DNA from: Piscinibacter sp.
Lineage (GTDB): Bacteria; Pseudomonadota; Gammaproteobacteria; Burkholderiales; Burkholderiaceae_C
DNA: 64,000 bases
Assembly: GCA_019635485.1 (NCBI GenBank)
Contig: JAHBZL010000018.1
Location: forward strand, 35,046-99,045
Direction: 5' to 3'
This document shows positions 1 through 64,000 of the stretch, piece by piece (within the stretch, counting starts at the first letter, position 1; each line of letters begins with the position of its first letter). Below the pieces are notes generated by a model. The model saw nothing but the letters and a program-made list of their open reading frames with translations, did not search any database and was not told the DNA's origin. Both the position numbers and the translations under genes were made by a program.

Positions 1-9
1 CGGGTCGGG

Positions 10-495
10 TCAGATCGGCTTGAAGAGCTCGAAGGGCTCGAGGCAGGCGGTGCAGCGGTACAGCGCCTTGCACGCCGTGGCGCCGAACGCGGACAGCTGG
101 CGCGTCTCCAGGCTGCCGCAGCGCGGGCAGGCGACACCGCGCGGGCGGAACTGCAGCGGCTGCGTGTCGCCCGCGCGGTGGTGCGGCGGCGCGATGCCGT
201 AGCGGCGCAGCTTCTCGGCCGCCTCGGCGCCGATCCAGTCGGTGGTCCAGGGCGGGTCCAGGCGCGTGTGCACCTGCACGTCGCGCGCGCCGGCCTGGCG
301 CAGCGCGTCGACCACGGCCGCCTCGATCACCTCGGTGGCCGGGCAGCCGGAGTAGGTCGGCGTCAGCGTGACGGCGACGCGGCCGCCGGCCTCGACGGAC
401 AGCTCGCGCACGATGCCGAGGTCGACCACCGAGAGCGCCGGCACCTCCGGGTCGGGCACGGCGGCGAGCGCGTCCCAGGCCGCCGCCTCGTTCAC
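10..495 (-). CDS. paaD: Phenylacetyl-CoA epoxidase subunit PaaD
   Basis: 161 residues. PaaD (PaaJ in E. coli naming) is thought to help assemble or mature metal centres of the phenylacetyl-CoA 1,2-epoxidase. The N-terminal two thirds is a MIP18/DUF59-type domain (PDPEVPALSVVDLG near residue 15, TPTYSGCPAT near 46). The C-terminus has a zinc-ribbon-like pair, CPRCGS (about 123) and CTAC (about 148). The GTG start overlaps the paaC stop by 4 bp (GTGA), indicating translational coupling. It is the last paa gene visible; paaE, the reductase, would be expected just off the left edge but cannot be seen. Confidence 0.9.
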   Translation of the reverse strand: MNEAAAWDALAAVPDPEVPALSVVDLGIVRELSVEAGGRVAVTLTPTYSGCPATEVIEAAVVDALRQAGARDVQVHTRLDPPWTTDWIGAEAAEKLRRYGIAPPHHRAGDTQPLQFRPRGVACPRCGSLETRQLSAFGATACKALYRCTACLEPFELFKPI

Positions 496-1322
496 CACAC
501 CGCCCCGGGGAAGGCGCGCGGCAGCGACTGCATCTCGGCCAGCAGGTAACCCATGTGCTCGCTGTGCACGCCGCGCTTGCCGGTGGAGCGGAACGGCGTC
601 GCCGCGGCCGGCGACAGCGTGGCCTCGGCGAGCACCGGGTCGATGGCGGCGCGCCAGCCGTCCTGCAGGCGGCTCCATGCCGGTCCCAGCCCGGACGCCT
701 GGGCCGCGCGGTCGACCTCGTCGTCCTCGAACCACTCGGCGGTGTAGGGCCACAGGAGCAGCAGCGCCTCCTGCATGCGCCGGTGGGACTCGTCGCTGCC
801 GTCGCCCAGCCGCACGACCCAGTCGGCGCTGTGCTGGCGGTGGTAGCGCACCTCCTTCAGGCTCTTCGCGGCGATGGCGGCCAGCTGCGCATCCGACGAG
901 TCCGCGAGCGCCTCGCACAGCACCTGCATGAACGCGGACCAGAGGAAGCTGCGCAGCACCGTGCGCGCGAAGTCGCCGCGCGGCAGTTCGAGCAGGGTCG
1001 GGTTGCGGTACTCGCGCTCGGTGCGCAGGAAGGCCAGCGCGTCCTCGTCGCGGCCGCGGCCTTCGCGCTGGCCGGCCAGCGTCAGCAGCGCACGCGCCTG
1101 GCCGATGTGGTCGAGCGCGATGTTGGTCAGCGCGATGTCCTCCTCGAGCACCGGCGCGTGGCCGCACCACTCGGCCAGGCGCTGGCCGTGGATCAGGCAG
1201 GCATCGGCGAGTCGAAGGACGTACTCGACCTGCGGCGTCATGACCGGCCGGCCCGGCTGCTCCGAAGGGTCGGGCACGCCCCCGCGCGGGGCAGCGAACG
1301 AAGTGAGCGTGGAGGTCGACAT
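492..1322 (-). CDS. paaC: Phenylacetyl-CoA epoxidase structural subunit PaaC
   Basis: 276 residues from the ATG at 1322, which lies 2 bp beyond the paaB stop. PaaC is the non-catalytic ferritin-like partner of PaaA in the ring-epoxidising complex. Motifs seen: EDIALTNIALDHIGQAR (helical ferritin-like segment), EVRYHRQHSADWVVRLG, and GKRGVHSEHMGYLLAEMQ near the C-terminus. The first 27 residues (MSTSTL to GRPV) look unlike the family and are Pro/Gly-rich. An internal ATG at 1241 (MTPQVEYVLRL) would give 249 residues, the usual PaaC length, so the true start is uncertain. Neither start has a good Shine-Dalgarno sequence; coupling to paaB favours 1322. Confidence 0.9.
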   Translation of the reverse strand: MSTSTLTSFAAPRGGVPDPSEQPGRPVMTPQVEYVLRLADACLIHGQRLAEWCGHAPVLEEDIALTNIALDHIGQARALLTLAGQREGRGRDEDALAFLRTEREYRNPTLLELPRGDFARTVLRSFLWSAFMQVLCEALADSSDAQLAAIAAKSLKEVRYHRQHSADWVVRLGDGSDESHRRMQEALLLLWPYTAEWFEDDEVDRAAQASGLGPAWSRLQDGWRAAIDPVLAEATLSPAAATPFRSTGKRGVHSEHMGYLLAEMQSLPRAFPGAVW

Positions 1323-1324
1323 GA

Positions 1325-1612
1325 TCACATGTGGTCCACGTCGGCCGGCAGCTTGTAGAAGGTCGGGTGGCGGTACACCTTGTCCTCGGCCGGCTCGAAG
1401 AACATGTCGCGCGTGTCGGGATCGGAGGCGACGATCTGCTCGGAGCGCACGACCCAGATGCTGGCGCCTTCCTGGCGCCGCGTGTAGACGTCGCGCGCGA
1501 GCTGGATCGCCATCGCCGCGTCGCTCGCGTGCAGGCTGCCACAGTGCTTGTGGTCCAGCCCGCTCTTGCTGCGCACGAACACTTCCCACAGGGGCCATTG
1601 GTTGCCGCTCAT
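1325..1612 (-). CDS. paaB: Phenylacetyl-CoA epoxidase subunit PaaB
   Basis: 95 residues, the normal size for PaaB, the small subunit that bridges the PaaAC heterodimers of the epoxidase. It begins MSGNQWPLWEVFVRSKSGL and contains HCGSLHASDAAMAIQLARD and the conserved-looking PADVDHM end. It sits between paaA (1 bp gap) and paaC (2 bp gap) in the same orientation, so it is certainly part of the operon. Confidence 0.95.
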   Translation of the reverse strand: MSGNQWPLWEVFVRSKSGLDHKHCGSLHASDAAMAIQLARDVYTRRQEGASIWVVRSEQIVASDPDTRDMFFEPAEDKVYRHPTFYKLPADVDHM

Positions 1613-1613
1613 C

Positions 1614-2618
1614 TCACGCCACCTTGTCCTTCAGTTGCCGCTTGCGCTCGTGGGCCAGGGCGGCCTCGCGCACCCAGGCGCCGTCGTCCCAGGCCTGCAC
1701 CCGGGCCGCGAGGCGCTCGCGGTTGCACGGCCCGTGGCCGTTGACCACGTTCCAGAACTCGGTCCAGTCGATCGGGCCGAAGTCGTACGACTGGCGCTGC
1801 GGGTTCCACTGCAGCGCCGGGTCCGGCAGCGTCACGCCCAGCACCTTGGCCTGCTCCGCGGTCGCGTCGACGAACTTCTGGCGCAGGTCGTCGTTGCTGA
1901 TGCGCTTGATGCCCCAGCGCATCGACTGCGTGCTGTGTGTCGATTCCGAGTCGGGCGGGCCGAACATCATCAGGCTCGGCCACCACCAGCGGTTCACCGC
2001 GTCCTGCACCATCGCACGCTGCTCGGGCGTGCCCCGGCTCATCATCACGTGCAGGGCATCGAAGCCCTGGCGCTGATGGAACGATTCCTCCTTGCACACC
2101 CGCACCATCGCCCGCGCGTACGGCCCGTAGGAGCAGCGGCACAGCGGCACCTGGTTCATGATCGCCGCGCCGTCCACCAGCCAGCCGATCACGCCGACGT
2201 CGGCCCAGCTGAGCGTCGGGTAGTTGAAGATCGAGCTGTACTTGGCGCGGCCGCTGTGCAGCGCCTCGAGCAGTTCGTCGCGCGACACGCCCAGCGTCTC
2301 GGCCGCGGCGTACAGGTACAGGCCGTGGCCGCCTTCGTCCTGCACCTTGGCGAGCAGGATCGCCTTGCGCTTGAGCGTCGGCGCGCGCGTGATCCAGTTG
2401 CCCTCGGGCAGCATGCCGACGATCTCGGAGTGCGCATGCTGGCTGATCTGCCGCACCAGCGTCCTGCGGTAGTGTTCGGGCATCCAGTCCTTGGCCTCGA
2501 TGAACTCGCCGGCGTCGATGCGGGCCTCGAAGGCCGCCTCGCGGGCCTGTTCCTCGGGGGTCTTGACCGCCTGGACCTTGGCCTCCTTGGCCATCGTGTC
2601 CATCGCTTGCGTGTACAT
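1614..2618 (-). CDS. paaA: Phenylacetyl-CoA epoxidase catalytic subunit PaaA
   Basis: 334 residues. PaaA carries the di-iron site that converts phenylacetyl-CoA to the 1,2-epoxide. The ferritin-like carboxylate/histidine ligands are visible in [33 protein letters not shown] and [16 protein letters not shown]. The start at 2618 is supported by the upstream AGGAG. The N-terminus is slightly longer than in E. coli. The gene lies 8 bp downstream of paaK, whose CoA ester product is its substrate. Confidence 0.96.
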
Positions 2619-2626
2619 GGTTGCTC

Positions 2627-3946
2627 CTAGGCCTTCGGTCGCTTGTCCACGACGCGGCGCGCCTTGCCGACCAGCGTGCGCTCGATCGAATCGGGCAGCC
2701 CGACCTCGACCTCGGCGCTCACGCCGACCATCGTCTTGATGCGCTGCTGCAGCCATTCGCCGATCTCGCGGCGCGCGCCGGTGTCGTCCGCGCCGGCGTC
2801 GGGGCGGACCTCGCAACGCACGGTGATCTGGTCCAGCAGGCCGTTGCGTGTCACGACCAGCTGGTACTGCCCGGTCAGCTTCGCGTGCTGCAGGATCAGT
2901 TCCTCGATCTGGGTCGGGAACACGTTCACGCCGCGGATGATCAGCATGTCGTCGCTGCGGCCGACGATCTTTCCCATGCGGCGCATGCTGCGCGCGGTCG
3001 GCGGCAGCAGCCGGGTCAGGTCGCGCGTGCGGTAGCGGATCACCGGCAGCGCCTCCTTGCTCAGCGTGGTGAACACCAGTTCGCCCTCGGCGCCGTCGGG
3101 CAGCACCGCACCGGTCTCGGGATCGATGATCTCGGGGTAGAAGTGGTCCTCCCAGATCACCGGGCCGTCCTTGGCCTCGATGCACTCATTGGCCACGCCC
3201 GGGCCCATCACCTCGGACAGCCCGTAGATGTCGACCGCGTCGATGCCGGCGCTGGTCTCGATGTCGCGCCGCATCGCCTCGGTCCAGGGTTCGGCGCCGA
3301 AGATGCCGACCTGGACCGACATCTCGCGCGGATCCATGCCCTGGCGCCGGAACTCCTCGACGATCACCTGCATGTAGCTGGGCGTGACCATGATGATGTC
3401 GGGCCGGAAGTCGACGATCAGCTGCACCTGCTTCTCGGTCTGCCCGCCGGACATCGGGATCACCGTGCAGCCGAGCCTCTCCGCGCCGTAGTGCGCACCG
3501 AGCCCGCCGGTGAAGAGGCCGTAGCCGTAGGCGACGTGCACGATGTCGCCCGCGCGCCCGCCCGAGGCGCGGATCGAGCGCGCCATCAGGCCCGCCCAGC
3601 GGTCGATGTCGCCCTGGGTGTAGCCGACGACCGTGGGCTTGCCCGTCGTGCCGGACGAGGCGTGCACGCGCACCACCTGCTCGCGCGGCACGGCGAACAT
3701 GCCGAACGGGTAGTTCGCGCGCAGCTCCTGCTTGCTCGTGAACGGGAACTTCGCGAGGTCGGCCAGCGACCGCAGGTCCGATGGGTGCACGCCCTTCGCG
3801 TCGAACGCCTGCCGGTAGTGCGTCACGTGCTCGTACGCGTGGCGCAGCGACCACTGCAGGCGCTGCAGCTGCAAGGCCTGGAGCTCGTCGCGGCTGGCGG
3901 TCTCGATCGGCTCGAGGTCGCCGGGAGCGGGTTGTCTGACGGGCAT
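2627..3946 (-). CDS. paaK: Phenylacetate-CoA ligase PaaK
   Basis: 439 residues, standard PaaK length. It activates phenylacetate to phenylacetyl-CoA with ATP, the first step of the pathway and the source of the usual inducer. The adenylate-forming P-loop is [16 protein letters not shown] (about 95-110), the acyl-binding/adenylate motif [10 protein letters not shown] lies near 240, and the C-terminal subdomain contains [20 protein letters not shown] with the expected hinge Asp. A GGAG precedes the ATG. It is third in the minus-strand paa operon. Confidence 0.96.
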
Positions 3947-3988
3947 GGTGTTCTCCGCGCGCGGGCCGGGGCGGTCAGGTCGGTGCCA

Positions 3989-4438
3989 TCAGGCCGGCGC
4001 GACCTGTTTGCCTTTCATCCGGTACGAGCGGCCGCGGAACACCGCGATGCGCTCGCCGGTCTGGTTGCTGACCTCGATGTCGTACACGCCCATGCGCGCG
4101 CCCTGCGAGACGACCCGGCCGCGTGCCGTGAGCCGGTCGCCCTCCCGGCCAGGGCCGAGCAGGTCGACGTCGAAGCCCGAGGCGACGGTCAGTTCGTTGT
4201 ACGAGTTGCAGGCGTAGGCGAAGGCCATGTCGGCCAGCGTCGCGATCAGCCCGCCCTGGCAGATGCCGAAGCCGTTCAGCATGTCGGCGCGCACGGTCAT
4301 CGCCACGCTGGCGCTGCCGGGCCCGACCTCGGTGACCGTCATGCCCAGCGCGTGGGCGGCGCGGTCGGTGGCGAACATCGTGTCGCGCACGCGCTCGGCC
4401 AGGCGTTGCGCGGCGGCGGAATCGTCCGGTCGGTCCAT
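3989..4438 (-). CDS. paaI: Hydroxyphenylacetyl-CoA thioesterase PaaI
   Basis: 149 residues, a hotdog-fold thioesterase. PaaI removes CoA from dead-end hydroxylated or ring-opened phenylacetyl-CoA derivatives, which protects the CoA pool. The hotdog core is seen in MLNGFGICQGGLIATLADMAFAYACNSY (about 73-100), including the helix with the catalytic Asp, followed by SGFDVDLLGPGREGDRLTARG. The start lies 3 bp after the paaG stop. Confidence 0.92.
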   Translation of the reverse strand: MDRPDDSAAAQRLAERVRDTMFATDRAAHALGMTVTEVGPGSASVAMTVRADMLNGFGICQGGLIATLADMAFAYACNSYNELTVASGFDVDLLGPGREGDRLTARGRVVSQGARMGVYDIEVSNQTGERIAVFRGRSYRMKGKQVAPA

Positions 4439-4441
4439 CGG

Positions 4442-5251
4442 TCAGCGGTCCGTGAACACCGGTGCACGCTTGGCGAAGAACGCCGTCACGCCTTCGGTGT
4501 AGTCGTGGCTCATGCCGAGGCGTCGCTGCACGTCGGCCTCGCGGCTGAGCGCTTCCGCCAGCGTCAGGTGGTCGGCGGCGGCGAAGGCGCGCCGCGTCTC
4601 GGCCAGCGCACGGCTGGGCATCGCCGCCAGGCGGCCGGCCAGCGCGCGGACCTCGGCGTCGAGCGCCGCGTCGTCGACGACGCGCCAGACGAGGCCCAGG
4701 CGCGCAGCCTCCTGCGCGGGCAGCTTGTCGCCCAGCAGCGCGAGCGCCATCGCGTTCGCGCGGCCGACCAGGCGCGGCAGCAGCCAGGTGCCGCCGCAGT
4801 CCGGGATCAGGCCGATCTTCGCGAAGGCCTGGATGAAGGAGGCCGAGCGGGCGGCGACCACGAGGTCGCAGTTCAGCGCGAGGTTGGCGCCGGCACCGGC
4901 CGCCACGCCGTTCACGGCAGCCACCACCGGCACCGGGAAGTCGTGCAGCAGCATCGCCAGCGGCTTGTAGCGCGCCTCGATCAGGTGGCCGATGTCGCGC
5001 GGCGTCGCGCCGGGGCGCGGGTCGGGCGCGACCGCCGGGTCGGACAGGTCCTGACCGGCGCAGAACGCGCGGCCGGCACCGGTCAGCACGACGCAGCGGA
5101 CCGAGGCGTCGGCGGCGGCGGCCTTCAGCGCGGCGGTCAGCGCGTCGTGCAGCGCGCCGTCGAAGCTGTTCAGCGCCTGCGGGCGGTTCAGCGTCAGCGT
5201 CTGCACCGGGCCGTCGCGCTGCACCAGGAGCACGGGGGAGTCGTCAGGCAT
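4442..5251 (-). CDS. paaG: Phenylacetate-pathway enoyl-CoA isomerase/hydratase PaaG
   Basis: 269 residues of the crotonase family. PaaG isomerises the ring-1,2-epoxide to the oxepin and also shifts double bonds in later steps. Oxyanion-hole segments are GAGRAFCAGQDLSD (about 60-73) and AAVNGVAAGAGANLALNCDLV (about 105-125), and SFIQAFAKIGLIPDCGGTWLLPRLVG supplies the catalytic-Asp region typical of PaaG. It is the first gene of the operon, 16 bp from the palindromic operator at 5267-5290. Confidence 0.93.
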   Translation of the reverse strand: MPDDSPVLLVQRDGPVQTLTLNRPQALNSFDGALHDALTAALKAAAADASVRCVVLTGAGRAFCAGQDLSDPAVAPDPRPGATPRDIGHLIEARYKPLAMLLHDFPVPVVAAVNGVAAGAGANLALNCDLVVAARSASFIQAFAKIGLIPDCGGTWLLPRLVGRANAMALALLGDKLPAQEAARLGLVWRVVDDAALDAEVRALAGRLAAMPSRALAETRRAFAAADHLTLAEALSREADVQRRLGMSHDYTEGVTAFFAKRAPVFTDR

Positions 5252-5266
5252 GGAGAGCTCGTCAAA

Positions 5267-5290
5267 TTCATTGACCGATCGGTCAATGAA
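5267..5290. promoter_or_regulatory. TetR-type palindromic operator between paaG and paaY
   Basis: A perfect 24-bp inverted repeat: half-site TTCATTGACCGA followed directly by its reverse complement TCGGTCAATGAA. It sits in the 114-bp space between the divergent paa operon and paaY. The form and place fit an operator for a PaaR-like TetR repressor that is released by phenylacetyl-CoA. No paaR gene is in the window, so the identity of the regulator is inferred. Confidence 0.75.
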
Positions 5291-5365
5291 AGTTAATGTA
5301 GGTCAACCGCCGCGGCCCGGCAAGCGCCGGCCGATGCGGGTTATCACCGAGAACGAGGAGACCCG

Positions 5366-5968
5366 ATGCCCTGCTACCGACTCGACGGCTGGACGCCGGT
5401 GGTCGATCCGACCGCGCACGTGCACCCGAGCGCCGTGCTGATCGGCGACGTGATCGTCGGCCCCGGCTGCTACATCGGACCGTGCGCCAGCCTGCGCGGT
5501 GACTTCGGCCGCATCGTGCTGCACGAGGGCGCGAACCTGCAGGACACCTGCGTGATGCACGGCTTCCCCGGCGCGGACACGCTGATCGAGGCCGACGGCC
5601 ACATCGGACACGGCGCGGTGCTGCATGGCTGCGTGGTGCGCCGCAACGCGCTGATCGGCATGAACGCCGTGGTGATGGACGAGGCCGAGATCGGGGAGGG
5701 CGCGTTCGTCGCCGCCAGCGCCTTCGTGCGCGCCGCCTTCAAGGTGCCGCCGCGCTCGCTGGCCGCCGGCGTACCGGCCAAGGTGCTGCGCGAGCTGACC
5801 GAGGCGGAGCTGGCGTGGAAGGTCGAGGGCACGCGGCTGTACCAGGCGCTTGCGCAGCGCTGCCTGGCGACGCTGACGGAGGTGGCGCCGCTCTCCGCGC
5901 CGGAGGCGCAGCGACCGCGCATGACCGCCGGCGACCTGAAACCGCTCGTGGCGACGCGGCGCGGTTGA
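5366..5968 (+). CDS. paaY: Phenylacetate-locus hexapeptide-repeat thioesterase PaaY
   Basis: 200 residues of left-handed beta-helix type (gamma-carbonic anhydrase/CaiE family). Hexapeptide repeats run from [21 protein letters not shown] to [26 protein letters not shown]. The metal-site histidines are in CVMHGF and [12 protein letters not shown]. PaaY is known to hydrolyse 2-hydroxycyclohepta-1,4,6-triene-1-formyl-CoA, relieving pathway toxicity. It has a good AGGAG, is transcribed away from paaG and shares the palindromic operator, so co-regulation is likely. Confidence 0.9.
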
Positions 5969-5981
5969 CGCCGGGGCCGGT

Positions 5982-7112
5982 TCAGCCCTTCCAGGTGAAC
6001 GGGAAGGCCAGCTGCCTGAAGAACCCGTCCGGCACGTAGTCACCCTGCACGCCGTACTGCTCGGGCCAGGCGCGCTCGCTCTGCACGGCCGTGCCGAACA
6101 GATGGTCCAGGAACGCGAAGTGGGCCGCGTAGTTGCGGTCGATCGCCTCGTCGTCCTGCGAGTGGTGCCAGTGGTGGAAGTTGGGCGTGACGATCAGGTA
6201 GCGCAGCGGCCCGAGGCGCACGCTGACGTTGGCATGATTGAACACCGCCTGGAAGCCGACGATCACGATGTAGGCGTCGATCACTTCCTTCGAGAAGCCC
6301 AGCACGTAGATCGGCGCGAGCACCAGCGTGCGGGTGAGCAGCAGCTCGACGATGTGCTGGCGCGAGCCGGCCAGCCAGTCCATGCTCTTCACGCTGTGGT
6401 GCACGGCATGCAGGCGCCACAGCAGCGGAATCTCGTGGTACGCGCGGTGGGTCCAGTACTGCACCAGGTCGGCCACCAGCACGATCAGGAACAGCGCGAC
6501 GAAGAAGTTCAGGCCCTGCACCCAGCCGCGCACGCCGTCGTGCGCGGCCCAGCCGAACAGCCGGTGCACGGCCAGGTTGGTGGCCAGCAGCACGAAGCCG
6601 ACCACCATGTGGTTGACGAGGAAGTGGTGGAAGTCGGTCTGCCACTCGGGCCGGAACACCGGCTGGTCGCGGCGCAGCGCGAACAGCTTCTCGATGAAGA
6701 TGAAGATCAGCGACGAGCCCAGCAGGTCCAGGATGAACCAGTCCAGTCCGATATAGGGCGTGTGGTCGGCGAAGTCCTTCACCGGCACCTTGTGGCCTCC
6801 GAGCAGGGCGGCCAGCGCGACGAGCACGAACGCACCCAGCGCCAGCCAGCGAGCGCGGCCGAGCACGATGTTGAACAGCGCGATGCCGCCGGCCGCGACC
6901 ATCGACCAGTACAGCAGCTGGCGCATCAGCTCGACGTCGTAGGCCTGGCGCAGCTGCGGTGTCGTCAGGTACTCCGGGAAGTGGAACGCCAGCACGCCGA
7001 GGAAGCTGAGTGCCGCCAGTGTCAGGGCGATCACGCCGGTGGCCAGGCCCGTGCCCGGGCGCAGCGCTCCGTGCGATTCGGACAGGCGATTGAGCTTCTC
7101 GAGTTCTTGCAT
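5982..7112 (-). CDS. Sterol desaturase/fatty acid hydroxylase superfamily membrane protein
   Basis: 376 residues. The N-terminal part has several hydrophobic membrane spans (GVIALTLAALSFLGVLAF, LLYWSMVAAGGIALFNIVL, WLALGAFVLVALAALLGG). The di-iron histidine boxes of the superfamily are complete: HRAYHE, HAVHHS and NFHHWHH. The substrate is unknown; bacterial members hydroxylate or desaturate lipids, hopanoids or carotenoids. The start at 7112 has a GGAGG; a longer reading to 7139 lacks one. It lies 57 bp after cobA on the same strand, so it could be a late member of the nitrate operon, but nothing in the protein requires that. Confidence 0.85.
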   Translation of the reverse strand: MQELEKLNRLSESHGALRPGTGLATGVIALTLAALSFLGVLAFHFPEYLTTPQLRQAYDVELMRQLLYWSMVAAGGIALFNIVLGRARWLALGAFVLVALAALLGGHKVPVKDFADHTPYIGLDWFILDLLGSSLIFIFIEKLFALRRDQPVFRPEWQTDFHHFLVNHMVVGFVLLATNLAVHRLFGWAAHDGVRGWVQGLNFFVALFLIVLVADLVQYWTHRAYHEIPLLWRLHAVHHSVKSMDWLAGSRQHIVELLLTRTLVLAPIYVLGFSKEVIDAYIVIVGFQAVFNHANVSVRLGPLRYLIVTPNFHHWHHSQDDEAIDRNYAAHFAFLDHLFGTAVQSERAWPEQYGVQGDYVPDGFFRQLAFPFTWKG

Positions 7113-7169
7113 GGATGCGCGGCCTCCGTGGGCGCGCATCTTAGGGCCGCGCGCGCCGGCGCGGCAGGG

Positions 7170-7952
7170 TCAGGCGACGCGCCCGTGTTGCATTGGTTGC
7201 GCCGCGGTTGCGGCCGCGTGCTGCAGGCCGCGCAGCACGTCGCCGACGATCACGATCGCCGGGCTGCCCAGTCCCGCGGCGGCCACCGCGTCGGCCAGCG
7301 CACCGAGCGTGGTGACCAGTTCGCGCTGCTGCGGCAGGCTGGCGTGCTGCACCACCGCGGCCGGCGTGCCGGCGGGCAGCGCCTGCAGCAAACCCTGCTG
7401 CAAGGCGGGCAGCGTGCCGACGCCCATGTACACCACCAGCGTGAGGCCCTGCGCCGCGGCGGCGGCCAGGGTCGGCCAGTGCAGCGCCGTGCCGTCCGCG
7501 CGCGCGTGGCCGGTGACGAGCAGCACGCCGTGTGCATGGTCGCGGTGCGTGAGCGGCGCGCCGAGCGAGGTCGCGGCCGCCAGGCCGGCGGTGATGCCGT
7601 TGACCACCTCGACCTCGATGCCCTGTGCGCGCAGGTGCTCGGCTTCCTCGCCGCCGCGGCCGAACACGAATGGGTCGCCGCCCTTGAGCCGCACGACCTG
7701 CTCGCCGCGCAAGGCCTCGGCCGCCATCAGCTTCTCGATGAAGGCCTGCGGCGTGCTGCGGCAGCCGCCGCGCTTGCCGACCGGCACGATGCGTGCGCTG
7801 CGGCGCGCATAGCGCAGCACGCCCGGGCCGATCAGGTCGTCGACCAGCAGCACCGTGGCGGCGCGGATCGCACGCACCGCCTTGAGGGTGAGCAGTTCCG
7901 GATCGCCCGGGCCGGCCCCGACCAGCGTGACCTTGCCGTGTGCCGCCGTCAT
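7170..7952 (-). CDS. cobA: Uroporphyrinogen-III C-methyltransferase (SUMT)
   Basis: 260 residues. It methylates uroporphyrinogen III at C2 and C7 using SAM to give precorrin-2, the route to siroheme. SUMT signatures: VTLVGAGPGDPELLTLKAVRAI at the N-terminus, LVDDLIGPGVL, VGKRGG, VRLKGGDPFVFGRGGEEAEHL and VVNGITAGLAAATSLGAPLTHR. It is CobA-type with no CysG oxidase/ferrochelatase domain. Its place at the end of the nirB-nirD-nasA-ybiB operon fits supply of siroheme for NirB. Start overlaps the ybiB stop by ATGA and has AGGAG upstream. Confidence 0.94.
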   Translation of the reverse strand: MTAAHGKVTLVGAGPGDPELLTLKAVRAIRAATVLLVDDLIGPGVLRYARRSARIVPVGKRGGCRSTPQAFIEKLMAAEALRGEQVVRLKGGDPFVFGRGGEEAEHLRAQGIEVEVVNGITAGLAAATSLGAPLTHRDHAHGVLLVTGHARADGTALHWPTLAAAAAQGLTLVVYMGVGTLPALQQGLLQALPAGTPAAVVQHASLPQQRELVTTLGALADAVAAAGLGSPAIVIVGDVLRGLQHAAATAAQPMQHGRVA

Positions 7953-8902
7953 GCGCTCTTCTCCTGGGGGTGCTGGTGCGCCACGGCGATCAGGGCGCGG
8001 GTGAGGCAGTCGACCTGCTGGGTGATCGGCGCCGGCGCCGGCTTCTCGCCGCTGACGACCGACTGGATGTACATCGCGGTGGTGGCGGCATCGTTCTCGC
8101 GCGGCAGCACCGGCAGCTCGGTGAGCACGCCTTCCTGCGCGGGGCGGGACAGCTCGGCGCGCAGCTGCCCGCCGACGTAGACATCGAGCTTCGGCGCGCG
8201 GCGCGGGTCGGCCACCGGCTCGCCCTCGGTGCCGCGCATCAGCACCGCGTGCGCGGCGGTGTGGGTGAGGAACTGCGCCAGCATCGTGCCGTACTCGGGA
8301 TGGGTGTAGTTGACGACGCGCAGCGACGGGCCGCTGCGGCACGGCGCGAGCAGCTTGGCCACCGTGTGCGCCGGATTGCGCAACCCGATGACCCAGCGTG
8401 CATCGAGCAGGTGCGCGAGCGGTGGGCACAGCGCCTCGGTGCGGATGAACACCGGCTCGCGGCGCGACCAGGCGTGTTCGATGTCGGCCGCATCGTTGGC
8501 ACAGGGCAGGCCGAGGCCGTGGAAGATCTCGGCCGTGGTGACGCGGCCGGGGTCACGCTGCGGCCCGTGCACCAGCACCTGGACACCTTCCTGGGCCAGC
8601 AGCAGCGCGAGCAGCGCCGTCAGGTTCGGCAGCTTGCGCGCGCCGTTGTAGGAGGGCAGCACGAGCGTGGGCCGATCGGGGCGGATCGGGATGCAGCGCT
8701 CGTGCACGGCTTCGAGAAAGCCGGCCAGTTCCTCGATCGACTCGCCCTTGATCCGCATCGCGATCGCGAACGCGCCGATCTCGAGTTCGGTGACGCGCTG
8801 GTCCAGCACCTGGCTCATCAGGTCGTAGGCCTGCGCCTGCGTCAACGACCGCGCGCCTTCCTTGCCGCGGCCGATTTCCTTGATGTAGCTGGCGATGCTC
8901 AT
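7949..8902 (-). CDS. ybiB: YbiB-like glycosyltransferase-family-3 protein
   Basis: 317 residues, related to anthranilate phosphoribosyltransferase (TrpD). The N-terminal helical domain is MSIASYIKEIGRGKEGARSLTQAQAYDLMSQVL and the C-terminal domain carries VVNYTHPEYGTMLAQFL and LMRGTEGEPVADPRRAP. E. coli YbiB is a nucleic-acid-binding TrpD2 protein rather than a tryptophan enzyme. The function in nitrate operons is not established. It is embedded between nasA (29 bp) and cobA (4-bp overlap), and so is probably co-transcribed with nitrate assimilation. Confidence 0.85.
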   Translation of the reverse strand: MSIASYIKEIGRGKEGARSLTQAQAYDLMSQVLDQRVTELEIGAFAIAMRIKGESIEELAGFLEAVHERCIPIRPDRPTLVLPSYNGARKLPNLTALLALLLAQEGVQVLVHGPQRDPGRVTTAEIFHGLGLPCANDAADIEHAWSRREPVFIRTEALCPPLAHLLDARWVIGLRNPAHTVAKLLAPCRSGPSLRVVNYTHPEYGTMLAQFLTHTAAHAVLMRGTEGEPVADPRRAPKLDVYVGGQLRAELSRPAQEGVLTELPVLPRENDAATTAMYIQSVVSGEKPAPAPITQQVDCLTRALIAVAHQHPQEKSA

Positions 8903-8931
8903 GGCTGGATCCCGCAAGGGCATCGCAAAGT

Positions 8932-11715
8932 CTATGCCGCCTGCTGACGCAGCCGAACGATCCGTTTCAATTCCGGGATGCAGGAACCGCAATTGGTGCC
9001 GCACTTGAGCCGCTCCTGCAACTGCGAGAGCTGCGCGTCCGGCGTGCCGGTGCAAGCGGCGAGCGTCTCGACGATGCGTGTCTCGGACACGTCGAAGCAG
9101 CTGCAGACCTGCTTGCCCTTGGCCGCCAGCGCCACCGGCGGCGTCGCGCCGGCCTGCAGCAGCGCGCGCCCGTAGGCCTGGGCCGGCAGCGCGTCCTGCA
9201 GCAGCGGCTTGACCCAGGCCTCGGCACTGATGTCGCCCGCGAGCAGGAAGGCCTCGAGCCGGGTCTCGCCGCCGTCGGGCACCAGCTTCATGCTGCGCCG
9301 CTGGCCGCGGCGCTTGTCGGCGTAGTGCAGCACGCCGGCACGGTCGAGCCCGAGCACGGTCTCGATCTGCTGCAGCAAGTCGTCCGGGGCGCTCTCGTAG
9401 GCCGCCGCACGCAGCAGCAGCCCGCTGCGCTCGCGCCCGAACGGCACCACCGCCGCATAGGCCAGACGGCCCGCCAGGACCCGCAACTGCTCCTGCGCGC
9501 GCAGCACCTCGCCGGCCGGCAGCCAGGCGAGCGCGAGCAGGCGCCACGGCAGCTCGGCCTTCAGGATCTTCACGGCGGCGTGCTTGAGCTCGGGCTGCTT
9601 CGAACTGGGGCAGAAGGCCGGCACGGTGAGTGTGTTCACGCCGGTCATCTGTGAGCCCGTCGCGGTCAGGCCGGTCACAAATTCCTCGCCCCAATGCATC
9701 GCGACGAAGGCCTGGGCAGGGCGCAGCTGCTCGCTGGCCTGCACCGGCAGCACCAGCGTGCCGCGGCGCGACGTGATGTGGGCAAAGTCGCCTTCGACGA
9801 GCTTCAGGCGGGCCATGTCCTGCGCGTGCATTTCGAGGGCCGGCTCGGCCACATGGCCGAACAGCCGGCCGATCGTGCCGGTGCGGCTCATGCCGTGCCA
9901 CTGGTCGCGCAGCCGCCCGGTGTTCAGCGAGAACGGGTAACGCGCGTCGCGCGGCTCGGCCAGCTTGACGTAGGCGGTGTCGGCGAAGCGCGCCTTGCCG
10001 TCGGCGGTCGGGTACACGCCGTCCTCGTACAGGCGCGCCCGGCCCTGCGTCGCGCCGGCCGGGAAGGGCCACTGCTGCGGTGCCAGTTCGAGCTGTTCGT
10101 ACGAGAGGCCGGTGATGTCGAGATCGCGCCCGCGCGTCGATTCGCGGTGTTCGTTCCACACCGATTCGCTCGAGGCGTACGCGAACAGGCTCGGGCGGCC
10201 CGGGCGCAAGCGCGCCTCCAGGCGGCGCGCGAAGTCGACCGCGATCGCCCAGTCGTGGCGGGCCTCGCCGGCCGGCCAGACGGCCGGGCGCACGCGGCTG
10301 ATGCGGCGCTCGCTGTTGGTGACGGTGCCGTCCTTTTCGCCCCAGGTGGTGGCGGGCAGCAGCAGATCGGCGTAGGCGCAGGTGGCGGTCGTCGCGAACG
10401 CCTCCTGCACGACGACGAACTCGGCGCGCTCCAGCGCGCGTCGTACCGTGGCCTGGTCGGGCAGCGACTGCGCGGGGTTGGTGCAGGCAATCCACAGGGC
10501 CTTGATCTCGCCGGCCGCCGCCGCCTCGAACATCTCCACCGCGGTCTTGCCTGGAGCCGCGGGCACGTCGGGCACGCCCCACAGGCGCGCGACCTCGGCG
10601 CGGTGCTCGGGGTTCGCGAGGTCGCGGTGGGCCGACAGCAGGTTGGCGAGCCCGCCCACCTCGCGGCCGCCCATCGCGTTGGGCTGGCCGGTCAGGGAAA
10701 ACGGCCCGGCGCCGGGCTTGCCGATCTGCCCGGTGGCCAGGTGCAGGTTGATCAGGGCGGCGTTCTTCGCCGTCCCGCTGGCGCTCTGGTTCAGCCCCTG
10801 GCAGTACAGCGACAGCGTCGGCCGGCGTGCCGGCCGGTCGGCCTCGGCGCCGGCGAACCAGCGCGCGGCCTGCACCAGGTCGGCCTCGGCGATGCCGCAG
10901 ATCTCCGCGGCGTCCTTCGGCGCGAAGCCCCGCACACGATCGCGCAGCGCCTCGAAGCCGGTCGTGTGCGCGGCGATGTAGGCCGGGTCGACCAGGCTCT
11001 CCCACAGCATCACGTGCAGCATGCCGTTGAACAGCGCGACGTCGGTGCCGGGCAGGATCTGCAGGAACAGGTCGGCCGCCTCGGCCGTCTCGGTGCGGCG
11101 CGGGTCGGCGACGACGATGCGCAGCGCCGGGTTGGCGCGCCGGGCGTCCTCGATGCGGCGGAACAGGATCGGGTGCGCGAACGCCGCGTTGGAGCCGGCG
11201 ATGAACAGCGTCTCGGCGTGCTGCAGGTCGTCGTAGCAGGCCGGCGGGGCGTCGGCGCCGAGCGTCGCCTTGTAGCCGGCCACCGCACTGCTCATGCACA
11301 GGCGCGAGTTGGTGTCGATGTTGTTGGTGCCGATCAGCCCCTTGGCCAGCTTGTTGAAGACGTAGTAGTCCTCGGTGAGCAGCTGGCCCGAGACGTAGAA
11401 GCCCACGCTGTCCGGCCCGTGCTGCGCGACGATGTCGCCGAAGCGCTGCGCCGCCAGGTCGAGCGCGGCGTCCCAGCCGAGCGGCTGCGGCGCCGCGCCC
11501 CGGGCGCTGCGCTGCTGGGGATGCAGCAGCCGCGCCTGGCGCGTGATCTCGACCGTCGCCGTGTGGTGCAGCGTGCTGCCCTTGGTGCACAGGCGGCCGA
11601 AGTTGGCCGGGTGCTCCGGGTCGCCGCGCACGCCGGTGATCTGCCGCCCGTCGGACTCGATCAGGACCCCGCAGCCGACGCCGCAGTACGGGCAGGTGGA
11701 GCGGGTCTCGGCCAC
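8932..11715 (-). CDS. nasA: Assimilatory nitrate reductase catalytic subunit
   Basis: 927 residues. It reduces nitrate to nitrite in the cytoplasm with a bis-MGD molybdenum cofactor. The N-terminal [4Fe-4S] ligands are CPYCGVGCGVLI and LCTKG; the molybdopterin oxidoreductase body includes FYVSGQLLTEDYYVFNKLAKG and LCMSSAVAGYKATLG; the MGD-binding end domain has LNTGRLRDQWHGMSRTG. A C-terminal BFD-like [2Fe-2S] domain (VCSCFDV about 860, KCGTNCGSC about 900) is fused, as in several NasA proteins. The GTG start lies 1 bp after the nirD stop. Confidence 0.95.
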   Translation of the reverse strand: MAETRSTCPYCGVGCGVLIESDGRQITGVRGDPEHPANFGRLCTKGSTLHHTATVEITRQARLLHPQQRSARGAAPQPLGWDAALDLAAQRFGDIVAQHGPDSVGFYVSGQLLTEDYYVFNKLAKGLIGTNNIDTNSRLCMSSAVAGYKATLGADAPPACYDDLQHAETLFIAGSNAAFAHPILFRRIEDARRANPALRIVVADPRRTETAEAADLFLQILPGTDVALFNGMLHVMLWESLVDPAYIAAHTTGFEALRDRVRGFAPKDAAEICGIAEADLVQAARWFAGAEADRPARRPTLSLYCQGLNQSASGTAKNAALINLHLATGQIGKPGAGPFSLTGQPNAMGGREVGGLANLLSAHRDLANPEHRAEVARLWGVPDVPAAPGKTAVEMFEAAAAGEIKALWIACTNPAQSLPDQATVRRALERAEFVVVQEAFATTATCAYADLLLPATTWGEKDGTVTNSERRISRVRPAVWPAGEARHDWAIAVDFARRLEARLRPGRPSLFAYASSESVWNEHRESTRGRDLDITGLSYEQLELAPQQWPFPAGATQGRARLYEDGVYPTADGKARFADTAYVKLAEPRDARYPFSLNTGRLRDQWHGMSRTGTIGRLFGHVAEPALEMHAQDMARLKLVEGDFAHITSRRGTLVLPVQASEQLRPAQAFVAMHWGEEFVTGLTATGSQMTGVNTLTVPAFCPSSKQPELKHAAVKILKAELPWRLLALAWLPAGEVLRAQEQLRVLAGRLAYAAVVPFGRERSGLLLRAAAYESAPDDLLQQIETVLGLDRAGVLHYADKRRGQRRSMKLVPDGGETRLEAFLLAGDISAEAWVKPLLQDALPAQAYGRALLQAGATPPVALAAKGKQVCSCFDVSETRIVETLAACTGTPDAQLSQLQERLKCGTNCGSCIPELKRIVRLRQQAA

Positions 11716-11716
11716 G

Positions 11717-12064
11717 TCATGCCGCCGCGTGCAGCGCGAGCGTTTCCAGTTCCGAGACGTCCAGCGAGACCACGCCGTCCTCGACCTTGACCTTGAAGGC
11801 CGGGGTGCAGCCCTCGTCCGGCGCCTTCGCGCAGCCGTCGGCGAGGCCGATGGTCCAGTTGTGCAGCGGGCAGGCGACGCTTTCGCCGAACACGATGCCC
11901 TGCGACAGCGGGCCGCCCTTGTGCGGGCAGCGGTCCAGCAGCGCGAACACCTTGTCCTCCGCACTGCGGAACACCGCGACCTCGGGACCGCCGGATCGCG
12001 CCACACGCCGCGCGCCGAGGCGGGGGATCTCGTCGACCCGGCAGATGACCTTCCACTCGCTCAT
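11717..12064 (-). CDS. nirD: Nitrite reductase small subunit NirD
   Basis: 115 residues, partner of the NADH-dependent siroheme nitrite reductase NirB. It has a Rieske fold. Unlike E. coli NirD, a full cluster motif is visible: CPHKGG (about 46) and CPLHNW (about 64), so a [2Fe-2S] cluster is plausible. Stop and start overlap by one base with nirB (TGATG). Confidence 0.93.
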   Translation of the reverse strand: MSEWKVICRVDEIPRLGARRVARSGGPEVAVFRSAEDKVFALLDRCPHKGGPLSQGIVFGESVACPLHNWTIGLADGCAKAPDEGCTPAFKVKVEDGVVSLDVSELETLALHAAA

Positions 12065-14511
12065 CACAGTGCTCCCACCGGCGTGAACTGCCGCGTGTCG
12101 ACGGCCGCCTTGTCGAACTCGAACCAGGGATCGGGCTCGCCGTCCAGGCTGAACTGCAGCCGCTCCCACAGGGCCTTGCGGCCCTCCGCGTCGTCGAGGA
12201 TCTTCTTCTTCACGTGGTCGAGCCCGACCCGGCCGACGTAGTGGCAGGTGCGCTCCAGGTACCAGCCTTCCTCGCGGTACAGCTGCAGGAACGCCCCGCT
12301 GTACTCCAGCACCTCGGCGGCCGTCTTCAGCTTGACGAGGAACTGCGCGACCTCGGTCTTGATGCCGCCGTTGCCGGCGACGTAGATCTCCCAGCCGGAG
12401 TCGACGCCGATCACGCCGACGTCCTTGATGCCCGCCTCGGCGCAGTTGCGCGGGCAGCCCGACACCGCCAGCTTGACCTTGTGCGGCGCGTACATGCGCC
12501 ACAGCGCGCGCTCGAGGTCCTTGCCCATCTGCGTGCTGTCCTGCGTGCCGAAGCGGCACCACTCCGAGCCGACGCAGGTCTTCACCGTGCGCAGGGCCTT
12601 CGCGTAGGCGTGGCCGGAGGGCATGCCGATGTCCTTCCAGACGCCGACCAGGTCCTCCTTCTTCACGCCGAGCAGGTCGATGCGCTGGCCGCCGGTGACC
12701 TTGACGGTCGGGATCCTGTACTTGTCCACCGCGTCGGCGATGCGGCGCAGTTCGTCGGCGGTGGTCTCGCCGCCCCACATGCGCGGGATCACCGAGTAGG
12801 TGCCGTCCTTCTGGATGTTCGCGTGGCTGCGCTCGTTGATGAAGCGGCTCTGCGGGTCGTCGCGAGCCTCCTTCGGCCAGGTGCTGATCAGGTAGTAGTT
12901 GATCGCCGGCCGGCACGACGAGCAGCCGTTCGGCGTGCGCCAGCCGAGCGTCTTGTAGACCTCGTCGATGGTCAGCAGGTGCTGCTGGCGGATCGCCTCG
13001 CGCGCCTCCTGGTGGCTGGCGTCGGTGCAGCCGCACATCGCCTTCTTGGTCGGCGCCTTGGAGTAGTCGCCGCCGGCGGTGAACATCAGCAGCTGCTCGA
13101 CCAGGCCGGTGCACGAGCCGCAGCTCGCGCTGGCCTTGGTGTGCTTGCGCACCTCGTCGAGCGTGAACAGGCCCTTGTCCTTGATGGCCTTGCAGATCGT
13201 GCCCTTGGTGACGCCGTTGCAGCCGCACACCTCGTCGCTGTCGGCCATCGCCGCGGCGCGCGTGTTGCCCTCGTGCCCGGTGTCGCCGATGTTGGATTCG
13301 CCGAACATCAGCTTGTCGCGGATGTCGTTCACGGTGCGGCCCTCGCGCAGCAGCTTGAAGTACCACGAGCCGTCCACCGTGTCGCCGTACAGGCAGGCGC
13401 CCACCAGCTTGTCGCCCTGGATCACGAGCTTCTTGTAGACGCCGCCGTAGGGATCGCTCATCACGATCTCCTCGCAGTCCTTGCCACCCATGAAGTTGCC
13501 GGCCGAGAACAGGTCGATGCCGGTGACCTTCAGCTTGGTGCTGGTCTGGCTGCCCGTGTAGCGGCCGATGCCGAACTCGGCCAGGTGCGTCGCGCACACC
13601 TTGGCCTGCTCGAACAGCGGTGCCACCAGCCCGTAGGCGATGCCGCGGTGCGCGGCGCATTCGCCGACCGAGTAGATGCGCGGGTCGGTGACGGTCTGCA
13701 TCGTGTCGCTGACGACGATGCCTCCGCGTCCGTCGTTGAAGCAGTGCAGGCCGGTCTTCAGGGCCAGCTCGGTGTTCGGGCGGATGCCGGCGGCCATCAC
13801 GACCAGGTCGGCCGGCACCTCGCGGCCGTCCTTGAACACCACCGCCTTGACGCGCCCGGCGTCGTCGCCGACCAGCTTCTCCGTCTGCGCGCCGATCAGG
13901 AACTTGAGGCCGCGGTTCTCGAGCGACTTCTGCAGCAGCTTGCCGGCGGTGTCGTCGAGCTGCCGCTCCATCAGCCACGGCATGATGTGCACGACGGTGA
14001 CGTCCATGCCGCGCAGCATCAGGCCGTTGGCGGCTTCCAGGCCGAGCAGGCCGCCGCCGATCACGACGGCGTGCTTGTGCGTCTTGGCCGTCTCGATCAT
14101 CGTGTTCGTGTCGGCGATGTCGCGGTAGGCGATCACGCCGGCGAGTTCCTTGCCGGGCACCGGCAGGATGAAGGGGTTCGAACCGGTCGCGATCAGCAGC
14201 CGGTCGTACTCCTCCTCGGTGCCGTCGGCCGCGCGCACGATGCGCTTGCGCCGGTCGATGTCGACGACCTTCTTGCCCAGGTGCAGCCGGATGCCGTTTT
14301 CCTCGTACCACGCGAGCGGGTTGAGGATGATCTCGTCGATGGTCTGGTCGCCGGCCAGCACCGGGCTGAGCAGGATGCGGTTGTAGTTGGGGTGCGGCTC
14401 GGCCCCGAAGACGGTGATGTCGTACAGGTCGGGGGCGATCCGCAGCAGTTCTTCCAGCGTGCGCACGCCGGCCATGCCGTTGCCAACCATCACCAGTTTC
14501 ATCTTCTTCAT
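12064..14511 (-). CDS. nirB: NADH-dependent nitrite reductase large subunit NirB
   Basis: 815 residues. It reduces nitrite to ammonium with electrons from NADH via FAD, Fe-S clusters and siroheme. Domains in order: FAD-binding (VMVGNGMAGVRTLEELL at the N-terminus), NAD-binding (VVIGGGLLGLEAANGL about 148), BFD-like [2Fe-2S] domain (VCGCNGVTKGTIC to CGSCTG, about 425-475), a second Cys-rich segment (CGCTDASH, CSSC) and the siroheme/[4Fe-4S] domain with CVGSEWC and CPRNC. It heads the operon. Its ATG has a strong GGAGG and lies only 13 nt from the start site predicted for the sigma-54 promoter at 14536-14550. Confidence 0.96.
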   Translation of the reverse strand: MKKMKLVMVGNGMAGVRTLEELLRIAPDLYDITVFGAEPHPNYNRILLSPVLAGDQTIDEIILNPLAWYEENGIRLHLGKKVVDIDRRKRIVRAADGTEEEYDRLLIATGSNPFILPVPGKELAGVIAYRDIADTNTMIETAKTHKHAVVIGGGLLGLEAANGLMLRGMDVTVVHIMPWLMERQLDDTAGKLLQKSLENRGLKFLIGAQTEKLVGDDAGRVKAVVFKDGREVPADLVVMAAGIRPNTELALKTGLHCFNDGRGGIVVSDTMQTVTDPRIYSVGECAAHRGIAYGLVAPLFEQAKVCATHLAEFGIGRYTGSQTSTKLKVTGIDLFSAGNFMGGKDCEEIVMSDPYGGVYKKLVIQGDKLVGACLYGDTVDGSWYFKLLREGRTVNDIRDKLMFGESNIGDTGHEGNTRAAAMADSDEVCGCNGVTKGTICKAIKDKGLFTLDEVRKHTKASASCGSCTGLVEQLLMFTAGGDYSKAPTKKAMCGCTDASHQEAREAIRQQHLLTIDEVYKTLGWRTPNGCSSCRPAINYYLISTWPKEARDDPQSRFINERSHANIQKDGTYSVIPRMWGGETTADELRRIADAVDKYRIPTVKVTGGQRIDLLGVKKEDLVGVWKDIGMPSGHAYAKALRTVKTCVGSEWCRFGTQDSTQMGKDLERALWRMYAPHKVKLAVSGCPRNCAEAGIKDVGVIGVDSGWEIYVAGNGGIKTEVAQFLVKLKTAAEVLEYSGAFLQLYREEGWYLERTCHYVGRVGLDHVKKKILDDAEGRKALWERLQFSLDGEPDPWFEFDKAAVDTRQFTPVGAL

Positions 14512-14535
14512 GCGTGCCTCCGGAGGGCGTTCGTA

Positions 14536-14550
14536 GCAAGACAGGTGCCA
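14536..14550 (-). promoter_or_regulatory. Sigma-54-type promoter of the nirB operon
   Basis: Read on the minus strand: TGGCAC, five bases (CTGTC), TTGC. This matches the -24/-12 consensus exactly, with GG and GC separated by 10 nt. The predicted +1 is near 14524, leaving a 13-nt leader that contains GGAGG before the nirB ATG. Sigma-54 control implies NtrC-type activation by nitrogen limitation. I could not find a clear NtrC site upstream, where the DNA codes for the divergent kinase. Confidence 0.75.
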
Positions 14551-14567
14551 CGGGCGACAATGAACCC

Positions 14568-16274
14568 ATGACGTTCGAGATCGAGATCGGCCAGGCGAGC
14601 CGGCGCGGACCGAGGGAGATCAACGAGGATTTCGTCGGCGCGGCGCAGTCGGCCCCCGGCGATGCGGTACCGGGCGTGATCGCCGCGATCGCCGACGGCG
14701 TCAGCAGCGCCGGCCGCGGGCGCGAAGCGGCGCAGACCAGCGTCAGGGGCCTGGTCGCGGACTTCTTCGCGACGCCGGCGACCTGGGAGACCAGCGTCGC
14801 GCTGGACCGGCTGTTCAGCGCGCAGAACGCCTGGCTGGTGGCACAGAACCGGCAGCGCGAAGGGCAGGCCGGCGAGGCGGCACTGACGACGCTCTCCGCG
14901 CTGGTGCTGCAGGGGCAGACCTGGACCGTGGCGCATGTGGGCGACACGCGCGTCTGGCGCGTCGCCGGCGGCGAGATCCAGCGCCTGACCCAGGACCACG
15001 CCTACACGCAGCCCGAGCAGCGCAACCGGCTGACGCGCGCGGTCGGCCTCGACGAGCTGCTGCACGTCGACTCGCTGCAGGGCGAGCTGCAGCTCGGCGA
15101 CGCCTTCGTGCTGACCAGCGACGGCGTGCACGGCGTGCTCAAGCCGCGCGAGATCGGTGCGCTGGCGGTCGCCGGCACGGCGCAGCAGGCCGCGGAGGCG
15201 ATCGCCGACGCCGCCCTGGCGCGCGGCGCCAAGGACAACGCGAGCGCGCTGGTGCTGCGCGTGCAAGGGCTGAACCCGGCCCGGCTGGAGGACGAGACCG
15301 TGCGCACGCGCCAGCTGCCGGCCCTGCCGCGCCTGCGCGTGGGCGACGCGGTCGACGGCTACACCGTGACCGCGCTGGTGGCCGACACCGGTGTGCACCG
15401 GCTCTACCAGGCGCGCGAGCAGCGCTCCGGCGACCTGGTGGTGCTGAAGACCCTGCACGAGTCGCGCGCCGGCGATGCGCAGGAACGGGCGATGCTGGCG
15501 CACGAGGCCTGGCTGGCACAGCGCGTGACCGAGCGCGATGCGCGCGGGTTCGTGCGCAGCCGCCCGGTGCACGCGGCCAGCGCGCTGTACCTGGTGTTCG
15601 ACTGGCACGGCGGGCAGACGCTCGAGCAGATGCTGGCGGCGGGCCGGCGTTTCGCGGTGGCCGACGTGGTCGCCGCGGCGACGCAGGTCGCCCGCGCGCT
15701 CGGCCGCCTGCACCGCCAGGGCGTGATCCACCGCGACATCAAGCCCGGCAACCTGCACCTCGGGGATGACGGCCAGTGGCGCGTGCTGGACCTGGGCGTG
15801 GCGCTGTCCGGCCGCGAGGGCGAGGCGGCGCGCGAGCTGCATGCCGGCACGCCGAGCTACATCAACCCCGAGCAGTGGGCCGGCGCCGCGGCGGACCCGG
15901 GCGCCGACCTGTTCGCCTTCGGCGTCACGCTGTACCGCTGGCTCGCGGGCCGGCTGCCCTACGGCGAGATCGAGCCGTACCAGGTCGCGCGCTATCGGCG
16001 CGATCCGCAGCCGCTGTCGCGCATCCGGCCGGACGTGCCGATCTGGCTCGATCATCTCGTGCTCCGCGCGGTCGCGATCGACCCGAAGCAGCGCTTCGAG
16101 ACGGCCGAGGAACTGCTGCTCGCGCTCGAGCGCGGCGCGGCCCGGCCGGTCGCCGCGCCGGCCGCGACGCCGCTGGTCGCACGCGACCCGACCGCGCTGT
16201 GGAAGATCGCCCTGGGCATCTCGCTGCTCTTCAACGCGCTGCTGGCGTTCTGGCTGGTGTTCCTGCCGCACTGA
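14568..16274 (+). CDS. Bifunctional PP2C phosphatase-Ser/Thr kinase fusion
   Basis: 568 residues. Residues about 1-235 are a PP2C-type phosphatase (EINEDFVG, IADGVSSAGRG, VAHVGDTRVW, LTSDGVHG, DNASALVLRV). Residues about 260-530 are a Hanks-type kinase: LVVLKTL with the ATP-site Lys, HRDIKPGNLHLG with the catalytic Asp, DLG in place of DFG, and GTPSYINPEQW. A C-terminal membrane span (IALGISLLFNALLAFWLVFL) anchors it to the membrane. It is divergent from nirB and convergent with narK (5 bp apart). A role in controlling nitrate uptake or reduction by phosphorylation is likely from context, but the target is unknown. The start at 14568 is chosen because PP2C homology begins there. Confidence 0.9.
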   Translation: MTFEIEIGQASRRGPREINEDFVGAAQSAPGDAVPGVIAAIADGVSSAGRGREAAQTSVRGLVADFFATPATWETSVALDRLFSAQNAWLVAQNRQREGQAGEAALTTLSALVLQGQTWTVAHVGDTRVWRVAGGEIQRLTQDHAYTQPEQRNRLTRAVGLDELLHVDSLQGELQLGDAFVLTSDGVHGVLKPREIGALAVAGTAQQAAEAIADAALARGAKDNASALVLRVQGLNPARLEDETVRTRQLPALPRLRVGDAVDGYTVTALVADTGVHRLYQAREQRSGDLVVLKTLHESRAGDAQERAMLAHEAWLAQRVTERDARGFVRSRPVHAASALYLVFDWHGGQTLEQMLAAGRRFAVADVVAAATQVARALGRLHRQGVIHRDIKPGNLHLGDDGQWRVLDLGVALSGREGEAARELHAGTPSYINPEQWAGAAADPGADLFAFGVTLYRWLAGRLPYGEIEPYQVARYRRDPQPLSRIRPDVPIWLDHLVLRAVAIDPKQRFETAEELLLALERGAARPVAAPAATPLVARDPTALWKIALGISLLFNALLAFWLVFLPH

Positions 16275-16279
16275 ACGCC

Positions 16280-17572
16280 TCAGCGGATCGGGTAGCTGGC
16301 ACCTGACGCAGCCGGCGCGGCGTGGGCGGAAGCACGCGCGCGGCCCCCCTTCTCGGCCCAGGTGCGGGTCCAGCGGATCTGCACGACCCGCAGCATCACG
16401 AGCATCGCCAGCGCCAGCGCCGCGAACGACACGAAGCCCCACAGGTAGGTGCCGGACCACTGCTTGGACAGGCCCATCGCGTTGGGGATGAAACCGCCGC
16501 CGAGCGCGCCGACCTCGCCGATCATCGAGCCGGCCACCGCGGTGGTGAGCGGCCAGCGCAGCGGCACCAGCTGGAAGAGGGCGCCGTTGCCGGCCCCGAG
16601 GCTCGCGAAGCAGAGCATGAACAGCAGCGTCGTCGCCGCGACCGAGCCGCCGGTGAGCCCGCACAGCACCAGCGTCCCGGCCACCGCGATCAGCACGCCC
16701 GACAGCGTGGCGATGCCGCCGATGCGGTCGGAGATGTAGCCGCCGACCACGCGCACCGCGGAGCCCATCAGCGTCGCGAGCATCGTCAACTGGCCGGCCT
16801 CGACCTTGGTGACCTTGAACTGGTCGTGGAAGTAGGTGGGCAGGAAGCTGGCCAGCCCGATGAAGCCGCCGAACGTCACGACGTAGATCAGGCTGAAGGC
16901 CCAGCCGTCCTTCTCGAACAGGCAGGCGATGTGTTCGCGGAAGGTCTGATGCTCACGGTCCGGCGGCTCCTTCGCGGCGAACCACATCACGAGCATCGGC
17001 ACCAGCATGGTCAGCGCGGCCAGGCCGTAGACGGCCTGCCAGCCGTAGCGCGTCGCCAGCGGCGGCGCGAACAGCACGGCGAGCACGGTGCCGGAGTTGC
17101 CGGCGCCCGCCAGGCCCATGGCCAGCCCCTTGTACTTGGGCGGGAACCAGCCGCTGCCCAGGCTCAGCGCCACCCCGAAGCTGGCACCGGCAATGCCGAG
17201 CAGCACGCCCATCAGAATCACTTCGTCGTAGGTGTCGACGGCAAAGTAGCCGAAGCTCAATGCGGCCACGATGAGCGACATCTCGACCAGCGCGGCGTTC
17301 TTGCGCCCGATGTACTGCGACAGCACGCCGAGCGGGAAGCGCATCAGCGCGCCCGCCAGGATCGGCACGGAGAGCATGAAGCCCTTCTGCGCCGCGTCGA
17401 GATGGAAGGTCTCGCTGATGAACGGACCCATCGCGCCGTTCAGCACCCAGACGGCGAAGCAGAAGTCGAAATAGAGGAACGAGGCGAACAGCGTCGGCCA
17501 GTGGCCGGACTGGAGGAACGCCTTGGCGCCGGTAGCGGCAACGCCACGAGGGGCGGTGTGGACGACGGACAT
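16280..17572 (-). CDS. narK: Nitrate/nitrite transporter, NarK/NasA type (MFS)
   Basis: 430 residues, about 12 membrane spans. It imports nitrate (and perhaps handles nitrite) across the inner membrane. The nitrate signatures of the NNP family are visible: GASFGVALSLGSGWFPPKYKGLAMGLAGAGNSGTVLA (first NS motif) and GGFIPNAMGLSKQWSG (second). A CGGAG-type ribosome site precedes the ATG. Its leader (17573-17688) holds two hexaloop hairpins and a sigma-54-type promoter. It is transcribed toward the kinase gene and away from the receiver-ANTAR-PilJ gene. Confidence 0.93.
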   Translation of the reverse strand: MSVVHTAPRGVAATGAKAFLQSGHWPTLFASFLYFDFCFAVWVLNGAMGPFISETFHLDAAQKGFMLSVPILAGALMRFPLGVLSQYIGRKNAALVEMSLIVAALSFGYFAVDTYDEVILMGVLLGIAGASFGVALSLGSGWFPPKYKGLAMGLAGAGNSGTVLAVLFAPPLATRYGWQAVYGLAALTMLVPMLVMWFAAKEPPDREHQTFREHIACLFEKDGWAFSLIYVVTFGGFIGLASFLPTYFHDQFKVTKVEAGQLTMLATLMGSAVRVVGGYISDRIGGIATLSGVLIAVAGTLVLCGLTGGSVAATTLLFMLCFASLGAGNGALFQLVPLRWPLTTAVAGSMIGEVGALGGGFIPNAMGLSKQWSGTYLWGFVSFAALALAMLVMLRVVQIRWTRTWAEKGGRARASAHAAPAASGASYPIR

Positions 17573-17624
17573 GATGGCTCCGGAGAACGCCGACCGGCCA
17601 GGCCGTCGGCAGGAGATACATCAC

Positions 17625-17688
17625 CGCACACCTCGCTGTGCGCGCGGCCTGCCGTATCGGTGCAGGCCGGGTGCGTCGTTACACCCGG
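17625..17688 (-). promoter_or_regulatory. ANTAR-type two-hexaloop leader of narK
   Basis: On the RNA strand of narK, hairpin P1 (17667-17688) has stem CCGGGUG/CACCCGG plus a U-G closing pair and loop AACGAC. Hairpin P2 (17625-17644) has stem CGCGCAC/GUGUGCG and loop AGCGAG. Both loops are six nucleotides with A at position 1 and G at position 4, the known recognition rule for ANTAR proteins. A further hairpin lies between them (17646-17668, stem GGCCUGC/GCAGGCC) and would compete with the base of P1. A GC-rich hairpin follows at 17589-17610 (GCCGAC/GUCGGC), but its U-tract is poor, so a terminator is not certain here. The predicted transcript start coincides with the first base of P1. Confidence 0.7.
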
Positions 17689-17699
17689 GCGGATTGCTT

Positions 17700-17714
17700 G
17701 CAAGAGCCGGGCCA
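17700..17714 (-). promoter_or_regulatory. Sigma-54-type promoter of narK
   Basis: Minus strand: TGGCCC, GGCTC, TTGC, then A. One mismatch to TGGCAC-N5-TTGC, with the correct 10-nt spacing of GG and GC. Predicted +1 at 17688, which is the first base of leader hairpin P1. A half-site resembling an NtrC box (GCACC) is at 17783, but the other half is poor. Confidence 0.65.
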
Positions 17715-17930
17715 GGCTACGGGGAAACCCGGTGGATCGAGCGCCAGCCCGCGCCGATGCTGGATTTGCGGCGCCCGGGGCGGCACCCGTCGAGCTTCCA
17801 GCCAGCGTGCCGGGGTGGGGAGTCTTCCCCAGGCTGGTGCGGCGCAGCATGGCAAGCTGGTGCGGGGTGTGCACGCCGTATGCTTGCGGTCGGCTGGTCC
17901 CGCCGCATCCCGTCCACACCGCAGTCGTCC

Positions 17931-19202
17931 ATGCCCGCTGTCCTGCTGGTCACCGCTTCCGGAGCGCCCGACATCGGCGCCGCTCTGGCCGCCCAGGGCG
18001 TGACCGTGGCGGCGCGCTGCGGGCCGGACCGGCTGGTCGTGGAGGCGGCCCGCAGCGGCGCCGATGCCGTGGTCGCGTGGGACGCCTACCCGGCCGCCGG
18101 GCTGCTGGCGGCGCTCGCGACGCTGCGTCAGCACGCGCCCTGTCCGGTGCTGCTCTTCACCGACGACGGCGACGCGGGGACGCTGGACGCCGCGCTGCAG
18201 GCGGGTGTGCATGCCTATGTCGTGAAGGGCTACGACCCGGCCCGCCTGCGCCCGCTGCTGCAGCTGGCGCGGGCACGTTTCGAGCGCGATGCCGCCCTGC
18301 ACGCGGCCCACGCCGAACTCGCCGGCCGCTACGAGGAGCGCAAGCTGGTCGAGCGGGCCAAGGGCATCCTGATGCGCGAGCAGCAGATCTCCGAGGACGA
18401 GGCGTTCCGCCAGCTGCGCCAGGCCTCGATGCACGGGCAGGAGAAGGTCGGGCAGGTGTCGCGCCGGGTCATCGACGCGGCGCGCGACACCGATGCGGTG
18501 AACCGCGCCGGGCAGCTGCGCATGCTGTCGCAGCGCCTGGTCAAGCTCTACGCGCTGCGCTGCGCCGGCGTCGATGCGGCTGCGGCCGAGCTGGCGCAGC
18601 AGCAGTCCGCACGACAGGTGGCCGACAACCTGGCGGCGCTCGGCAAGGGGCTCTCGCGTCCCACCTTCGGCGACCTGCTGGACGGCGTCGAGAAGGCCTG
18701 GGCCGCGTTGCAGCCGGTGCTGCGCCGCCCGCCACGCGTCGAGCACCTGATCGCGGCCGATGACGCTGCCGAGCAGCTGCTGAGAACCGCCGAAGCACTG
18801 ACCACGGCGCTCGAGGTCGCCAGCGCGCTGCGCACGCTGACGGTGGTCAACCGCGCGGGCCGGCAGCGCATGCTGTCGCAGCGCCTGGCCAAGCAGGCCC
18901 TGCTCGGGACCCTCGGCGACGGCGATGTCGCGCAGGCGGCCGCGGCCGACGCCGTGCGCAGCGTCGAGTCGTTCGAGCTCGCGCTGCGCCAGCTGGGCGA
19001 GGCGCCGCTCAGTTCGCCGGAGATCCGCAGCCGGCTGGAAGCGGCGATGCAGGTGTGGCGCGAGCTGCTGGCCGGCCTCGCCGAGGCAGGCACCGGGCCG
19101 GGCCGCGCCCGCATCGCCGCGGCCAGCGAAGCCCTGCTCGATCACTTCGAACGGCTGACCGCCCTGTATGCGCGCGCGGCCCAGGTGCTGCTCGAAACCT
19201 GA
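17931..19202 (+). CDS. Receiver-ANTAR-PilJ nitrate-responsive regulator (NasT/NasR-like)
   Basis: 423 residues. Residues 1-115 resemble a response-regulator receiver (VVAWDAY with Asp51 at the usual phosphorylation position). Residues about 126-185 are an ANTAR RNA-binding domain (ERKLVERAKGILMREQ, EAFRQLRQASM). Two PilJ/type IV pili methyl-accepting-like repeats follow, each with NRAGxxRMLSQRL (about 190 and 307), a motif that resembles the nitrate-binding P-box of NarX/NarQ. NasR is NIT-ANTAR and NasT is receiver-ANTAR; this protein joins elements of both. It is divergent from narK, whose leader has ANTAR hexaloops. An in-frame ATG at 17880 would add 17 residues; I chose the start at the receiver fold. 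Confidence 0.85.
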   Translation: MPAVLLVTASGAPDIGAALAAQGVTVAARCGPDRLVVEAARSGADAVVAWDAYPAAGLLAALATLRQHAPCPVLLFTDDGDAGTLDAALQAGVHAYVVKGYDPARLRPLLQLARARFERDAALHAAHAELAGRYEERKLVERAKGILMREQQISEDEAFRQLRQASMHGQEKVGQVSRRVIDAARDTDAVNRAGQLRMLSQRLVKLYALRCAGVDAAAAELAQQQSARQVADNLAALGKGLSRPTFGDLLDGVEKAWAALQPVLRRPPRVEHLIAADDAAEQLLRTAEALTTALEVASALRTLTVVNRAGRQRMLSQRLAKQALLGTLGDGDVAQAAAADAVRSVESFELALRQLGEAPLSSPEIRSRLEAAMQVWRELLAGLAEAGTGPGRARIAAASEALLDHFERLTALYARAAQVLLET

Positions 19203-19381
19203 ACGCTGCAGACGCCCCCCTGTTCAAGCGGTGTCCGGTCCGCCGCACTGCGTATCATCGATCTACAAACTAGGGGGTTGGGCGGCCTGGCCAGGGCGTG
19301 TCCTTGTCAAGCCGCCTGGGCGGGAACACCATAGCCGACCCCAGCCGGCCGCCGTGGCGGCCGGATTCCACCACGATACCG

Positions 19382-20419
19382 ATGACCGACCCGCTGCCGT
19401 CCGCCACGGATTCACCCGCCTCCGGGAGCCTTGCGCTGCTCGCGTCGCTGGGGCAGCCCGAGGGCGCACTGCTCGGTGCTCTGCTCGAAGCGCTCGACCG
19501 GCTGGAGCTGCCGCTGGCGATCAAGGACCTGGCCACCGGACAGTACCGGCACGCGAATGCCCGCATGGTCGCGTTGCTGGGGGTCCCGGCGGACCAGGTG
19601 ATGGGCAGCACCGATGCCCAATGGCTGGAGGCGAGCCAGTGGCCGGCGCTGAGAACGGCCGAGCAGGCCGCTGCCGCCATGCCGCACGGTGCCGTCTCCG
19701 AGCACCGCCTGGACATCGGCGGCCAGCGGCGCGAGTTCAGCGTCGCCCGCGTGCCGCTGGCCTCGGCGGGCGGCGCGCCGCGGCTGCTGTGCTGCCTGTG
19801 GACCGAACTGACCGAGGCCCGTGCCCGCGAGGCGCGGCTGCAACAGGCGCTCGGTCAGATCGAGCAGCAGCAGCAGGCCGCGGAGACGCTGCGGCGGGAG
19901 AGCTACGACCAGGCGCTGCGCGACAGCGTCACCGGGCTGTACCAGCCGGCCCACTTCGGCGACCAGTTGCGGCGCGAGGTCGACCTGTCCTCGCGCGAGC
20001 ATCGCGAGTTCTCGCTCGTGTCCATCGCGATCGACCCGCCCGGCGACGAGGTTCGTTCGCTCGGGGCGCCGGCCGCCACGCGCATCCTCGAGGCGCTCGG
20101 GCGGCTGCTGCGCGGCAACACGCGCGCGATGGACGCTTCCTGCCGGCTCGACGACAGCCACTTCGCTGTCCTGCTGTCGGGGGTCGGCCTGGCGACGGCG
20201 CATTCGCGCATGGAAGGGTTGCGGCGCCAGTGCGCGACGCAGATCGTCGTGCTCGAAGGCCGCAACCTCGGCTTCACGGTCTCGATGGGCGTCGCGAGCT
20301 TTCCGCACACGGCGCACACCCAGGAGGCGCTGGTGCAGGCCGCGGAGACCGCCCTGGCGGAGGCCCGCAAGCGCGGCGGCAATCACGTCACGCTGGCCAG
20401 CATCCGGTTCGAGAACTGA
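19382..20419 (+). CDS. PAS-GGDEF domain protein with degenerate GGDEF motif
   Basis: 345 residues. An N-terminal PAS-like sensor (about 30-150: LPLAIKDLATGQYRHANARM, EHRLDIGGQRREFSVARVPL) is followed by a short coiled coil rich in Gln and a GGDEF fold (about 180-340: GLYQPAHFGDQLRREVD, FTVSMGVASFP, ALAEARKRGGNHV). The signature position reads LDDSHF instead of GGDEF, so diguanylate cyclase activity is unlikely; it may bind GTP or act through protein contacts. It lies 179 bp after the ANTAR-PilJ gene on the same strand. No membrane span. The start at 19382 (MTDPLPS) is preferred over an upstream ATG at 19298. Confidence 0.8.
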   Translation: MTDPLPSATDSPASGSLALLASLGQPEGALLGALLEALDRLELPLAIKDLATGQYRHANARMVALLGVPADQVMGSTDAQWLEASQWPALRTAEQAAAAMPHGAVSEHRLDIGGQRREFSVARVPLASAGGAPRLLCCLWTELTEARAREARLQQALGQIEQQQQAAETLRRESYDQALRDSVTGLYQPAHFGDQLRREVDLSSREHREFSLVSIAIDPPGDEVRSLGAPAATRILEALGRLLRGNTRAMDASCRLDDSHFAVLLSGVGLATAHSRMEGLRRQCATQIVVLEGRNLGFTVSMGVASFPHTAHTQEALVQAAETALAEARKRGGNHVTLASIRFEN

Positions 20420-20435
20420 GCTGAGCGGCGGAGCG

Positions 20436-21254
20436 TCAGCCCGCCAGTCCCTTGTAGAGCATGTAGCTCGCCAGCGCGTACAGCAGCACCGCGAACACGC
20501 GCTTGAGCTGCCGCACGTCGAGCCGGTGCGCCGCCCGTGCGCCCAGGGGGGCCGTCAACACGCTGGCGCTGGCGATGCAGACGAGGGCGGGCACGTACAG
20601 ATAGCCCAGCGCCCCCGGCAGGGCGGGTGGCAGGTTCCAGCCGCCGATCACGTAGCCGACCGTGCTGGCCAGGGCGATCGGGAAGCCGAGCGCCGCGCTG
20701 GTCGCCACCGCCTGGTGGATCGGCACGTTGCACCAGGTCATGAAGGGCACGGACACGAAGGCGCCGCCGGCGCCGACCAGGCCGGACAGGAAGCCGATGA
20801 CGCCGCCGGCGCCGCCGAGTCCGAGCGGGCCGGGCAGCGTGCGGCTCGGCGCGGGCCGGCGGTCCAGCAGCATCTGCGTCGCGGAGAAGCCGACGAAGAG
20901 CGCGAAGCTCACCGCGAGCACGGCGCCCTTGAGGAGGGCGAACGCCCCTGCCCCGGCGAGCAACGAGCCTCCGATGATGCCGGGCGCCAGCGCCCGCACG
21001 ATCTCCCAGCGCACCGACCCGCGCTTGTGGTGGGCGCGCAGGCTGGACAGCGACGTGAAGAGGATGGTCGACATCGAGGTCGCGATGGCCATCTTGACGG
21101 CCAGCGCCGGCTCGACGCCGCGCGACGACAGGATCCAGGTGACGAAGGGCACCATCAGCATGCCGCCACCGACGCCGAGCAGTCCGGCGAGGAATCCGGC
21201 GAAGGTACCCAGGGCGAGCAGTTCGGCGACGAGGCTGGCAGGTGGCAGTGGCAT
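20436..21254 (-). CDS. TauE/SafE-family sulfite/organosulfonate exporter-like permease
   Basis: 272 residues, about eight membrane spans. The family's paired signatures are visible: FAGFLAGLLGVGGGMLMVPFVTW in the N-terminal half and IGFLSGLVGAGGAFVSVPFMTW in the C-terminal half. Members export sulfite or sulfoacetate or take up other anions; the substrate here is unknown. It is convergent with the GGDEF gene. ATG at 21254 was chosen; the longer reading begins with TTG at 21287. Confidence 0.85.
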   Translation of the reverse strand: MPLPPASLVAELLALGTFAGFLAGLLGVGGGMLMVPFVTWILSSRGVEPALAVKMAIATSMSTILFTSLSSLRAHHKRGSVRWEIVRALAPGIIGGSLLAGAGAFALLKGAVLAVSFALFVGFSATQMLLDRRPAPSRTLPGPLGLGGAGGVIGFLSGLVGAGGAFVSVPFMTWCNVPIHQAVATSAALGFPIALASTVGYVIGGWNLPPALPGALGYLYVPALVCIASASVLTAPLGARAAHRLDVRQLKRVFAVLLYALASYMLYKGLAG

Positions 21255-21481
21255 CGGTGGGGGGTGCCCTGCTTGGTCGCCGGACAACAGTCGAGGGTCA
21301 TTATCATTTGTCGGCCCAGGTACTTCGCGCTATAACGCCAGCACTTGCGGTCAGGGCCTGCATCGTGGCCCGCATGCCAGACGGCCACCAGCCTTGCCAT
21401 CCGCCGCGAGACCCCCGTATCACCTGCGCGCGCCGGCCTCATAACCCGGCCTGTGATTGCCGTCATTGACTGAGGCCCAGG
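21255..21481. other. Divergent intergenic region without a gene
   Basis: About 227 bp between the TauE/SafE gene and the acyl-CoA ligase. No open frame worth calling. It should hold both promoters; an AT-rich patch (about 21298-21312, CATTATCATTTG) is the best candidate core, but no convincing -35/-10 pair or operator palindrome is visible. Confidence 0.5.
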
Positions 21482-23002
21482 ATGTCGACCTTGAATGAAC
21501 TGCTCGCACGGGGCGCCGCTGCCGACGCCGCCATTGCCGCACCGGGGCGCACTCCGCTCACGCACGGCGGACTGCGCATGCTGATCGACGCGACGATCGC
21601 GCGCCTGAACGGCCTGGGGCTGGGGCGCAACGACCGTGTTGCGATCGTGCTGGACAACGGGCCCGAGATGGCGGCGTGTTTCATCGCCTGCGCCAGCGGC
21701 GTGGCCAGTGCACCTCTGAACCCGGCCTACCGCGCCGACGAGTTCGAGTTCTACCTGACCGACCTGCATGCCAAGGCCTTGATCGTCGCGCAGGGCAGCA
21801 CCTCGCCGGCCGTCGCGGTGGCCGACAAGCTCGGCGTGCCGGTGCTCGACCTGGTCGTCGAAGCGGGTGCCGCGGCCGGCAGCTTCGCGCTCGTGCCACG
21901 CGGTGCCATGCCCGCCGCGGCGGCGCAGGCGCCGGGACCGGCGCAGCCGGACGACGTCTCGATGGTCCTGCACACGTCGGGGACCACGTCGCGGCCGAAG
22001 ATCGTGCCGCTCTCGCAGGCCAACCTCGCGGCGTCGGCGCGGCACATCGCGACGACGCTGCGCTTCTCCGCCCAGGATCGCGGCCTGAACATCATGCCGC
22101 TGTTCCACATCCACGGGCTGATCGCCGGCGTGCTGGCGCCGCTGGCGGCCGGCTCGCAGGTGTTCTGCACGCCCGGCTTCAACGCCTTGAAGTTCTTCGC
22201 CTGGATGGACGAGGCGAAGCCGACCTGGTACACGGCCGTGCCGACGATGCACCAGGCCATCCTCGGCCGTGCGTCGAAGAACGCGGACGTGATCGCGCGC
22301 CATCCGCTGCGCTTCCTGCGCTCCTCCTCGTCGTCGATGCCGCCGCAGGTGATCCGCGAACTGGAGGAGGTCTTCAAGGCGCCGCTGATCGAGGCCTACG
22401 GCATGACCGAGGCCACCCACCAGATGGCATCGAATCCCTTGCCGCCCGAGGCGCGCAAGCCCGGCACGGTGGGCCGCGCCGCGGGCCCGGAGATCGCGAT
22501 CATGGCCGAGGACGGAACGCTGCTTTCGCGCGGGGCGACCGGCGAGATCGTGATCCGCGGCCCGAACGTCACGGCCGGCTACGAGAGCAACCCGAAGGCG
22601 AACGCCGAGGCGTTCACGAACGGCTGGTTCCGCACCGGCGACCAGGGCGTCATGGACGCCGAGGGCTACATCACGATCACCGGGCGCCTCAAGGAGATCA
22701 TCAACCGCGGCGGCGAGAAGGTCAGCCCGCGCGAGATCGACGAGATCCTGATGGACCACCCGGCCGTGGCCCAGGTGGTCTGCTTCGGCATGCCGCACCC
22801 CAAGCTCGGCGAGGAGGTGGCCGCCTGCGTGGTGCTGCGCGAAGGCGCGCAGGCCACCGAGCGCGAACTGCAGGACTTCGTCGGCCAGCGGGCGGCCGAT
22901 TTCAAGGTGCCGAAGAAGATCCTCTTCATGCCCGAGATCCCCAAAGGGGCCACCGGCAAGCTGCAGCGCATCGGGCTGGCAGCCAAGCTGGGGCTGGCCT
23001 GA
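21482..23002 (+). CDS. Acyl-CoA ligase resembling oxalyl-CoA synthetase (AAE3 type)
   Basis: 506 residues, ANL superfamily. The P-loop is MVLHTSGTTSRPKIVPLS (about 160-178), core motif IEAYGMTEATHQMASNPLPP (about 302-322), WFRTGD about 382 and the C-terminal Lys in PKGATGKLQR. The SSSSSMPP segment and the EAYGMTEATHQM run are like plant and fungal AAE3/Pcs60 oxalate-CoA ligases. Known members make oxalyl-CoA; other short dicarboxylates are possible. It heads a cluster with TctCBA transport genes, a PanE-like dehydrogenase and an FAH-family enzyme, which supports a role in uptake and activation of an organic acid. Confidence 0.85.
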   Translation: MSTLNELLARGAAADAAIAAPGRTPLTHGGLRMLIDATIARLNGLGLGRNDRVAIVLDNGPEMAACFIACASGVASAPLNPAYRADEFEFYLTDLHAKALIVAQGSTSPAVAVADKLGVPVLDLVVEAGAAAGSFALVPRGAMPAAAAQAPGPAQPDDVSMVLHTSGTTSRPKIVPLSQANLAASARHIATTLRFSAQDRGLNIMPLFHIHGLIAGVLAPLAAGSQVFCTPGFNALKFFAWMDEAKPTWYTAVPTMHQAILGRASKNADVIARHPLRFLRSSSSSMPPQVIRELEEVFKAPLIEAYGMTEATHQMASNPLPPEARKPGTVGRAAGPEIAIMAEDGTLLSRGATGEIVIRGPNVTAGYESNPKANAEAFTNGWFRTGDQGVMDAEGYITITGRLKEIINRGGEKVSPREIDEILMDHPAVAQVVCFGMPHPKLGEEVAACVVLREGAQATERELQDFVGQRAADFKVPKKILFMPEIPKGATGKLQRIGLAAKLGLA

Positions 23003-23040
23003 GTCATTCCCCCTTCATCGAGTCGACGAAAGGAGTTCGC

Positions 23041-24036
23041 ATGCCGTTGGGAACCCTCGTGCCGCGCCTGGCCGCGGCCCTGTTCATTGGTGCAGCCTCG
23101 GCCGCGTCGGCCTGGGAGCCGAGCAAGCCTATCGAATTCATCGTGCCGGCCGGTACCGGCGGCGGCGCCGACCAGATGGCCCGCTTCATCCAGGGCGTGG
23201 TGGCGAAGAACAACCTGAGCAAGCAGCCGATCGTCGTCGTCAACAAGTCGGGCGGCGCGGGCGCCGAAGGCTTCCTGGACATGAAGGGCGACAGCGGCAA
23301 CGCGCACAAGATCGTCATCACGCTGTCGAACCTGTTCACGACGCCGATGGCGACCGGGGTGCCGTTCAACTGGCGCGACCTGACCCCGGTGCAGATGCTG
23401 GCACTCGACCAGTTCGTGCTGTGGGTGAATGCCGAATCGCCGTACACCACGGCGAAGGCCTACTTCGATGCCGTCAAGGCCGGCGCGCCCAACAGCATCA
23501 AGATGGGCGGCACCGGGTCCAAGCAGGAGGACCAGATCATCACCGTGATGATCGAGAAGGCGGCCGGCAAGAAAATCACCTACGTGCCGTTCAAGGGCGG
23601 CGGCGACGTGGCCGTGCAGCTGGTGGGCAAGCACATCGATTCAACGGTGAACAACCCGATCGAGGCGGAATCGCACTGGCGTGCCGGCAAGCTGCGCGCG
23701 CTGTGCGTGATGGACAAGCAGCCGATGCCCTACAAGGACAAGCTCACCGCGACGCAGTCCTGGGCCGACGTCCCGACGTGCGCCAGCGCCGGGTTGCCGG
23801 TCGAGTACCAGATGTTGCGCGGCATCTTCATGCCGCCCGGGGTGAGCCCGGACCAGGTCCAGTTCTATCTCGACCTGTTCGCCAAGGTGCGCGCGCTGCC
23901 GGAGTGGAAGGACTTCATGAACAAGGGCGCCTTCAACCAGACCGCGCTGACCGGCCCCGCCTTCGTCGAGTGGCTGGGGCGCACCGAGCAGGCGCACCGC
24001 GTGCTGATGAAGGAAGCCGGCTTCATCGCAAACTGA
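23041..24036 (+). CDS. tctC: Tripartite tricarboxylate transporter binding protein (TctC/Bug)
   Basis: 331 residues with a signal peptide (VPRLAAALFIGAASAASA, cleavage about residue 24), so periplasmic. The Bug fold shows as IEFIVPAGTGGGADQMARFI (about 32-51), the organic-acid binding loop, and KMGGTGSKQEDQIITVMIEKAAG about 157. It follows the ligase by 38 bp with GGAG upstream and is directly followed by tctB and tctA, so this is a complete transporter. Ligand is probably a carboxylate; which one cannot be read from sequence. Confidence 0.92.
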   Translation: MPLGTLVPRLAAALFIGAASAASAWEPSKPIEFIVPAGTGGGADQMARFIQGVVAKNNLSKQPIVVVNKSGGAGAEGFLDMKGDSGNAHKIVITLSNLFTTPMATGVPFNWRDLTPVQMLALDQFVLWVNAESPYTTAKAYFDAVKAGAPNSIKMGGTGSKQEDQIITVMIEKAAGKKITYVPFKGGGDVAVQLVGKHIDSTVNNPIEAESHWRAGKLRALCVMDKQPMPYKDKLTATQSWADVPTCASAGLPVEYQMLRGIFMPPGVSPDQVQFYLDLFAKVRALPEWKDFMNKGAFNQTALTGPAFVEWLGRTEQAHRVLMKEAGFIAN

Positions 24037-24046
24037 CCGGGGCGCG

Positions 24047-24556
24047 ATGATGAGCCAAGAGGATGGCGACGACGAAAGGGGTCTGGGGCAGCGCTGGCCC
24101 GAAGTCGGCGTGACGCTGTTCCTCCTGCTCGTGGGCGCGCTCGTCGTCGCTGACAGCCTGCGCGTGGGCACCGGCTGGGCCGACGACGGGCCGCGCTCCG
24201 GCTACTTTCCGTTCTACATCGGCCTGCTGCTGATCGCCTCGGCGTCCTGGGTGCTCCTGCGCCAGATCTGGCGCTGGAAGGGTGCCAATCCGCAGTTTGC
24301 GACGCGGACGCAGATGGTCAGCGTGATCGCGGTCTTCCTGCCGATGGTGGTCTACGTCGCGCTCGTCGCCGGGCTGGGCATCTATGTAGCCTCGGCCCTG
24401 CTGATCGGCTACTTCATGCGCCGCTACGGCGCGTACCGCTGGCTGGCGACGGCGGCGGTCTCGGTCGGCGTGCCGCTGGTGGTCTGGGCGGTGTTCGAGC
24501 GCTGGTTCCTGGTGCTGCTGCCCAAGGGCCCGCTCGAGCGCGCGCTCGGGCTCTGA
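24047..24556 (+). CDS. tctB: Tripartite tricarboxylate transporter small membrane subunit TctB
   Basis: 169 residues with four predicted membrane spans (VTLFLLLVGALVVADSL, YFPFYIGLLLIASASWVLL, SVIAVFLPMVVYVALVAGLG, LATAAVSVGVPLVVWAVF). The GPRSGYFPFYIG segment is typical of TctB. It lies between tctC and tctA with gaps of 10 and 9 bp. Confidence 0.9.
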   Translation: MMSQEDGDDERGLGQRWPEVGVTLFLLLVGALVVADSLRVGTGWADDGPRSGYFPFYIGLLLIASASWVLLRQIWRWKGANPQFATRTQMVSVIAVFLPMVVYVALVAGLGIYVASALLIGYFMRRYGAYRWLATAAVSVGVPLVVWAVFERWFLVLLPKGPLERALGL

Positions 24557-24565
24557 GGGGGCACG

Positions 24566-26080
24566 ATGGAGGAGATCGGCAACCTCGTCCACGGTTTCGG
24601 CGTCGCGCTGACGCTGCCCAACATCGGCTTCATGTTCGTCGGCATCCTGCTCGGGGTGCTGATCGGCGTGCTGCCCGGCCTCGGCGGCGCCAACGGCGTG
24701 GCGATCCTGCTGCCGCTGACGTTCAGCATGAACCCCACCTCGGCGATCATCATGCTGAGCTGTATCTACTGGGGTGCGCTGTTCGGCGGGGCGATCACCT
24801 CGATCCTGTTCAACATCCCGGGCGAGCCCTGGTCGGTGGCGACCACCTTCGACGGCTATCCGCTGGCCCAGCAGGGCAAGGCGGCGCAGGCGCTGACGGC
24901 GGCGTTCACCTCGTCCTTCGTCGGCGCGCTGTTCGCCGTGCTGCTGATCACCTTTCTGGCGCCGCTGCTGGCCAGGTTTGCACTCAAGTTCGGCCCGGCC
25001 GAGTTCTTTGCCGTGCAACTGCTGACCTTCTGCAGCTTCGTCGGCATGAGCCGGGAGCCGCCGGCCAAGACGATCGCCGCCATGATGCTCGGCTTCGCGC
25101 TCGCCGCCGTCGGCCTGGACTCCGTGACCGGCACGCTGCGCATGACCTTCGGCGTGCCCGAACTGCTCAAGGGCTTCGACTTCCTGATCGCGGTGATCGG
25201 CCTGTTCGGCATCGGCGAGATCCTGCTGACCATGGAAGAGGGCCTGGCCTTCAAGGGCAAGAGTGCACGCATCAGCCCGGCGGTGGTGTTCCGCACCTGG
25301 ATCGAGCTGCTCAGGCACTGGAAGGTGTTCCAGCGCTCGATGCTGATCGGCTGCTGGATGGGCATCACGCCCGGCGGCGCGACGCCGGCCTCGTTCATGA
25401 GCTACGGCATGGCGCGGCGCTTCTCGAAGGATCCGCAGTCCTTCGGCAAGGGCGCGCTCGAAGGCGTGGTCGCCCCGGAGACGGCGGCCCATGCAGCCGG
25501 CACCTCGGCACTGCTGCCGATGCTGACGCTGGGCATCCCCGGCTCGCCGACCGCGGCGGTGCTTCTGGGCGGCCTGCTGATCTGGGGCCTGCAGCCCGGG
25601 CCGATGCTGTTCGTCGAGCAGAAGGACTTCGTCTGGGGCCTGATCGCCTCGATGTACCTGGGCAACCTCGTCGGGCTGCTGGTCGTGCTGACCACGGTGC
25701 CGTGGTGGGCGGCACTGCTGCGCATCCCGTTCTCGGTGATCGCGCCGGTGATCATCATGATCTGCGCGATCGGCGCCTACACGGTGCACAACTCGATGTT
25801 CGACGTGGTGCTGATGATCGTGTTCGGCGTGCTCGGCTACCTGTTCAAGAAGCTCAAGTACCCGCTCGCGCCGATGGTGCTGGCGCTGGTACTGGGCGAC
25901 ATGGCCGAAGCGAGCTTCCGCCAGGCCATGCTGCTCTCGCAGGGCAGCCTGGCGATCCTGTGGGCCAATCCCCTGGTGGGCAGCATCACCGGGCTGGCGC
26001 TGTTCATGCTGCTGTCGCCGCTCTGGGGCATCGCCCGGCGTGTCATGCGGCGGCGCGAATACTCGGAGGTATCGACATGA
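24566..26080 (+). CDS. tctA: Tripartite tricarboxylate transporter large membrane subunit TctA
   Basis: 504 residues, about 12 membrane spans. The two family signatures are present: GVLPGLGGANGVAILLPLTF (about 34-53) and MGITPGGATPASFMSYGMARR (about 270-290). It forms the secondary transport channel that works with TctC-bound substrate. Its stop overlaps the start of the next gene by ATGA. Confidence 0.94.
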   Translation: MEEIGNLVHGFGVALTLPNIGFMFVGILLGVLIGVLPGLGGANGVAILLPLTFSMNPTSAIIMLSCIYWGALFGGAITSILFNIPGEPWSVATTFDGYPLAQQGKAAQALTAAFTSSFVGALFAVLLITFLAPLLARFALKFGPAEFFAVQLLTFCSFVGMSREPPAKTIAAMMLGFALAAVGLDSVTGTLRMTFGVPELLKGFDFLIAVIGLFGIGEILLTMEEGLAFKGKSARISPAVVFRTWIELLRHWKVFQRSMLIGCWMGITPGGATPASFMSYGMARRFSKDPQSFGKGALEGVVAPETAAHAAGTSALLPMLTLGIPGSPTAAVLLGGLLIWGLQPGPMLFVEQKDFVWGLIASMYLGNLVGLLVVLTTVPWWAALLRIPFSVIAPVIIMICAIGAYTVHNSMFDVVLMIVFGVLGYLFKKLKYPLAPMVLALVLGDMAEASFRQAMLLSQGSLAILWANPLVGSITGLALFMLLSPLWGIARRVMRRREYSEVST

Positions 26081-27087
26081 AGATCGCCGTGGTCGGCGCC
26101 GGGGCGATCGGAGGCTATCTGGGCGCGCGGCTCTCGCTGGCCGGCGAGGAGGTCACGTTCATCGCGCGCAACCGCAATCTCGAAGCGATCAACGCGCGCG
26201 GCTTCCGCTTGATCAACGAAGACGGCAGCGAGCAGCACGCCCACGGCGTGCGCGCCGTGCAGCGCATGGCCGAGGCCGGGCCGCAGGACGCCGTGCTGCT
26301 GACGCTGAAGGCGCACCAGGTCGGCGATGTGCTGCCCGAGCTGCGCGAGCTGTTCGGGCCGCACACCTGCGTGGTCACGATGATCAACGGCATCCCCTGG
26401 TGGTACTTCCACAAGCTCGCCGGGCCGTACGAGGGCCGGCAGCTCGAGAGTGTCGACCCGGGGGGCCGGATCGCGCAGCACATCGAGCCGGACCGGATCA
26501 TCGGCAGCGTCGTCTACCCGGCCAGCGAACTGCTCGAGCCCGGCGTCGTGAAGGTGATCGAGGGCAACCGCTTCACCCTCGGCGAGCTCGACGGGCAGCG
26601 CAGCGAGCGCATCGAGGCGCTCTCGCAGTCGATGATGCGCGCCGGGTTCAAGGCGCCCGTGGCGCGCGACATCCGCAGCGAACTGTGGGTCAAGCTGTGG
26701 GGCAACCTCAGCTTCAACCCGATCTCGGCGCTCACGCACGCCACGCTCGAGGCGATCTGCCGCTTCGGCCCGACGCGCGAGCTCGCCGCCGGGATGATGC
26801 GCGAGGCGCAGGCGGTGGCGGAGAAGCTCGGTGTGCGCTTCAAGATCACGCTGGAGCAGCGCATCGCCGGCGCCGAAGCCGTGGGGGCGCACAAGACCTC
26901 GATGCTGCAGGACGTCGAACACGGGCGCGCGCTGGAGCTGGAGGCGCTGGTCGGTGCGGTCGTCGAGCTCGGGCGCGTCACCGACACGCCGACGCCCACC
27001 ATCCAGGCCATCTATGCCGCGACCCGCCTGCTCGCCGCCACGCTCGCGGCGCAGCACGGCCGGCTGGCGGTGCAGGGTCAGCCGTAG
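26077..27087 (+). CDS. 2-dehydropantoate 2-reductase family dehydrogenase (PanE-like)
   Basis: 336 residues. N-terminal Rossmann motif GAGAIGGYLGARL (about 7-19), then LLTLKAHQVGDVLPEL and MINGIPWWYFHKL, and the C-terminal helical domain with RSELWVKLWGNLSFNPISALTHAT (catalytic Lys region). Family members reduce 2-oxo acids with NADPH; many outside pantoate synthesis act on other 2-oxo or 2-hydroxy acids. Translational coupling to tctA suggests it acts on the imported acid or its product rather than in pantothenate synthesis. Confidence 0.85.
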   Translation: MKIAVVGAGAIGGYLGARLSLAGEEVTFIARNRNLEAINARGFRLINEDGSEQHAHGVRAVQRMAEAGPQDAVLLTLKAHQVGDVLPELRELFGPHTCVVTMINGIPWWYFHKLAGPYEGRQLESVDPGGRIAQHIEPDRIIGSVVYPASELLEPGVVKVIEGNRFTLGELDGQRSERIEALSQSMMRAGFKAPVARDIRSELWVKLWGNLSFNPISALTHATLEAICRFGPTRELAAGMMREAQAVAEKLGVRFKITLEQRIAGAEAVGAHKTSMLQDVEHGRALELEALVGAVVELGRVTDTPTPTIQAIYAATRLLAATLAAQHGRLAVQGQP

Positions 27088-27090
27088 GTT

Positions 27091-27855
27091 TCAGCCGTAG
27101 AGGTTGGCCAGCCGGCCGATCCCGTCGATTTCCACCTCCACGTGCGTGCCCGGCTTCATCGGCAGGACGCCGATCGAGGTGCCGCAGAGGATGACATCGC
27201 CGGGTTCGAGCGTCATGTCCTGCGAGAGACGGGCGACCAGTTCGTGGGGCGGAAAGATCATGTCGGCCAGCGGGTAGTTCTGGCGCTCACGCTCGCCGAC
27301 GAAGGTGCGCACGCTGGCCGACGCGGGATCGAACTGCGTTTCGATCACCGGGCCGAGGACGCCGAAGCCGTCGAAGCCCTTGGCGCGGGTCCACTGCGGG
27401 AAGGACGGGTCGCACTGCAGCAGCTCGATCGCGGTGATGTCGTTCGCGCAGCTGTAGCCGAAGATGTGCGCGGCGGCTGCGTCCCGGCCGACGGCCTTGG
27501 CGCGCCGGCCGATCACGATCGCCAGTTCGCCCTCGTAGGCCACGCGGCCGACGCCGGGCGGCGGGGCCGCGATGGCCTGGCCATGGGCGGCCAGGCTGTT
27601 CGGGGTCTTGAGGAAGTAGAGGGGCTCGGCGGGCACCGCCCAGCCGTTCTTCGCGGCCGCGGCGTGGAAGTTGTTCCACAGCGCGATCATCTTGCCGGGG
27701 CGGCAAGGCGGCAGCCATTCGACGCCGTCGATCGCGATGCTCTGACCGGTGGCGCGGGGCTGCGCGAACAGGTCGCCTTCGTGCAGCTGCAGGCGGCCGT
27801 CGTCGAGCACGCCGAACATCTCCAGGCCGGCGTGCCGGCAGCGCATCCACTTCAT
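27091..27855 (-). CDS. Fumarylacetoacetate hydrolase (FAH) family protein
   Basis: 254 residues. The FAH fold signatures are YEGELAIVIGRRAK (about 105, metal-binding Glu), FGYSCANDITAIELLQCD (about 132), WTRAKGFDGFGVLGP and LEPGDVILCGTSIGVLPMKPG. Members hydrolyse or decarboxylate oxo acids such as 2-hydroxyhepta-dienedioate, or act on oxaloacetate or acylpyruvate. It converges with panE (3-bp gap). The exact substrate is unknown; the neighbours suggest an organic-acid pathway, but the opposite strand leaves this open. Confidence 0.85.
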   Translation of the reverse strand: MKWMRCRHAGLEMFGVLDDGRLQLHEGDLFAQPRATGQSIAIDGVEWLPPCRPGKMIALWNNFHAAAAKNGWAVPAEPLYFLKTPNSLAAHGQAIAAPPPGVGRVAYEGELAIVIGRRAKAVGRDAAAAHIFGYSCANDITAIELLQCDPSFPQWTRAKGFDGFGVLGPVIETQFDPASASVRTFVGERERQNYPLADMIFPPHELVARLSQDMTLEPGDVILCGTSIGVLPMKPGTHVEVEIDGIGRLANLYG

Positions 27856-27859
27856 GTCC

Positions 27860-28321
<462 letters not shown>

Positions 28322-28344
28322 CTCGGGGGATCGGCGAAAGAAGA

Positions 28345-28523
28345 GGTGTCCGCCACGAACCGGGAGCCGCATTCCTGAACCCAGGGGATTCAGGTGGGCG
28401 AGGTCAGCGGGGCTTCGGGTTCATCTGACGCGAGACGATCACACCTGCCGGGCGATGTTCCAAGCCCTTGCTCGTACGAGCATCGGTTCCAGGAAATATA
28501 GAACTCACGCGAACGCGACGGAC
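28345..28523 (-). ncRNA. ssrS: 6S RNA
   Basis: About 180 nt on the minus strand; both ends are estimated. The closing stem pairs GUCCGUC (28517-28523) with GGCGGAC (28348-28354). Near the 3' side a 9-bp hairpin CCUGAAUCC/GGGUUCAGG resembles the CCUUGAACC/GGUUCAAGG hairpin of E. coli 6S RNA, and GUUCUAUAUUUC near the 5' arm resembles the start of its central bubble. A -10 box TAGAAT lies at 28530-28535, seven bases before the 5' end. The location between zapA and an EVE gene is also typical. 6S RNA binds sigma-70 RNA polymerase and lowers its activity in stationary phase. Confidence 0.82.
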
Positions 28524-28565
28524 AAAACCATTCTACGCCGCACCCGCCGAACGCAGTGTGACGCT

Positions 28566-28874
28566 CTACAGCAATTGGCCGTCGGTCGCGAGGGTCTGGT
28601 CGATGCGCCGGATCAGGCCGTCCATGTCGACCGCGGCCGCGTCGTCGTCGGCGGCAGCCGGCTTCGGCGCCGGGGGGCGCTCGGCGAGGGCGAAGGCAAG
28701 GTTCAGCGCCGCGAGCACGGCGATGCGCTCGCGCGCCTTGACCTTGCCCGCGTCGCGGATGGCGCTCATTTCGCGGTCGACGTTGCCCACCGCCTCGAGC
28801 AGGGAATGCTCGCCGCCTTCCGGGCAGCCGAGGATGTAGCTCTGCCCCATGATGGTGACTTCGATCTGCTTCAC
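28566..28874 (-). CDS. zapA: Cell division protein ZapA
   Basis: 102 residues. ZapA binds FtsZ and bundles protofilaments at the division ring. The N-terminal fold is KQIEVTIMGQSYILGCPEGGEHSLLEAVGNVDREM and a helical region (ARERIAVLAALNLAFAL) follows, with a proline-rich linker before the end. It overlaps the upstream zapB-like gene by 4 bp. Confidence 0.92.
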   Translation of the reverse strand: MKQIEVTIMGQSYILGCPEGGEHSLLEAVGNVDREMSAIRDAGKVKARERIAVLAALNLAFALAERPPAPKPAAADDDAAAVDMDGLIRRIDQTLATDGQLL

Positions 28875-29089
28875 GAGGCGCTCCCGTCGCCGTCGCGGGC
28901 TTCGGCCGGCAGGCGCTCGAGCAGCGCATCGATGCGGCCGCGGGCGGCCGTCAGGCGCCCCCGCAGCAGGTCGCGCTCCTGGGTGACGGCCGCGAGCTGC
29001 TGCTGCAGCAGCGCGTTGGTGCGCTGCTGCTCCTGGTGCCGCAGCAGCAACCGTTCGACCCGGTCCGCAAGATCCTGGAGCTTGGACAT
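28871..29089 (-). CDS. ZapB-like coiled-coil protein upstream of zapA
   Basis: 72 residues, almost wholly coiled coil (KLQDLADRVERLLLRHQEQ, LLQQQLAAVTQERDLLRGRL). It belongs to the small family that precedes zapA in beta- and gammaproteobacteria and is taken to be a division-ring factor. The stop/start overlap with zapA (ATGA) supports joint translation. No catalytic residues expected. Confidence 0.8.
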   Translation of the reverse strand: MSKLQDLADRVERLLLRHQEQQRTNALLQQQLAAVTQERDLLRGRLTAARGRIDALLERLPAEARDGDGSAS

Positions 29090-29193
29090 GGCGCGCAAGT
29101 GGAAGGCGGTACGGGCATTGTAGGCGGCGGTCCAGAAACGGCCCGGCCGCAGGCCCTGGCGGACGTGCAGCGCGTCACGCGGCAGGCGGGCGT

Positions 29194-29799
29194 TCATGAC
29201 TTCCCGTCGACGTCCAGCGGCAGGGGCTGGGTCAGCAGGCGGTTCGGCGAGCTCGGCTCCCAGAGCGCCGCCGGCTCGGTGTCGATGGTCGCCGTGGCGG
29301 CGTGCAGCAGCGCGAGGCTGGCGCGCGAGCCGATCTGGCGCAGCAGCTGCACCTGGCGCTGGGTCCAGACGATCGGCGCGCCGGTCTGCTCGCAGCTGAA
29401 GATGCCGAACATCACGCCATTGACCGAAAAGCAGACATCGAGCACCGAGTGGATGTCCTGCGGCACCAGGTAGTCGTCCAGGAAGATTCGGGTGGTCGGG
29501 TGCGTGCGCGCCTCGGCGGCGATCACGCAGCCGTCGGCCAGCAGGGTGTCGAAGTACGGCCCGACCGCTGCATTCAGCATGTCGGACGCCGTGACCATGC
29601 CGCCGTAGCGGCGGTCGTGCATGGCCAGGCAGCGCAGTGCGCGCCCCTCGGCGGTGTCGATGAAGATCCAGACGCCCGCCCGGGTGCTGCCGATCTGGGT
29701 GGCCAGCGCCTCGGTGAACTCCTCGAGGAACCGTACCCGATCGACTTCGCCCCGGTCGAGGCGGCCACAGATTTCCTGGATGTCTCGCAAATCGGCCAT
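29194..29799 (-). CDS. GAF-domain protein
   Basis: 201 residues with one GAF-type sensor domain (about 25-170: IGSTRAGVWIFIDTAEGRALRCLAMHD, VLDVCFSVNGVMFGIFSCEQTG, WTQRQVQLLRQIGSRASLALLHA). No output domain is fused, so it may sense a ligand and act on a partner, or serve as a stand-alone regulator. It is 57 bp before nth in gene order but separate in function. ATG at 29799 begins the conserved part; a longer start at 29835 is possible. Confidence 0.75.
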   Translation of the reverse strand: MADLRDIQEICGRLDRGEVDRVRFLEEFTEALATQIGSTRAGVWIFIDTAEGRALRCLAMHDRRYGGMVTASDMLNAAVGPYFDTLLADGCVIAAEARTHPTTRIFLDDYLVPQDIHSVLDVCFSVNGVMFGIFSCEQTGAPIVWTQRQVQLLRQIGSRASLALLHAATATIDTEPAALWEPSSPNRLLTQPLPLDVDGKS

Positions 29800-29856
29800 C
29801 GGCCGATTCTCGGCAGGCGCCCGCCGGCGCGACACTGCAAACTCTTGCAGGTGTCC

Positions 29857-30492
29857 TCAGCCCCGGGAGGTGGGGCGGGAATCGCACCAGCGCGCCACGG
29901 CGCAGGCGGCACAGCGCGGCGCGCGCGCCAGGCAGATGTAACGGCCGTGCAGGATCAGCCAATGGTGGGCATCCACCAGGTAGGCGGGCGGCACCCGCTG
30001 CAGCAGGCGCTGCTCGACCTCCAACGGCGTCTTGCCGGGAGCCAGGCCGGTGCGGTTGGCGACGCGGAAGACGTGCGTGTCGACGGCGAGCGTCGGCTCC
30101 CCGAAAGCGACGTTCAGGACCACGTTGGCCGTCTTGCGACCGACGCCGGGCAGCGCTTCCAACGCGGCCCGGCTGCGCGGCACCTCGCCGCCATGCTGCT
30201 CGACCAGGATGCGGCAGGTCTCGTACAAATTGCGCGCCTTGTTGCGGTACAGGCCGATGGTGCGGATCGCCTCGGTCAGGGCCGGCAGGCCGAGCGCGAG
30301 CATGCGCTGCGGGGTGTTGGCGCGCGGGAACAGCCGCCGCGTGGCCTTGTTGACCCCGACGTCCGTCGCCTGCGCCGACAGCAGCACCGCGGCGAGCAGC
30401 TCGAACACGTTCGTGTACTCGAGTTCGCTGGCCGGCTGCGGATTGGCCGCCTTCAGGGTGGCGAAAAAGGGTTCGATGTCGCGCGGATCCAT
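29857..30492 (-). CDS. nth: Endonuclease III (DNA glycosylase/AP lyase)
   Basis: 211 residues, the usual length. It excises oxidised pyrimidines and cuts the abasic site. The helix-hairpin-helix is LPGVGRKTANVVL with the catalytic Lys, followed by VDTHVFRVANRTGL with the catalytic Asp. The C-terminal [4Fe-4S] ligands are spaced C-x6-C-x2-C-x5-C in CLARAPRCAACAVARWC. It lies 8 bp after rnfB, a pairing common in proteobacteria. Confidence 0.96.
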   Translation of the reverse strand: MDPRDIEPFFATLKAANPQPASELEYTNVFELLAAVLLSAQATDVGVNKATRRLFPRANTPQRMLALGLPALTEAIRTIGLYRNKARNLYETCRILVEQHGGEVPRSRAALEALPGVGRKTANVVLNVAFGEPTLAVDTHVFRVANRTGLAPGKTPLEVEQRLLQRVPPAYLVDAHHWLILHGRYICLARAPRCAACAVARWCDSRPTSRG

Positions 30493-30500
30493 CGGGGTCC

Positions 30501-31160
30501 TCAGCCGCTGCGGCGTGCGCGGGCCCGGGCGAGCGCAGCCTCGATGACCGCACGCTTGCGTTCGACGGCGGCGGGGTCGGTCAGGCGGGTCTGGTTCGCC
30601 AGGTCGGCGAGTTTGGCCTGCGCCTTGGCCGCCAGCCGAGCCTCGTTCTCGCGGGCGTCGCGCTCAACGCGCAGCCGGTGGAACGCGTAGCGCTCGCGCG
30701 CCTGCTCTGCCTGTGGCGCCGACCAGGCGTCCCAGGCACTGCGCTGCGGCTCCGGCGTGACCAACTCGATGCAGTCGACCGGGCAGGCCGGCAGGCAAAG
30801 TTCACAGCCGGTGCACTGGTCCGCGACCACCGTGTGCATCACTTTCGGGGCGCCGACGATGCAATCGACCGGGCAAGCCTTGATGCACAGCGTGCAACCG
30901 ATGCACCAGGTTTCGTCGATGCGCGCCAGGCGCAGCGGTCCTTCGCTGCCGCAAGCCGGGTCGAGCGGCAGCCGCGGCCGGCCGGTGAGGGCGGCGAGCC
31001 GGGCGATGCCTTCGTCGCCGCCCGGCGGGCAGCGGTTGATCGCCGCCTGGCCCTCGGCGACCGAGCGGGCATAGGCCGCGCAGTCGGGATAGCCGCACCG
31101 CGTGCACTGCGTCTGCGGCAGGGCGGCGTCGATGCGCTGGGCGAGGGCCTCGGTCGTCAC
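30501..31160 (-). CDS. rnfB: Electron transport complex protein RnfB/RsxB
   Basis: 219 residues from a GTG at 31160. An Fe-S domain at the N-terminus ([18 protein letters not shown]) precedes two ferredoxin-type [4Fe-4S] motifs, [16 protein letters not shown] and [16 protein letters not shown], and an Ala/Arg-rich helical tail. Full RnfB usually has an N-terminal membrane helix, which is absent here, and no other rnf gene is adjacent. In betaproteobacteria this stand-alone form is always near nth; electron donor function is assumed. The start is uncertain because the frame stays open upstream into phaZ. Confidence 0.85.
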
Positions 31161-31167
31161 CGAGAGA

Positions 31168-32475
31168 TCATCGACTTGCGGAGCGACGCCGGCTGGCCTT
31201 GCGCGCTGGGGCGGGACGGGCGCCGGCGGGGCCCTCGTCCTGGTGCGACGCAATGAAATCGCGCACGATCGGGTAGACCTTCTCGCGCCAGCGGCGCCCC
31301 GAAAAGATGCCGTAGTGCCCGGCGCCGATCACGTCGTAGTGGAACTGGCGCGCCTTCGGGATGCCGGTGCACAGCTCGTGCGCGGCCCGCGTCTGACCGG
31401 CGCCGGAGATGTCGTCGAGTTCGCCTTCAACGGTCAGCAGCGCGCTGCCGGTGATGTCCTGCGGGCGCACCAGCCGGCCCTCGACCTGCCAGGTGCCGTT
31501 GACCAGCGCGAACTCCTGGAACACCGTCCGGATGGTGTCGAGATAGTACTCGGCCGGCATGTCCAGCACCGCGTTGTACTCGTCGTAGAACTCGCGGTGC
31601 GAATCGGCGCTGTCGTCGTCGCCGCGCACCAGATCGAGGAAGTAATCGTAGTGCGAGCTCAGGTGCCGGTCGGGGTTCATCGCGACGAACCCGCTGTGCT
31701 GCAGGAAGCCTGGGTAGACGCGTCGGCCGGCACCGGGGTAGTTGACGGGCACGCGGTAGATGACGTTGTGCTCGAACCACTGGTGGCTCTTGTTCATCGC
31801 CAGGTTGTTGACCGCGGTCGGACTCCTGCGCGCGTCGATCGGGCCGCCCATCATCGTCAGCGTGCGCGGCGTGGCCTCTCCGGCACTGGCCATCAGCGAG
31901 ACGGCGGCGAGCACCGGCACGGTCGGCTGGCACACCGAGATGACGTTCACGTCTGCGCCGATGTGCCGGATGAACTCCTGCACGTAGGCCACGTAGTCGT
32001 CCAGGTGGAACGGGCCCGCTTCGACCGGCACCATGCGCGCATCGGTCCAGTCGGTGATGAACACCTTGTGCTCGCGCAGCAGCGCACGCACGGTGTCGCG
32101 CAGCAGGGTCGCGTGGTGGCCGGACAGCGGGGCGACCACGAGCACCGTCGGCTGGTCCTTCAGCCTGGCCAGCGCCTCCAGATCGTCGCTGAAGCGCTTG
32201 AAGCGCAGCAGGCGGCAGAAGGGCTTGTCGAGCGCGACCTGCTGCTGCACGGCGACGTCCACGCCACCGACGTTGACCGACGTGATGTCGAACTCGGGCT
32301 TCTCGTACTCCTTCGAGAGGCGGTGCATCAGGTCCAGGCCGGCGGACACCCGATCGGCCATCGGGGTGTGCGCGAACGGCGACAGCGGGTGGCTGTACAG
32401 CTTGGACGACGCGCTGGCGAACTCGGCGAACGGGCTCAGCAACGCGCGTTGGGTCTCATACAACTGATACAGCAT
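31168..32475 (-). CDS. phaZ: Intracellular polyhydroxybutyrate depolymerase
   Basis: 435 residues of the PhaZ1/PhaZa type that mobilises stored PHB granules in the cytoplasm. The nucleophile is the Cys in ISVCQPTVP (lipase-box-like, about 180), with the later Asp and His in the alpha/beta-hydrolase order; [25 protein letters not shown] holds the catalytic His. The N-terminus [20 protein letters not shown] is diagnostic of this class. The tail is Lys/Arg-rich, which may help granule or DNA contact. It implies the organism stores PHB. Confidence 0.94.
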
Positions 32476-32566
32476 CGTGATTTCTCGTTGGTGCGTCGCA
32501 GCATTCTAGGAAGATTGCTTGCGACATGCTGTCGCCCGCGCCCGGAGGAAACCCGCAACAGGCACG

Positions 32567-32588
32567 AAAAAGGGGCGCTTCGCGCCCC
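32567..32588 (-). terminator. Intrinsic terminator after tyrB
   Basis: On the minus strand a 7-bp GGGGCGC/GCGCCCC stem with GAA loop is followed by five T. It lies 31 bp past the tyrB stop and separates it from phaZ. Confidence 0.85.
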
Positions 32589-32618
32589 TTCCTGTGTCAC
32601 CCGCGGGACAAGGCCCCG

Positions 32619-33818
32619 TCAGGACACCTTCGCGATCGAGGCGACGACATGATCGATGTTGCCGCTGTTCAGTGCCGCGACGCAGATGCGGCCCGAGTCG
32701 ACACCATAGACGCCGAACTCGCTGCGCAGTCGCTGCATCTGCTCCTTGCCGAGGCCCGAGTAGCTGAACATGCCCTTCTGCCGGGTGATGAAGCTCAGGT
32801 CCTGCTTCAGCCCCGCGGCCGCGAGCCGGTCCTGCAGCACCTGGCGCATCTGCTTGATGCGCACGCGCATCTCGGCCAGTTCCTGCTCCCACATCGCCCG
32901 CAGCGCGGGGGTCGTCAACACCAGCGCGACGACCTGCGCGCCGTGCGTCGGCGGGTTGGAGTAGTTGGTGCGGATCACGCGCTTGAGCTGGCTGAGCACG
33001 CGATCGGCCTCGTCCTTCGACTCGCAGACCACGCTCAGCGCGCCGACGCGCTCGCCGTACAGCGAGAAGCTCTTCGAGAAGCTGGTGGCGACGAAGAAGT
33101 CGACGCCCGATGCAACGAACTGCCCGATCACCGCGCCGTCCTCGGCGATGCCTTCACCGAATCCCTGGTAGGCCATGTCGAGGAAGGCCACGAGGCCACG
33201 TGCCTTGACGGCGGCGACGACCTGTGACCACTGGTCCGGCGTGATGTCGTAGCCGGTCGGGTTGTGGCAGCAGGCGTGCAGCACGACGATCGTGCCGGCC
33301 GCCGCGGCGTTCAGCGCCGCCAGCATCCCGTCGAAGTCGACCCCCTTGCGGGCCGCGTCGTAGTACGGATAGCTCTTCACCGGAAAGCCGGCGCCCTCGA
33401 ACAGCGCGCGGTGGTTCTCCCAGCTGGGGTCGCTGATGAGCACGGTCGCCGCTGGGCTCACCCGCTTCAGGAAGTCGGCCCCGAGCTTCAGCCCGCCGGT
33501 GCCGCCCAGCGCCTGCACCGTGGCGACGCGGCCCGCCTTCAGCACCGCGCTGTCGGCGCCGAACACCAGTCCCTGCACCGCCTTGTCGTACGCGGCGATG
33601 CCGTCGATCGGCAGGTAGCCGCGCGCCTTGGGAGCTTCCATCATCAGCTTCTCGGCCTCCTGCACGCAGCGCAGCAGCGGCAGCTTGCCCTTGTCGTCGT
33701 AGTAGACCCCGACGCCGAGGTTGACCTTCGCCGGGTTCGGGTCGGCCGCGAACTGCTCGTTCAGGCCGAGGATCGGGTCGCGCGGGGCCAGCTCGACGCC
33801 GGCGAAGAGGGAAGACAT
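32619..33818 (-). CDS. tyrB: Aromatic amino acid aminotransferase
   Basis: 399 residues, class I PLP aminotransferase (AspC/TyrB type). It interconverts phenylalanine, tyrosine and their 2-oxo acids, and often aspartate. Motifs: [11 protein letters not shown] (about 33), [12 protein letters not shown] (about 190), [21 protein letters not shown] with the PLP-binding Lys (about 250), and the substrate Arg in SGRICVAAL near the C-terminus. It is divergent from uvrB and ends in a strong terminator. AspC and TyrB cannot be separated reliably by eye. Confidence 0.9.
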
Positions 33819-33918
33819 GCGTCAGTCCTTGTCAGTGGAGCAGGGAAGCGTTTTCCGTTACGCTGGACGATTGCCTTGCCCTCGGGCGAGGCGGGTTAAC
33901 CCGGAGATTTTATCCGCC

Positions 33919-36051
33919 ATGGCCGTGACCACCGACGCCAGCGCCGCCGGTACGCAGCAGACGCCCGAGGACACCCCGCCCGGCGAGTTCGTCAGCTTCC
34001 CGGACTCGCCGTTCCAGCTCTTCCAGCCGTATCCGCCGGCGGGCGATCAGCCCTCTGCGATCGCCGCGCTCGTCGAAGGCATCCAGGACGGCCTGAGCTA
34101 CCAGACGCTGCTGGGCGTCACCGGCTCGGGAAAGACCTTCACGATGGCCAACGTGATCGCGCAGCTGGGCCGGCCGGCGATCGTGTTCGCGCCGAACAAG
34201 ACGCTGGCCGCGCAGCTGTACAGCGAGTTCCGCGAGTTCTTTCCGAAGAACGCCGTCGAGTACTTCGTCAGCTACTACGACTACTACCAGCCCGAGGCCT
34301 ACGTGCCGCAGCGCGACCTGTTCATCGAGAAGGACAGCTCGATCAACGAGCACATCGAGCAGATGCGGCTGTCGGCCACCAAGAGCCTGCTCGAGCGGCG
34401 CGACGTGATCATCGTCGCCAGCGTCAGCGCGATCTACGGTATCGGCAACCCGGCCGACTACCACCAGATGGTGATGACGCTGCGTGTCGGCGACAAGCTC
34501 GGGCAGCGCGACGTGATTGCGCACCTGATCCGGATGCAGTACCAGCGCAACGAGACCGACTTCAGCCGCGGCACCTTCCGCGTGCGCGGCGACACGATCG
34601 ACGTGTTCCCGGCCGAGCACTCCGAGTTAGCGATCCGCATCGAGCTGTTCGACGACGAGGTCGAGTCGCTGCAGTTGTTCGACCCGCTGACCGGCCGCAT
34701 CCGCCAGAAGATCCCGCGCTTCACCGTCTACCCGTCGAGCCACTACGTGACGCCGCGCGAGCGTGTGCTGGCCGCGATCGAGACGATCAAGGCGGAGCTG
34801 CGCGAACGCCTGGACGAACTGGTCAAGGCAGGCAAGCTGGTCGAGGCACAGCGCCTCGAGCAGCGCACGCGCTTCGACCTGGAGATGCTGCAGGAGGTCG
34901 GCCACTGCAAGGGCATCGAGAACTACACGCGCCATCTTTCCGGCGCCGCGCCGGGCGAGCCTCCGCCCACGCTGGTGGACTACCTGCCGGCCGATTCGCT
35001 GATGTTCCTCGACGAGAGCCACGTGCTGATCGGCCAGCTCGGCGGCATGTTCAACGGCGACCGGGCGCGCAAGACGGTGCTGGTCGAGTACGGCTTCCGC
35101 CTGCCCAGCGCGCTGGACAACCGGCCGCTGAAGTTCGAGGAGTTCGAGAAGAAGATGCGCCAGGCGGTGTTCGTCTCGGCGACGCCGGCAGACTACGAGA
35201 AGACCCATGCCGGCCAAGTCGTCGAGCAGCTCGTGCGCCCGACCGGCCTGGTCGACCCCGAGGTCGAGGTCCGGCCGGCCGGCCGCCAGGTCGACGACGT
35301 GCTGCAGGAGATCCGCCAGCGCGTCGAGATCAACGAGCGGGTGCTGATCACCACGCTGACCAAGCGAATGGCCGAGCAGCTGACCGACTACCTGAGCGAC
35401 AACGGCGTCAAGGTGCGCTACCTGCACAGCGATGTCGACAACCTGGAGCGCGTCGAGATCCTGCGCGACCTGCGCCTCGGCACGTTCGACGTGCTGGTGG
35501 GCATCAACCTGCTGCGCGAGGGGCTGGACATCCCGGAGGTGTCGCTGGTGGCGATCCTGGACGCCGACAAGGAAGGTTTCCTGCGCGCCGAACGCAGCCT
35601 GGTGCAGACGATTGGCCGCGCGGCGCGCAACCTGAACGGCCGTGCGATCCTGTACGCGGACAAGATCACCGATTCGATGCGCCGGGCGATCGACGAGACC
35701 GAGCGGCGGCGTGCCCGGCAGCTGGCCTTCAATGCCGAACACGGCATCGTGGCGCGCAGCGTGAGCAAGAAGGTCAAGGAACTGATCGACGGCGTCTACA
35801 GCGAGAAGAACGCGAAGGATGATCTGAAGGCTGCCACCGCGGCGGCCGCGATCGAGGCGCTGTCCGAGAAGGACCTCGGCAAGCGCATCAAGCAGCTCGA
35901 GAAGCAGATGCTCGACCACGCGCGCAACCTCGAGTTCGAGAAGGCCGCACGCATCCGCGACCAGCTGGCGCAGTTGCGCGAGCAGGCCTTCGGGGCGGCG
36001 ACCCATGACAGCAACGTCGTGCCGATCGCGCCCGGGAAGGCCGGCGCATGA
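33919..36051 (+). CDS. uvrB: Excinuclease ABC subunit B
   Basis: 710 residues. UvrB verifies DNA damage and loads UvrC in nucleotide excision repair. Walker A is [10 protein letters not shown] (about 67), the beta-hairpin is [12 protein letters not shown], helicase motifs include FLDESH and [14 protein letters not shown], and [24 protein letters not shown] and QTIGRAARN follow. The C-terminal UvrC-binding UVR motif is [20 protein letters not shown]. The start ATG gives an extended N-terminus of about 30 residues before the usual SPFQL segment. I see no LexA box upstream. Confidence 0.97.
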
Positions 36052-36530
36052 CGGTCCGCCGCGTGCTGATGGTGTGCATGGGCAACATCTGCCGATCGCC
36101 GACCGCCGAGGCGGTGCTGCGGCACAAGTTGGAGGCGACCGGCCTGGGGTCCCGCGTGAGCGTCGATTCGGCGGGCACCCACGCCGAATGGCATGACGGC
36201 GAGGCGCCGGACCACCGGGCACAGGCGCACGCCGCCCGGCGCGGCTACGATCTGTCCGCGCTGCGCGCCCGCCGCCTGGTCGAGTCCGATTTCGAGATTT
36301 TCGATCTGATCCTGGCGATGGATGAGGACAACCTCGCCGAGCTCCGGGATCGGTGCCCCACAGTGGTGCATCACAAGCTGGGCCGCCTGACGGCTCACTG
36401 CCGCCTGCGAGTTGCCGACGCCGTCCCTGATCCGTATTACGGCGGCGCGGCCGGCTTCGAGGAAGTGCTCGACCTGGTCGAGGATGCCTGCGATGGCCTG
36501 GTCCAAATGCTGCAGCGCGAAAATTCGTGA
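36048..36530 (+). CDS. Low-molecular-weight protein-tyrosine phosphatase
   Basis: 160 residues. The P-loop [14 protein letters not shown] (C-x5-R) is at residues 10-23 and the general-acid motif is [12 protein letters not shown] near 127. Members remove phosphate from tyrosine kinases for exopolysaccharide synthesis or from other targets; no kinase or polysaccharide gene is nearby. The ATG overlaps the uvrB stop (ATGA), so it is translated with uvrB. Confidence 0.92.
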
Positions 36531-36558
36531 CGCGAGCAGGGGAACTTCGGGCCGCAAT

Positions 36559-36606
36559 GTCGACCAAATCAGTCGGCTTCCGTTATACTCGACAAAACCA
36601 GTCGGG
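36559..36606 (+). promoter_or_regulatory. isc promoter with two Type-1 IscR sites
   Basis: Site 1 at 36559-36577 (GTCGACCAAATCAGTCGGC) and site 2 at 36589-36606 (CTCGACAAAACCAGTCGG) both fit the CGAC-N7-GTCGG Type-1 IscR pattern. They flank a -10 box TATACT at 36584-36589; site 1 lies over the -35 region and site 2 at the start of transcription. This predicts autorepression by [2Fe-2S] IscR. The leader to iscR is about 110 nt. Confidence 0.8.
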
Positions 36607-36707
36607 GAATCCCTAGTCCAGCGTCGTGTGACCTGGCTCGGGTGGCGGGGCCGGCGACGACCCTTTTGACCCGATCATTGCCGGTTCCCCGGCGACAGGA
36701 GATTGAG

Positions 36708-37241
36708 ATGCGATTGACCACCAAAGGCCGCTTTGCCGTGACCGCGATGATCGACCTGGCGCTGCGCGAGCACGCCGGGCCGGTTGCGCTGGCCGCGATC
36801 AGTGCCCGGCAGCAGATCTCGCTGTCCTACCTCGAGCAGCTGTTCGGCAAGCTGCGCCGGCACGAGCTCGTCGAGAGCACGCGCGGCCCGGGCGGTGGCT
36901 ACTCGCTCGGCCGCAAGGCCGAGGAGATCACCGTGGCGGACATCATCGTCGCGGTGGACGAGCCGATCGACGCGACCGGCTGTGCCGGCAAGGAAAACTG
37001 CATGGGCGACGACTCCGGGCGCTGCATGACGCATGACCTGTGGGCGAGCCTGAACGCCAAGATGATCGAGTTCCTCGATTCGGTGTCGCTGAAGAAGCTG
37101 GTCGACGAGCAGATCGCCAAGGGTGTCTCGATCGAGGAAGCGCCGGTCAAGCGCGCGATCTCGTCGCAGCCGGTGGTCAAGCCGATCAAGGTGACCGCGC
37201 CGAACTCGGTGTTCGCACTGGGCAGTGCATTGAGCAAGTGA
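36708..37241 (+). CDS. iscR: Iron-sulfur cluster regulator IscR
   Basis: 177 residues, Rrf2 family. The winged helix runs from [19 protein letters not shown] to SRGPGG-like [13 protein letters not shown]. The cluster ligands are C-x5-C-x5-C followed by His in [21 protein letters not shown] (about 92-107). It heads the isc operon and should repress it through the two sites in 36559-36606. Start at 36708 has AGGAGA upstream; the longer reading from 36642 covers the leader. Confidence 0.96.
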
Positions 37242-37272
37242 GACCCGCAGGCCGATCCGATCCCGCCGCCCC

Positions 37273-38493
37273 ATGGACATGACCCCGCACTTCCCGATCT
37301 ACATGGACTACGGCGCGACCACGCCGGTGGACCAGCGCGTCGTCGACGCGATGATCCCGTGGCTGCGCGAGCATTTCGGCAATCCGGCCTCGCGCAGCCA
37401 TGCGTGGGGCTGGGAGGCCGAGGCGGCGGTCGAGAAGGCGCGCGAGCAAGTGGCTGAGCTGATCGGCGCGGACCCGCGCGAGATCATCTGGACCTCGGGT
37501 GCCACCGAGTCCAACAATCTCGCGCTGAAGGGCGCGGCGCAGTTCTACAAGGGCCGCGGCAAGCACATCGTCACCGTCAAGACCGAGCACAAGGCCGTGC
37601 TCGACACGGTGCGCGAGCTGGAACGGCAAGGGTTCGAGGCGAGTTACCTCGACGTGCAGGAAGACGGCCTGCTCGACCTGGACCGCTTCAAGGACAGCCT
37701 GCGCGCGGACACGATCCTGGTGTCGGTGATGCTGGTCAACAACGAGATCGGCGTGATTCAGGACGTCGCGACGATCGGCGCGATCTGCCGTGAGCGCGGC
37801 ATCATCTTCCACGTCGACGCCGCGCAGGCCACCGGCAAGGTCGCCATCGACCTGAAGGCGCTGCCGGTCGACCTGATGAGCCTGGCCTCGCACAAGACCT
37901 ACGGCCCGAAGGGCATCGGCGCGTTGTACGTGCGTCGCAAGCCGCGCGTGCGCATCGAGGCCCAGATGCACGGCGGCGGCCACGAGCGCGGCATGCGCTC
38001 CGGCACGCTGCCGACGCACCAGATCGTCGGCATGGGCGAAGCTTTCCGCCTTGCCCGCGAGGAGATGGGGACCGAGATCGAGCGCGTGCGCATGCTGCAC
38101 CGGCGCCTGATCGACGGCCTTTCGGACGTCGATCAGACGTTCCTGAATGGCCACGCGGAAAAGCGTGTGCCGCACAACGTCAACATGAGCTTCAACTTCG
38201 TCGAGGGCGAGTCGCTGATCATGGGCATCAAGGGCATCGCGGTGTCGTCGGGCTCGGCCTGCACCTCCGCGAGCCTGGAGCCGAGCTACGTGCTGCGCGC
38301 ACTGGGGCGCAGCGACGAGCTTGCGCATTCGAGCTTGCGCATGACGATCGGCCGCTTCACGACCGAGGACGAGATCGACTACGTGGTCAGCACGCTGAAA
38401 GACCGTGTGGCCAAACTGCGCGAGCTGTCGCCGCTGTGGGAGATGTACCAGGATGGCGTCGACCTCAGCACGATCCAGTGGACCGCGCACTGA
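37273..38493 (+). CDS. iscS: Cysteine desulfurase IscS
   Basis: 406 residues. PLP enzyme that takes sulfur from cysteine and hands it to IscU as persulfide. The PLP Lys is in [12 protein letters not shown] (about 205-215) and the mobile catalytic Cys in [21 protein letters not shown] (about 325-345). The N-terminus [15 protein letters not shown] is typical. It lies 31 bp after iscR in the operon. Confidence 0.97.
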
Positions 38494-38520
38494 GAGAGCA
38501 CAGAGTCTGGAGAGTTTGAA

Positions 38521-38913
38521 ATGGCATACAGCGACAAGGTCGTCGACCACTACGAGAACCCCCGCAATGTCGGGTCGTTCGGCAAGGGCGACGAGACGGT
38601 GGGCACCGGCATGGTCGGTGCCCCGGCCTGCGGCGACGTGATGAAGCTGCAGATCAAGGTGAACCCCGCGACCGGGCTGATCGAGGACGCCAAGTTCAAG
38701 ACCTACGGCTGCGGCTCGGCAATCGCGTCGAGCTCGCTGGTCACCGAATGGGTCAAGGGCAAGTCGCTCGACGAGGCGCTGACGATCAAGAACACGCAGA
38801 TCGCGGAGGAGCTGGCGCTGCCGCCGGTGAAGATCCACTGCTCGATCCTGGCGGAGGACGCGATCAAGGCGGCCGTCAACGACTACAAGGCCAAGACTGG
38901 CCAGCTGCAGTGA
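38521..38913 (+). CDS. iscU: Fe-S cluster scaffold IscU
   Basis: 130 residues. All three cluster Cys are present: [21 protein letters not shown] and [10 protein letters not shown]. The LPPVK motif recognised by the HscA chaperone lies just before the third. Assembly of [2Fe-2S] and [4Fe-4S] clusters takes place on this protein. Confidence 0.97.
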
Positions 38914-38921
38914 ACGAACCC

Positions 38922-39245
38922 ATGGCCGTCACGCTGACCGAACGCGCCGCCCGGCACGTCTCGCGCTACCTCGCCAAACGCGGCAAGGGCGTTGGCGTGC
39001 GCCTGGGTGTCAAGACCACCGGCTGCTCGGGCCTGGCCTACAAGCTCGAGTACGCCGACGATTTCGCCCCGGAGGACCTCGTGTTCGAGGGCCATGGCGT
39101 CAAGGTGCTGGTCGACCCGAAGAGCCTGCCCTACATCGACGGCACGGAGCTGGACTTCGTCCGCGAGGGCCTGAACGAGGGCTTCAAGTTCCACAACCCG
39201 CGCGAGAAGGATCGCTGCGGGTGCGGCGAGTCGTTCCGCGTCTAG
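38922..39245 (+). CDS. iscA: A-type Fe-S carrier IscA
   Basis: 107 residues. A-type carriers deliver clusters to apo-targets. The three conserved Cys are in [10 protein letters not shown] and the C-terminal RCGCGESF. The ATG lies 8 bp after the iscU stop; an in-frame GTG at 38910 that overlaps iscU is an alternative. Confidence 0.95.
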
Positions 39246-39305
39246 CGCCGCCTCGGCGACGTCGGATGGTCGGGCGCGGCTTGTCCGCGCCCTTTTGTTG
39301 AACCC

Positions 39306-39824
39306 ATGAACCTGACCAGCGACGATTTCGAACTGTTCGGCCTGCCGCGCCGCTTCGCCCAGGACCGGGCGGCCATCGACGCGCGCTGGCGCGCGTTGCA
39401 GGCCGAGGTGCACCCGGACCGCTTCGCCGCCGAAGGCGCCGCGGCGCAGCGCGTCGCGGTGCAGTACGCCGTGCGTGTCAACGAGGCCTACCAGCGTCTG
39501 AAGGACCCGCTGCGCCGCGCGGCCTACCTGTGCGAGCTGGCCGGCCAGCCTATCGATGCGGAGAACAACACCGCGATGCCGGGCGCGTTCCTGATGCAGC
39601 AGATGGCCTGGCGCGAGGCGCTCGACGAGGCTACGACGGCACAACACGTGCAGGCGCTGGCCGACGAGGTCGATGAGGCGCGCAGCGGCGCGCTGGCAGC
39701 GCTGGGCACGGCATTGGACGATCGCCAGGACGCGGCCGCGGCGGCCCAGCAGGTGCGGGCGCTGATGTTCGTCGAGCGGTTCGCGGCCGACGTGGATCGC
39801 CGCCTCGAGGCGCTGGAGTCGTGA
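39306..39824 (+). CDS. hscB: Co-chaperone HscB
   Basis: 172 residues. The J-domain carries HPDRF (about 39-43) and the C-terminal helical domain (QQMAWREALDEA) binds IscU. It stimulates the HscA ATPase and brings IscU to it. Gap of 60 bp after iscA and 66 bp before hscA. Confidence 0.93.
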   Translation: MNLTSDDFELFGLPRRFAQDRAAIDARWRALQAEVHPDRFAAEGAAAQRVAVQYAVRVNEAYQRLKDPLRRAAYLCELAGQPIDAENNTAMPGAFLMQQMAWREALDEATTAQHVQALADEVDEARSGALAALGTALDDRQDAAAAAQQVRALMFVERFAADVDRRLEALES

Positions 39825-39890
39825 GCCTGATGAAGTTCTCCATGCTTGCCCTGGGCCTCTCGCGCCTTCGGGCGACCGGGCGCCGCTGAA

Positions 39891-41747
39891 ATGGCCCTGC
39901 TGCAGATTTCCGAACCCGGCGGTGCGCCCGATCCGCACCAGCGCCGCATCGCGGTGGGCATCGACCTCGGCACGACGCATTCGCTGGTGGCCGCCGTGCG
40001 CCACGGCGTCGCCGAGTGCCTGCCCGACGAACATGGGCGCGTGATCCTGCCGTCGGCCGTGCGCTATCTGCCCGGTGGACGGCGCCAGATCGGCGCGGCG
40101 GCGCTGGCCGAGGCGGCGCTGGACCCGCACAACACCATCGTCTCGGTGAAGCGTTTCATGGGGCGGGGCGTGGCCGACATCGCCGGCCGCGAGAAGCTGC
40201 CGTACGAGTTCGTCGACGCGCCGGGCATGCTGAAGCTGCGCACCGTGGAGGGCGACAAGTCGCCGGTCGAGGTGTCGGCCGAGATCCTGGCCACGCTGCG
40301 CCAGCGTGCCGAGGACACCTTCGACGACGAGCTGTTCGGTGCCGTGATCACGGTGCCGGCCTACTTCGACGATGCCCAGCGCCAGGCGACCAAGGACAGC
40401 GCGCAGCTCGCCGGCCTGAACGTGCTGCGGCTCATCAGCGAGCCGACCGCCGCGGCCATCGCCTATGGCCTGGAGCATGGCGCGGAAGGGCTGTACGCGG
40501 TCTACGACCTGGGCGGCGGCACTTTCGACATCTCGCTGCTGCGGCTGTCCGCCGGCGTGTTCGAAGTGGTCGCGACCGGCGGCGACTCCGCGCTGGGCGG
40601 CGACGACTTCGATGCGCTGCTGGCCGATCGGGCACTGGAACGTTCGGGGCTGGCGGCGCGGACCGCGCAGGACAAGCGCGCGCTGCTGGCCGCGGCACGC
40701 GCCACGAAGGAGAAGCTGTCGTCGAGCGACCACGCCACGCTGGCCTGCCCGCTGACGGACGGCGAGCTCGAACTGCGCGTGACGCGCGACGAATTCGTCG
40801 CCCTGACCGAGCCGCTGGTCGCCCGCACGTTGGCGGCGGTGCGCCGCGTGCTGCGCGACGCGAAGGTCGACCGGACCGAGGTGCACGGCGTCGTGATGGT
40901 GGGTGGTTCGACGCGCATGCCGGCCGTGCAGGCGGCGGTCGGCGAACTGTTCGGCCGCACCCCGCTGACCAACCTGAACCCGGACGAGGTGGTCGCGCTC
41001 GGGGCCGCGATCCAGGCCAACGCGCTGGCCGGCAATGCCGGCGCGGAGGAACTGCTGCTGCTGGACGTGATCCCGCTGTCGCTCGGCATCGAGACGATGG
41101 GCGGGCTCGTCGAGCGCATCATCCCGCGCAACAGCACGATCCCGACGGCCCGAGCGCAGGACTTCACGACCTTCAAGGACGGGCAGACGGCGATGGCGCT
41201 GCACGTCGTGCAGGGTGAACGGGAACTGGTGGCGGACTGCCGCTCGCTGGCCCGCTTCGAGCTGCGCGGCATCCCGCCGATGGTGGCCGGCGCCGCTCGC
41301 ATCCGCGTCAGCTTCCAGGTCGACGCGGACGGGCTGCTGGCGGTCAGCGCGCGCGAGGAGATTTCGGGCGTGCAGGCGGCGATCAGCGTCAAGCCGAGCT
41401 ACGGCCTGGCGGATGAGGACATCGCCCGCATGCTGACCGAGAGTTTCGCCAGCGCGGAGCAGGACATGCACGAGCGCAGCCTGCGCGAGTCGCGGGTCGA
41501 GGCCGAGCGCATGCTGCTGGCCACGCGCTCGGCGCTGGATGCCGATGGCGACCTGCTGTCCGCCGAAGAGCTCGCGGCGATCGAACAACTGCTGGTCGAG
41601 CTGCAGCGCCAGCGCGAGGGTGCCGACCACCATGCCATCGATGCCGCGGTAGAGGCGCTCGCCAAGGGCACCGAGGCGTTCGCCGCGGAGCGCATGAACC
41701 GTGGCATCCGCCAGGCCCTGTCGGGCAAACGGGTCGAGGAAGTCTGA
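39891..41747 (+). CDS. hscA: Fe-S assembly chaperone HscA
   Basis: 618 residues, specialised Hsp70. The ATPase signatures are [16 protein letters not shown] (about 22-37), [15 protein letters not shown] (about 204) and [15 protein letters not shown] (about 333). The peptide-binding and helical lid regions follow. It works on IscU through LPPVK with HscB. Start at 39891 is preferred to an ATG at 39846. Confidence 0.96.
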
Positions 41748-41749
41748 GC

Positions 41750-42088
41750 ATGCCGGTCATCAGGATCCTGCCGCACGCCGAGTACTGCCCGGAGGGCGCC
41801 GAAGTCAAGGCGCCGTCGGGCACCTCGATCTGCGAGGCGCTGCTGGACAACCACATCGAGATCGAACACGCCTGCGAGCTGAGCTGTGCATGCACGACCT
41901 GCCACGTCGTGGTGCGCGAGGGCTTCGCGTCGCTCGGTGAAATGGACGAGAGTGAGGAGGATCTGCTCGACCGCGCGTGGGGTCTGGAGCCGACCTCGCG
42001 CCTGTCCTGCCAGGCGATCCTGTCGAACCAGGACGTGACGATCGAGATCCCGCGCTACTCGATCAATCACGCGAAGGAGAAGCACTGA
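41750..42088 (+). CDS. fdx: ISC-type [2Fe-2S] ferredoxin
   Basis: 112 residues. Adrenodoxin-like ferredoxin that donates electrons for cluster assembly. Ligands in EHACELSCACTTCHVV (C-x5-C-x2-C) and the fourth in RLSCQAIL near residue 87. Last gene of the isc operon, 2 bp after hscA; no iscX is seen after it. Confidence 0.95.
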   Translation: MPVIRILPHAEYCPEGAEVKAPSGTSICEALLDNHIEIEHACELSCACTTCHVVVREGFASLGEMDESEEDLLDRAWGLEPTSRLSCQAILSNQDVTIEIPRYSINHAKEKH

Positions 42089-42123
42089 AAGAAAAGCGCC
42101 TCCGGGCCGGAGCCGGGAGGCGC
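42088..42123 (-). terminator. Terminator at the end of the nas/nrt operon (perhaps bidirectional)
   Basis: An 8-bp stem GCGCCTCC/GGAGGCGC (42096-42103 with 42116-42123). Read on the minus strand it is followed by TTTTCTTT, so it best terminates the nas/nrt transcript. It may also slow the isc transcript from the other side. A smaller hairpin lies at about 42139-42157; otherwise 42124-42235 holds nothing I can name. Confidence 0.7.
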
Positions 42124-42235
42124 ATGCAAAGGGACGAGCCCTGCTGAGGAGACAGGGGCAGCTCTCTGAAAACTGCCCGCATCGACCTCAAGCAAGCCGT
42201 GTGCCGGAGACCGCTGACGAGCGCCGCTCGGGGCG

Positions 42236-43174
42236 TCAGAAGTACCAGGCCACGACGGCGACCACCTGCCCCTGCTGCAGCACCGGCAGCGCCACCACGG
42301 ACTGCAGTCCGGCCGTCGAGGCTTGCGCCAGCGGCCCACTGGCTTCGGCAGCAATCTTCTCGGTGATCGTCGGTACGCCCGAGCGGAAGGCTCGCCCGAG
42401 CGGTCCCTCGCCCAGCTCGACGCGCAGCAGCGGTTCATCCGCCAGCACGCCCTGCTGCTCGCAGAAGCCTTCGCTGCGCGTCAGGTGACGCGCCGACCCG
42501 TCCGGCAGCCAGGTCTCGAAGCGGCGCACCAGCGGCGTTGCCAGCGCCGACAGGAAGGCCATCACGTAGACGTCCGGCCCCGGCGTGGAGCAGGGGATCG
42601 CGAAGCCGCGGTTGATGCCCACCTTGACCGCGCTGTCCGCGCGCAGGAACTTGCCGCCCTTGCGCAGGTCGGCCAGGAAGACCGGCCGGCCGGCGGCCCA
42701 GGCCAGGCCCGGCAGGCCGATACCCTGGCGGAACGCGGTGTGCCGCGACAGGAACTCGAATACCTCGGCGGTGGTGCCGTAGTAGCCGTCGTCCAGGCGC
42801 ATGTCGGGCGACTCCGCGGGCTGGTTGCGCCACAGTTCGATGGCCCCGGCATGCTCGGCGTCGTCGCCGCAGAAGATCAGCAGCACGGCACGCAACTCGT
42901 TGCCGGCAAACACCGGCAGCGCGATGCCGCAGGTCAGCCCTTCGGTGCGCGCCGCCTCGGTGCGCCGGAAGTAGGAGCCTTCGAACTGCTTCAGCACGAT
43001 CGGGCGGCGTTCCTCCCAGGCGCGGCCGGGCAGGCCTTCGCCGCGGCCGAAGCAGATCGAGCGGCTGATGGCGGCGAAGCGCGTCGCACCGCCGTACAGC
43101 CCACCGCCGAACTCCAGCAGCGTGTGGTCGCGGTCCGGTACCCAGACCTCGACGACCCGGATGAAGGTCTTCAT
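42236..43174 (-). CDS. Triple GAF-like sensor protein at end of the nrt operon
   Basis: 312 residues made almost wholly of three related GAF-like segments. The same core recurs: GRGEGLPGRAWEERRPIVL to CGIALPVFAGNELRAVLLIF (about 43-105), RQGIGLPGLAWAAGRPVFL to GFAIPCSTPGPDVYVMAFL (about 148-212) and ELGEGPLGRAFRSGVPTIT to VVALPVLQQGQVVAVVAWYF (about 252-312). There is no output domain. It lies 10 bp after the ATPase gene, so it is the last gene of the operon. A role in sensing nitrate or redox state is inferred only from the neighbours. Confidence 0.75.
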   Translation of the reverse strand: MKTFIRVVEVWVPDRDHTLLEFGGGLYGGATRFAAISRSICFGRGEGLPGRAWEERRPIVLKQFEGSYFRRTEAARTEGLTCGIALPVFAGNELRAVLLIFCGDDAEHAGAIELWRNQPAESPDMRLDDGYYGTTAEVFEFLSRHTAFRQGIGLPGLAWAAGRPVFLADLRKGGKFLRADSAVKVGINRGFAIPCSTPGPDVYVMAFLSALATPLVRRFETWLPDGSARHLTRSEGFCEQQGVLADEPLLRVELGEGPLGRAFRSGVPTITEKIAAEASGPLAQASTAGLQSVVALPVLQQGQVVAVVAWYF

Positions 43175-43184
43175 CGCAGGCCCC

Positions 43185-45047
43185 TCAGTGCTGACGGCCG
43201 CAGTCTTCGAGGAAGCCGATCAGCTCCTCGCGCAGCTCGTAGTAGCGCGGGTGGGCGACCAGTTCCTCGCGGGTGCGCGGACGCGGCAGCGGTACCTCCA
43301 TGATCTGGCCGATGCGGGCGCGCGGGCCGTTGGTCATCATGACCACGCGATCGGCCAGCAGGATCGCCTCGTCGACGTCGTGTGTGACCATGATCGCGGT
43401 GACCCGGCTGCGCGTCCAGACCTCCATCAGCACCTCCTGGAGCTCCCAGCGCGTCAGCGAGTCCAGCATGCCGAAGGGCTCGTCGAGCAGCAGCATCTTC
43501 GGCTGCAGCGCGAACGCGCGGGCGATGCCGACACGCTGCTTCATGCCGTTGGACAGTTCAGCCGCGCGCTTGTTCATCGCGCCGCCGAGACCCACCCGGC
43601 CGAGGTAGTAGGCCACGGTGTCGTGCCGCTCGGCCTTTGAGGCGTGCGGGAAGACCCGTTCCACGCCGAGCATCACGTTCTCGTAGGCCGTCAGCCACGG
43701 CACCAGGCTGGGCGCCTGGAACACCAGGCCGCGGTCCGGTCCGGCGCCGGCCACCTCGCGCCCGTCGAGCAGGATCACGCCGGAGGAGATGTCCGTCAGG
43801 CCGGCCATCATGGACAGCACCGTCGACTTGCCGCAGCCCGAGTGCCCGATCACGGAGATGAACTCGCCGCGGCGGATCTTCATCTCGAAGCCGTCGACCA
43901 CGGTCTGCGGGCCCTTCGCGCTCGGATAGACCTTGACCACCTTGTCGAACTCGACGAAGCGGGCATCGCCGGCGCGCGCCGGGACGCTGTCGGTCGGCGC
44001 GGGGCCGGCGGGCGGCACGTTGCCTGCCTCGATGGACTCGGCCAGCGCCGCGTGGCGCAGCCGGAACAGCGACGCGGCCGTCGGCAGGCGCGCACCGCCG
44101 CGCAGGTCGGCCGGGGTCAGCGTCGGCAGCGGGATCACCTGCGCGCCTCGGCCGGCGTCGCGCTGATGGGCCAGGCCGATCAGGTGCTGCGTGATCTCGC
44201 CGCGCAGCGCCTGGAAGCGCGGTTCGTGGTTCATCTCGCGGCGGTCGCGCGGACGCGGGATGTCCACGACGTAGGAGGGCCCGAGCTTGGCGCGTGGCCC
44301 GGTCTCCAGCGGGATGATGCGGTCGGCCATCATCAGCGCTTCGTCCACGTCGTTCGTGATCAGCAGCACCGTCTTGCGGTCTTCGCTCCAGATGCGGACG
44401 ATCTCGTCCTGCAGGTTCGCGCGGGTCAGCGCGTCCAGCGCGGACAGCGGCTCGTCCAGCAGCAGCACGTCCGGGTCGGTGGCGAGCGCGCGCGCGACCG
44501 AAACGCGCTGGCGCATGCCGCCCGACAGCTGGGCCGGGAACTTGTCGATCGCGGGGCTGAGGCCGACCATGCCGACGTAGCGCTTGACGCGCTCGGCACG
44601 CGCCTCGCGCGACTCCGACGCGAACACGCGGTCGACCGCGAGGGCGACGTTGTCGCGCACCGTCAGCCAGGGCATCAGCGAGTAGCTCTGGAACACCACG
44701 CCACGGTCCGGACCAGGGGCCACGATCGGCCGTCCGTCCTTTTGCACCACGCCGGAATCCGGCGCCGTCAGGCCGGCCAGCAGGTTGATCAGCGTGGTCT
44801 TGCCGCTGCCGGAAAAACCGACGATCGCGACGAACTCGCCGGGTTCGACGCGCAGGTTCAGGCCGCTCAGCACTTCGGTGCGGCCCGCGCCGCTGCCGTA
44901 GCCCTTGCTGACATCGCGCAGTTCGAGCGCCGCCGTGCCGGGCACCGCGGCCGGAACCGCCTCGGGGGCCGCGGCGCGCGATGTTTCGCGTGCCGGCATG
45001 CCAGAGGAGGGCGCCGCGGCGAGCGGCGCCTTGAGAGCAAGATTCAT
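43185..45047 (-). CDS. Nitrate ABC transporter, two ATPase domains fused (NrtC-NrtD type)
   Basis: 620 residues with two complete ABC ATPase domains. Domain A (about 40-265): Walker [10 protein letters not shown], signature LSGGMRQR, Walker [16 protein letters not shown]. Domain B (about 370-610): Walker [10 protein letters not shown], signature LSNGMKQR, Walker [16 protein letters not shown]. Both resemble NrtD/SsuB-type subunits. In cyanobacteria NrtC is an ATPase fused to an NrtA-like domain and NrtD is separate; here the two ATPases are in one chain. The linker (about 270-365) has no known domain. It gives energy to nitrate import with NrtB. Confidence 0.9.
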
Positions 45048-45061
45048 CGTGGGCCCCCGGT

Positions 45062-46030
45062 TCAGCGGCGCGCCGCCAGGTTCTGCAGCAGCAGCATCAG
45101 GCGGTCCAGCGCGAAGCCGATCAGGCCGATCGTGAACACCGCCACCATGATGCGGCTGAGCGAATCCGAGCTGCCGTTCTGGAACTCGTCCCAGACGAAC
45201 TTGCCGAGCCCGGGGTTCTGCGCCAGCATCTCGGCGGCGATCAGCACCATCCAGCCCACGCCGAGCGAGAGCCGCATGCCGGTGAAGATGAACGGCAGCG
45301 CCGACGGCAGCACGATCTTGCGCACCCGCGTGCCCAGCGGCAGCTGCAGCACCTTGCCGACGTTCACCAGGTCCTTGTCGACCGAGGTCACGCCGACGGC
45401 GGTGTTGATCAGCGTGGTCCACAGCGAGCACAGCGTCACCGTGATGGCCGAGATCAGGAACGATTTCTCGAACAGCGGCTTGCCCGTCGTCACGTAGACC
45501 GCGCTGACGATCAGCGTGACGATCGGCAGCCAGGCCAGCGGCGAGACCGGTCGGAAGATCTGCACCATCGGGTTGATCGCGGCCTGCAGGATGCGCGACG
45601 AGCCGGCCAGGATGCCCAGCGGCACCGCCACCAGCGTCGCCAGCAGGAAGCCGGTGAACACCGTGATCAGGCTGGTGATGATCTGGTCGATGTAGGTCGG
45701 CTTGCCGGTCCAGTCGAAGTGGCGCGGCTGGTAGCTCGGGTCCTCGGCCAGGCGCTGCTTGTTGCGCGCCTCCTGGCGTTCGAAGAACTCGGCGCGCTTC
45801 TGGCGCTCGGCCCGGTGGTCGGCCCACAGCGCCTGCGCCTGCTCCAGCACCTGGGCCGGCCCGGGCACGGCGCCCAGGCTGGTCTGGATGCGCGGCGCGA
45901 TCCCGGCCCACAGGCCGAGGAAGACGGCCATCGCGAGGAGCGGCACGCCCACCGAGAGCAGCAGCGATCGGACCAGCTCGCGCGGATCGCGGCGACCGAG
46001 GTCGCCGAACAGCTTCATGACTTGTTCCAT
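45062..46030 (-). CDS. nrtB: Nitrate ABC transporter permease NrtB
   Basis: 322 residues. Inner-membrane permease with an N-terminal span, then a periplasmic, charged insert (about 75-110, rich in Arg/Glu) and the typical BPD-type fold with [46 protein letters not shown], the loop that contacts the ATPase. Gaps of 14 and 28 bp to its neighbours. Confidence 0.93.
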
Positions 46031-46058
46031 GGCGGTTTCCCGTCGAGGTCCGGCGCCG

Positions 46059-47429
46059 TCAGACGGCGTCGGCCGACTTCAGGCCGATCTTGAACTTGGA
46101 CAGGTAGTCGTTCGGCTTGCGGCCGTCGAACACGATGCCGTCGATGAAGCCGTCCTGCGGGCCCTTGAAGCCGTCGCTCTTCATCGGGAAGTCGGCTTCC
46201 TTCGCCTTGCCCTCGGCGATCAGTGCCTTGGCGGCCTTCAGGTAGGTCTCGGGCAGGTAGACCTTCTTGGCGGTCTCGAGGTACCAGCTGTCGGGCTTGG
46301 TCTCGGTGATCTGCCCCCAGCGGCGCATCTGCGTCAGGTACCAGATCGCGTCGCTGTAGAAGGGGTAGGTCGCGAAGTAGCGGAAGAAGACGTTGAAGTC
46401 GGGCATCGGCCGCTTGTCGCCCTTCTCGTACTCGAAGGTGCCGGTCATGCTGTTGCCGATCACCTCGGCGTCGGCACCGACGTAGTTCGGCTTGGCCAGC
46501 ATCTTCACGGCCTCGACGCGGTTGGCTATGCTGGCATCGAGCCACATGCAGGCGCGGATCAGCGCCTTCACCACGGCGACGTGCGTGTTCGGGTTCTTCT
46601 CGGCCCAGGCGCGCGTGACGCCGAACACCTTCTCCGGGTTGTTCTTCCAGATCTCGAGGTCGGTCACGACCGGCACGCCGATGCCCTTGAACACGGCCTG
46701 CTGGTTCCACGGCTCGCCGACGCAGTAGCCGTTGATCGTGCCGGCTTCCATCGTGGCGGGCATCTGCGGCGGCGGCGTTACCGACAGCAGCACATCGGCG
46801 TTCTTGGTGCCGCTGATGTCGCTGGAGGTGTAGTAGCCGGGATGCAGGCCGCCGGCGGCCAACCAGTAGCGCAGCTCGTAGTTGTGCGTCGAGACCGGGA
46901 ACACCATGCCCATCTTGAAGGGCTTGCCCTGGGTCTTCCACTTGTCGACGACCTTCTTCAGCGCGTCGGCCTTGATCGGGTGCTTGACCTTGCCGCCTTC
47001 GGAAGGCAGGAACGGCTTCATCTCGTTCCAGACGGCGTTGGAGACGGTGATGCCGTTGCCGTTCAGGTCCATGCTGAAGGCCGTCACGACGTCGGCCTTG
47101 GTGCCGAAGCCGATCGTCGCGCCGAGCGGCTGGCCGGCGAGCATGTGTGCGCCGTCGAGCTGGCCGTCGATCACGCGGTCCAGCAGCACCTTCCAGTTGG
47201 CCTGCGCCTCCAGCGTGACGTTCAGGCCTTCGTCCTCGAAGAAGTGCTTCTCGTAGGCGACCACCAGAGGAGCGCAGTCGGTCAGCTTGATGAAGCCGAA
47301 CTTCAGCACTTCCTTCTCGGGCAGGGCGGCCTTCTGGGCCCGCGCCTGCGGCAGCCCGAGGGCGGTGGTGCCGAGCAGCGCGGTGGTCCCGGCGAGGAAG
47401 CGGCGGCGGGTGTTGGTCGAATCGGTCAT
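46059..47429 (-). CDS. nrtA: Nitrate-binding protein NrtA with Tat signal
   Basis: 456 residues. A Tat-type signal is visible at the N-terminus ([20 protein letters not shown], cleavage after about residue 31), so the folded protein is exported to the periplasm. The binding fold of the NrtA/CmpA family follows ([55 protein letters not shown]). It delivers nitrate, perhaps nitrite, to NrtB. It is closely related to the NasS gene upstream of it. Confidence 0.93.
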
Positions 47430-47492
47430 GTCGATGCTCCGTGAATGCAGACTTGGACGAGGGTGGTTGCGAGAACTTGCCGGACGTCGCTG

Positions 47493-48722
47493 TCAGGCCA
47501 CATCGAGTGCAGGCACCGGTGCCCGCACGGAGAAACTGTCGGCGTAGGACGCCGGTTGGGTGCCGTCCCAGACGGCTCCGTCGATCAGGCGGCTCGAGCG
47601 CAGCGGCGAGCGCGGCAGCGCGATGCCCAGTGCCCCTGCGGCATCGCGGTAGATGTCGAGACGGTTGACCCGTGTCGCCACGTCGAGGTAATCCGGGTGC
47701 GCGCGCAGCAGGCCCCAGCGGCGGTACTGCGTCAGGAACCACATGCCGTCGCTGAGGTACGGGAAGTTGACTTCGCCGTCGCGAAAGAAGGCCATGTGGT
47801 CGGGGTCGGTCCAGGTGCGGCCGATCCCGTCCTGGTAGCGGCCGAGAATGCGCGGCAGGATCGCCTCGGCGGCGACGTTGACGTACTGCGGGGCCGCGAT
47901 GGTTTCGGCCATCCGGGTCTTGTTCTCCTCGCTGGCGTCGATCCAGCGGCTCGCCTCGAGCAGCGCCATCACGACGGCGCGTGCCGTGGCCGGATGCGCG
48001 GCCGCGAAGTCGGCGGTGCAGCCGAGCACCTTCTCCGGATGGTCCTTCCAGACGTCCTGCGAGCTCGCGGCGTGCACGCCGATGCCGTCGATGATCGCGC
48101 GGTGGTTCCAGGGCTCGCCGACGCTGAAGCCGTCGACGTTGCCGACGCGCATGTTGGCCACCATCTGCGGCGGCGGCACGGTGATGACCTTGGCGTCGGT
48201 CATCGGGTTGATTCCGGCCGAGGCGAGCCAGTAGTACAGCCACATCGCATGCGTGCCGGTCGGGAAGGTCTGCGCGAAGGTGTACGGGCGCGGCTCGGCG
48301 GCCATCAGGCGGGCGAGGGAGGCGGCATCCACCGCGCCACGCTCGGCGAGCGCGCGCGACAGCGTCAGGCCCTGGCCGTTCTGGTTGATCGTCATCAGGA
48401 CGGCCATGTCCTTCTTCGGGCCGCCCACGCCGAGGTGCGTGCCGTAGACCAGCCCGTACAGCGCCTGGGCCATGTCGAGTTCGCCGCTGACCAGCTTGTC
48501 GCGCACGCCGGCCCAGGACGACTCGCGGGTGGGCACGATCTTGACGCCGTGCTTGCGGTCGAAGCCGAGCACCGAGGCCATGATGACTGGCGCGCAGTCG
48601 GTCAGCGGCATGAACCCGATGCGCACCTCCTGCTTCTCGGGGCTCGCCGCGGTCGACGCGCCGGGTCCGACGCGCGGTGCGTCGACGTTGCTCGCCGAGG
48701 GGTTGTCTTGCGTGCGGCTCAT
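47493..48722 (-). CDS. nasS: Cytoplasmic nitrate sensor NasS
   Basis: 409 residues, NrtA-like but without a signal peptide: the first 35 residues are polar, and the fold begins VRIGFMPLTDCAPVIMASVLGF. NVDGFSVGEPWNHRAIIDGIG is the ligand-pocket region. NasS is known to bind NasT and release it when nitrate or nitrite is bound. The adjacent nasT supports this call. It is the first gene behind a leader with a terminator, so the whole nas/nrt operon is probably under NasT control. Alternative: a second periplasmic binding protein, unlikely without a signal. Confidence 0.88.
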   Translation of the reverse strand: MSRTQDNPSASNVDAPRVGPGASTAASPEKQEVRIGFMPLTDCAPVIMASVLGFDRKHGVKIVPTRESSWAGVRDKLVSGELDMAQALYGLVYGTHLGVGGPKKDMAVLMTINQNGQGLTLSRALAERGAVDAASLARLMAAEPRPYTFAQTFPTGTHAMWLYYWLASAGINPMTDAKVITVPPPQMVANMRVGNVDGFSVGEPWNHRAIIDGIGVHAASSQDVWKDHPEKVLGCTADFAAAHPATARAVVMALLEASRWIDASEENKTRMAETIAAPQYVNVAAEAILPRILGRYQDGIGRTWTDPDHMAFFRDGEVNFPYLSDGMWFLTQYRRWGLLRAHPDYLDVATRVNRLDIYRDAAGALGIALPRSPLRSSRLIDGAVWDGTQPASYADSFSVRAPVPALDVA

Positions 48723-48780
48723 CGTGGACTTTGCTGGGTTGGCGGGTTCGGAGTGATCGATACAGCGAAAGGCAAAGGGC

Positions 48781-48830
48781 AAAAAAAAAGTCCACACGTC
48801 TTCAGCCCAGAGGGCCAAGTCCGTGAGGAC
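48781..48830 (-). terminator. Attenuator terminator in the nasS leader
   Basis: On the minus strand the arms GUCCUCAC (48823-48830) and GUGUGGAC (48790-48797) pair over 8 bp with one U-U mismatch; an inner GCCC/GGGC hairpin lies in the loop. It is followed directly by nine T (48781-48789). It lies 59 nt before the nasS ATG, inside the transcript, so it must be an attenuator. Its 5' arm is also the 3' arm of hairpin P2 (48823-48843); the two cannot form together. Confidence 0.82.
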
Positions 48831-48902
48831 GTCGTCGTCCCACCTCGGGCGAGAGCACGATGCCCCGCCTTGGTGATCCCGAAAGGCCGCCGTTGACCTT
48901 CC
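48823..48902 (-). promoter_or_regulatory. ANTAR-type hexaloop leader (antiterminator) of nasS-nrt
   Basis: P1 (48881-48902): an 8-bp stem GGAAGGUC/GGCCUUUC and loop AACGGC, with A1 and G4 as expected for ANTAR binding. P2 (48823-48843): stem GUGGGAC/GUCCUCAC with one bulged U and loop GACGAC; G4 fits but position 1 is G. The 37-nt linker has its own GGGC/GCCC pairing. P2 shares its 3' arm with the terminator, which gives a simple antitermination switch: a NasT-bound P1-P2 prevents the terminator. P2 is less canonical than P1. Confidence 0.7.
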
Positions 48903-48914
48903 GCCTTGAATGTC

Positions 48915-48929
48915 GCAAGCGGCGTGCCA
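48915..48929 (-). promoter_or_regulatory. Sigma-54-type promoter of the nasS-nrt operon
   Basis: Minus strand TGGCACGCCGCTTGC: an exact TGGCAC-N5-TTGC with 10 nt between GG and GC. The predicted +1 is at 48903, one base before hairpin P1. Confidence 0.78.
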
Positions 48930-49000
48930 GCCGAAGGGCCGGCTTTGTGGAGTTTTTCGTGTTGCGGCGCACCATAATTGAGTCGGTCGTCGGGGTGCGC

Positions 49001-49017
49001 TGCACTCGACGGGTGCG
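49001..49017. promoter_or_regulatory. NtrC-like enhancer site upstream of nasS
   Basis: TGCACT-CGACG-GGTGCG, ten of twelve matches to TGCACC-N5-GGTGCA. It lies about 106 bp before the predicted start of the sigma-54 promoter, a usual distance for NtrC. It sits just after the nasT stop codon. Confidence 0.6.
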
Positions 49018-49023
49018 GCCGGG

Positions 49024-49662
49024 TCAGAGCAGGTCCGCGACGTCGACGATGCGTTGAGCGACATCCGCCAGCTTCATGCCGCGATCCATCGCCGACTTGC
49101 GCAACCGGGCGTAGGCGGCTTCCTCGCTGAGCTGGTGGCGCTGCATCAGGATGCCCTTGGCGCGGTCGATGGTCTTGCGCTCGGAGAGCTGGGTGCGCGC
49201 GTCGGCGAGCTCGCGGCGCAGGTTCTCCTCGTGACGAAAGCGTGCCAGCGCCACTTCGAGCACCGGCCGGACGCGCTCGGGCGCCAGGCCGGCAACCACG
49301 TAGGCGGAGACGCCGGCCGCGATCGCCGCGCCGACCTGACTGGTGTCCTCGTCGTTGGTGAACAGCACGATCGGGCGCCGCGCGTCGCGGGTTGCCATCA
49401 CGACATGCTCGAGCGTGTCGCGCGCCTGGCTCTCGGCGTCGACGATGATCATGTCCGGCCCGATCTGGGCCAGCCGTTCGGGCAGGAACGGGTCCGCCGG
49501 CAGCACGGCGACGATGTTGTAGCCGCTCTCCAGCAGCCCGATGCGCAGGCTGCGTGAACGTTCGGCCTCCGCCGCACTCTGGCCATCGTCGATCGGCAGG
49601 TCCTGATCAACGAGGTCGGGCGCGACGATGACAATGCGCAGGGTGGTCGGCGGAACGGACAT
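49024..49662 (-). CDS. nasT: ANTAR-domain antiterminator NasT
   Basis: 212 residues. Receiver-like domain (about 10-135: MIIVDAESQARDTLEHVV with an Asp at the phosphorylation position, and VLFTNDEDTSQVGAAIAAGVSAYVVAGL), then the ANTAR domain (about 145-210: LSERKTIDRAKGILMQRHQLSEEAAYARLRKSAMD). NasT binds RNA leaders of nitrate genes when freed from NasS. It is upstream of nasS on the same strand, with 301 bp between them that hold the sigma-54 promoter and attenuator. Confidence 0.9.
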   Translation of the reverse strand: MSVPPTTLRIVIVAPDLVDQDLPIDDGQSAAEAERSRSLRIGLLESGYNIVAVLPADPFLPERLAQIGPDMIIVDAESQARDTLEHVVMATRDARRPIVLFTNDEDTSQVGAAIAAGVSAYVVAGLAPERVRPVLEVALARFRHEENLRRELADARTQLSERKTIDRAKGILMQRHQLSEEAAYARLRKSAMDRGMKLADVAQRIVDVADLL

Positions 49663-49721
49663 GCCCGCCGGGCAGCAACAATCAAGCCAGTCCGCCGTCC
49701 GGAGGCGGACGGCAGCAGTCG

Positions 49722-50000
49722 TCAGGAGGACTGGCGGTCGCCGAGGGCGCGGCGCAACCAGCTGCGCAACGGGCGCAGGACGGGCCCGCCCGCAGGCGCG
49801 CGCTCGCGCTGCAGCACCAGACCACCTGCTTCCAACTGGTCCAGGAAGCGGGCCACCTCCGGGCGGCTCAGTCCGCTGCGGGCCACCAGGGTGGACAGTG
49901 GCACGAAGCGCTGCGACATGTCGCTCAGCAGACGACGGTACGCGATGCGGTCGTGAAACGCATCGAGGTCCGGCCAGGCAGCGAGGCGATACTCTTTCAT
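49722..50000 (-). CDS. Small winged-helix-like protein of unknown function
   Basis: 92 residues, not recognised as a named family. The middle reads like a winged helix-turn-helix (VPLSTLVARSGLSRPEVARFLDQLEAGGLVLQR, about 34-66), and the tail is rich in Arg and Pro. It lies 59 bp before nasT on the same strand with a GGAG at the ATG, so it may be co-transcribed with nasT. Confidence 0.6.
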   Translation of the reverse strand: MKEYRLAAWPDLDAFHDRIAYRRLLSDMSQRFVPLSTLVARSGLSRPEVARFLDQLEAGGLVLQRERAPAGGPVLRPLRSWLRRALGDRQSS

Positions 50001-50147
50001 GGCTCCAACGACACGGGGCGGCATTCGGCAATACTTTGTTGCCGGTATGATCCGAGCGTAACGGCCAGCGCGCGCGGCGGGAAGGGGCCGGGACTCGAGT
50101 TTCGGGGAATCCCCGACGCTGCAGTGGTAACGAGATGCAGTGCGGAG

Positions 50148-50522
50148 TCAGGCGTCCAGGTGGTGAAGTGCCCGCTGCACCTCGGTCTGCCAGGGAAGGG
50201 AATGCACCAATCCGTTCAGATGGACCGCGACCTGGAAAGCGCTCATCGCTTCGCCGCGCGAGTTGACGAGCTTGATGTTCGTCACGAGGCCGAACGGGTC
50301 GGCCATCGCCACGACGCCGTCCTGCACCTCGACCCAGTCCCAGGCGACGCCGGCGACGGGCTCGGCGGTCGTCTCGCCCCACAGCGTCTGGCCAGTGCAC
50401 GGCCCTTCGGCATCGCCCAGACTGAGCACGCGTGTGCCGAGATGCACGAGGTGGAGCGGGGCGTCATCATCGACCTGCCACAATACAGGCGGCCAAGCGC
50501 ATACGATCCAGGCGGGGGTCAT
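50148..50522 (-). CDS. Hypothetical protein upstream of the nasT group
   Basis: 124 residues, family not recognised. It has no membrane span; the sequence is rich in Trp and Val (WDWVEVQDGVVAMADPFGLVTNIKLV) and looks like a small beta-rich protein. It is divergent from the LuxR gene, with 138 bp in between. In the 147 bp downstream (50001-50147) there is only a short hairpin TCGGGG/CCCCGA near 50101-50116. Confidence 0.55.
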   Translation of the reverse strand: MTPAWIVCAWPPVLWQVDDDAPLHLVHLGTRVLSLGDAEGPCTGQTLWGETTAEPVAGVAWDWVEVQDGVVAMADPFGLVTNIKLVNSRGEAMSAFQVAVHLNGLVHSLPWQTEVQRALHHLDA

Positions 50523-50598
50523 GGGTGGTTCGAACCGGCAGGCGATTCTTCGACGGATTTCGATGGTCGCCAGTGTGGCGATGCGCGCGCCTCATGCC

Positions 50599-50618
50599 AT
50601 CTGTAAAACCTTCCAGGG
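50599..50618 (+). promoter_or_regulatory. Possible weak lux box upstream of luxR
   Basis: ATCTGTAAAACCTTCCAGGG, with CTGT-N8-CCAG, close to the CTGT-N8-ACAG pattern. It is 42 bp before the luxR-type start codon, so autoregulation is possible; it could equally act on the divergent gene. Confidence 0.4.
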
Positions 50619-50660
50619 ATGCGATGGCACGGCGGCGTGCGTGACGCGTGTGGACTAGGC

Positions 50661-51365
50661 ATGCTGCAAGACGGGTACATGTCGGTGCTGGAAGCGAGGG
50701 ACCGCAACGAGTTCCTCGGCCAGGTCGTGCGCTTCACGAAGCGCATGGGCTTCGACACCGTCACCGCGATCACCGTGATCGACCATTACCTGGGCGAGCC
50801 GGAGTTCATCAGCGTCGACAACGCGCCGGCCAGCTTCCGCGAACCGTACGAGGACGGCCGCAAGGATCCGGTGATGCAGCACTGCAAGCGCCAGAGCGTG
50901 CCCATCATCTGGAACCAGGAGACCTACGTCACCGCGGGCCAGGCCGACCGCTGGGATGCGCAGGCGCGCTTCGGCTACTGCACCGGCATCGCGATGGCGC
51001 TGCATCTGCCGGAGGGACGCCACTTTGTGCTCGGCGTCGACCGCGACCAGTCGCTGCCGAGCGATACGATCGAGCTGACCCGCATGGTCGCGGACCTGCA
51101 GCTCTTCGCCGTGCATGCCCAGGAGGCTGCGCAGCGGATCATGGTGCCGTCCTCGCCGCTGGCCGAGGCGCCGAAGCTGACGCCGCGCGAGATCGAAAGC
51201 CTGCGCTGGACGATGGACGGCAAGACCGCCTGGGAAGTCGGCAACATCCTGAGCATCAGCGAGCGGACCGCCGTCCTGCACATCAACAACGCGATGCACA
51301 AGCTGGGCTGCGTCAACAAGCACCAGGCCGTGCTGAAGGCCCTGCGTCTCGGCCTGATCCGCTGA
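50661..51365 (+). CDS. LuxR-type regulator with autoinducer-binding domain
   Basis: 234 residues. The N-terminal part (about 10-165) is an autoinducer-binding domain; the C-terminal HTH (about 172-232) is LTPREIESLRWTMDGKTAWEVGNILSISERTAVLHINNAMHKLG. Compared with TraR, the pocket keeps Tyr61 (Y63 here), Asp70-Pro71 (D69-P70), Trp85 (W84) and Gly113 (G109), but Trp57 is Phe (F59) and the Tyr-to-Asp spacing is three residues shorter. No luxI is in the window, so it is a LuxR solo on present evidence. It is followed by the peptide exporter genes and a strong lux-box-like site. Start at 50661 (MLQDGY) chosen; 50619 is also in frame. Confidence 0.88.
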   Translation: MLQDGYMSVLEARDRNEFLGQVVRFTKRMGFDTVTAITVIDHYLGEPEFISVDNAPASFREPYEDGRKDPVMQHCKRQSVPIIWNQETYVTAGQADRWDAQARFGYCTGIAMALHLPEGRHFVLGVDRDQSLPSDTIELTRMVADLQLFAVHAQEAAQRIMVPSSPLAEAPKLTPREIESLRWTMDGKTAWEVGNILSISERTAVLHINNAMHKLGCVNKHQAVLKALRLGLIR

Positions 51366-51448
51366 TCCGTGCGGTGTCCGATCGGGCGCGCGAGAGCGCG
51401 CGCGGCGGGGCGATCCGTATCCATTTGTTTCCCTGAAACTTGGGATTG

Positions 51449-51468
51449 ACCTGTAAGAGCTGACAGTT
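51449..51468 (+). promoter_or_regulatory. Lux-box-like operator and promoter of the peptide gene
   Basis: ACCTGTAAGAGCTGACAGTT, with the CTGT-N8-ACAG core of lux boxes. A -10-like TGAAAT lies at 51490-51495, giving a start near 51502, about 43 bp from the box centre; this is the class II LuxR arrangement in which the box covers the -35 region. The transcript would have about 42 nt before the peptide ATG. Confidence 0.7.
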
Positions 51469-51543
51469 ACGGGAATCCGGGGCCACTGCTGAAATGGGTT
51501 CACGCGCAAACGTCGCGCGAGCCGATTCAGCCAGGAGCCCCAG

Positions 51544-51705
51544 ATGCAAACGCAACGCCGCACCCCGTCCACGACTGCCCCGTCCGACAAGAAGGAGGTC
51601 AGCACCGAGCGTCGGACCGAACAGCGTGCTGCACCGATCGAACTCGATGCCCGCCAGCTCCGTCAGGTGGCCGGCGGCACCTCGCTCCCGGCCAAGACCT
51701 GGTAA
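51544..51705 (+). CDS. Double-glycine leader peptide with eight-residue core
   Basis: 53 residues. A polar, Arg/Thr-rich first half is followed by a classic GG leader: Leu at -12, Leu at -7, Val at -4 and Gly-Gly at -2/-1 in LDARQLRQVAGG. Cleavage would release TSLPAKTW, eight residues with no Cys and a C-terminal Trp. A strong AGGAG lies 7 nt before the ATG. The next gene (84 bp on) is an HlyD-type adaptor and then a C39-peptidase ABC exporter, the enzyme type that cuts such leaders. The short core suggests a signal peptide rather than a bacteriocin, but both are open. Confidence 0.85.
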   Translation: MQTQRRTPSTTAPSDKKEVSTERRTEQRAAPIELDARQLRQVAGGTSLPAKTW

Positions 51706-51789
51706 GCGCGAATCCTGGCTCGCCGCGCGTCGCGCCCCGCCGCGTCGCGCCGGCCACAGGCCCGCGTGTCCGGGCCATCGCACTTTCCG

Positions 51790-53013
51790 ATGAGCAGTCT
51801 GTTCCGTCCCGAAGTCCTCGAGAGCCGTCAGAACCAATGGCTCGGAGGCATCAGCCTGATCCGGCCGCTGCCGCTGCAGTGGTTGACCGCGTTCGCGGTG
51901 CTGGCCGCGGCGGCCGTGCTCGCCTACTTGGCGCTGGGCGAGTACACGCGCAAGGCGCGCCTGAGCGGTCACCTGGTGCCCGACGGTGGGGTCGTGAGAC
52001 TGGTGGCGCCGCAGGTCGCGACGGTGCTCGAGAGCCACGTCGCGGAAGGTCGCACGGTGCAGGCCGGCGAGCTGCTCTACGTGCTGTCCGTCGACGCCGC
52101 GAACCAGCGCGGCAGCGTGCGTGATTCACTCGACGCGCGCCGCCGCAGCCTGCGCGACGCTGCCATCCAGCAGCAGGCGCTCGACCGTGAGCGCCTGACC
52201 GCCTTGACGCGCCAGCTGGAGGGCATGCGCGACGAACTCGCCCAGCTGGACCACGAAGCGCAGCTGCAGGCACAGCGGCTCGGGCTCGCCGAGAAGGCTC
52301 TTCAGCGACTGGAGGCACTGCGGGCCGACAACTTCGTCTCCCCGACCCAGGTGCAGAGCAAGGCCGAGGAGGTGCTCGGCCTGCGCGCTCAGGCGCAGTC
52401 GCTGCTGCGTCAGCGTGCCACCCATGTGCGCGAGATGGAGCAGCTTCAGGCGCGCGCGCGCGAGGTGCCGTTGCAGGGCGAGTCGCGCCGCGGCGAGATC
52501 GACCGCGACATTGCCGAACTGGCACAGGAAGCGGCCGAGAACGAGGCCCAGCGGCGCATCGAGCTGCGCGCACCGCACGACGGCGTGCTGACCGGCGTGG
52601 TGGCCCAGGTCGGCCAGTCGGTCGGCCCATCGGTGGCCCTGGCCAGCCTGCTGCCCTCCGGGGCGCGACTGGAGGCGCACCTGTTCGCGCCGTCCAGCGC
52701 CATCGGCTTCGTTCAGCCGGAGCAGGCGGTGCAGCTGCGCTACCAGGCCTACCCTTACCAGAAGTTCGGCCTGCAGACCGGCCATGTCACGCAGGTCTCG
52801 CGCGCACCGATGCAGGCCAGCGAGCTGGACGGGCCGGCGGGCGAGCCGCTGTACCGCATCACCGTCGCGCTCGACCGGCAAGACGTGTCGGCCTACGGCC
52901 GGCCGCAGGCGCTGGTGCCCGGCATGCAGCTGGAGGCCGACGTGATGCTGGAGCGCCGCCGCCTGATCGAGTGGCTGTTCGAGCCGCTGCTTGGCCTGGC
53001 GGGGCGGGTCTGA
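51790..53013 (+). CDS. HlyD-type membrane fusion protein of a peptide exporter
   Basis: 407 residues. One membrane span (WLTAFAVLAAAAVLAYLAL, about 32-50), then a lipoyl-like half (GHLVPDGGVVRLVAPQVATVLESHVAEGRTVQAGELLY), a long coiled coil (about 110-245) and the second half (IELRAPHDGVLTGVVAQVGQSVGPSVALASLLP). It links the inner-membrane exporter to an outer-membrane channel such as TolC, which is not in the window. Stop lies 2 bp before the exporter gene. Confidence 0.92.
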   Translation: MSSLFRPEVLESRQNQWLGGISLIRPLPLQWLTAFAVLAAAAVLAYLALGEYTRKARLSGHLVPDGGVVRLVAPQVATVLESHVAEGRTVQAGELLYVLSVDAANQRGSVRDSLDARRRSLRDAAIQQQALDRERLTALTRQLEGMRDELAQLDHEAQLQAQRLGLAEKALQRLEALRADNFVSPTQVQSKAEEVLGLRAQAQSLLRQRATHVREMEQLQARAREVPLQGESRRGEIDRDIAELAQEAAENEAQRRIELRAPHDGVLTGVVAQVGQSVGPSVALASLLPSGARLEAHLFAPSSAIGFVQPEQAVQLRYQAYPYQKFGLQTGHVTQVSRAPMQASELDGPAGEPLYRITVALDRQDVSAYGRPQALVPGMQLEADVMLERRRLIEWLFEPLLGLAGRV

Positions 53014-53015
53014 GC

Positions 53016-55145
53016 ATGCTGAACGCGCTGCGACTCGGGCTCGGCGGTCACCGCCTGCCGATGCTGCTGCAGACCGAGGCCGCCGAGTGCGGCCTCGCGT
53101 GCCTCGCGATGGTCGCTGCGCACCATGGCCTGCGCAGCGACCTGCAGAGCCTGCGGCGCCGCTTCTCGCTGTCGCTGAAGGGGGCGACGCTGATCGACCT
53201 CGTGCGCATGGCCGACCAGATGCAGCTGAACGCCCGCGCGCTGCGCGTCGAGCTCGACCAGCTCGACCAGCTGGCGCTGCCCTGCGTGCTGCACTGGGAC
53301 CTGAACCACTTCGTCGTGCTCAAGGAGGTGCGGCGCGGCCATGCCGTCGTGCACGACCCGGCGCGCGGCGTGCGCAGGCTGCCGCTGGCCGAGGTGTCGC
53401 GCCACTTCACGGGGGTGGCGCTGGAGCTGGCGCCGCGGGCCGATTTCCGGCCGCAGGCCGAGCGGCAGGCGATCGGCCTGCGCGCGCTGTTCGGCCACGT
53501 GACGGGACTGAAGCGCTCGCTGCTGCAGGTGTTCGCCCTGGCGCTCGCCCTCGAGGTGTTCGTGCTGCTGTCGCCGTTCTTCATGCAGTGGGTCGTCGAT
53601 GGCGTGCTCGTCAGCGCCGACCGCGACCTGCTGGTGACGCTCGGGGTCGGTTTCGGGCTGCTCGTGCTACTCCAGGTGGCCACCGGCGCACTGCGGTCCT
53701 GGTCCGTGCTGCACCTGTCCAGCACGTTGAACCTGCAATGGCTCGCGAACGTGTTCGCGCACCTGATGCGGCTGCCGGTCGACTGGTTCGAGAAGCGCCA
53801 CACCGGCGACGTGATGTCGCGCTTTGGCGCGGTGCAGCAGATCCAGCAGACGCTGACGACCAGCTTCATCGAGGCCGTGCTGGACGGACTGCTGGTGGTC
53901 GTCACGCTGACGATGATGGCGATCTACAGCCCGCTGCTGAGCGCGATCGCGCTGGCGGGCGTGGGCCTGTACGCGCTGCTGCGCTGGGCCTTCTTCCGGC
54001 CGCTGCGCGACGCCACCGAGGAGGCAATCGTGCACGAGGCCAAGCGCTCGACGCACTTCCTCGAGTCTCTGCGCGGCGTCGCGGCGATCAAGCTGTTCAA
54101 CCGCCAGGAGGACCGCCAGGCGCGTTTCATGAACCTGGTCGTCGACGCGATGAACGCGGACATCCTGAAGCGCAAGCTCGAACTGCTGTTCGGCGTGCTG
54201 CACAAGCTGGTCTTCGGGCTGGAGCGTGTCGCGGTGATCTGGGTCGGCGCGCTGCTGGTGCTGGACCAGCGCTTCTCGGTGGGCATGCTGTTCGCGTTCT
54301 TCGCCTACCGCGAGCAGTTCGCGCTGCGGGTCAGCGGCCTGATCGACAAGGCGGTCGAGTTGAAGATGCTGCGCCTGCAGGCCGAGCGGCTCGCCGACAT
54401 CGTGCTGACCCCGCCGGAACCGCAATTGCAGACCCCACCGCGCCGGCATGAGCTGGCCGCACGCCTCGAACTCGACGGCCTGCGCTTCGCCTACTCCGAC
54501 GGCGAGCCGGCGGTGATCGACGGGCTGAACCTGACGATCGAGCCGGGCGAGTCGGTGGCTGTCGTCGGCCCGTCCGGCTGCGGCAAGACCACGCTGCTGA
54601 AACTGATGCTGGGCATCCACGCGCCGCAGGCCGGGGAAGTGCGCGTCGGCGGCGTGCCGTTGCGGCAGCTGGGCCTGTCGCACTGGCGGTCCATGATCGG
54701 CACGGTGATGCAGGACGACCAGTTGTTCGCCGGCTCGATCGCCGACAACATCAGCTTCTTCGATGCCCAGCCGGACCTCGACTGGCTGGAGCAATGTGCC
54801 CGGGCCGCCGCCGTGCACGACGAGATCGAGGCCATGCCGATGGGCTACCACACGCTGATCGGCGAGATGGCGGTCAGCATCTCCGGCGGGCAGAAGCAGC
54901 GCATCCTGCTGGCGCGTGCGCTCTACAAGCGGCCCCGCTTCCTGTTCCTCGACGAGGCGACGAGCGCGCTGGACGTGGACCGCGAGCGCGAGGTCAACCA
55001 GGCGATCCGGCAGCTGGACATCACGCGGGTCGTGATCGCCCACCGCCCGGAGACCATCGCCGCCGCCGGACGCGTGGTGGTGCTCAGCGAGGGACGCGTC
55101 GCGCAGGACCTGCGCAGCGTCGGGGGATCGGCGGCCCAGCGCTGA
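53016..55145 (+). CDS. Peptidase-containing ABC exporter (C39 peptidase, PCAT)
   Basis: 709 residues. Residues 1-130 are a C39 peptidase with Gln19, Cys25 (QTEAAECGLACLAM), His98 (DLNHFVVL) and Asp114 (HDPARG), all needed for GG-leader cleavage. The membrane part (about 155-440) has six spans. The ATPase (about 480-709) has Walker A VGPSGCGKTTLLKL, signature SISGGQKQR and Walker B FLFLDEATSALD. It should cut and export the 53-residue peptide. It is similar to LagD/CvaB type proteins. No second substrate gene is visible between 51.4 and 55.1 kb. Confidence 0.95.
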   Translation: MLNALRLGLGGHRLPMLLQTEAAECGLACLAMVAAHHGLRSDLQSLRRRFSLSLKGATLIDLVRMADQMQLNARALRVELDQLDQLALPCVLHWDLNHFVVLKEVRRGHAVVHDPARGVRRLPLAEVSRHFTGVALELAPRADFRPQAERQAIGLRALFGHVTGLKRSLLQVFALALALEVFVLLSPFFMQWVVDGVLVSADRDLLVTLGVGFGLLVLLQVATGALRSWSVLHLSSTLNLQWLANVFAHLMRLPVDWFEKRHTGDVMSRFGAVQQIQQTLTTSFIEAVLDGLLVVVTLTMMAIYSPLLSAIALAGVGLYALLRWAFFRPLRDATEEAIVHEAKRSTHFLESLRGVAAIKLFNRQEDRQARFMNLVVDAMNADILKRKLELLFGVLHKLVFGLERVAVIWVGALLVLDQRFSVGMLFAFFAYREQFALRVSGLIDKAVELKMLRLQAERLADIVLTPPEPQLQTPPRRHELAARLELDGLRFAYSDGEPAVIDGLNLTIEPGESVAVVGPSGCGKTTLLKLMLGIHAPQAGEVRVGGVPLRQLGLSHWRSMIGTVMQDDQLFAGSIADNISFFDAQPDLDWLEQCARAAAVHDEIEAMPMGYHTLIGEMAVSISGGQKQRILLARALYKRPRFLFLDEATSALDVDREREVNQAIRQLDITRVVIAHRPETIAAAGRVVVLSEGRVAQDLRSVGGSAAQR

Positions 55146-55176
55146 GGGGCGCCGGCGCCGGCCGTAGACTCGGCGC

Positions 55177-56220
55177 ATGATCGTTCTCGGCATCGAGTCG
55201 TCCTGCGACGAGACCGGCGTGGCGCTGGTTCGCGCCGGGGCGCAGGGCACGCCCGCGCTGCTGGCCCACGCACTGCACACGCAGATCGACATGCACCAGG
55301 CCTACGGTGGCGTCGTGCCCGAACTGGCCTCGCGCGACCACATCCGCCGCGTCGTTCCGCTGACCCGCCAGGTGGCGGACGAGGCCGGGCTGGCGCTGGA
55401 CCAGGTCGACCTCGTCGCCTACACGCAGGGCCCGGGTCTGGCCGGTGCCCTGCTCGTCGGCGCGGGCGTGGCCTGCGCGCTGGCGGCGTCGCTCGGCCGG
55501 CCGGTGGTCGGCGTGCACCATCTGGAGGGCCATCTGCTGTCGCCGTTCCTCTCGGCCGACCCGCCCGCATTCCCGTTCGTGGCCCTGCTGGTCTCCGGCG
55601 GACACACCCAGCTGATGCGTGTCGACGACGTGGCCCGCTACGAGCTGCTCGGCGAGACGATCGACGATGCCGCCGGCGAGGCGTTCGACAAGTCGGCCAA
55701 GCTGATGGGGCTGGGCTATCCGGGCGGGCCGGCGCTCGCGCGCCTGGCCGACTTCGGCGACCCGCGCAGCTTCGACCTGCCGCGCCCGCTGCTGCACAGC
55801 GGCAACCTCGATTTCTCGTTCGCCGGGCTGAAGACCGCGGTCCGCACCCAGCTCGGCAAGCTGGGCAGCAACGTCTGTCAGCAGTCGCTGGCCAACCTCG
55901 CGGCGGCCACGCAGCAGGCCATCGTCGACGTGCTGGTTCGCAAGTCGCTCGCGGCACTGCAGCGCACCGGCTGCACCCGGCTCGTCGTGGCGGGCGGCGT
56001 AGGCGCCAACCGCCACCTGCGCGCGCAACTGGACGAACAGTGCGCCCGCCGCGGCGTGCGCGTGCACTACCCCGAACTGGCGCTGTGCACCGACAACGGC
56101 GCGATGATCGCGCTGGCGGCCGCGATGCGCGCGCAGCGCGGCCTCGCCGTGCCGCAGGCCGACCACGCCTTCAGCGTGCGCCCGCGCTGGCCGCTGGCCG
56201 ACGTGTCGGCGGCGGCCTGA
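55177..56220 (+). CDS. tsaD: tRNA N6-threonylcarbamoyladenosine transferase TsaD
   Basis: 347 residues. TsaD transfers threonylcarbamoyl to A37 of ANN-reading tRNAs. Metal-binding HHLEGH (about 110) and the ASKHA motifs [17 protein letters not shown] and [13 protein letters not shown] are present. It stands alone, 31 bp after the exporter, and probably has its own signals. Confidence 0.96.
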
Positions 56221-56232
56221 GCCGCACGAGGC

Positions 56233-56637
56233 TTACTGCACCGGCACGACGCGCGGGCCGTTCGGGTGCTTCTTGACCAGCGTGAGCGTCAGCACGCCAT
56301 CGGCAAAGCGAGCCTGCGACGCGTCCGCGTCGATCTCGACCGGCAACTCGACCCGGCGCGCGAACTTCGGTGCGCGGCGCTCGCGGCGCAACAGCCGGGC
56401 ACCTTCGGGCGCCGCCGCCTCGGCCGCGGCGGCCTCGATGCTGACCTCCTGGCCGACGATCGTCACGTTCACCTGCTCGCGGGTCAGGCCGGGCAGGTCG
56501 AAGGTGAGTGTGTAGGCGGCGTCGGTTTCGCTCGCATCCATCGCCGGGCGCAGCGGCGCCGGTTCGGACGCGGCACGCGACCAGCCCGGATGGAAGGCAC
56601 GACGCGGCAGGGGATAGGACAAGGGCAGGACGAACAT
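56233..56637 (-). CDS. Small heat shock protein (Hsp20/alpha-crystallin)
   Basis: 134 residues. The alpha-crystallin domain (about 38-130) includes AYTLTFDLPGLTREQVNVTIVGQEVSIEA and ends with FADGVLTLTLVKKHPNGPRVVPVQ, with the A/G-x-L motif (GVLTL). It holds unfolded proteins for ATP-dependent chaperones. Convergent with tsaD, with AGGAG at its start. Confidence 0.9.
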   Translation of the reverse strand: MFVLPLSYPLPRRAFHPGWSRAASEPAPLRPAMDASETDAAYTLTFDLPGLTREQVNVTIVGQEVSIEAAAAEAAAPEGARLLRRERRAPKFARRVELPVEIDADASQARFADGVLTLTLVKKHPNGPRVVPVQ

Positions 56638-56728
56638 CGGGTGCTCCTAGAATCGATCGGTTGTGCCGCACGACGCAGCAGCCACCCCGCGGAATTGGGA
56701 ACGGCCGCTGCGCTTTCAAGACCCTTCC

Positions 56729-58006
56729 ATGACCCTCCTCAGACAACTCGCTGCCGGCTTGCTCGGCGCCACGGTCCAGTTTGCCCCCGCGCAGCCGGCG
56801 CGCGCCGACGAGGCGATCCCGCTGGCGCTGATCGAAGGCCTGTCGGGCAGCTTCGCGAATGCGGGCGAGGCCGTCTACCGCAACCTGCTGATGGCCGTCG
56901 AGCGGGTCAACCGGCGCGGCGGCGTGCGCCTGCCCGGCGGCCCGCGGCGGCTGGAACTGCAGCGCTACGACAGCAAGGGCGGCGCCGAGGAGGCGCAGGC
57001 GATGCTGCGCGCGGCGCTGGACCGGCAGGTCGCGTTCGTGCTGCAGGGCAACAGCTCGGCAGTGGCGGCGGCGCTGATCGACGCGCTGAACAAGCACAAC
57101 CAGCGTGAGCCGCAGCGGCGCGCGATCTTCCTGAACTACTCGGCGGTCGACCCGGTGCTGACGAACCAGAAGTGCAGCTTCTGGCACTTCCGCTTCGACG
57201 CCCATGCGGACATGCGCCTGGCTGCGCTGGTGGACGTGCTGGCCGAGGACGCCGCGGTGCGCAAGCTGTACCTGATCGGCCAGGATTACAGCTTCGGTCA
57301 GCACGTGGTGAAGGCCGCGCGCAGCCGCGTGGCGGCGCGGCGGCCGGACATCGAGATCGTCGGCGAGGAACTGCACCCGGTCGGGCGCGTCAAGGACTTC
57401 CTGCCGTACGCACTGAAGATCAAGGCGAGCGGCGCGCAGGCGGTGCTGACCGGCAACTGGGGCAACGACCTGACGCTGCTCGTCAAGGCGGCCCGCGAGG
57501 CCGGCGTGGAGGCGCGCTTCTACACCTTCTACGGCAATGCGCTGGGCGCGCCCGCCGCGATCGGCGAGGCCGGCGTCGGCAAGGTGCTGGCGGTCGCCGA
57601 GTGGCACCCCAACGTCGGCACGGACGCCTCGGAGCGCTTCTACACGGCCTTCCGCGAGCGCTTCCCGCGACCCGAGGACGACTACGTGCATGCGCGCATG
57701 CAGGTGCTGGTGGAGATGCTGGTGGCGGCCATCGAGCGGGCCGGCAGCACCGACGCCCAGGCGGTCGGGCGCGCGCTGGAGGGCATGGAGTTCGACGGCC
57801 AGGCGCTCGGCGGCCTGCATCAGGGCACGATGCGCGCGGCCGATCACCAGTTCATCCAGCCGCTGGTCGTGAGCGTGATGGACAAGGCGGGCACCCCCGG
57901 AGTCCGGCACGACAACGAAGGATCGGGCTACGGGTTCCGCACGGTGCGCCGCCTCGACGCCGCGCAGACCGAACAACCCCACCAGTGCACGATGGAGCGG
58001 CCATGA
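56729..58006 (+). CDS. ABC transporter substrate-binding protein (branched-chain amino acid type)
   Basis: 425 residues with a signal peptide (TLLRQLAAGLLGATVQFAPAQPARA, cleavage about residue 26). The Peripla_BP_6-like fold shows as IPLALIEGLSGSFANAGEAVYRNLLMAVERVNRRGG, with NSSAVAAALIDALN (about 110) and LYLIGQDYSFGQHVVKAAR (about 185). No permease or ATPase is adjacent. The stop overlaps the aminotransferase start (ATGA), so the ligand is probably related to an amino acid or aromatic acid. Confidence 0.88.
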   Translation: MTLLRQLAAGLLGATVQFAPAQPARADEAIPLALIEGLSGSFANAGEAVYRNLLMAVERVNRRGGVRLPGGPRRLELQRYDSKGGAEEAQAMLRAALDRQVAFVLQGNSSAVAAALIDALNKHNQREPQRRAIFLNYSAVDPVLTNQKCSFWHFRFDAHADMRLAALVDVLAEDAAVRKLYLIGQDYSFGQHVVKAARSRVAARRPDIEIVGEELHPVGRVKDFLPYALKIKASGAQAVLTGNWGNDLTLLVKAAREAGVEARFYTFYGNALGAPAAIGEAGVGKVLAVAEWHPNVGTDASERFYTAFRERFPRPEDDYVHARMQVLVEMLVAAIERAGSTDAQAVGRALEGMEFDGQALGGLHQGTMRAADHQFIQPLVVSVMDKAGTPGVRHDNEGSGYGFRTVRRLDAAQTEQPHQCTMERP

Positions 58007-59154
58007 GGGAACTCATCGCCGGGCTGCCCGGCTCGAAGATCCGCGAGGTCGCGAACGCCGGGCTGGGCCGATCGGACGTGCTCGCGTTCTGGTTCGGCGA
58101 GAGCGACGAGGTGACGCCCGATTTCGTGCGCGAGGCGGCTGCGGCATCGATCGCGGCGGGCGAGACCTTCTATGCGCACAACCTCGGACTGCCCGAACTG
58201 CGCGAGGCGATTGCCGGGTACACCGCCAACCTGCACCCGGCGGTGGGCGCGGCGCGCATCGCGGTCACGTCGTCCGGGGTGAATGCGCTGATGCTGGCGA
58301 TGCAGGCCCTGGCCGGGCCTGGCGACGAGGTGGTCGCGGTGGTGCCGGTGTGGCCCAACCTGACCGCGCAGCCGGAGATCCTCGGCGCCACGGTGCGCCG
58401 GGTCGCGCTGCGGCCGCAGGCGGGCGCGTGGCGCCTCGACCTGGACGAACTGCTGGCGACCGTCACCGAGCGCACGCGGGTGCTGCTGGTCAACGCCCCG
58501 AACAACCCGACTGGCTGGACGCTGTCGCGCGCCGAGCAGCAGGCGATCCTCGCGCATTGCCGGCGCACCGGCACCTGGATCGTCGCCGACGAGGTCTACG
58601 AACGGCTGTACTACGTGCCGGGTGCGGCCAGCGCACCGAGTTTCCTGGACCTCGCGGCGCCCGACGACCGCGTCGTCGCCGTGCACAGCTTCTCGAAGAG
58701 CTTCCTGATGACCGGCTGGCGGCTCGGCTGGATGGTCGCCCCGGTACCGTTGGTCGAGGCGCTGGCCAAGCTGATCGAGTTCAACACCTCCTGCGCGCCG
58801 GTGTTCGTGCAGCGGGCGGGGCTGGCGGCGCTGGCGGGCGCCGCCGGGTTCGTGCCCGGTCTGGTGCAGCGTCTGCGGGCGTGCCGCGACACGCTGCTGC
58901 CGGCCCTGGCGGCCCTGCCGAGCGTCGAGGTGGCGGTGCCGGACGGCGGCATGTATGCGTTCTTCCGTGTGGCCGGCGAGCCCGATTCGCTGGCGTTCGC
59001 CAAGCGCATGGTGGCGCAGGCCGGCCTCGGGCTGGCTCCGGGTGTCGCCTTCGGTCCGGAGGCCGAGGGGTGGACCCGCTGGTGTTTCGCGTCGCGAGAC
59101 CCCCAGCGACTGGTCGAGGGCGTACGGCGCCTCGCAGGCGCGCTCCGTTCCTGA
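58003..59154 (+). CDS. Class I/II PLP-dependent aminotransferase
   Basis: 383 residues. The PLP Lys is in HSFSKSFLMTGWRLGW (about 228-243); NAPNNPTGW (about 162) and DEVYERLYY (about 197) bind cofactor and substrate; the C-terminal Arg is in WTRWCFAS. Substrate unknown. It starts within the stop of the binding protein gene, which suggests uptake and transamination of the same amino acid. Confidence 0.88.
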   Translation: MRELIAGLPGSKIREVANAGLGRSDVLAFWFGESDEVTPDFVREAAAASIAAGETFYAHNLGLPELREAIAGYTANLHPAVGAARIAVTSSGVNALMLAMQALAGPGDEVVAVVPVWPNLTAQPEILGATVRRVALRPQAGAWRLDLDELLATVTERTRVLLVNAPNNPTGWTLSRAEQQAILAHCRRTGTWIVADEVYERLYYVPGAASAPSFLDLAAPDDRVVAVHSFSKSFLMTGWRLGWMVAPVPLVEALAKLIEFNTSCAPVFVQRAGLAALAGAAGFVPGLVQRLRACRDTLLPALAALPSVEVAVPDGGMYAFFRVAGEPDSLAFAKRMVAQAGLGLAPGVAFGPEAEGWTRWCFASRDPQRLVEGVRRLAGALRS

Positions 59155-59156
59155 GC

Positions 59157-59162
59157 TATAAT
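59157..59162 (+). promoter_or_regulatory. rpsO promoter (-10 box)
   Basis: A perfect TATAAT, 2 bp past the aminotransferase stop. The -35 region is not clear. Predicted start near 59169, giving a leader of about 136 nt. Confidence 0.7.
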
Positions 59163-59208
59163 CCGCAGGTTTTGCGCCAAGGTGGTGCAGAACAGGCACG
59201 GCGCCGGT

Positions 59209-59297
59209 CGGTTTCACCGGCGACCGCAAGTGAAACCGGAAACCGCGGCGTGGCAGCTTCCCGCAAGGCTGTGCGCTCGGTTTCCTCGACAGGAAAC
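59209..59297 (+). promoter_or_regulatory. Structured rpsO leader, likely S15 autoregulatory
   Basis: Two hairpins: CGGUUUCAC/GUGAAACCG (59209-59238, 9 bp) and GUUUCCU/AGGAAAC (59280-59297, loop CGAC). The second holds the AGGA ribosome site in its 3' arm, 8 nt before the ATG. This resembles the way S15 represses its own message in other bacteria, though the fold differs from the E. coli pseudoknot. Confidence 0.55.
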
Positions 59298-59304
59298 GAG
59301 CGAC

Positions 59305-59568
59305 ATGACCGCCATCAACAAGGCCGAGATCGTCAAGGCCAACGCGCGCAGCGCCAGCGACACGGGTTCCCCGGAAGTGCAGGTGGCCCTGCTGACGGCC
59401 CGCATCAACGAGCTGACGCCGCACTTCAAGACCCATCAGAAGGACCACCACGGCCGCCGCGGCCTGCTGAAGCTGGTCAACCAGCGCAAGAGCCTGCTGG
59501 CCTACCTGAAGGGCCGTGATGCCGAGCGCTACACCGCGCTGATCCACAAGCTCGGCCTGCGCAAGTAA
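59305..59568 (+). CDS. rpsO: 30S ribosomal protein S15
   Basis: 87 residues. Typical S15: [27 protein letters not shown], then [24 protein letters not shown]. It binds 16S rRNA early in 30S assembly. Followed by pnp as in most proteobacteria. Confidence 0.98.
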
Positions 59569-59586
59569 GCCGCCGATGAAGCCGAG

Positions 59587-59616
59587 GAGCCTGTCTGGAT
59601 GCACCAGCACAGGCTC
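59587..59616 (+). terminator. Hairpin after rpsO
   Basis: GAGCCTGT/ACAGGCTC, an 8-bp stem, followed by TTCGCGTTT. The T-run is broken, so it may only reduce transcription into pnp. Confidence 0.6.
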
Positions 59617-59655
59617 TTCGCGTTTGGAGTTGGGCCGCCACCGCTGACGATGTGT

Positions 59656-59694
59656 CATTCCAGCGGCGCTTGCACGGCGAGCGTCCCTGGAATG
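59656..59694 (+). promoter_or_regulatory. Long hairpin in the pnp leader
   Basis: CATTCCAG (59656-59663) pairs with CTGGAATG (59687-59694), with an inner GGCGCT/AGCGTC stem. In E. coli a similar double-stranded leader is cut by RNase III and used for pnp autoregulation; the same role is inferred. Confidence 0.5.
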
Positions 59695-59771
59695 GCATCG
59701 CGCCAGGTGCTGCAACTCCGGAATCCAGGCGACGCCCGACAGGTCGCCCCCCAACCACCACGGAGAAGACC

Positions 59772-61895
<2,124 letters not shown>

Positions 61896-61908
61896 CGCGG
61901 CACACGGC

Positions 61909-62895
61909 ATGAGAGCGATCGAGATCGCTTCCTTCGGCGCACCCGACGTGCTGCGTCCGGCCGAGCGGCCGGACCCGGGGGCCGGCGCCGGCGAGGTGCT
62001 GATCCGCGTCGCGGCGTCGGGCGTGAACCGGCCCGACGTGCTGCAGCGCAAGGGCCTGTACCCCGTGCCGCCCGGGGCCTCCGACCTGCCGGGTCTCGAG
62101 GTCGCGGGCCGCATCGTCGATGGCGATGCCGCGGCGCTGCAGGCGGCCGGGCTGCGTGTCGGGGACCGCGTCTGCGCGCTGGTCGCCGGCGGCGGCTATG
62201 CGCCGCTGTGCGTGGCGCCCGTCGGACAGTGCCTCCCGGTGCCGTCCGGCCTCTCCGACGTCGAGGCCGCCAGCCTGCCGGAGACCTTCTTCACCGTCTG
62301 GTCGAACGTGTTCGACCGCGGCCGCCTGCAGCCCGGCGAGACGCTGCTGGTGCAGGGCGGCACGAGCGGCATCGGTGTCACCGCGATCCAGCTGGCGAAA
62401 GCGGCGGGGGCGACGGTGATCGCCACGGCCGGCAGCGACGAGAAGTGCGCCGCCTGTACCGCGCTCGGCGCCGACCACGCAATCAACTACCGCAACCAGG
62501 ACTTCGCCGGCGAGGTCAAGCGCCTGACCGGTGGTCGGGGTGCGGACGTGATCCTCGACATGGTCGCCGGCGCCTACGTCGCCCGCGAACTCACCTGTCT
62601 TGCCGACGATGGCCGCCTGGTGATCATCGCCGTGCAGGGCGGGACCGACGCGCAGATCGATGCCGGCCAGCTGATGCGTCGCCGGCTCACGGTCACCGGG
62701 TCGACCTTGCGGCCGCGCCCGGTGGCGTTCAAGGCGGCGATCGCCGCGGCGTTGCGCGAGCGCGTCTGGCCCTGGCTCGAGTCCGGCCGCGTCAAGCCCG
62801 TCATCCACCAGGTGTTCCCGGCGGAACAGGCGGCGCAGGCGCATGTGCTGATGGAGTCGAACCAGCACATCGGCAAGCTGGTCCTGCAGTGGTGA
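61909..62895 (+). CDS. NAD(P)H quinone oxidoreductase (PIG3 family)
   Basis: 328 residues, zinc-independent MDR family. The GroES-like half is followed by the NADP Rossmann motif [29 protein letters not shown] (about 148-176). [16 protein letters not shown] near residue 41 marks PIG3-type enzymes. Likely reduces quinones. This gene often lies between pnp and tpiA in Burkholderiales. Confidence 0.9.
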
Positions 62896-62915
62896 ACGGG
62901 ACGGAGAAGGTCACG

Positions 62916-63659
62916 ATGGCACGTCGCAAGCTGGTGGTCGGCAACTGGAAGATGAACGGCACGCGGGTCGGCAACGTCGAGCTGCTCGCCGCGCTGAAGG
63001 AGGCCGGCCCGTACGTCGCCGAGGTGGCGGTGTGCGCGCCGTTCCCGTACCTGGCGGACGTGGCGCTGTCGCTGCAGGGCGCCGAGATCGGCTGGGGCGC
63101 GCAGGATTGCTCGGCACACGAGAGCGGCGCCTACACCGGCGAGGTGGCCGCCGCGATGCTCGCGGAGTACGGCTGCCGCTACGTGATCGTCGGCCACTCG
63201 GAGCGCCGCGCCTACCACGCGGAGAGCGACCAGCTGGTCGCCGACAAGGCCAAGATCGCGCTCGCACACCGGCTCACGCCCATCGTCTGCGTCGGCGAGA
63301 CACTCGCGGAGCGCGAGGCGGGGCAGACCGATGCGGTGGTCAAGCGCCAGCTGTCGGCCGTGATCCACACGCTGGCGCATTGCATCTCGCAGGTGGTCGT
63401 CGCGTACGAGCCGGTGTGGGCGATCGGCACCGGCAGGACGGCCACGCCCGAGCAGGCGCAGGCGGTGCACGCGCTGCTGCGCGCCCAGCTGAAGGCCGCC
63501 AGCGAGAAGGCACAGGAAATGAAGATCCTCTACGGCGGCAGCGTGAAGGCGGACAACGCCGCGACGCTGTTCATGCAGCCCGACATCGACGGCGGGCTGA
63601 TCGGCGGCGCCTCCTTGAAGGCGGGCGACTTCGCCGCGATCTGTCGCGCCGCGGCCTGA
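62916..63659 (+). CDS. tpiA: Triosephosphate isomerase
   Basis: 247 residues. GNWKMNG at residues 9-15, catalytic His in VIVGHSERR (about 93), catalytic Glu in [13 protein letters not shown] (about 165) and phosphate loop YGGSVK. Interconverts dihydroxyacetone phosphate and glyceraldehyde 3-phosphate. GGAG precedes the ATG. Confidence 0.97.
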
Positions 63660-63692
63660 GCCGTCGGCGAGCGAAATTCGGAGTCCACAAGA

Positions 63693-64000
63693 ATGAACCT
63701 GTTGATGAACCTCGTGGTCGCGCTGCAGATCGTGGCCGCCCTGGTGATGATCGGCCTGGTGCTGATCCAGCACGGCAAGGGCGCGGACATGGGCGCGTCC
63801 TTCGGCAGCGGTGCCTCGGGCAGCCTGTTCGGTGCGACCGGCAGCGCGAACTTCCTGTCGCGCTCGACGGCCGTCTGTGCGGCGGTCTTCTTCGCCTGCA
63901 CGCTCGCGCTTGCGTTCTTCTCGAACGACCGCAGCGGGGCCGCGGCGGGCGGCAGCGTGCTCGACCGGCCGGCCGCCGTCGCGCCCGAGGCGAGTGCGCC
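63693..64000 (+). CDS. secG: Protein translocase subunit SecG (partial)
   Basis: At least 102 residues; cut by the right edge. First span LVVALQIVAALVMIGLVLIQHGKG, the conserved GADMGASFGSGASGSLFGATGSANFLSRST loop and second span. SecG aids SecYE translocation. Only the variable C-terminal tail is missing. Confidence 0.94.
   Translation, partial: MNLLMNLVVALQIVAALVMIGLVLIQHGKGADMGASFGSGASGSLFGATGSANFLSRSTAVCAAVFFACTLALAFFSNDRSGAAAGGSVLDRPAAVAPEASA

What the first reader, a model, noticed from the sequence alone, without database searches (positions are those of the whole stretch)
50661..55145. A LuxR-controlled short-peptide export system with a GG-leader precursor
Seen: in order and on one strand, a LuxR protein with an autoinducer-type domain, a strong lux-box-like site, an unannotated 53-residue gene with a textbook double-glycine leader, an HlyD-type adaptor and an ABC exporter whose C39 peptidase residues are intact. 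Known: such exporters cut GG leaders and secrete the core, usually bacteriocins or, in Gram-positives, signal peptides. Inferred: here a LuxR regulator governs secretion of an eight-residue peptide. This might be a hybrid quorum-sensing circuit in which the peptide, an acyl-homoserine lactone or another molecule is the ligand. I do not know a described system of this exact make-up.
Basis: partly seen in the sequence, partly recalled or inferred. Interest (0 to 1): 0.88.

Follow-up and report, generated by a model that had tools for sequence, protein, structure and literature searches.

The report
Peptide signal paired with LuxR receptor
Beside a LuxR-type quorum-sensing regulator, where the enzyme that makes the usual chemical signal would be expected, many related bacteria carry a tiny gene for a peptide that almost always holds the pattern Pro-x-x-x-Trp, mostly with its own exporter, which suggests a peptide-based version of a circuit best known for a non-peptide signal.

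Summary
Gene order: rsaM (divergent), luxR, lux box, 53-aa double-glycine precursor, hlyD, C39-peptidase ABC exporter. In 80 named relatives a precursor follows luxR in 79 of 79 judgeable loci; hlyD and exporter are complete and adjacent in 68 of 80. A lux box lies about 75 bp before the precursor in 79 of 80 (window included). The part after GG holds P-x-x-x-W in 80 of 80, repeated 2-5 times in 39, mostly identical within a precursor but different between species, and under strong purifying selection. In one genus exporter and GG leader are gone, yet LuxR, lux box and 10-62-aa genes with P-x-x-x-W persist (13 of 15 loci). LuxI is found in 6 of 50 such genomes. The LuxR pocket lost two aromatic residues that all five LuxI-linked LuxRs examined keep. 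Core divergence follows the LuxR ligand domain (and RsaM), not the exporter. Best reading: the PxxxW peptide is the LuxR protein's own autoinducer, in place of an acyl-homoserine lactone. Binding, export and induction are inferred, not shown. My searches of open-access papers found no such system.

The parts
50148..50522 (-). rsaM-family gene (PF16245/DUF4902), divergent from luxR
   Evidence: 15 of 22 homologues hit PF16245 at E<=0.01, best E=1.2e-5; window copy E=4.2e-4, 20.6 bits, below the 25-bit cut-off; AlphaFold model matches 4o2h, an RsaM homologue, Foldseek E=6.8e-6, TM 0.69/0.63; a homologue lies beside luxR in 80 of 80 loci
50601..50616 (+). second lux-box-like palindrome between rsaM and luxR, CTGTAAAACCTTCCAG
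   Evidence: 3 mismatches to the main box; pattern CTGTnA....T..CAG in this gap in 78 of 80 relatives, 0 of 1600 shuffles
50661..51365 (+). luxR: LuxR-type regulator with autoinducer-binding and GerE domains
   Evidence: model nearest QscR, RhlR and SdiA, best E=2.2e-15
51451..51466 (+). lux box CTGTAAGAGCTGACAG; 75 bp lie between the 18-bp consensus site and the precursor start
   Evidence: at least 13 of 18 positions match in 79 of 80 loci; exact pattern found once in the assembly
51533..51537 (+). AGGAG, likely ribosome-binding site of the precursor
   Evidence: sequence; 3 or more such bases in 77 of 79 start picks in relatives
51544..51705 (+). precursor gene, 53 aa, including stop
   Evidence: selection measured on relatives
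51544..51678 (+). 45-aa double-glycine leader with V at -4, L at -7, L at -12
   Evidence: in 80 precursors G at -2 in 80, V/I at -4 in 80, L at -7 in 76, L/I/M at -12 in 80; -2 and -4 were part of the rule that set the cut, -12 was not
51679..51702 (+). predicted mature peptide TSLPAKTW; the conserved P-x-x-x-W is PAKTW (51688-51702)
   Evidence: PxxxW in 80 of 80 precursors
51790..53013 (+). hlyD: membrane-fusion adaptor
   Evidence: HlyD_3 E=9.4e-12
53016..55145 (+). C39-peptidase ABC exporter; C39 domain about 53058-53441

Best explanation
This is a peptide-based quorum-sensing-like circuit built on a LuxR-family receptor. LuxR binds the lux box and switches on the precursor-hlyD-exporter operon. 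The C39 domain of the exporter cuts after the double glycine, and the HlyD/ABC pair secretes a short peptide holding P-x-x-x-W (TSLPAKTW here). The peptide, probably trimmed around PxxxW, re-enters cells and binds the LuxR ligand domain as its autoinducer, closing a positive loop in the place where LuxI and its acyl-homoserine lactone would stand; the RsaM protein tunes the loop as RsaM proteins do in AHL systems. Shown by sequence: the conserved gene set, boxes, leader, intact peptidase residues, PxxxW, changed LuxR pocket, covariation. Inferred: LuxR activation of the operon, cleavage and export, re-entry, peptide binding. Where exporter and leader are lost, the peptide may signal inside the cell or leave by another route.
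For: A peptide gene follows luxR in 79 of 79 judgeable loci and its core holds PxxxW in 80 of 80, window included. 39 of 80 have 2-5 copies; they are identical within a precursor in 34 of 39 although 35 types occur between species (permutation mean 4.9, maximum 14 of 5000), as expected if something must recognise the exact pentapeptide. The pN/pS ratio is 0.04 in the core and 0.07 in the last 16 leader residues against 0.36-0.39 elsewhere (12 pairs). Leader and exporter were lost together while LuxR, lux box and PxxxW stayed (tree). LuxI in 6 of 50 genomes with the locus; no hit in the own assembly. The LasR W60 equivalent is W in 4 of 104 LuxRs of 60% identity or more, and the Y56 equivalent is Tyr in none, while all 5 LuxI-linked LuxRs examined have Y-W-Y at Y56/W60/Y64. 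Core distance follows the LuxR ligand domain after allowing for HlyD (partial r=0.22), but not HlyD after allowing for the ligand domain (0.01); the leader follows the C39 domain (0.27). rsaM, reported always beside luxI and/or luxR (PMC10710839, section 4), is beside luxR in 80 of 80.
Against: No binding, expression or secretion data exist. The LuxR keeps the D73, P74, W88, Y93 and G113 equivalents, and the window's own LuxR keeps the Y64 equivalent, so an AHL-like or other ligand is not excluded. Known LuxR pockets are small (recalled); an 8-residue peptide would need trimming or another binding mode. No importer was found linked. 6 of 50 genomes do have LuxI. The core also covaries with RsaM (partial r=0.28), and the leader covaries with the LuxR ligand domain after allowing for HlyD (0.22), so covariation is not specific to the core; partial Mantel tests are liberal on related sequences. 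The spacing is not absolute: two further GG precursors (L250, L255) have PxxxxW, 1 of 15 leaderless-genus loci has PxxxxW and 1 lacks W, and in a distant LuxR clade 3 of 11 have PxxxW, 4 PxxxxW and 4 lack W. In 8 of 80 precursors residues follow the last W. Two loci with four SPKGTW copies (L251, L252) show no lux box by my pattern before the precursor. One rsaM-luxR pair in another family has neither peptide nor LuxI found nearby.
Confidence: 0.58

Rival explanations
1. The LuxR is a solo that senses an AHL or another small molecule, and the PxxxW peptide is its output (a secreted effector), not its ligand.
For: The ligand domain keeps the Asp, Pro, distal Trp, Tyr and Gly of AHL receptors; 6 of 50 genomes have LuxI; known LuxR solos answer to AHLs or plant compounds (PMC10134790, abstract and passages).
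Against: No LuxI match in 44 of 50 genomes; TraR W57 equivalent changed in 100 of 104; the core covaries with the LuxR ligand domain; PxxxW stays with LuxR when exporter and leader are lost, which a purely secreted output would not explain.
Confidence: 0.2
2. The peptide works inside the cell as a co-factor or brake of LuxR or of RsaM, and secretion in the majority serves to remove it or is secondary.
For: Leaderless short genes without an adjacent exporter; the core covaries with RsaM as well as with LuxR.
Against: Most loci keep a selected GG leader (ratio 0.07) and a C39 exporter with the catalytic residues intact, which argues that export matters.
Confidence: 0.13
3. The peptide is a bacteriocin or microcin whose production is under LuxR control.
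For: GG leader, HlyD and C39 exporter are the usual bacteriocin export set (recalled); weak matches of a few of 60 members to RiPP and bacteriocin leader models, best CCRG-2 family RiPP, 4 members, E=8.7e-7.
Against: The mature part of single-unit precursors is 6-13 aa in 38 of 41; among the window's neighbouring ORFs of 110 aa or more no candidate immunity gene is conserved (smaller genes not tested); repeated identical pentapeptides and leaderless 10-aa versions do not look like a toxin.
Confidence: 0.06
4. The small ORF is a ribosome-arrest or attenuation leader controlling downstream genes.
For: W before the stop codon in short ORFs is reminiscent of regulatory leader peptides (recalled).
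Against: GG leader, repeats up to 7 copies, residues after W in 8 of 80, and in three leaderless loci of the genus (L236, L244, L256) the next long co-directional ORF starts about 0.5 to 2 kb away.
Confidence: 0.02

Closest known systems
LuxI/LuxR acyl-homoserine-lactone quorum sensing with RsaM (e.g. Burkholderia, Acinetobacter)
   Same: LuxR fold, lux-box-like palindrome before the presumed signal gene, rsaM neighbour, regulator directly beside the signal-production gene
   Different: A ribosomal PxxxW peptide gene and exporter in place of luxI; the Y56/W60 (LasR) pocket residues changed
Divergent rsaM-luxR solo pairs, topology type 6 (PMC10710839, section 4 read)
   Same: Same gene pair and orientation, and partly the same genera (Pelomonas, Albitalea; also Kinneretia)
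   Different: No peptide gene or exporter is described there (the word peptide occurs 0 times in its text)
OryR/PipR LuxR solos (PMC4981722 and PMC10134790, passages)
   Same: LuxR solos with altered TraR W57/Y61 positions (PipR only the Tyr); PipR responds to a plant signal and, at high concentration, to the tripeptide Ser-His-Ser
   Different: Theirs is an exogenous signal with peptidase and, in PipR, importer neighbours; here a peptide is encoded beside the receptor
Orphan LuxRs of Shewanella baltica with diketopiperazines (PMC6370745 listing; mention in PMC13220807)
   Same: LuxR proteins linked to a peptide-related ligand
   Different: Cyclic dipeptides, not a ribosomal peptide encoded beside the receptor as far as I saw
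Rgg/SHP and ComR/ComS of streptococci (PMC13361665, passages)
   Same: Short peptide gene beside its regulator, some leaderless, intracellular receptor
   Different: Receptors there carry TPR domains, here a LuxR; export there by PptAB, here mostly by a C39 exporter
GG-peptide/C39 exporters such as ComAB-CSP, microcin V, RaxX/RaxB (recalled)
   Same: Double-glycine leader and C39-peptidase ABC exporter
   Different: Here beside LuxR and RsaM; mature part mostly 6-13 aa in single-unit precursors, with PxxxW and exact repeats

Membership tests
AHL quorum sensing (LuxI/LuxR) | LuxR with autoinducer-binding and GerE domains | tested here: met
AHL quorum sensing (LuxI/LuxR) | Cognate LuxI in the genome | tested here: not met
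   no match in the own assembly (84% complete, its controls were silent, but the same model rang); found in 6 of 50 relatives asked of 80
AHL quorum sensing (LuxI/LuxR) | Six conserved pocket residues W57 Y61 D70 P71 W85 G113 (TraR; list from PMC10134790) | tested here: not met
   W57 equivalent W in 4 of 104, Y61 equivalent Y in 16 of 104 (window: F and Y); D, P, W, G kept in 103-104 of 104 (mapped through the LasR alignment, TraR numbers by analogy)
RsaM (PF16245) | Sequence profile and RsaM fold | tested here: met
   15 of 22 homologues hit PF16245 at E<=0.01 (window copy below the curated cut-off); Foldseek to 4o2h E=6.8e-6
Double-glycine peptide / C39 export | C39 catalytic Cys, His, Asp in the exporter | tested here: met
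   68 of 68
Double-glycine peptide / C39 export | GG(A/S) leader with hydrophobic -4, -7, -12 (positions recalled) | tested here: met
   80, 79 and 80 of 80 (-4 was partly required by the cutting rule)
Double-glycine peptide / C39 export | Cleavage and secretion of the peptide | not testable with these tools
   needs mass spectrometry
NHLP-type exporter family (TIGR03796) | Score over the curated cut-off | tested here: not met
   509 bits against 853.3
LuxR solos of the OryR/PipR type | Proline iminopeptidase or other peptidase gene beside luxR | tested here: not met
   the genes beside luxR are rsaM and the peptide precursor, in the window and 79 relatives
RRNPP peptide receptors | TPR-type peptide-binding domain | tested here: not met
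   Pfam hits are Autoind_bind and GerE, plus a sub-threshold Sigma70_r4
Bacteriocin / microcin | Linked immunity gene | tested here: inconclusive
   of the window's neighbouring ORFs of 110 aa or more only rsaM, luxR, hlyD and exporter are conserved in most of 80 loci; smaller ORFs and ORFs absent from the window were not tested
PxxxW peptide as LuxR ligand | Direct binding and LuxR-dependent induction | not testable with these tools
   needs binding and reporter assays

The most novel reading that the evidence does not exclude
A new class of bacterial cell-cell signalling: LuxR-family receptors whose autoinducer is a ribosomally made short peptide of the form (X)P-x-x-x-W, encoded beside the receptor and varied between species like pherotypes. 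It comes in two export styles (GG leader with C39 exporter; leaderless mini-genes down to 9-10 codons) and arose in one beta-proteobacterial family by taking the place of luxI in an rsaM-luxR system.
Probability: 0.55. Interest if true: 0.95.

Novelty: categorically new. Interest (0 to 1): 0.87.

Why it matters
LuxR receptors are the textbook acyl-homoserine-lactone sensors, and short ribosomal pheromones are the textbook Gram-positive signals. A LuxR that answers to its own encoded peptide would break that division, give a candidate ligand to many orphan LuxR solos in Roseateles, Rubrivivax, Rhizobacter, Methylibium, Piscinibacter and relatives, and offer a genetically encoded, easily varied signal-receptor pair whose ligand can be read from the genome. 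It makes an open question, what unpaired LuxR proteins sense, directly testable with synthetic peptides. Each component family is known; the pairing is what is new.

Tried and rejected
Weak single-sequence matches in two congeners (L037, L038) overlap the end of a ferredoxin-like gene (named from its Cys motif) in another frame and were dropped. Order-wide profile search with the leader-plus-core alignment (60 of 80 precursors): 17 of 399 genomes match at E<=0.01; two are real (own and one congener). Of the other 17 loci I read the region of eight: none shows a GG-PxxxW precursor; one (L155) is a different GG peptide in another family. Nine were not read. That search scores at most 20 candidates a genome, and only 2 of the family's 12 genomes rang, so absence outside the family is weakly supported. 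RsaM search: 4 of 399; of the two outside the family, L187/L279 has rsaM-luxR with no peptide (by my PxxxW and GG patterns) and no LuxI found in the 8 kb fetched, and L188 has no LuxR match in its 2.6 kb. Attenuator, bacteriocin and NHLP readings were set aside (see rivals). A RiPP modification such as a Lys-Trp link was considered, but no modifying enzyme is conserved among the window's neighbours and Lys is not conserved. The NMT1-like and ABC genes upstream and tsaD downstream (14 of 80 loci) are neighbours, not parts. Regulon search: with 3 mismatches the lux box gives no more hits than the reversed control (20 forward and 15 reverse against 28 and 29), so no further targets can be named.
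Full report
What is there. From left to right the window carries a divergent rsaM-family gene (50148-50522, minus), luxR (50661-51365), a lux box (51451-51466), a 53-aa precursor (51544-51705; leader ...IELDARQLRQVAGG, mature TSLPAKTW), hlyD (51790-53013) and a C39-peptidase ABC exporter (53016-55145), then tsaD. The exporter's C39 domain matches the double-glycine protease domain 6mpz and ComA/PCAT structures, and Cys25, His98 and Asp114 are invariant in the window and 67 relatives.

Conservation. A scan of named genomes with a LuxR alignment kept 80 of 101 confirmed loci, titled Piscinibacter, Rhizobacter, Rubrivivax, Methylibium, Roseateles, Mitsuaria, Paucibacter, Ideonella, Pelomonas, Albitalea or unclassified Burkholderiales and others. 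An rsaM homologue lies beside luxR in 80 of 80; hlyD and exporter are complete downstream in 68 of 80; in L054 and L095 the contig ends first; in 10 the exporter is not adjacent. All 10 of those genomes hold another exporter of this type elsewhere (best match 37-76% identity; catalytic residues there not checked). A precursor follows luxR in 79 of 79 loci that can be judged: 68 picked by a rule that asked for a GG-like site and a final W, not for P or its spacing, and 11 picked by me after reading the translations. A small ORF with a ribosome-binding site and PxxxW at or near its end is found by one fixed rule in 78 of 79 (missing: L117), against 1.9% of 3950 dinucleotide shuffles and 2 of 79 reverse strands.

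The peptide. In 80 of 80 precursors (79 plus window) the part after GG holds P-x-x-x-W with three residues between. The last unit has 35 types, PKGTW, PKGGW and PRGGW most often. It occurs once in 41 precursors and two to five times in 39; in 34 of these 39 the copies are identical, against a permutation mean of 4.9 and maximum of 14 in 5000. Nothing follows the last W in 72 of 80 (the rule favoured this). Outside these 80, two GG precursors of the family (L250, L255) have PxxxxW. In 12 close pairs of relatives the pN/pS ratio is 0.04 in the core, 0.07 in the last 16 leader residues, 0.39 in spacers and 0.36 in the N-terminal leader (the pairs share members). The window precursor matches no Pfam or NCBIfam family at E<=1; among 60 relatives' leader-core stretches up to 4 members hit any one NCBIfam model, best E=8.7e-7 to a RiPP family (CCRG-2).

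The switch. A site matching CTGTAAGAGCTGACAGTT at 13 or more of 18 positions lies before the precursor in 79 of 80 loci, mostly 64-91 bp from the start (L111 has 12); shuffled gaps average about 9-10 and reach 13 at least once in 20 shuffles in 6 of 80 rows. A second palindrome lies between rsaM and luxR in 78 of 80 relatives, in 0 of 1600 shuffles. In the own assembly the exact form occurs only here, so autoregulation of this operon is the only target that can be named. Two further loci with four SPKGTW copies (L251, L252) show no such box before the precursor.

Natural experiments. A family-wide search found LuxR relatives (E<=1e-30) in 83 of 299 genomes. One genus (LuxR in 16 of 21 genomes) has LuxR, rsaM and, in 15 loci, a lux-box-like site, but no GG leader and no exporter homologue in the flanks (1.5 kb for all, several kb in L226, L236, L244, L256). 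Instead there are short ORFs such as MQVLLPRNAW, MQATHQTQTTTLLPRNGW, one of 62 aa with seven GPRGTW and one with three PKGGW. By reading, 13 of 15 loci have PxxxW, one has five PxxxxW copies, one ends LPRVGGG; in L269 no ATG start was seen. The fixed rule finds 12 of 15, against 2.4% of 750 shuffles and 0 of 15 reverse strands. A sixteenth LuxR there (L275) has no rsaM and no peptide and was left out. In the LuxR tree these loci fall in three places, mainly inside the branch that holds many GG-leader loci, so leader and exporter were probably lost while PxxxW stayed (short search, 25 of 67 inner branches open). A more distant LuxR clade (11 loci, 42-49% identity), one in the window's own genus, also has tiny ORFs after luxR, such as MICLPRVGW and ...FPRTGW: 3 of 11 have PxxxW, 4 PxxxxW, 4 lack W. 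The fixed rule finds 3 of 11; a looser pattern made after seeing them finds 10 of 11, against 1 of 550 shuffles.

The receptor. The AlphaFold model of the LuxR (mean pLDDT 85.5) is nearest to QscR, RhlR and SdiA. Mapped on LasR through the alignment, 104 LuxRs of 60% identity or more (72 named, 32 other) have no Tyr at Y56, Trp at W60 in 4, Tyr at Y64 in 16, and keep D73, P74, W88, Y93 and G113 in 103-104; the window's has A, F and Y at the first three. All five LuxI-linked LuxRs examined have Y-W-Y. PMC10134790 (passages) names W57, Y61, D70, P71, W85 and G113 of TraR as the AHL cavity and W57/Y61 changes as the mark of plant-signal solos. LuxI (PF00765) is found in 6 of 50 genomes with the locus (50 of 80 were asked) and not in the own assembly.

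Who partners with whom. In 68 cassettes, distance between pentapeptides correlates with distance between LuxR ligand domains after allowing for HlyD (partial r=0.22) and for HlyD, exporter, RsaM and DNA-binding domain together (0.25); with HlyD it vanishes once the ligand domain is allowed for (0.01). RsaM also correlates (0.28). The leader correlates with the C39 domain after allowing for the nucleotide-binding domain (0.27), as expected, but also with the LuxR ligand domain after allowing for HlyD (0.22), which weakens the argument. Such tests are liberal for related sequences.

RsaM. Homologues of the divergent gene hit PF16245 (15 of 22) and its model (pLDDT 82) matches the RsaM homologue 4o2h (E=6.8e-6). 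[quoted passage not shown] it does not mention a peptide.

Mechanism and novelty. The most economical reading is an autoinduction loop in which the peptide takes the place of the acyl-homoserine lactone. It works like Rgg/SHP or ComR/ComS (PMC13361665, passages) but is not a member of that family. Ten searches of open-access papers (capped listings) showed no such system; subscription-only papers and preprint servers were not covered. The nearest precedents met are PipR, which answers to a tripeptide at high concentration (PMC4981722, passages), and Shewanella orphan LuxRs with diketopiperazines (listing; mention). Binding, secretion and induction remain to be shown.

Noticed in passing
L219, L220, L221, L222: Groups of three to five luxR paralogues beside the peptide locus in four genomes; they may be extra receptors for different peptides.
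   Followed up: partly
L231:7133-7831 and downstream: A LuxR of 38% identity beside rsaM is followed by a GG-leader ORF ending PPTWPTW, a possible variant of the peptide family.
   Followed up: no
L118, L253: Precursors with a long Gly/Asp-rich linker between GG and the single DAPKGTW unit.
   Followed up: no
L251, L252: Precursors with four SPKGTW copies beside luxR but no lux box found before them and no exporter in the stretch.
   Followed up: no
L042-L044, L099, L103, L113, L116: GG-leader precursors kept although the adjacent exporter is absent; a related exporter elsewhere may serve them.
   Followed up: partly
L080, L096, L097, L117: Charged or longer tails after the last Trp (TKE, DRK, RVK, AVALESSPTSLI), which hint at C-terminal trimming or tolerance.
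   Followed up: no
L155: A short GG-leader ORF (VGGGSLAVVEM) in another family of the order, a different GG peptide.
   Followed up: no
window 43185-49064, minus strand: NMT1-like binding protein and ABC ATPase genes upstream, apparently unrelated neighbours.
   Followed up: no
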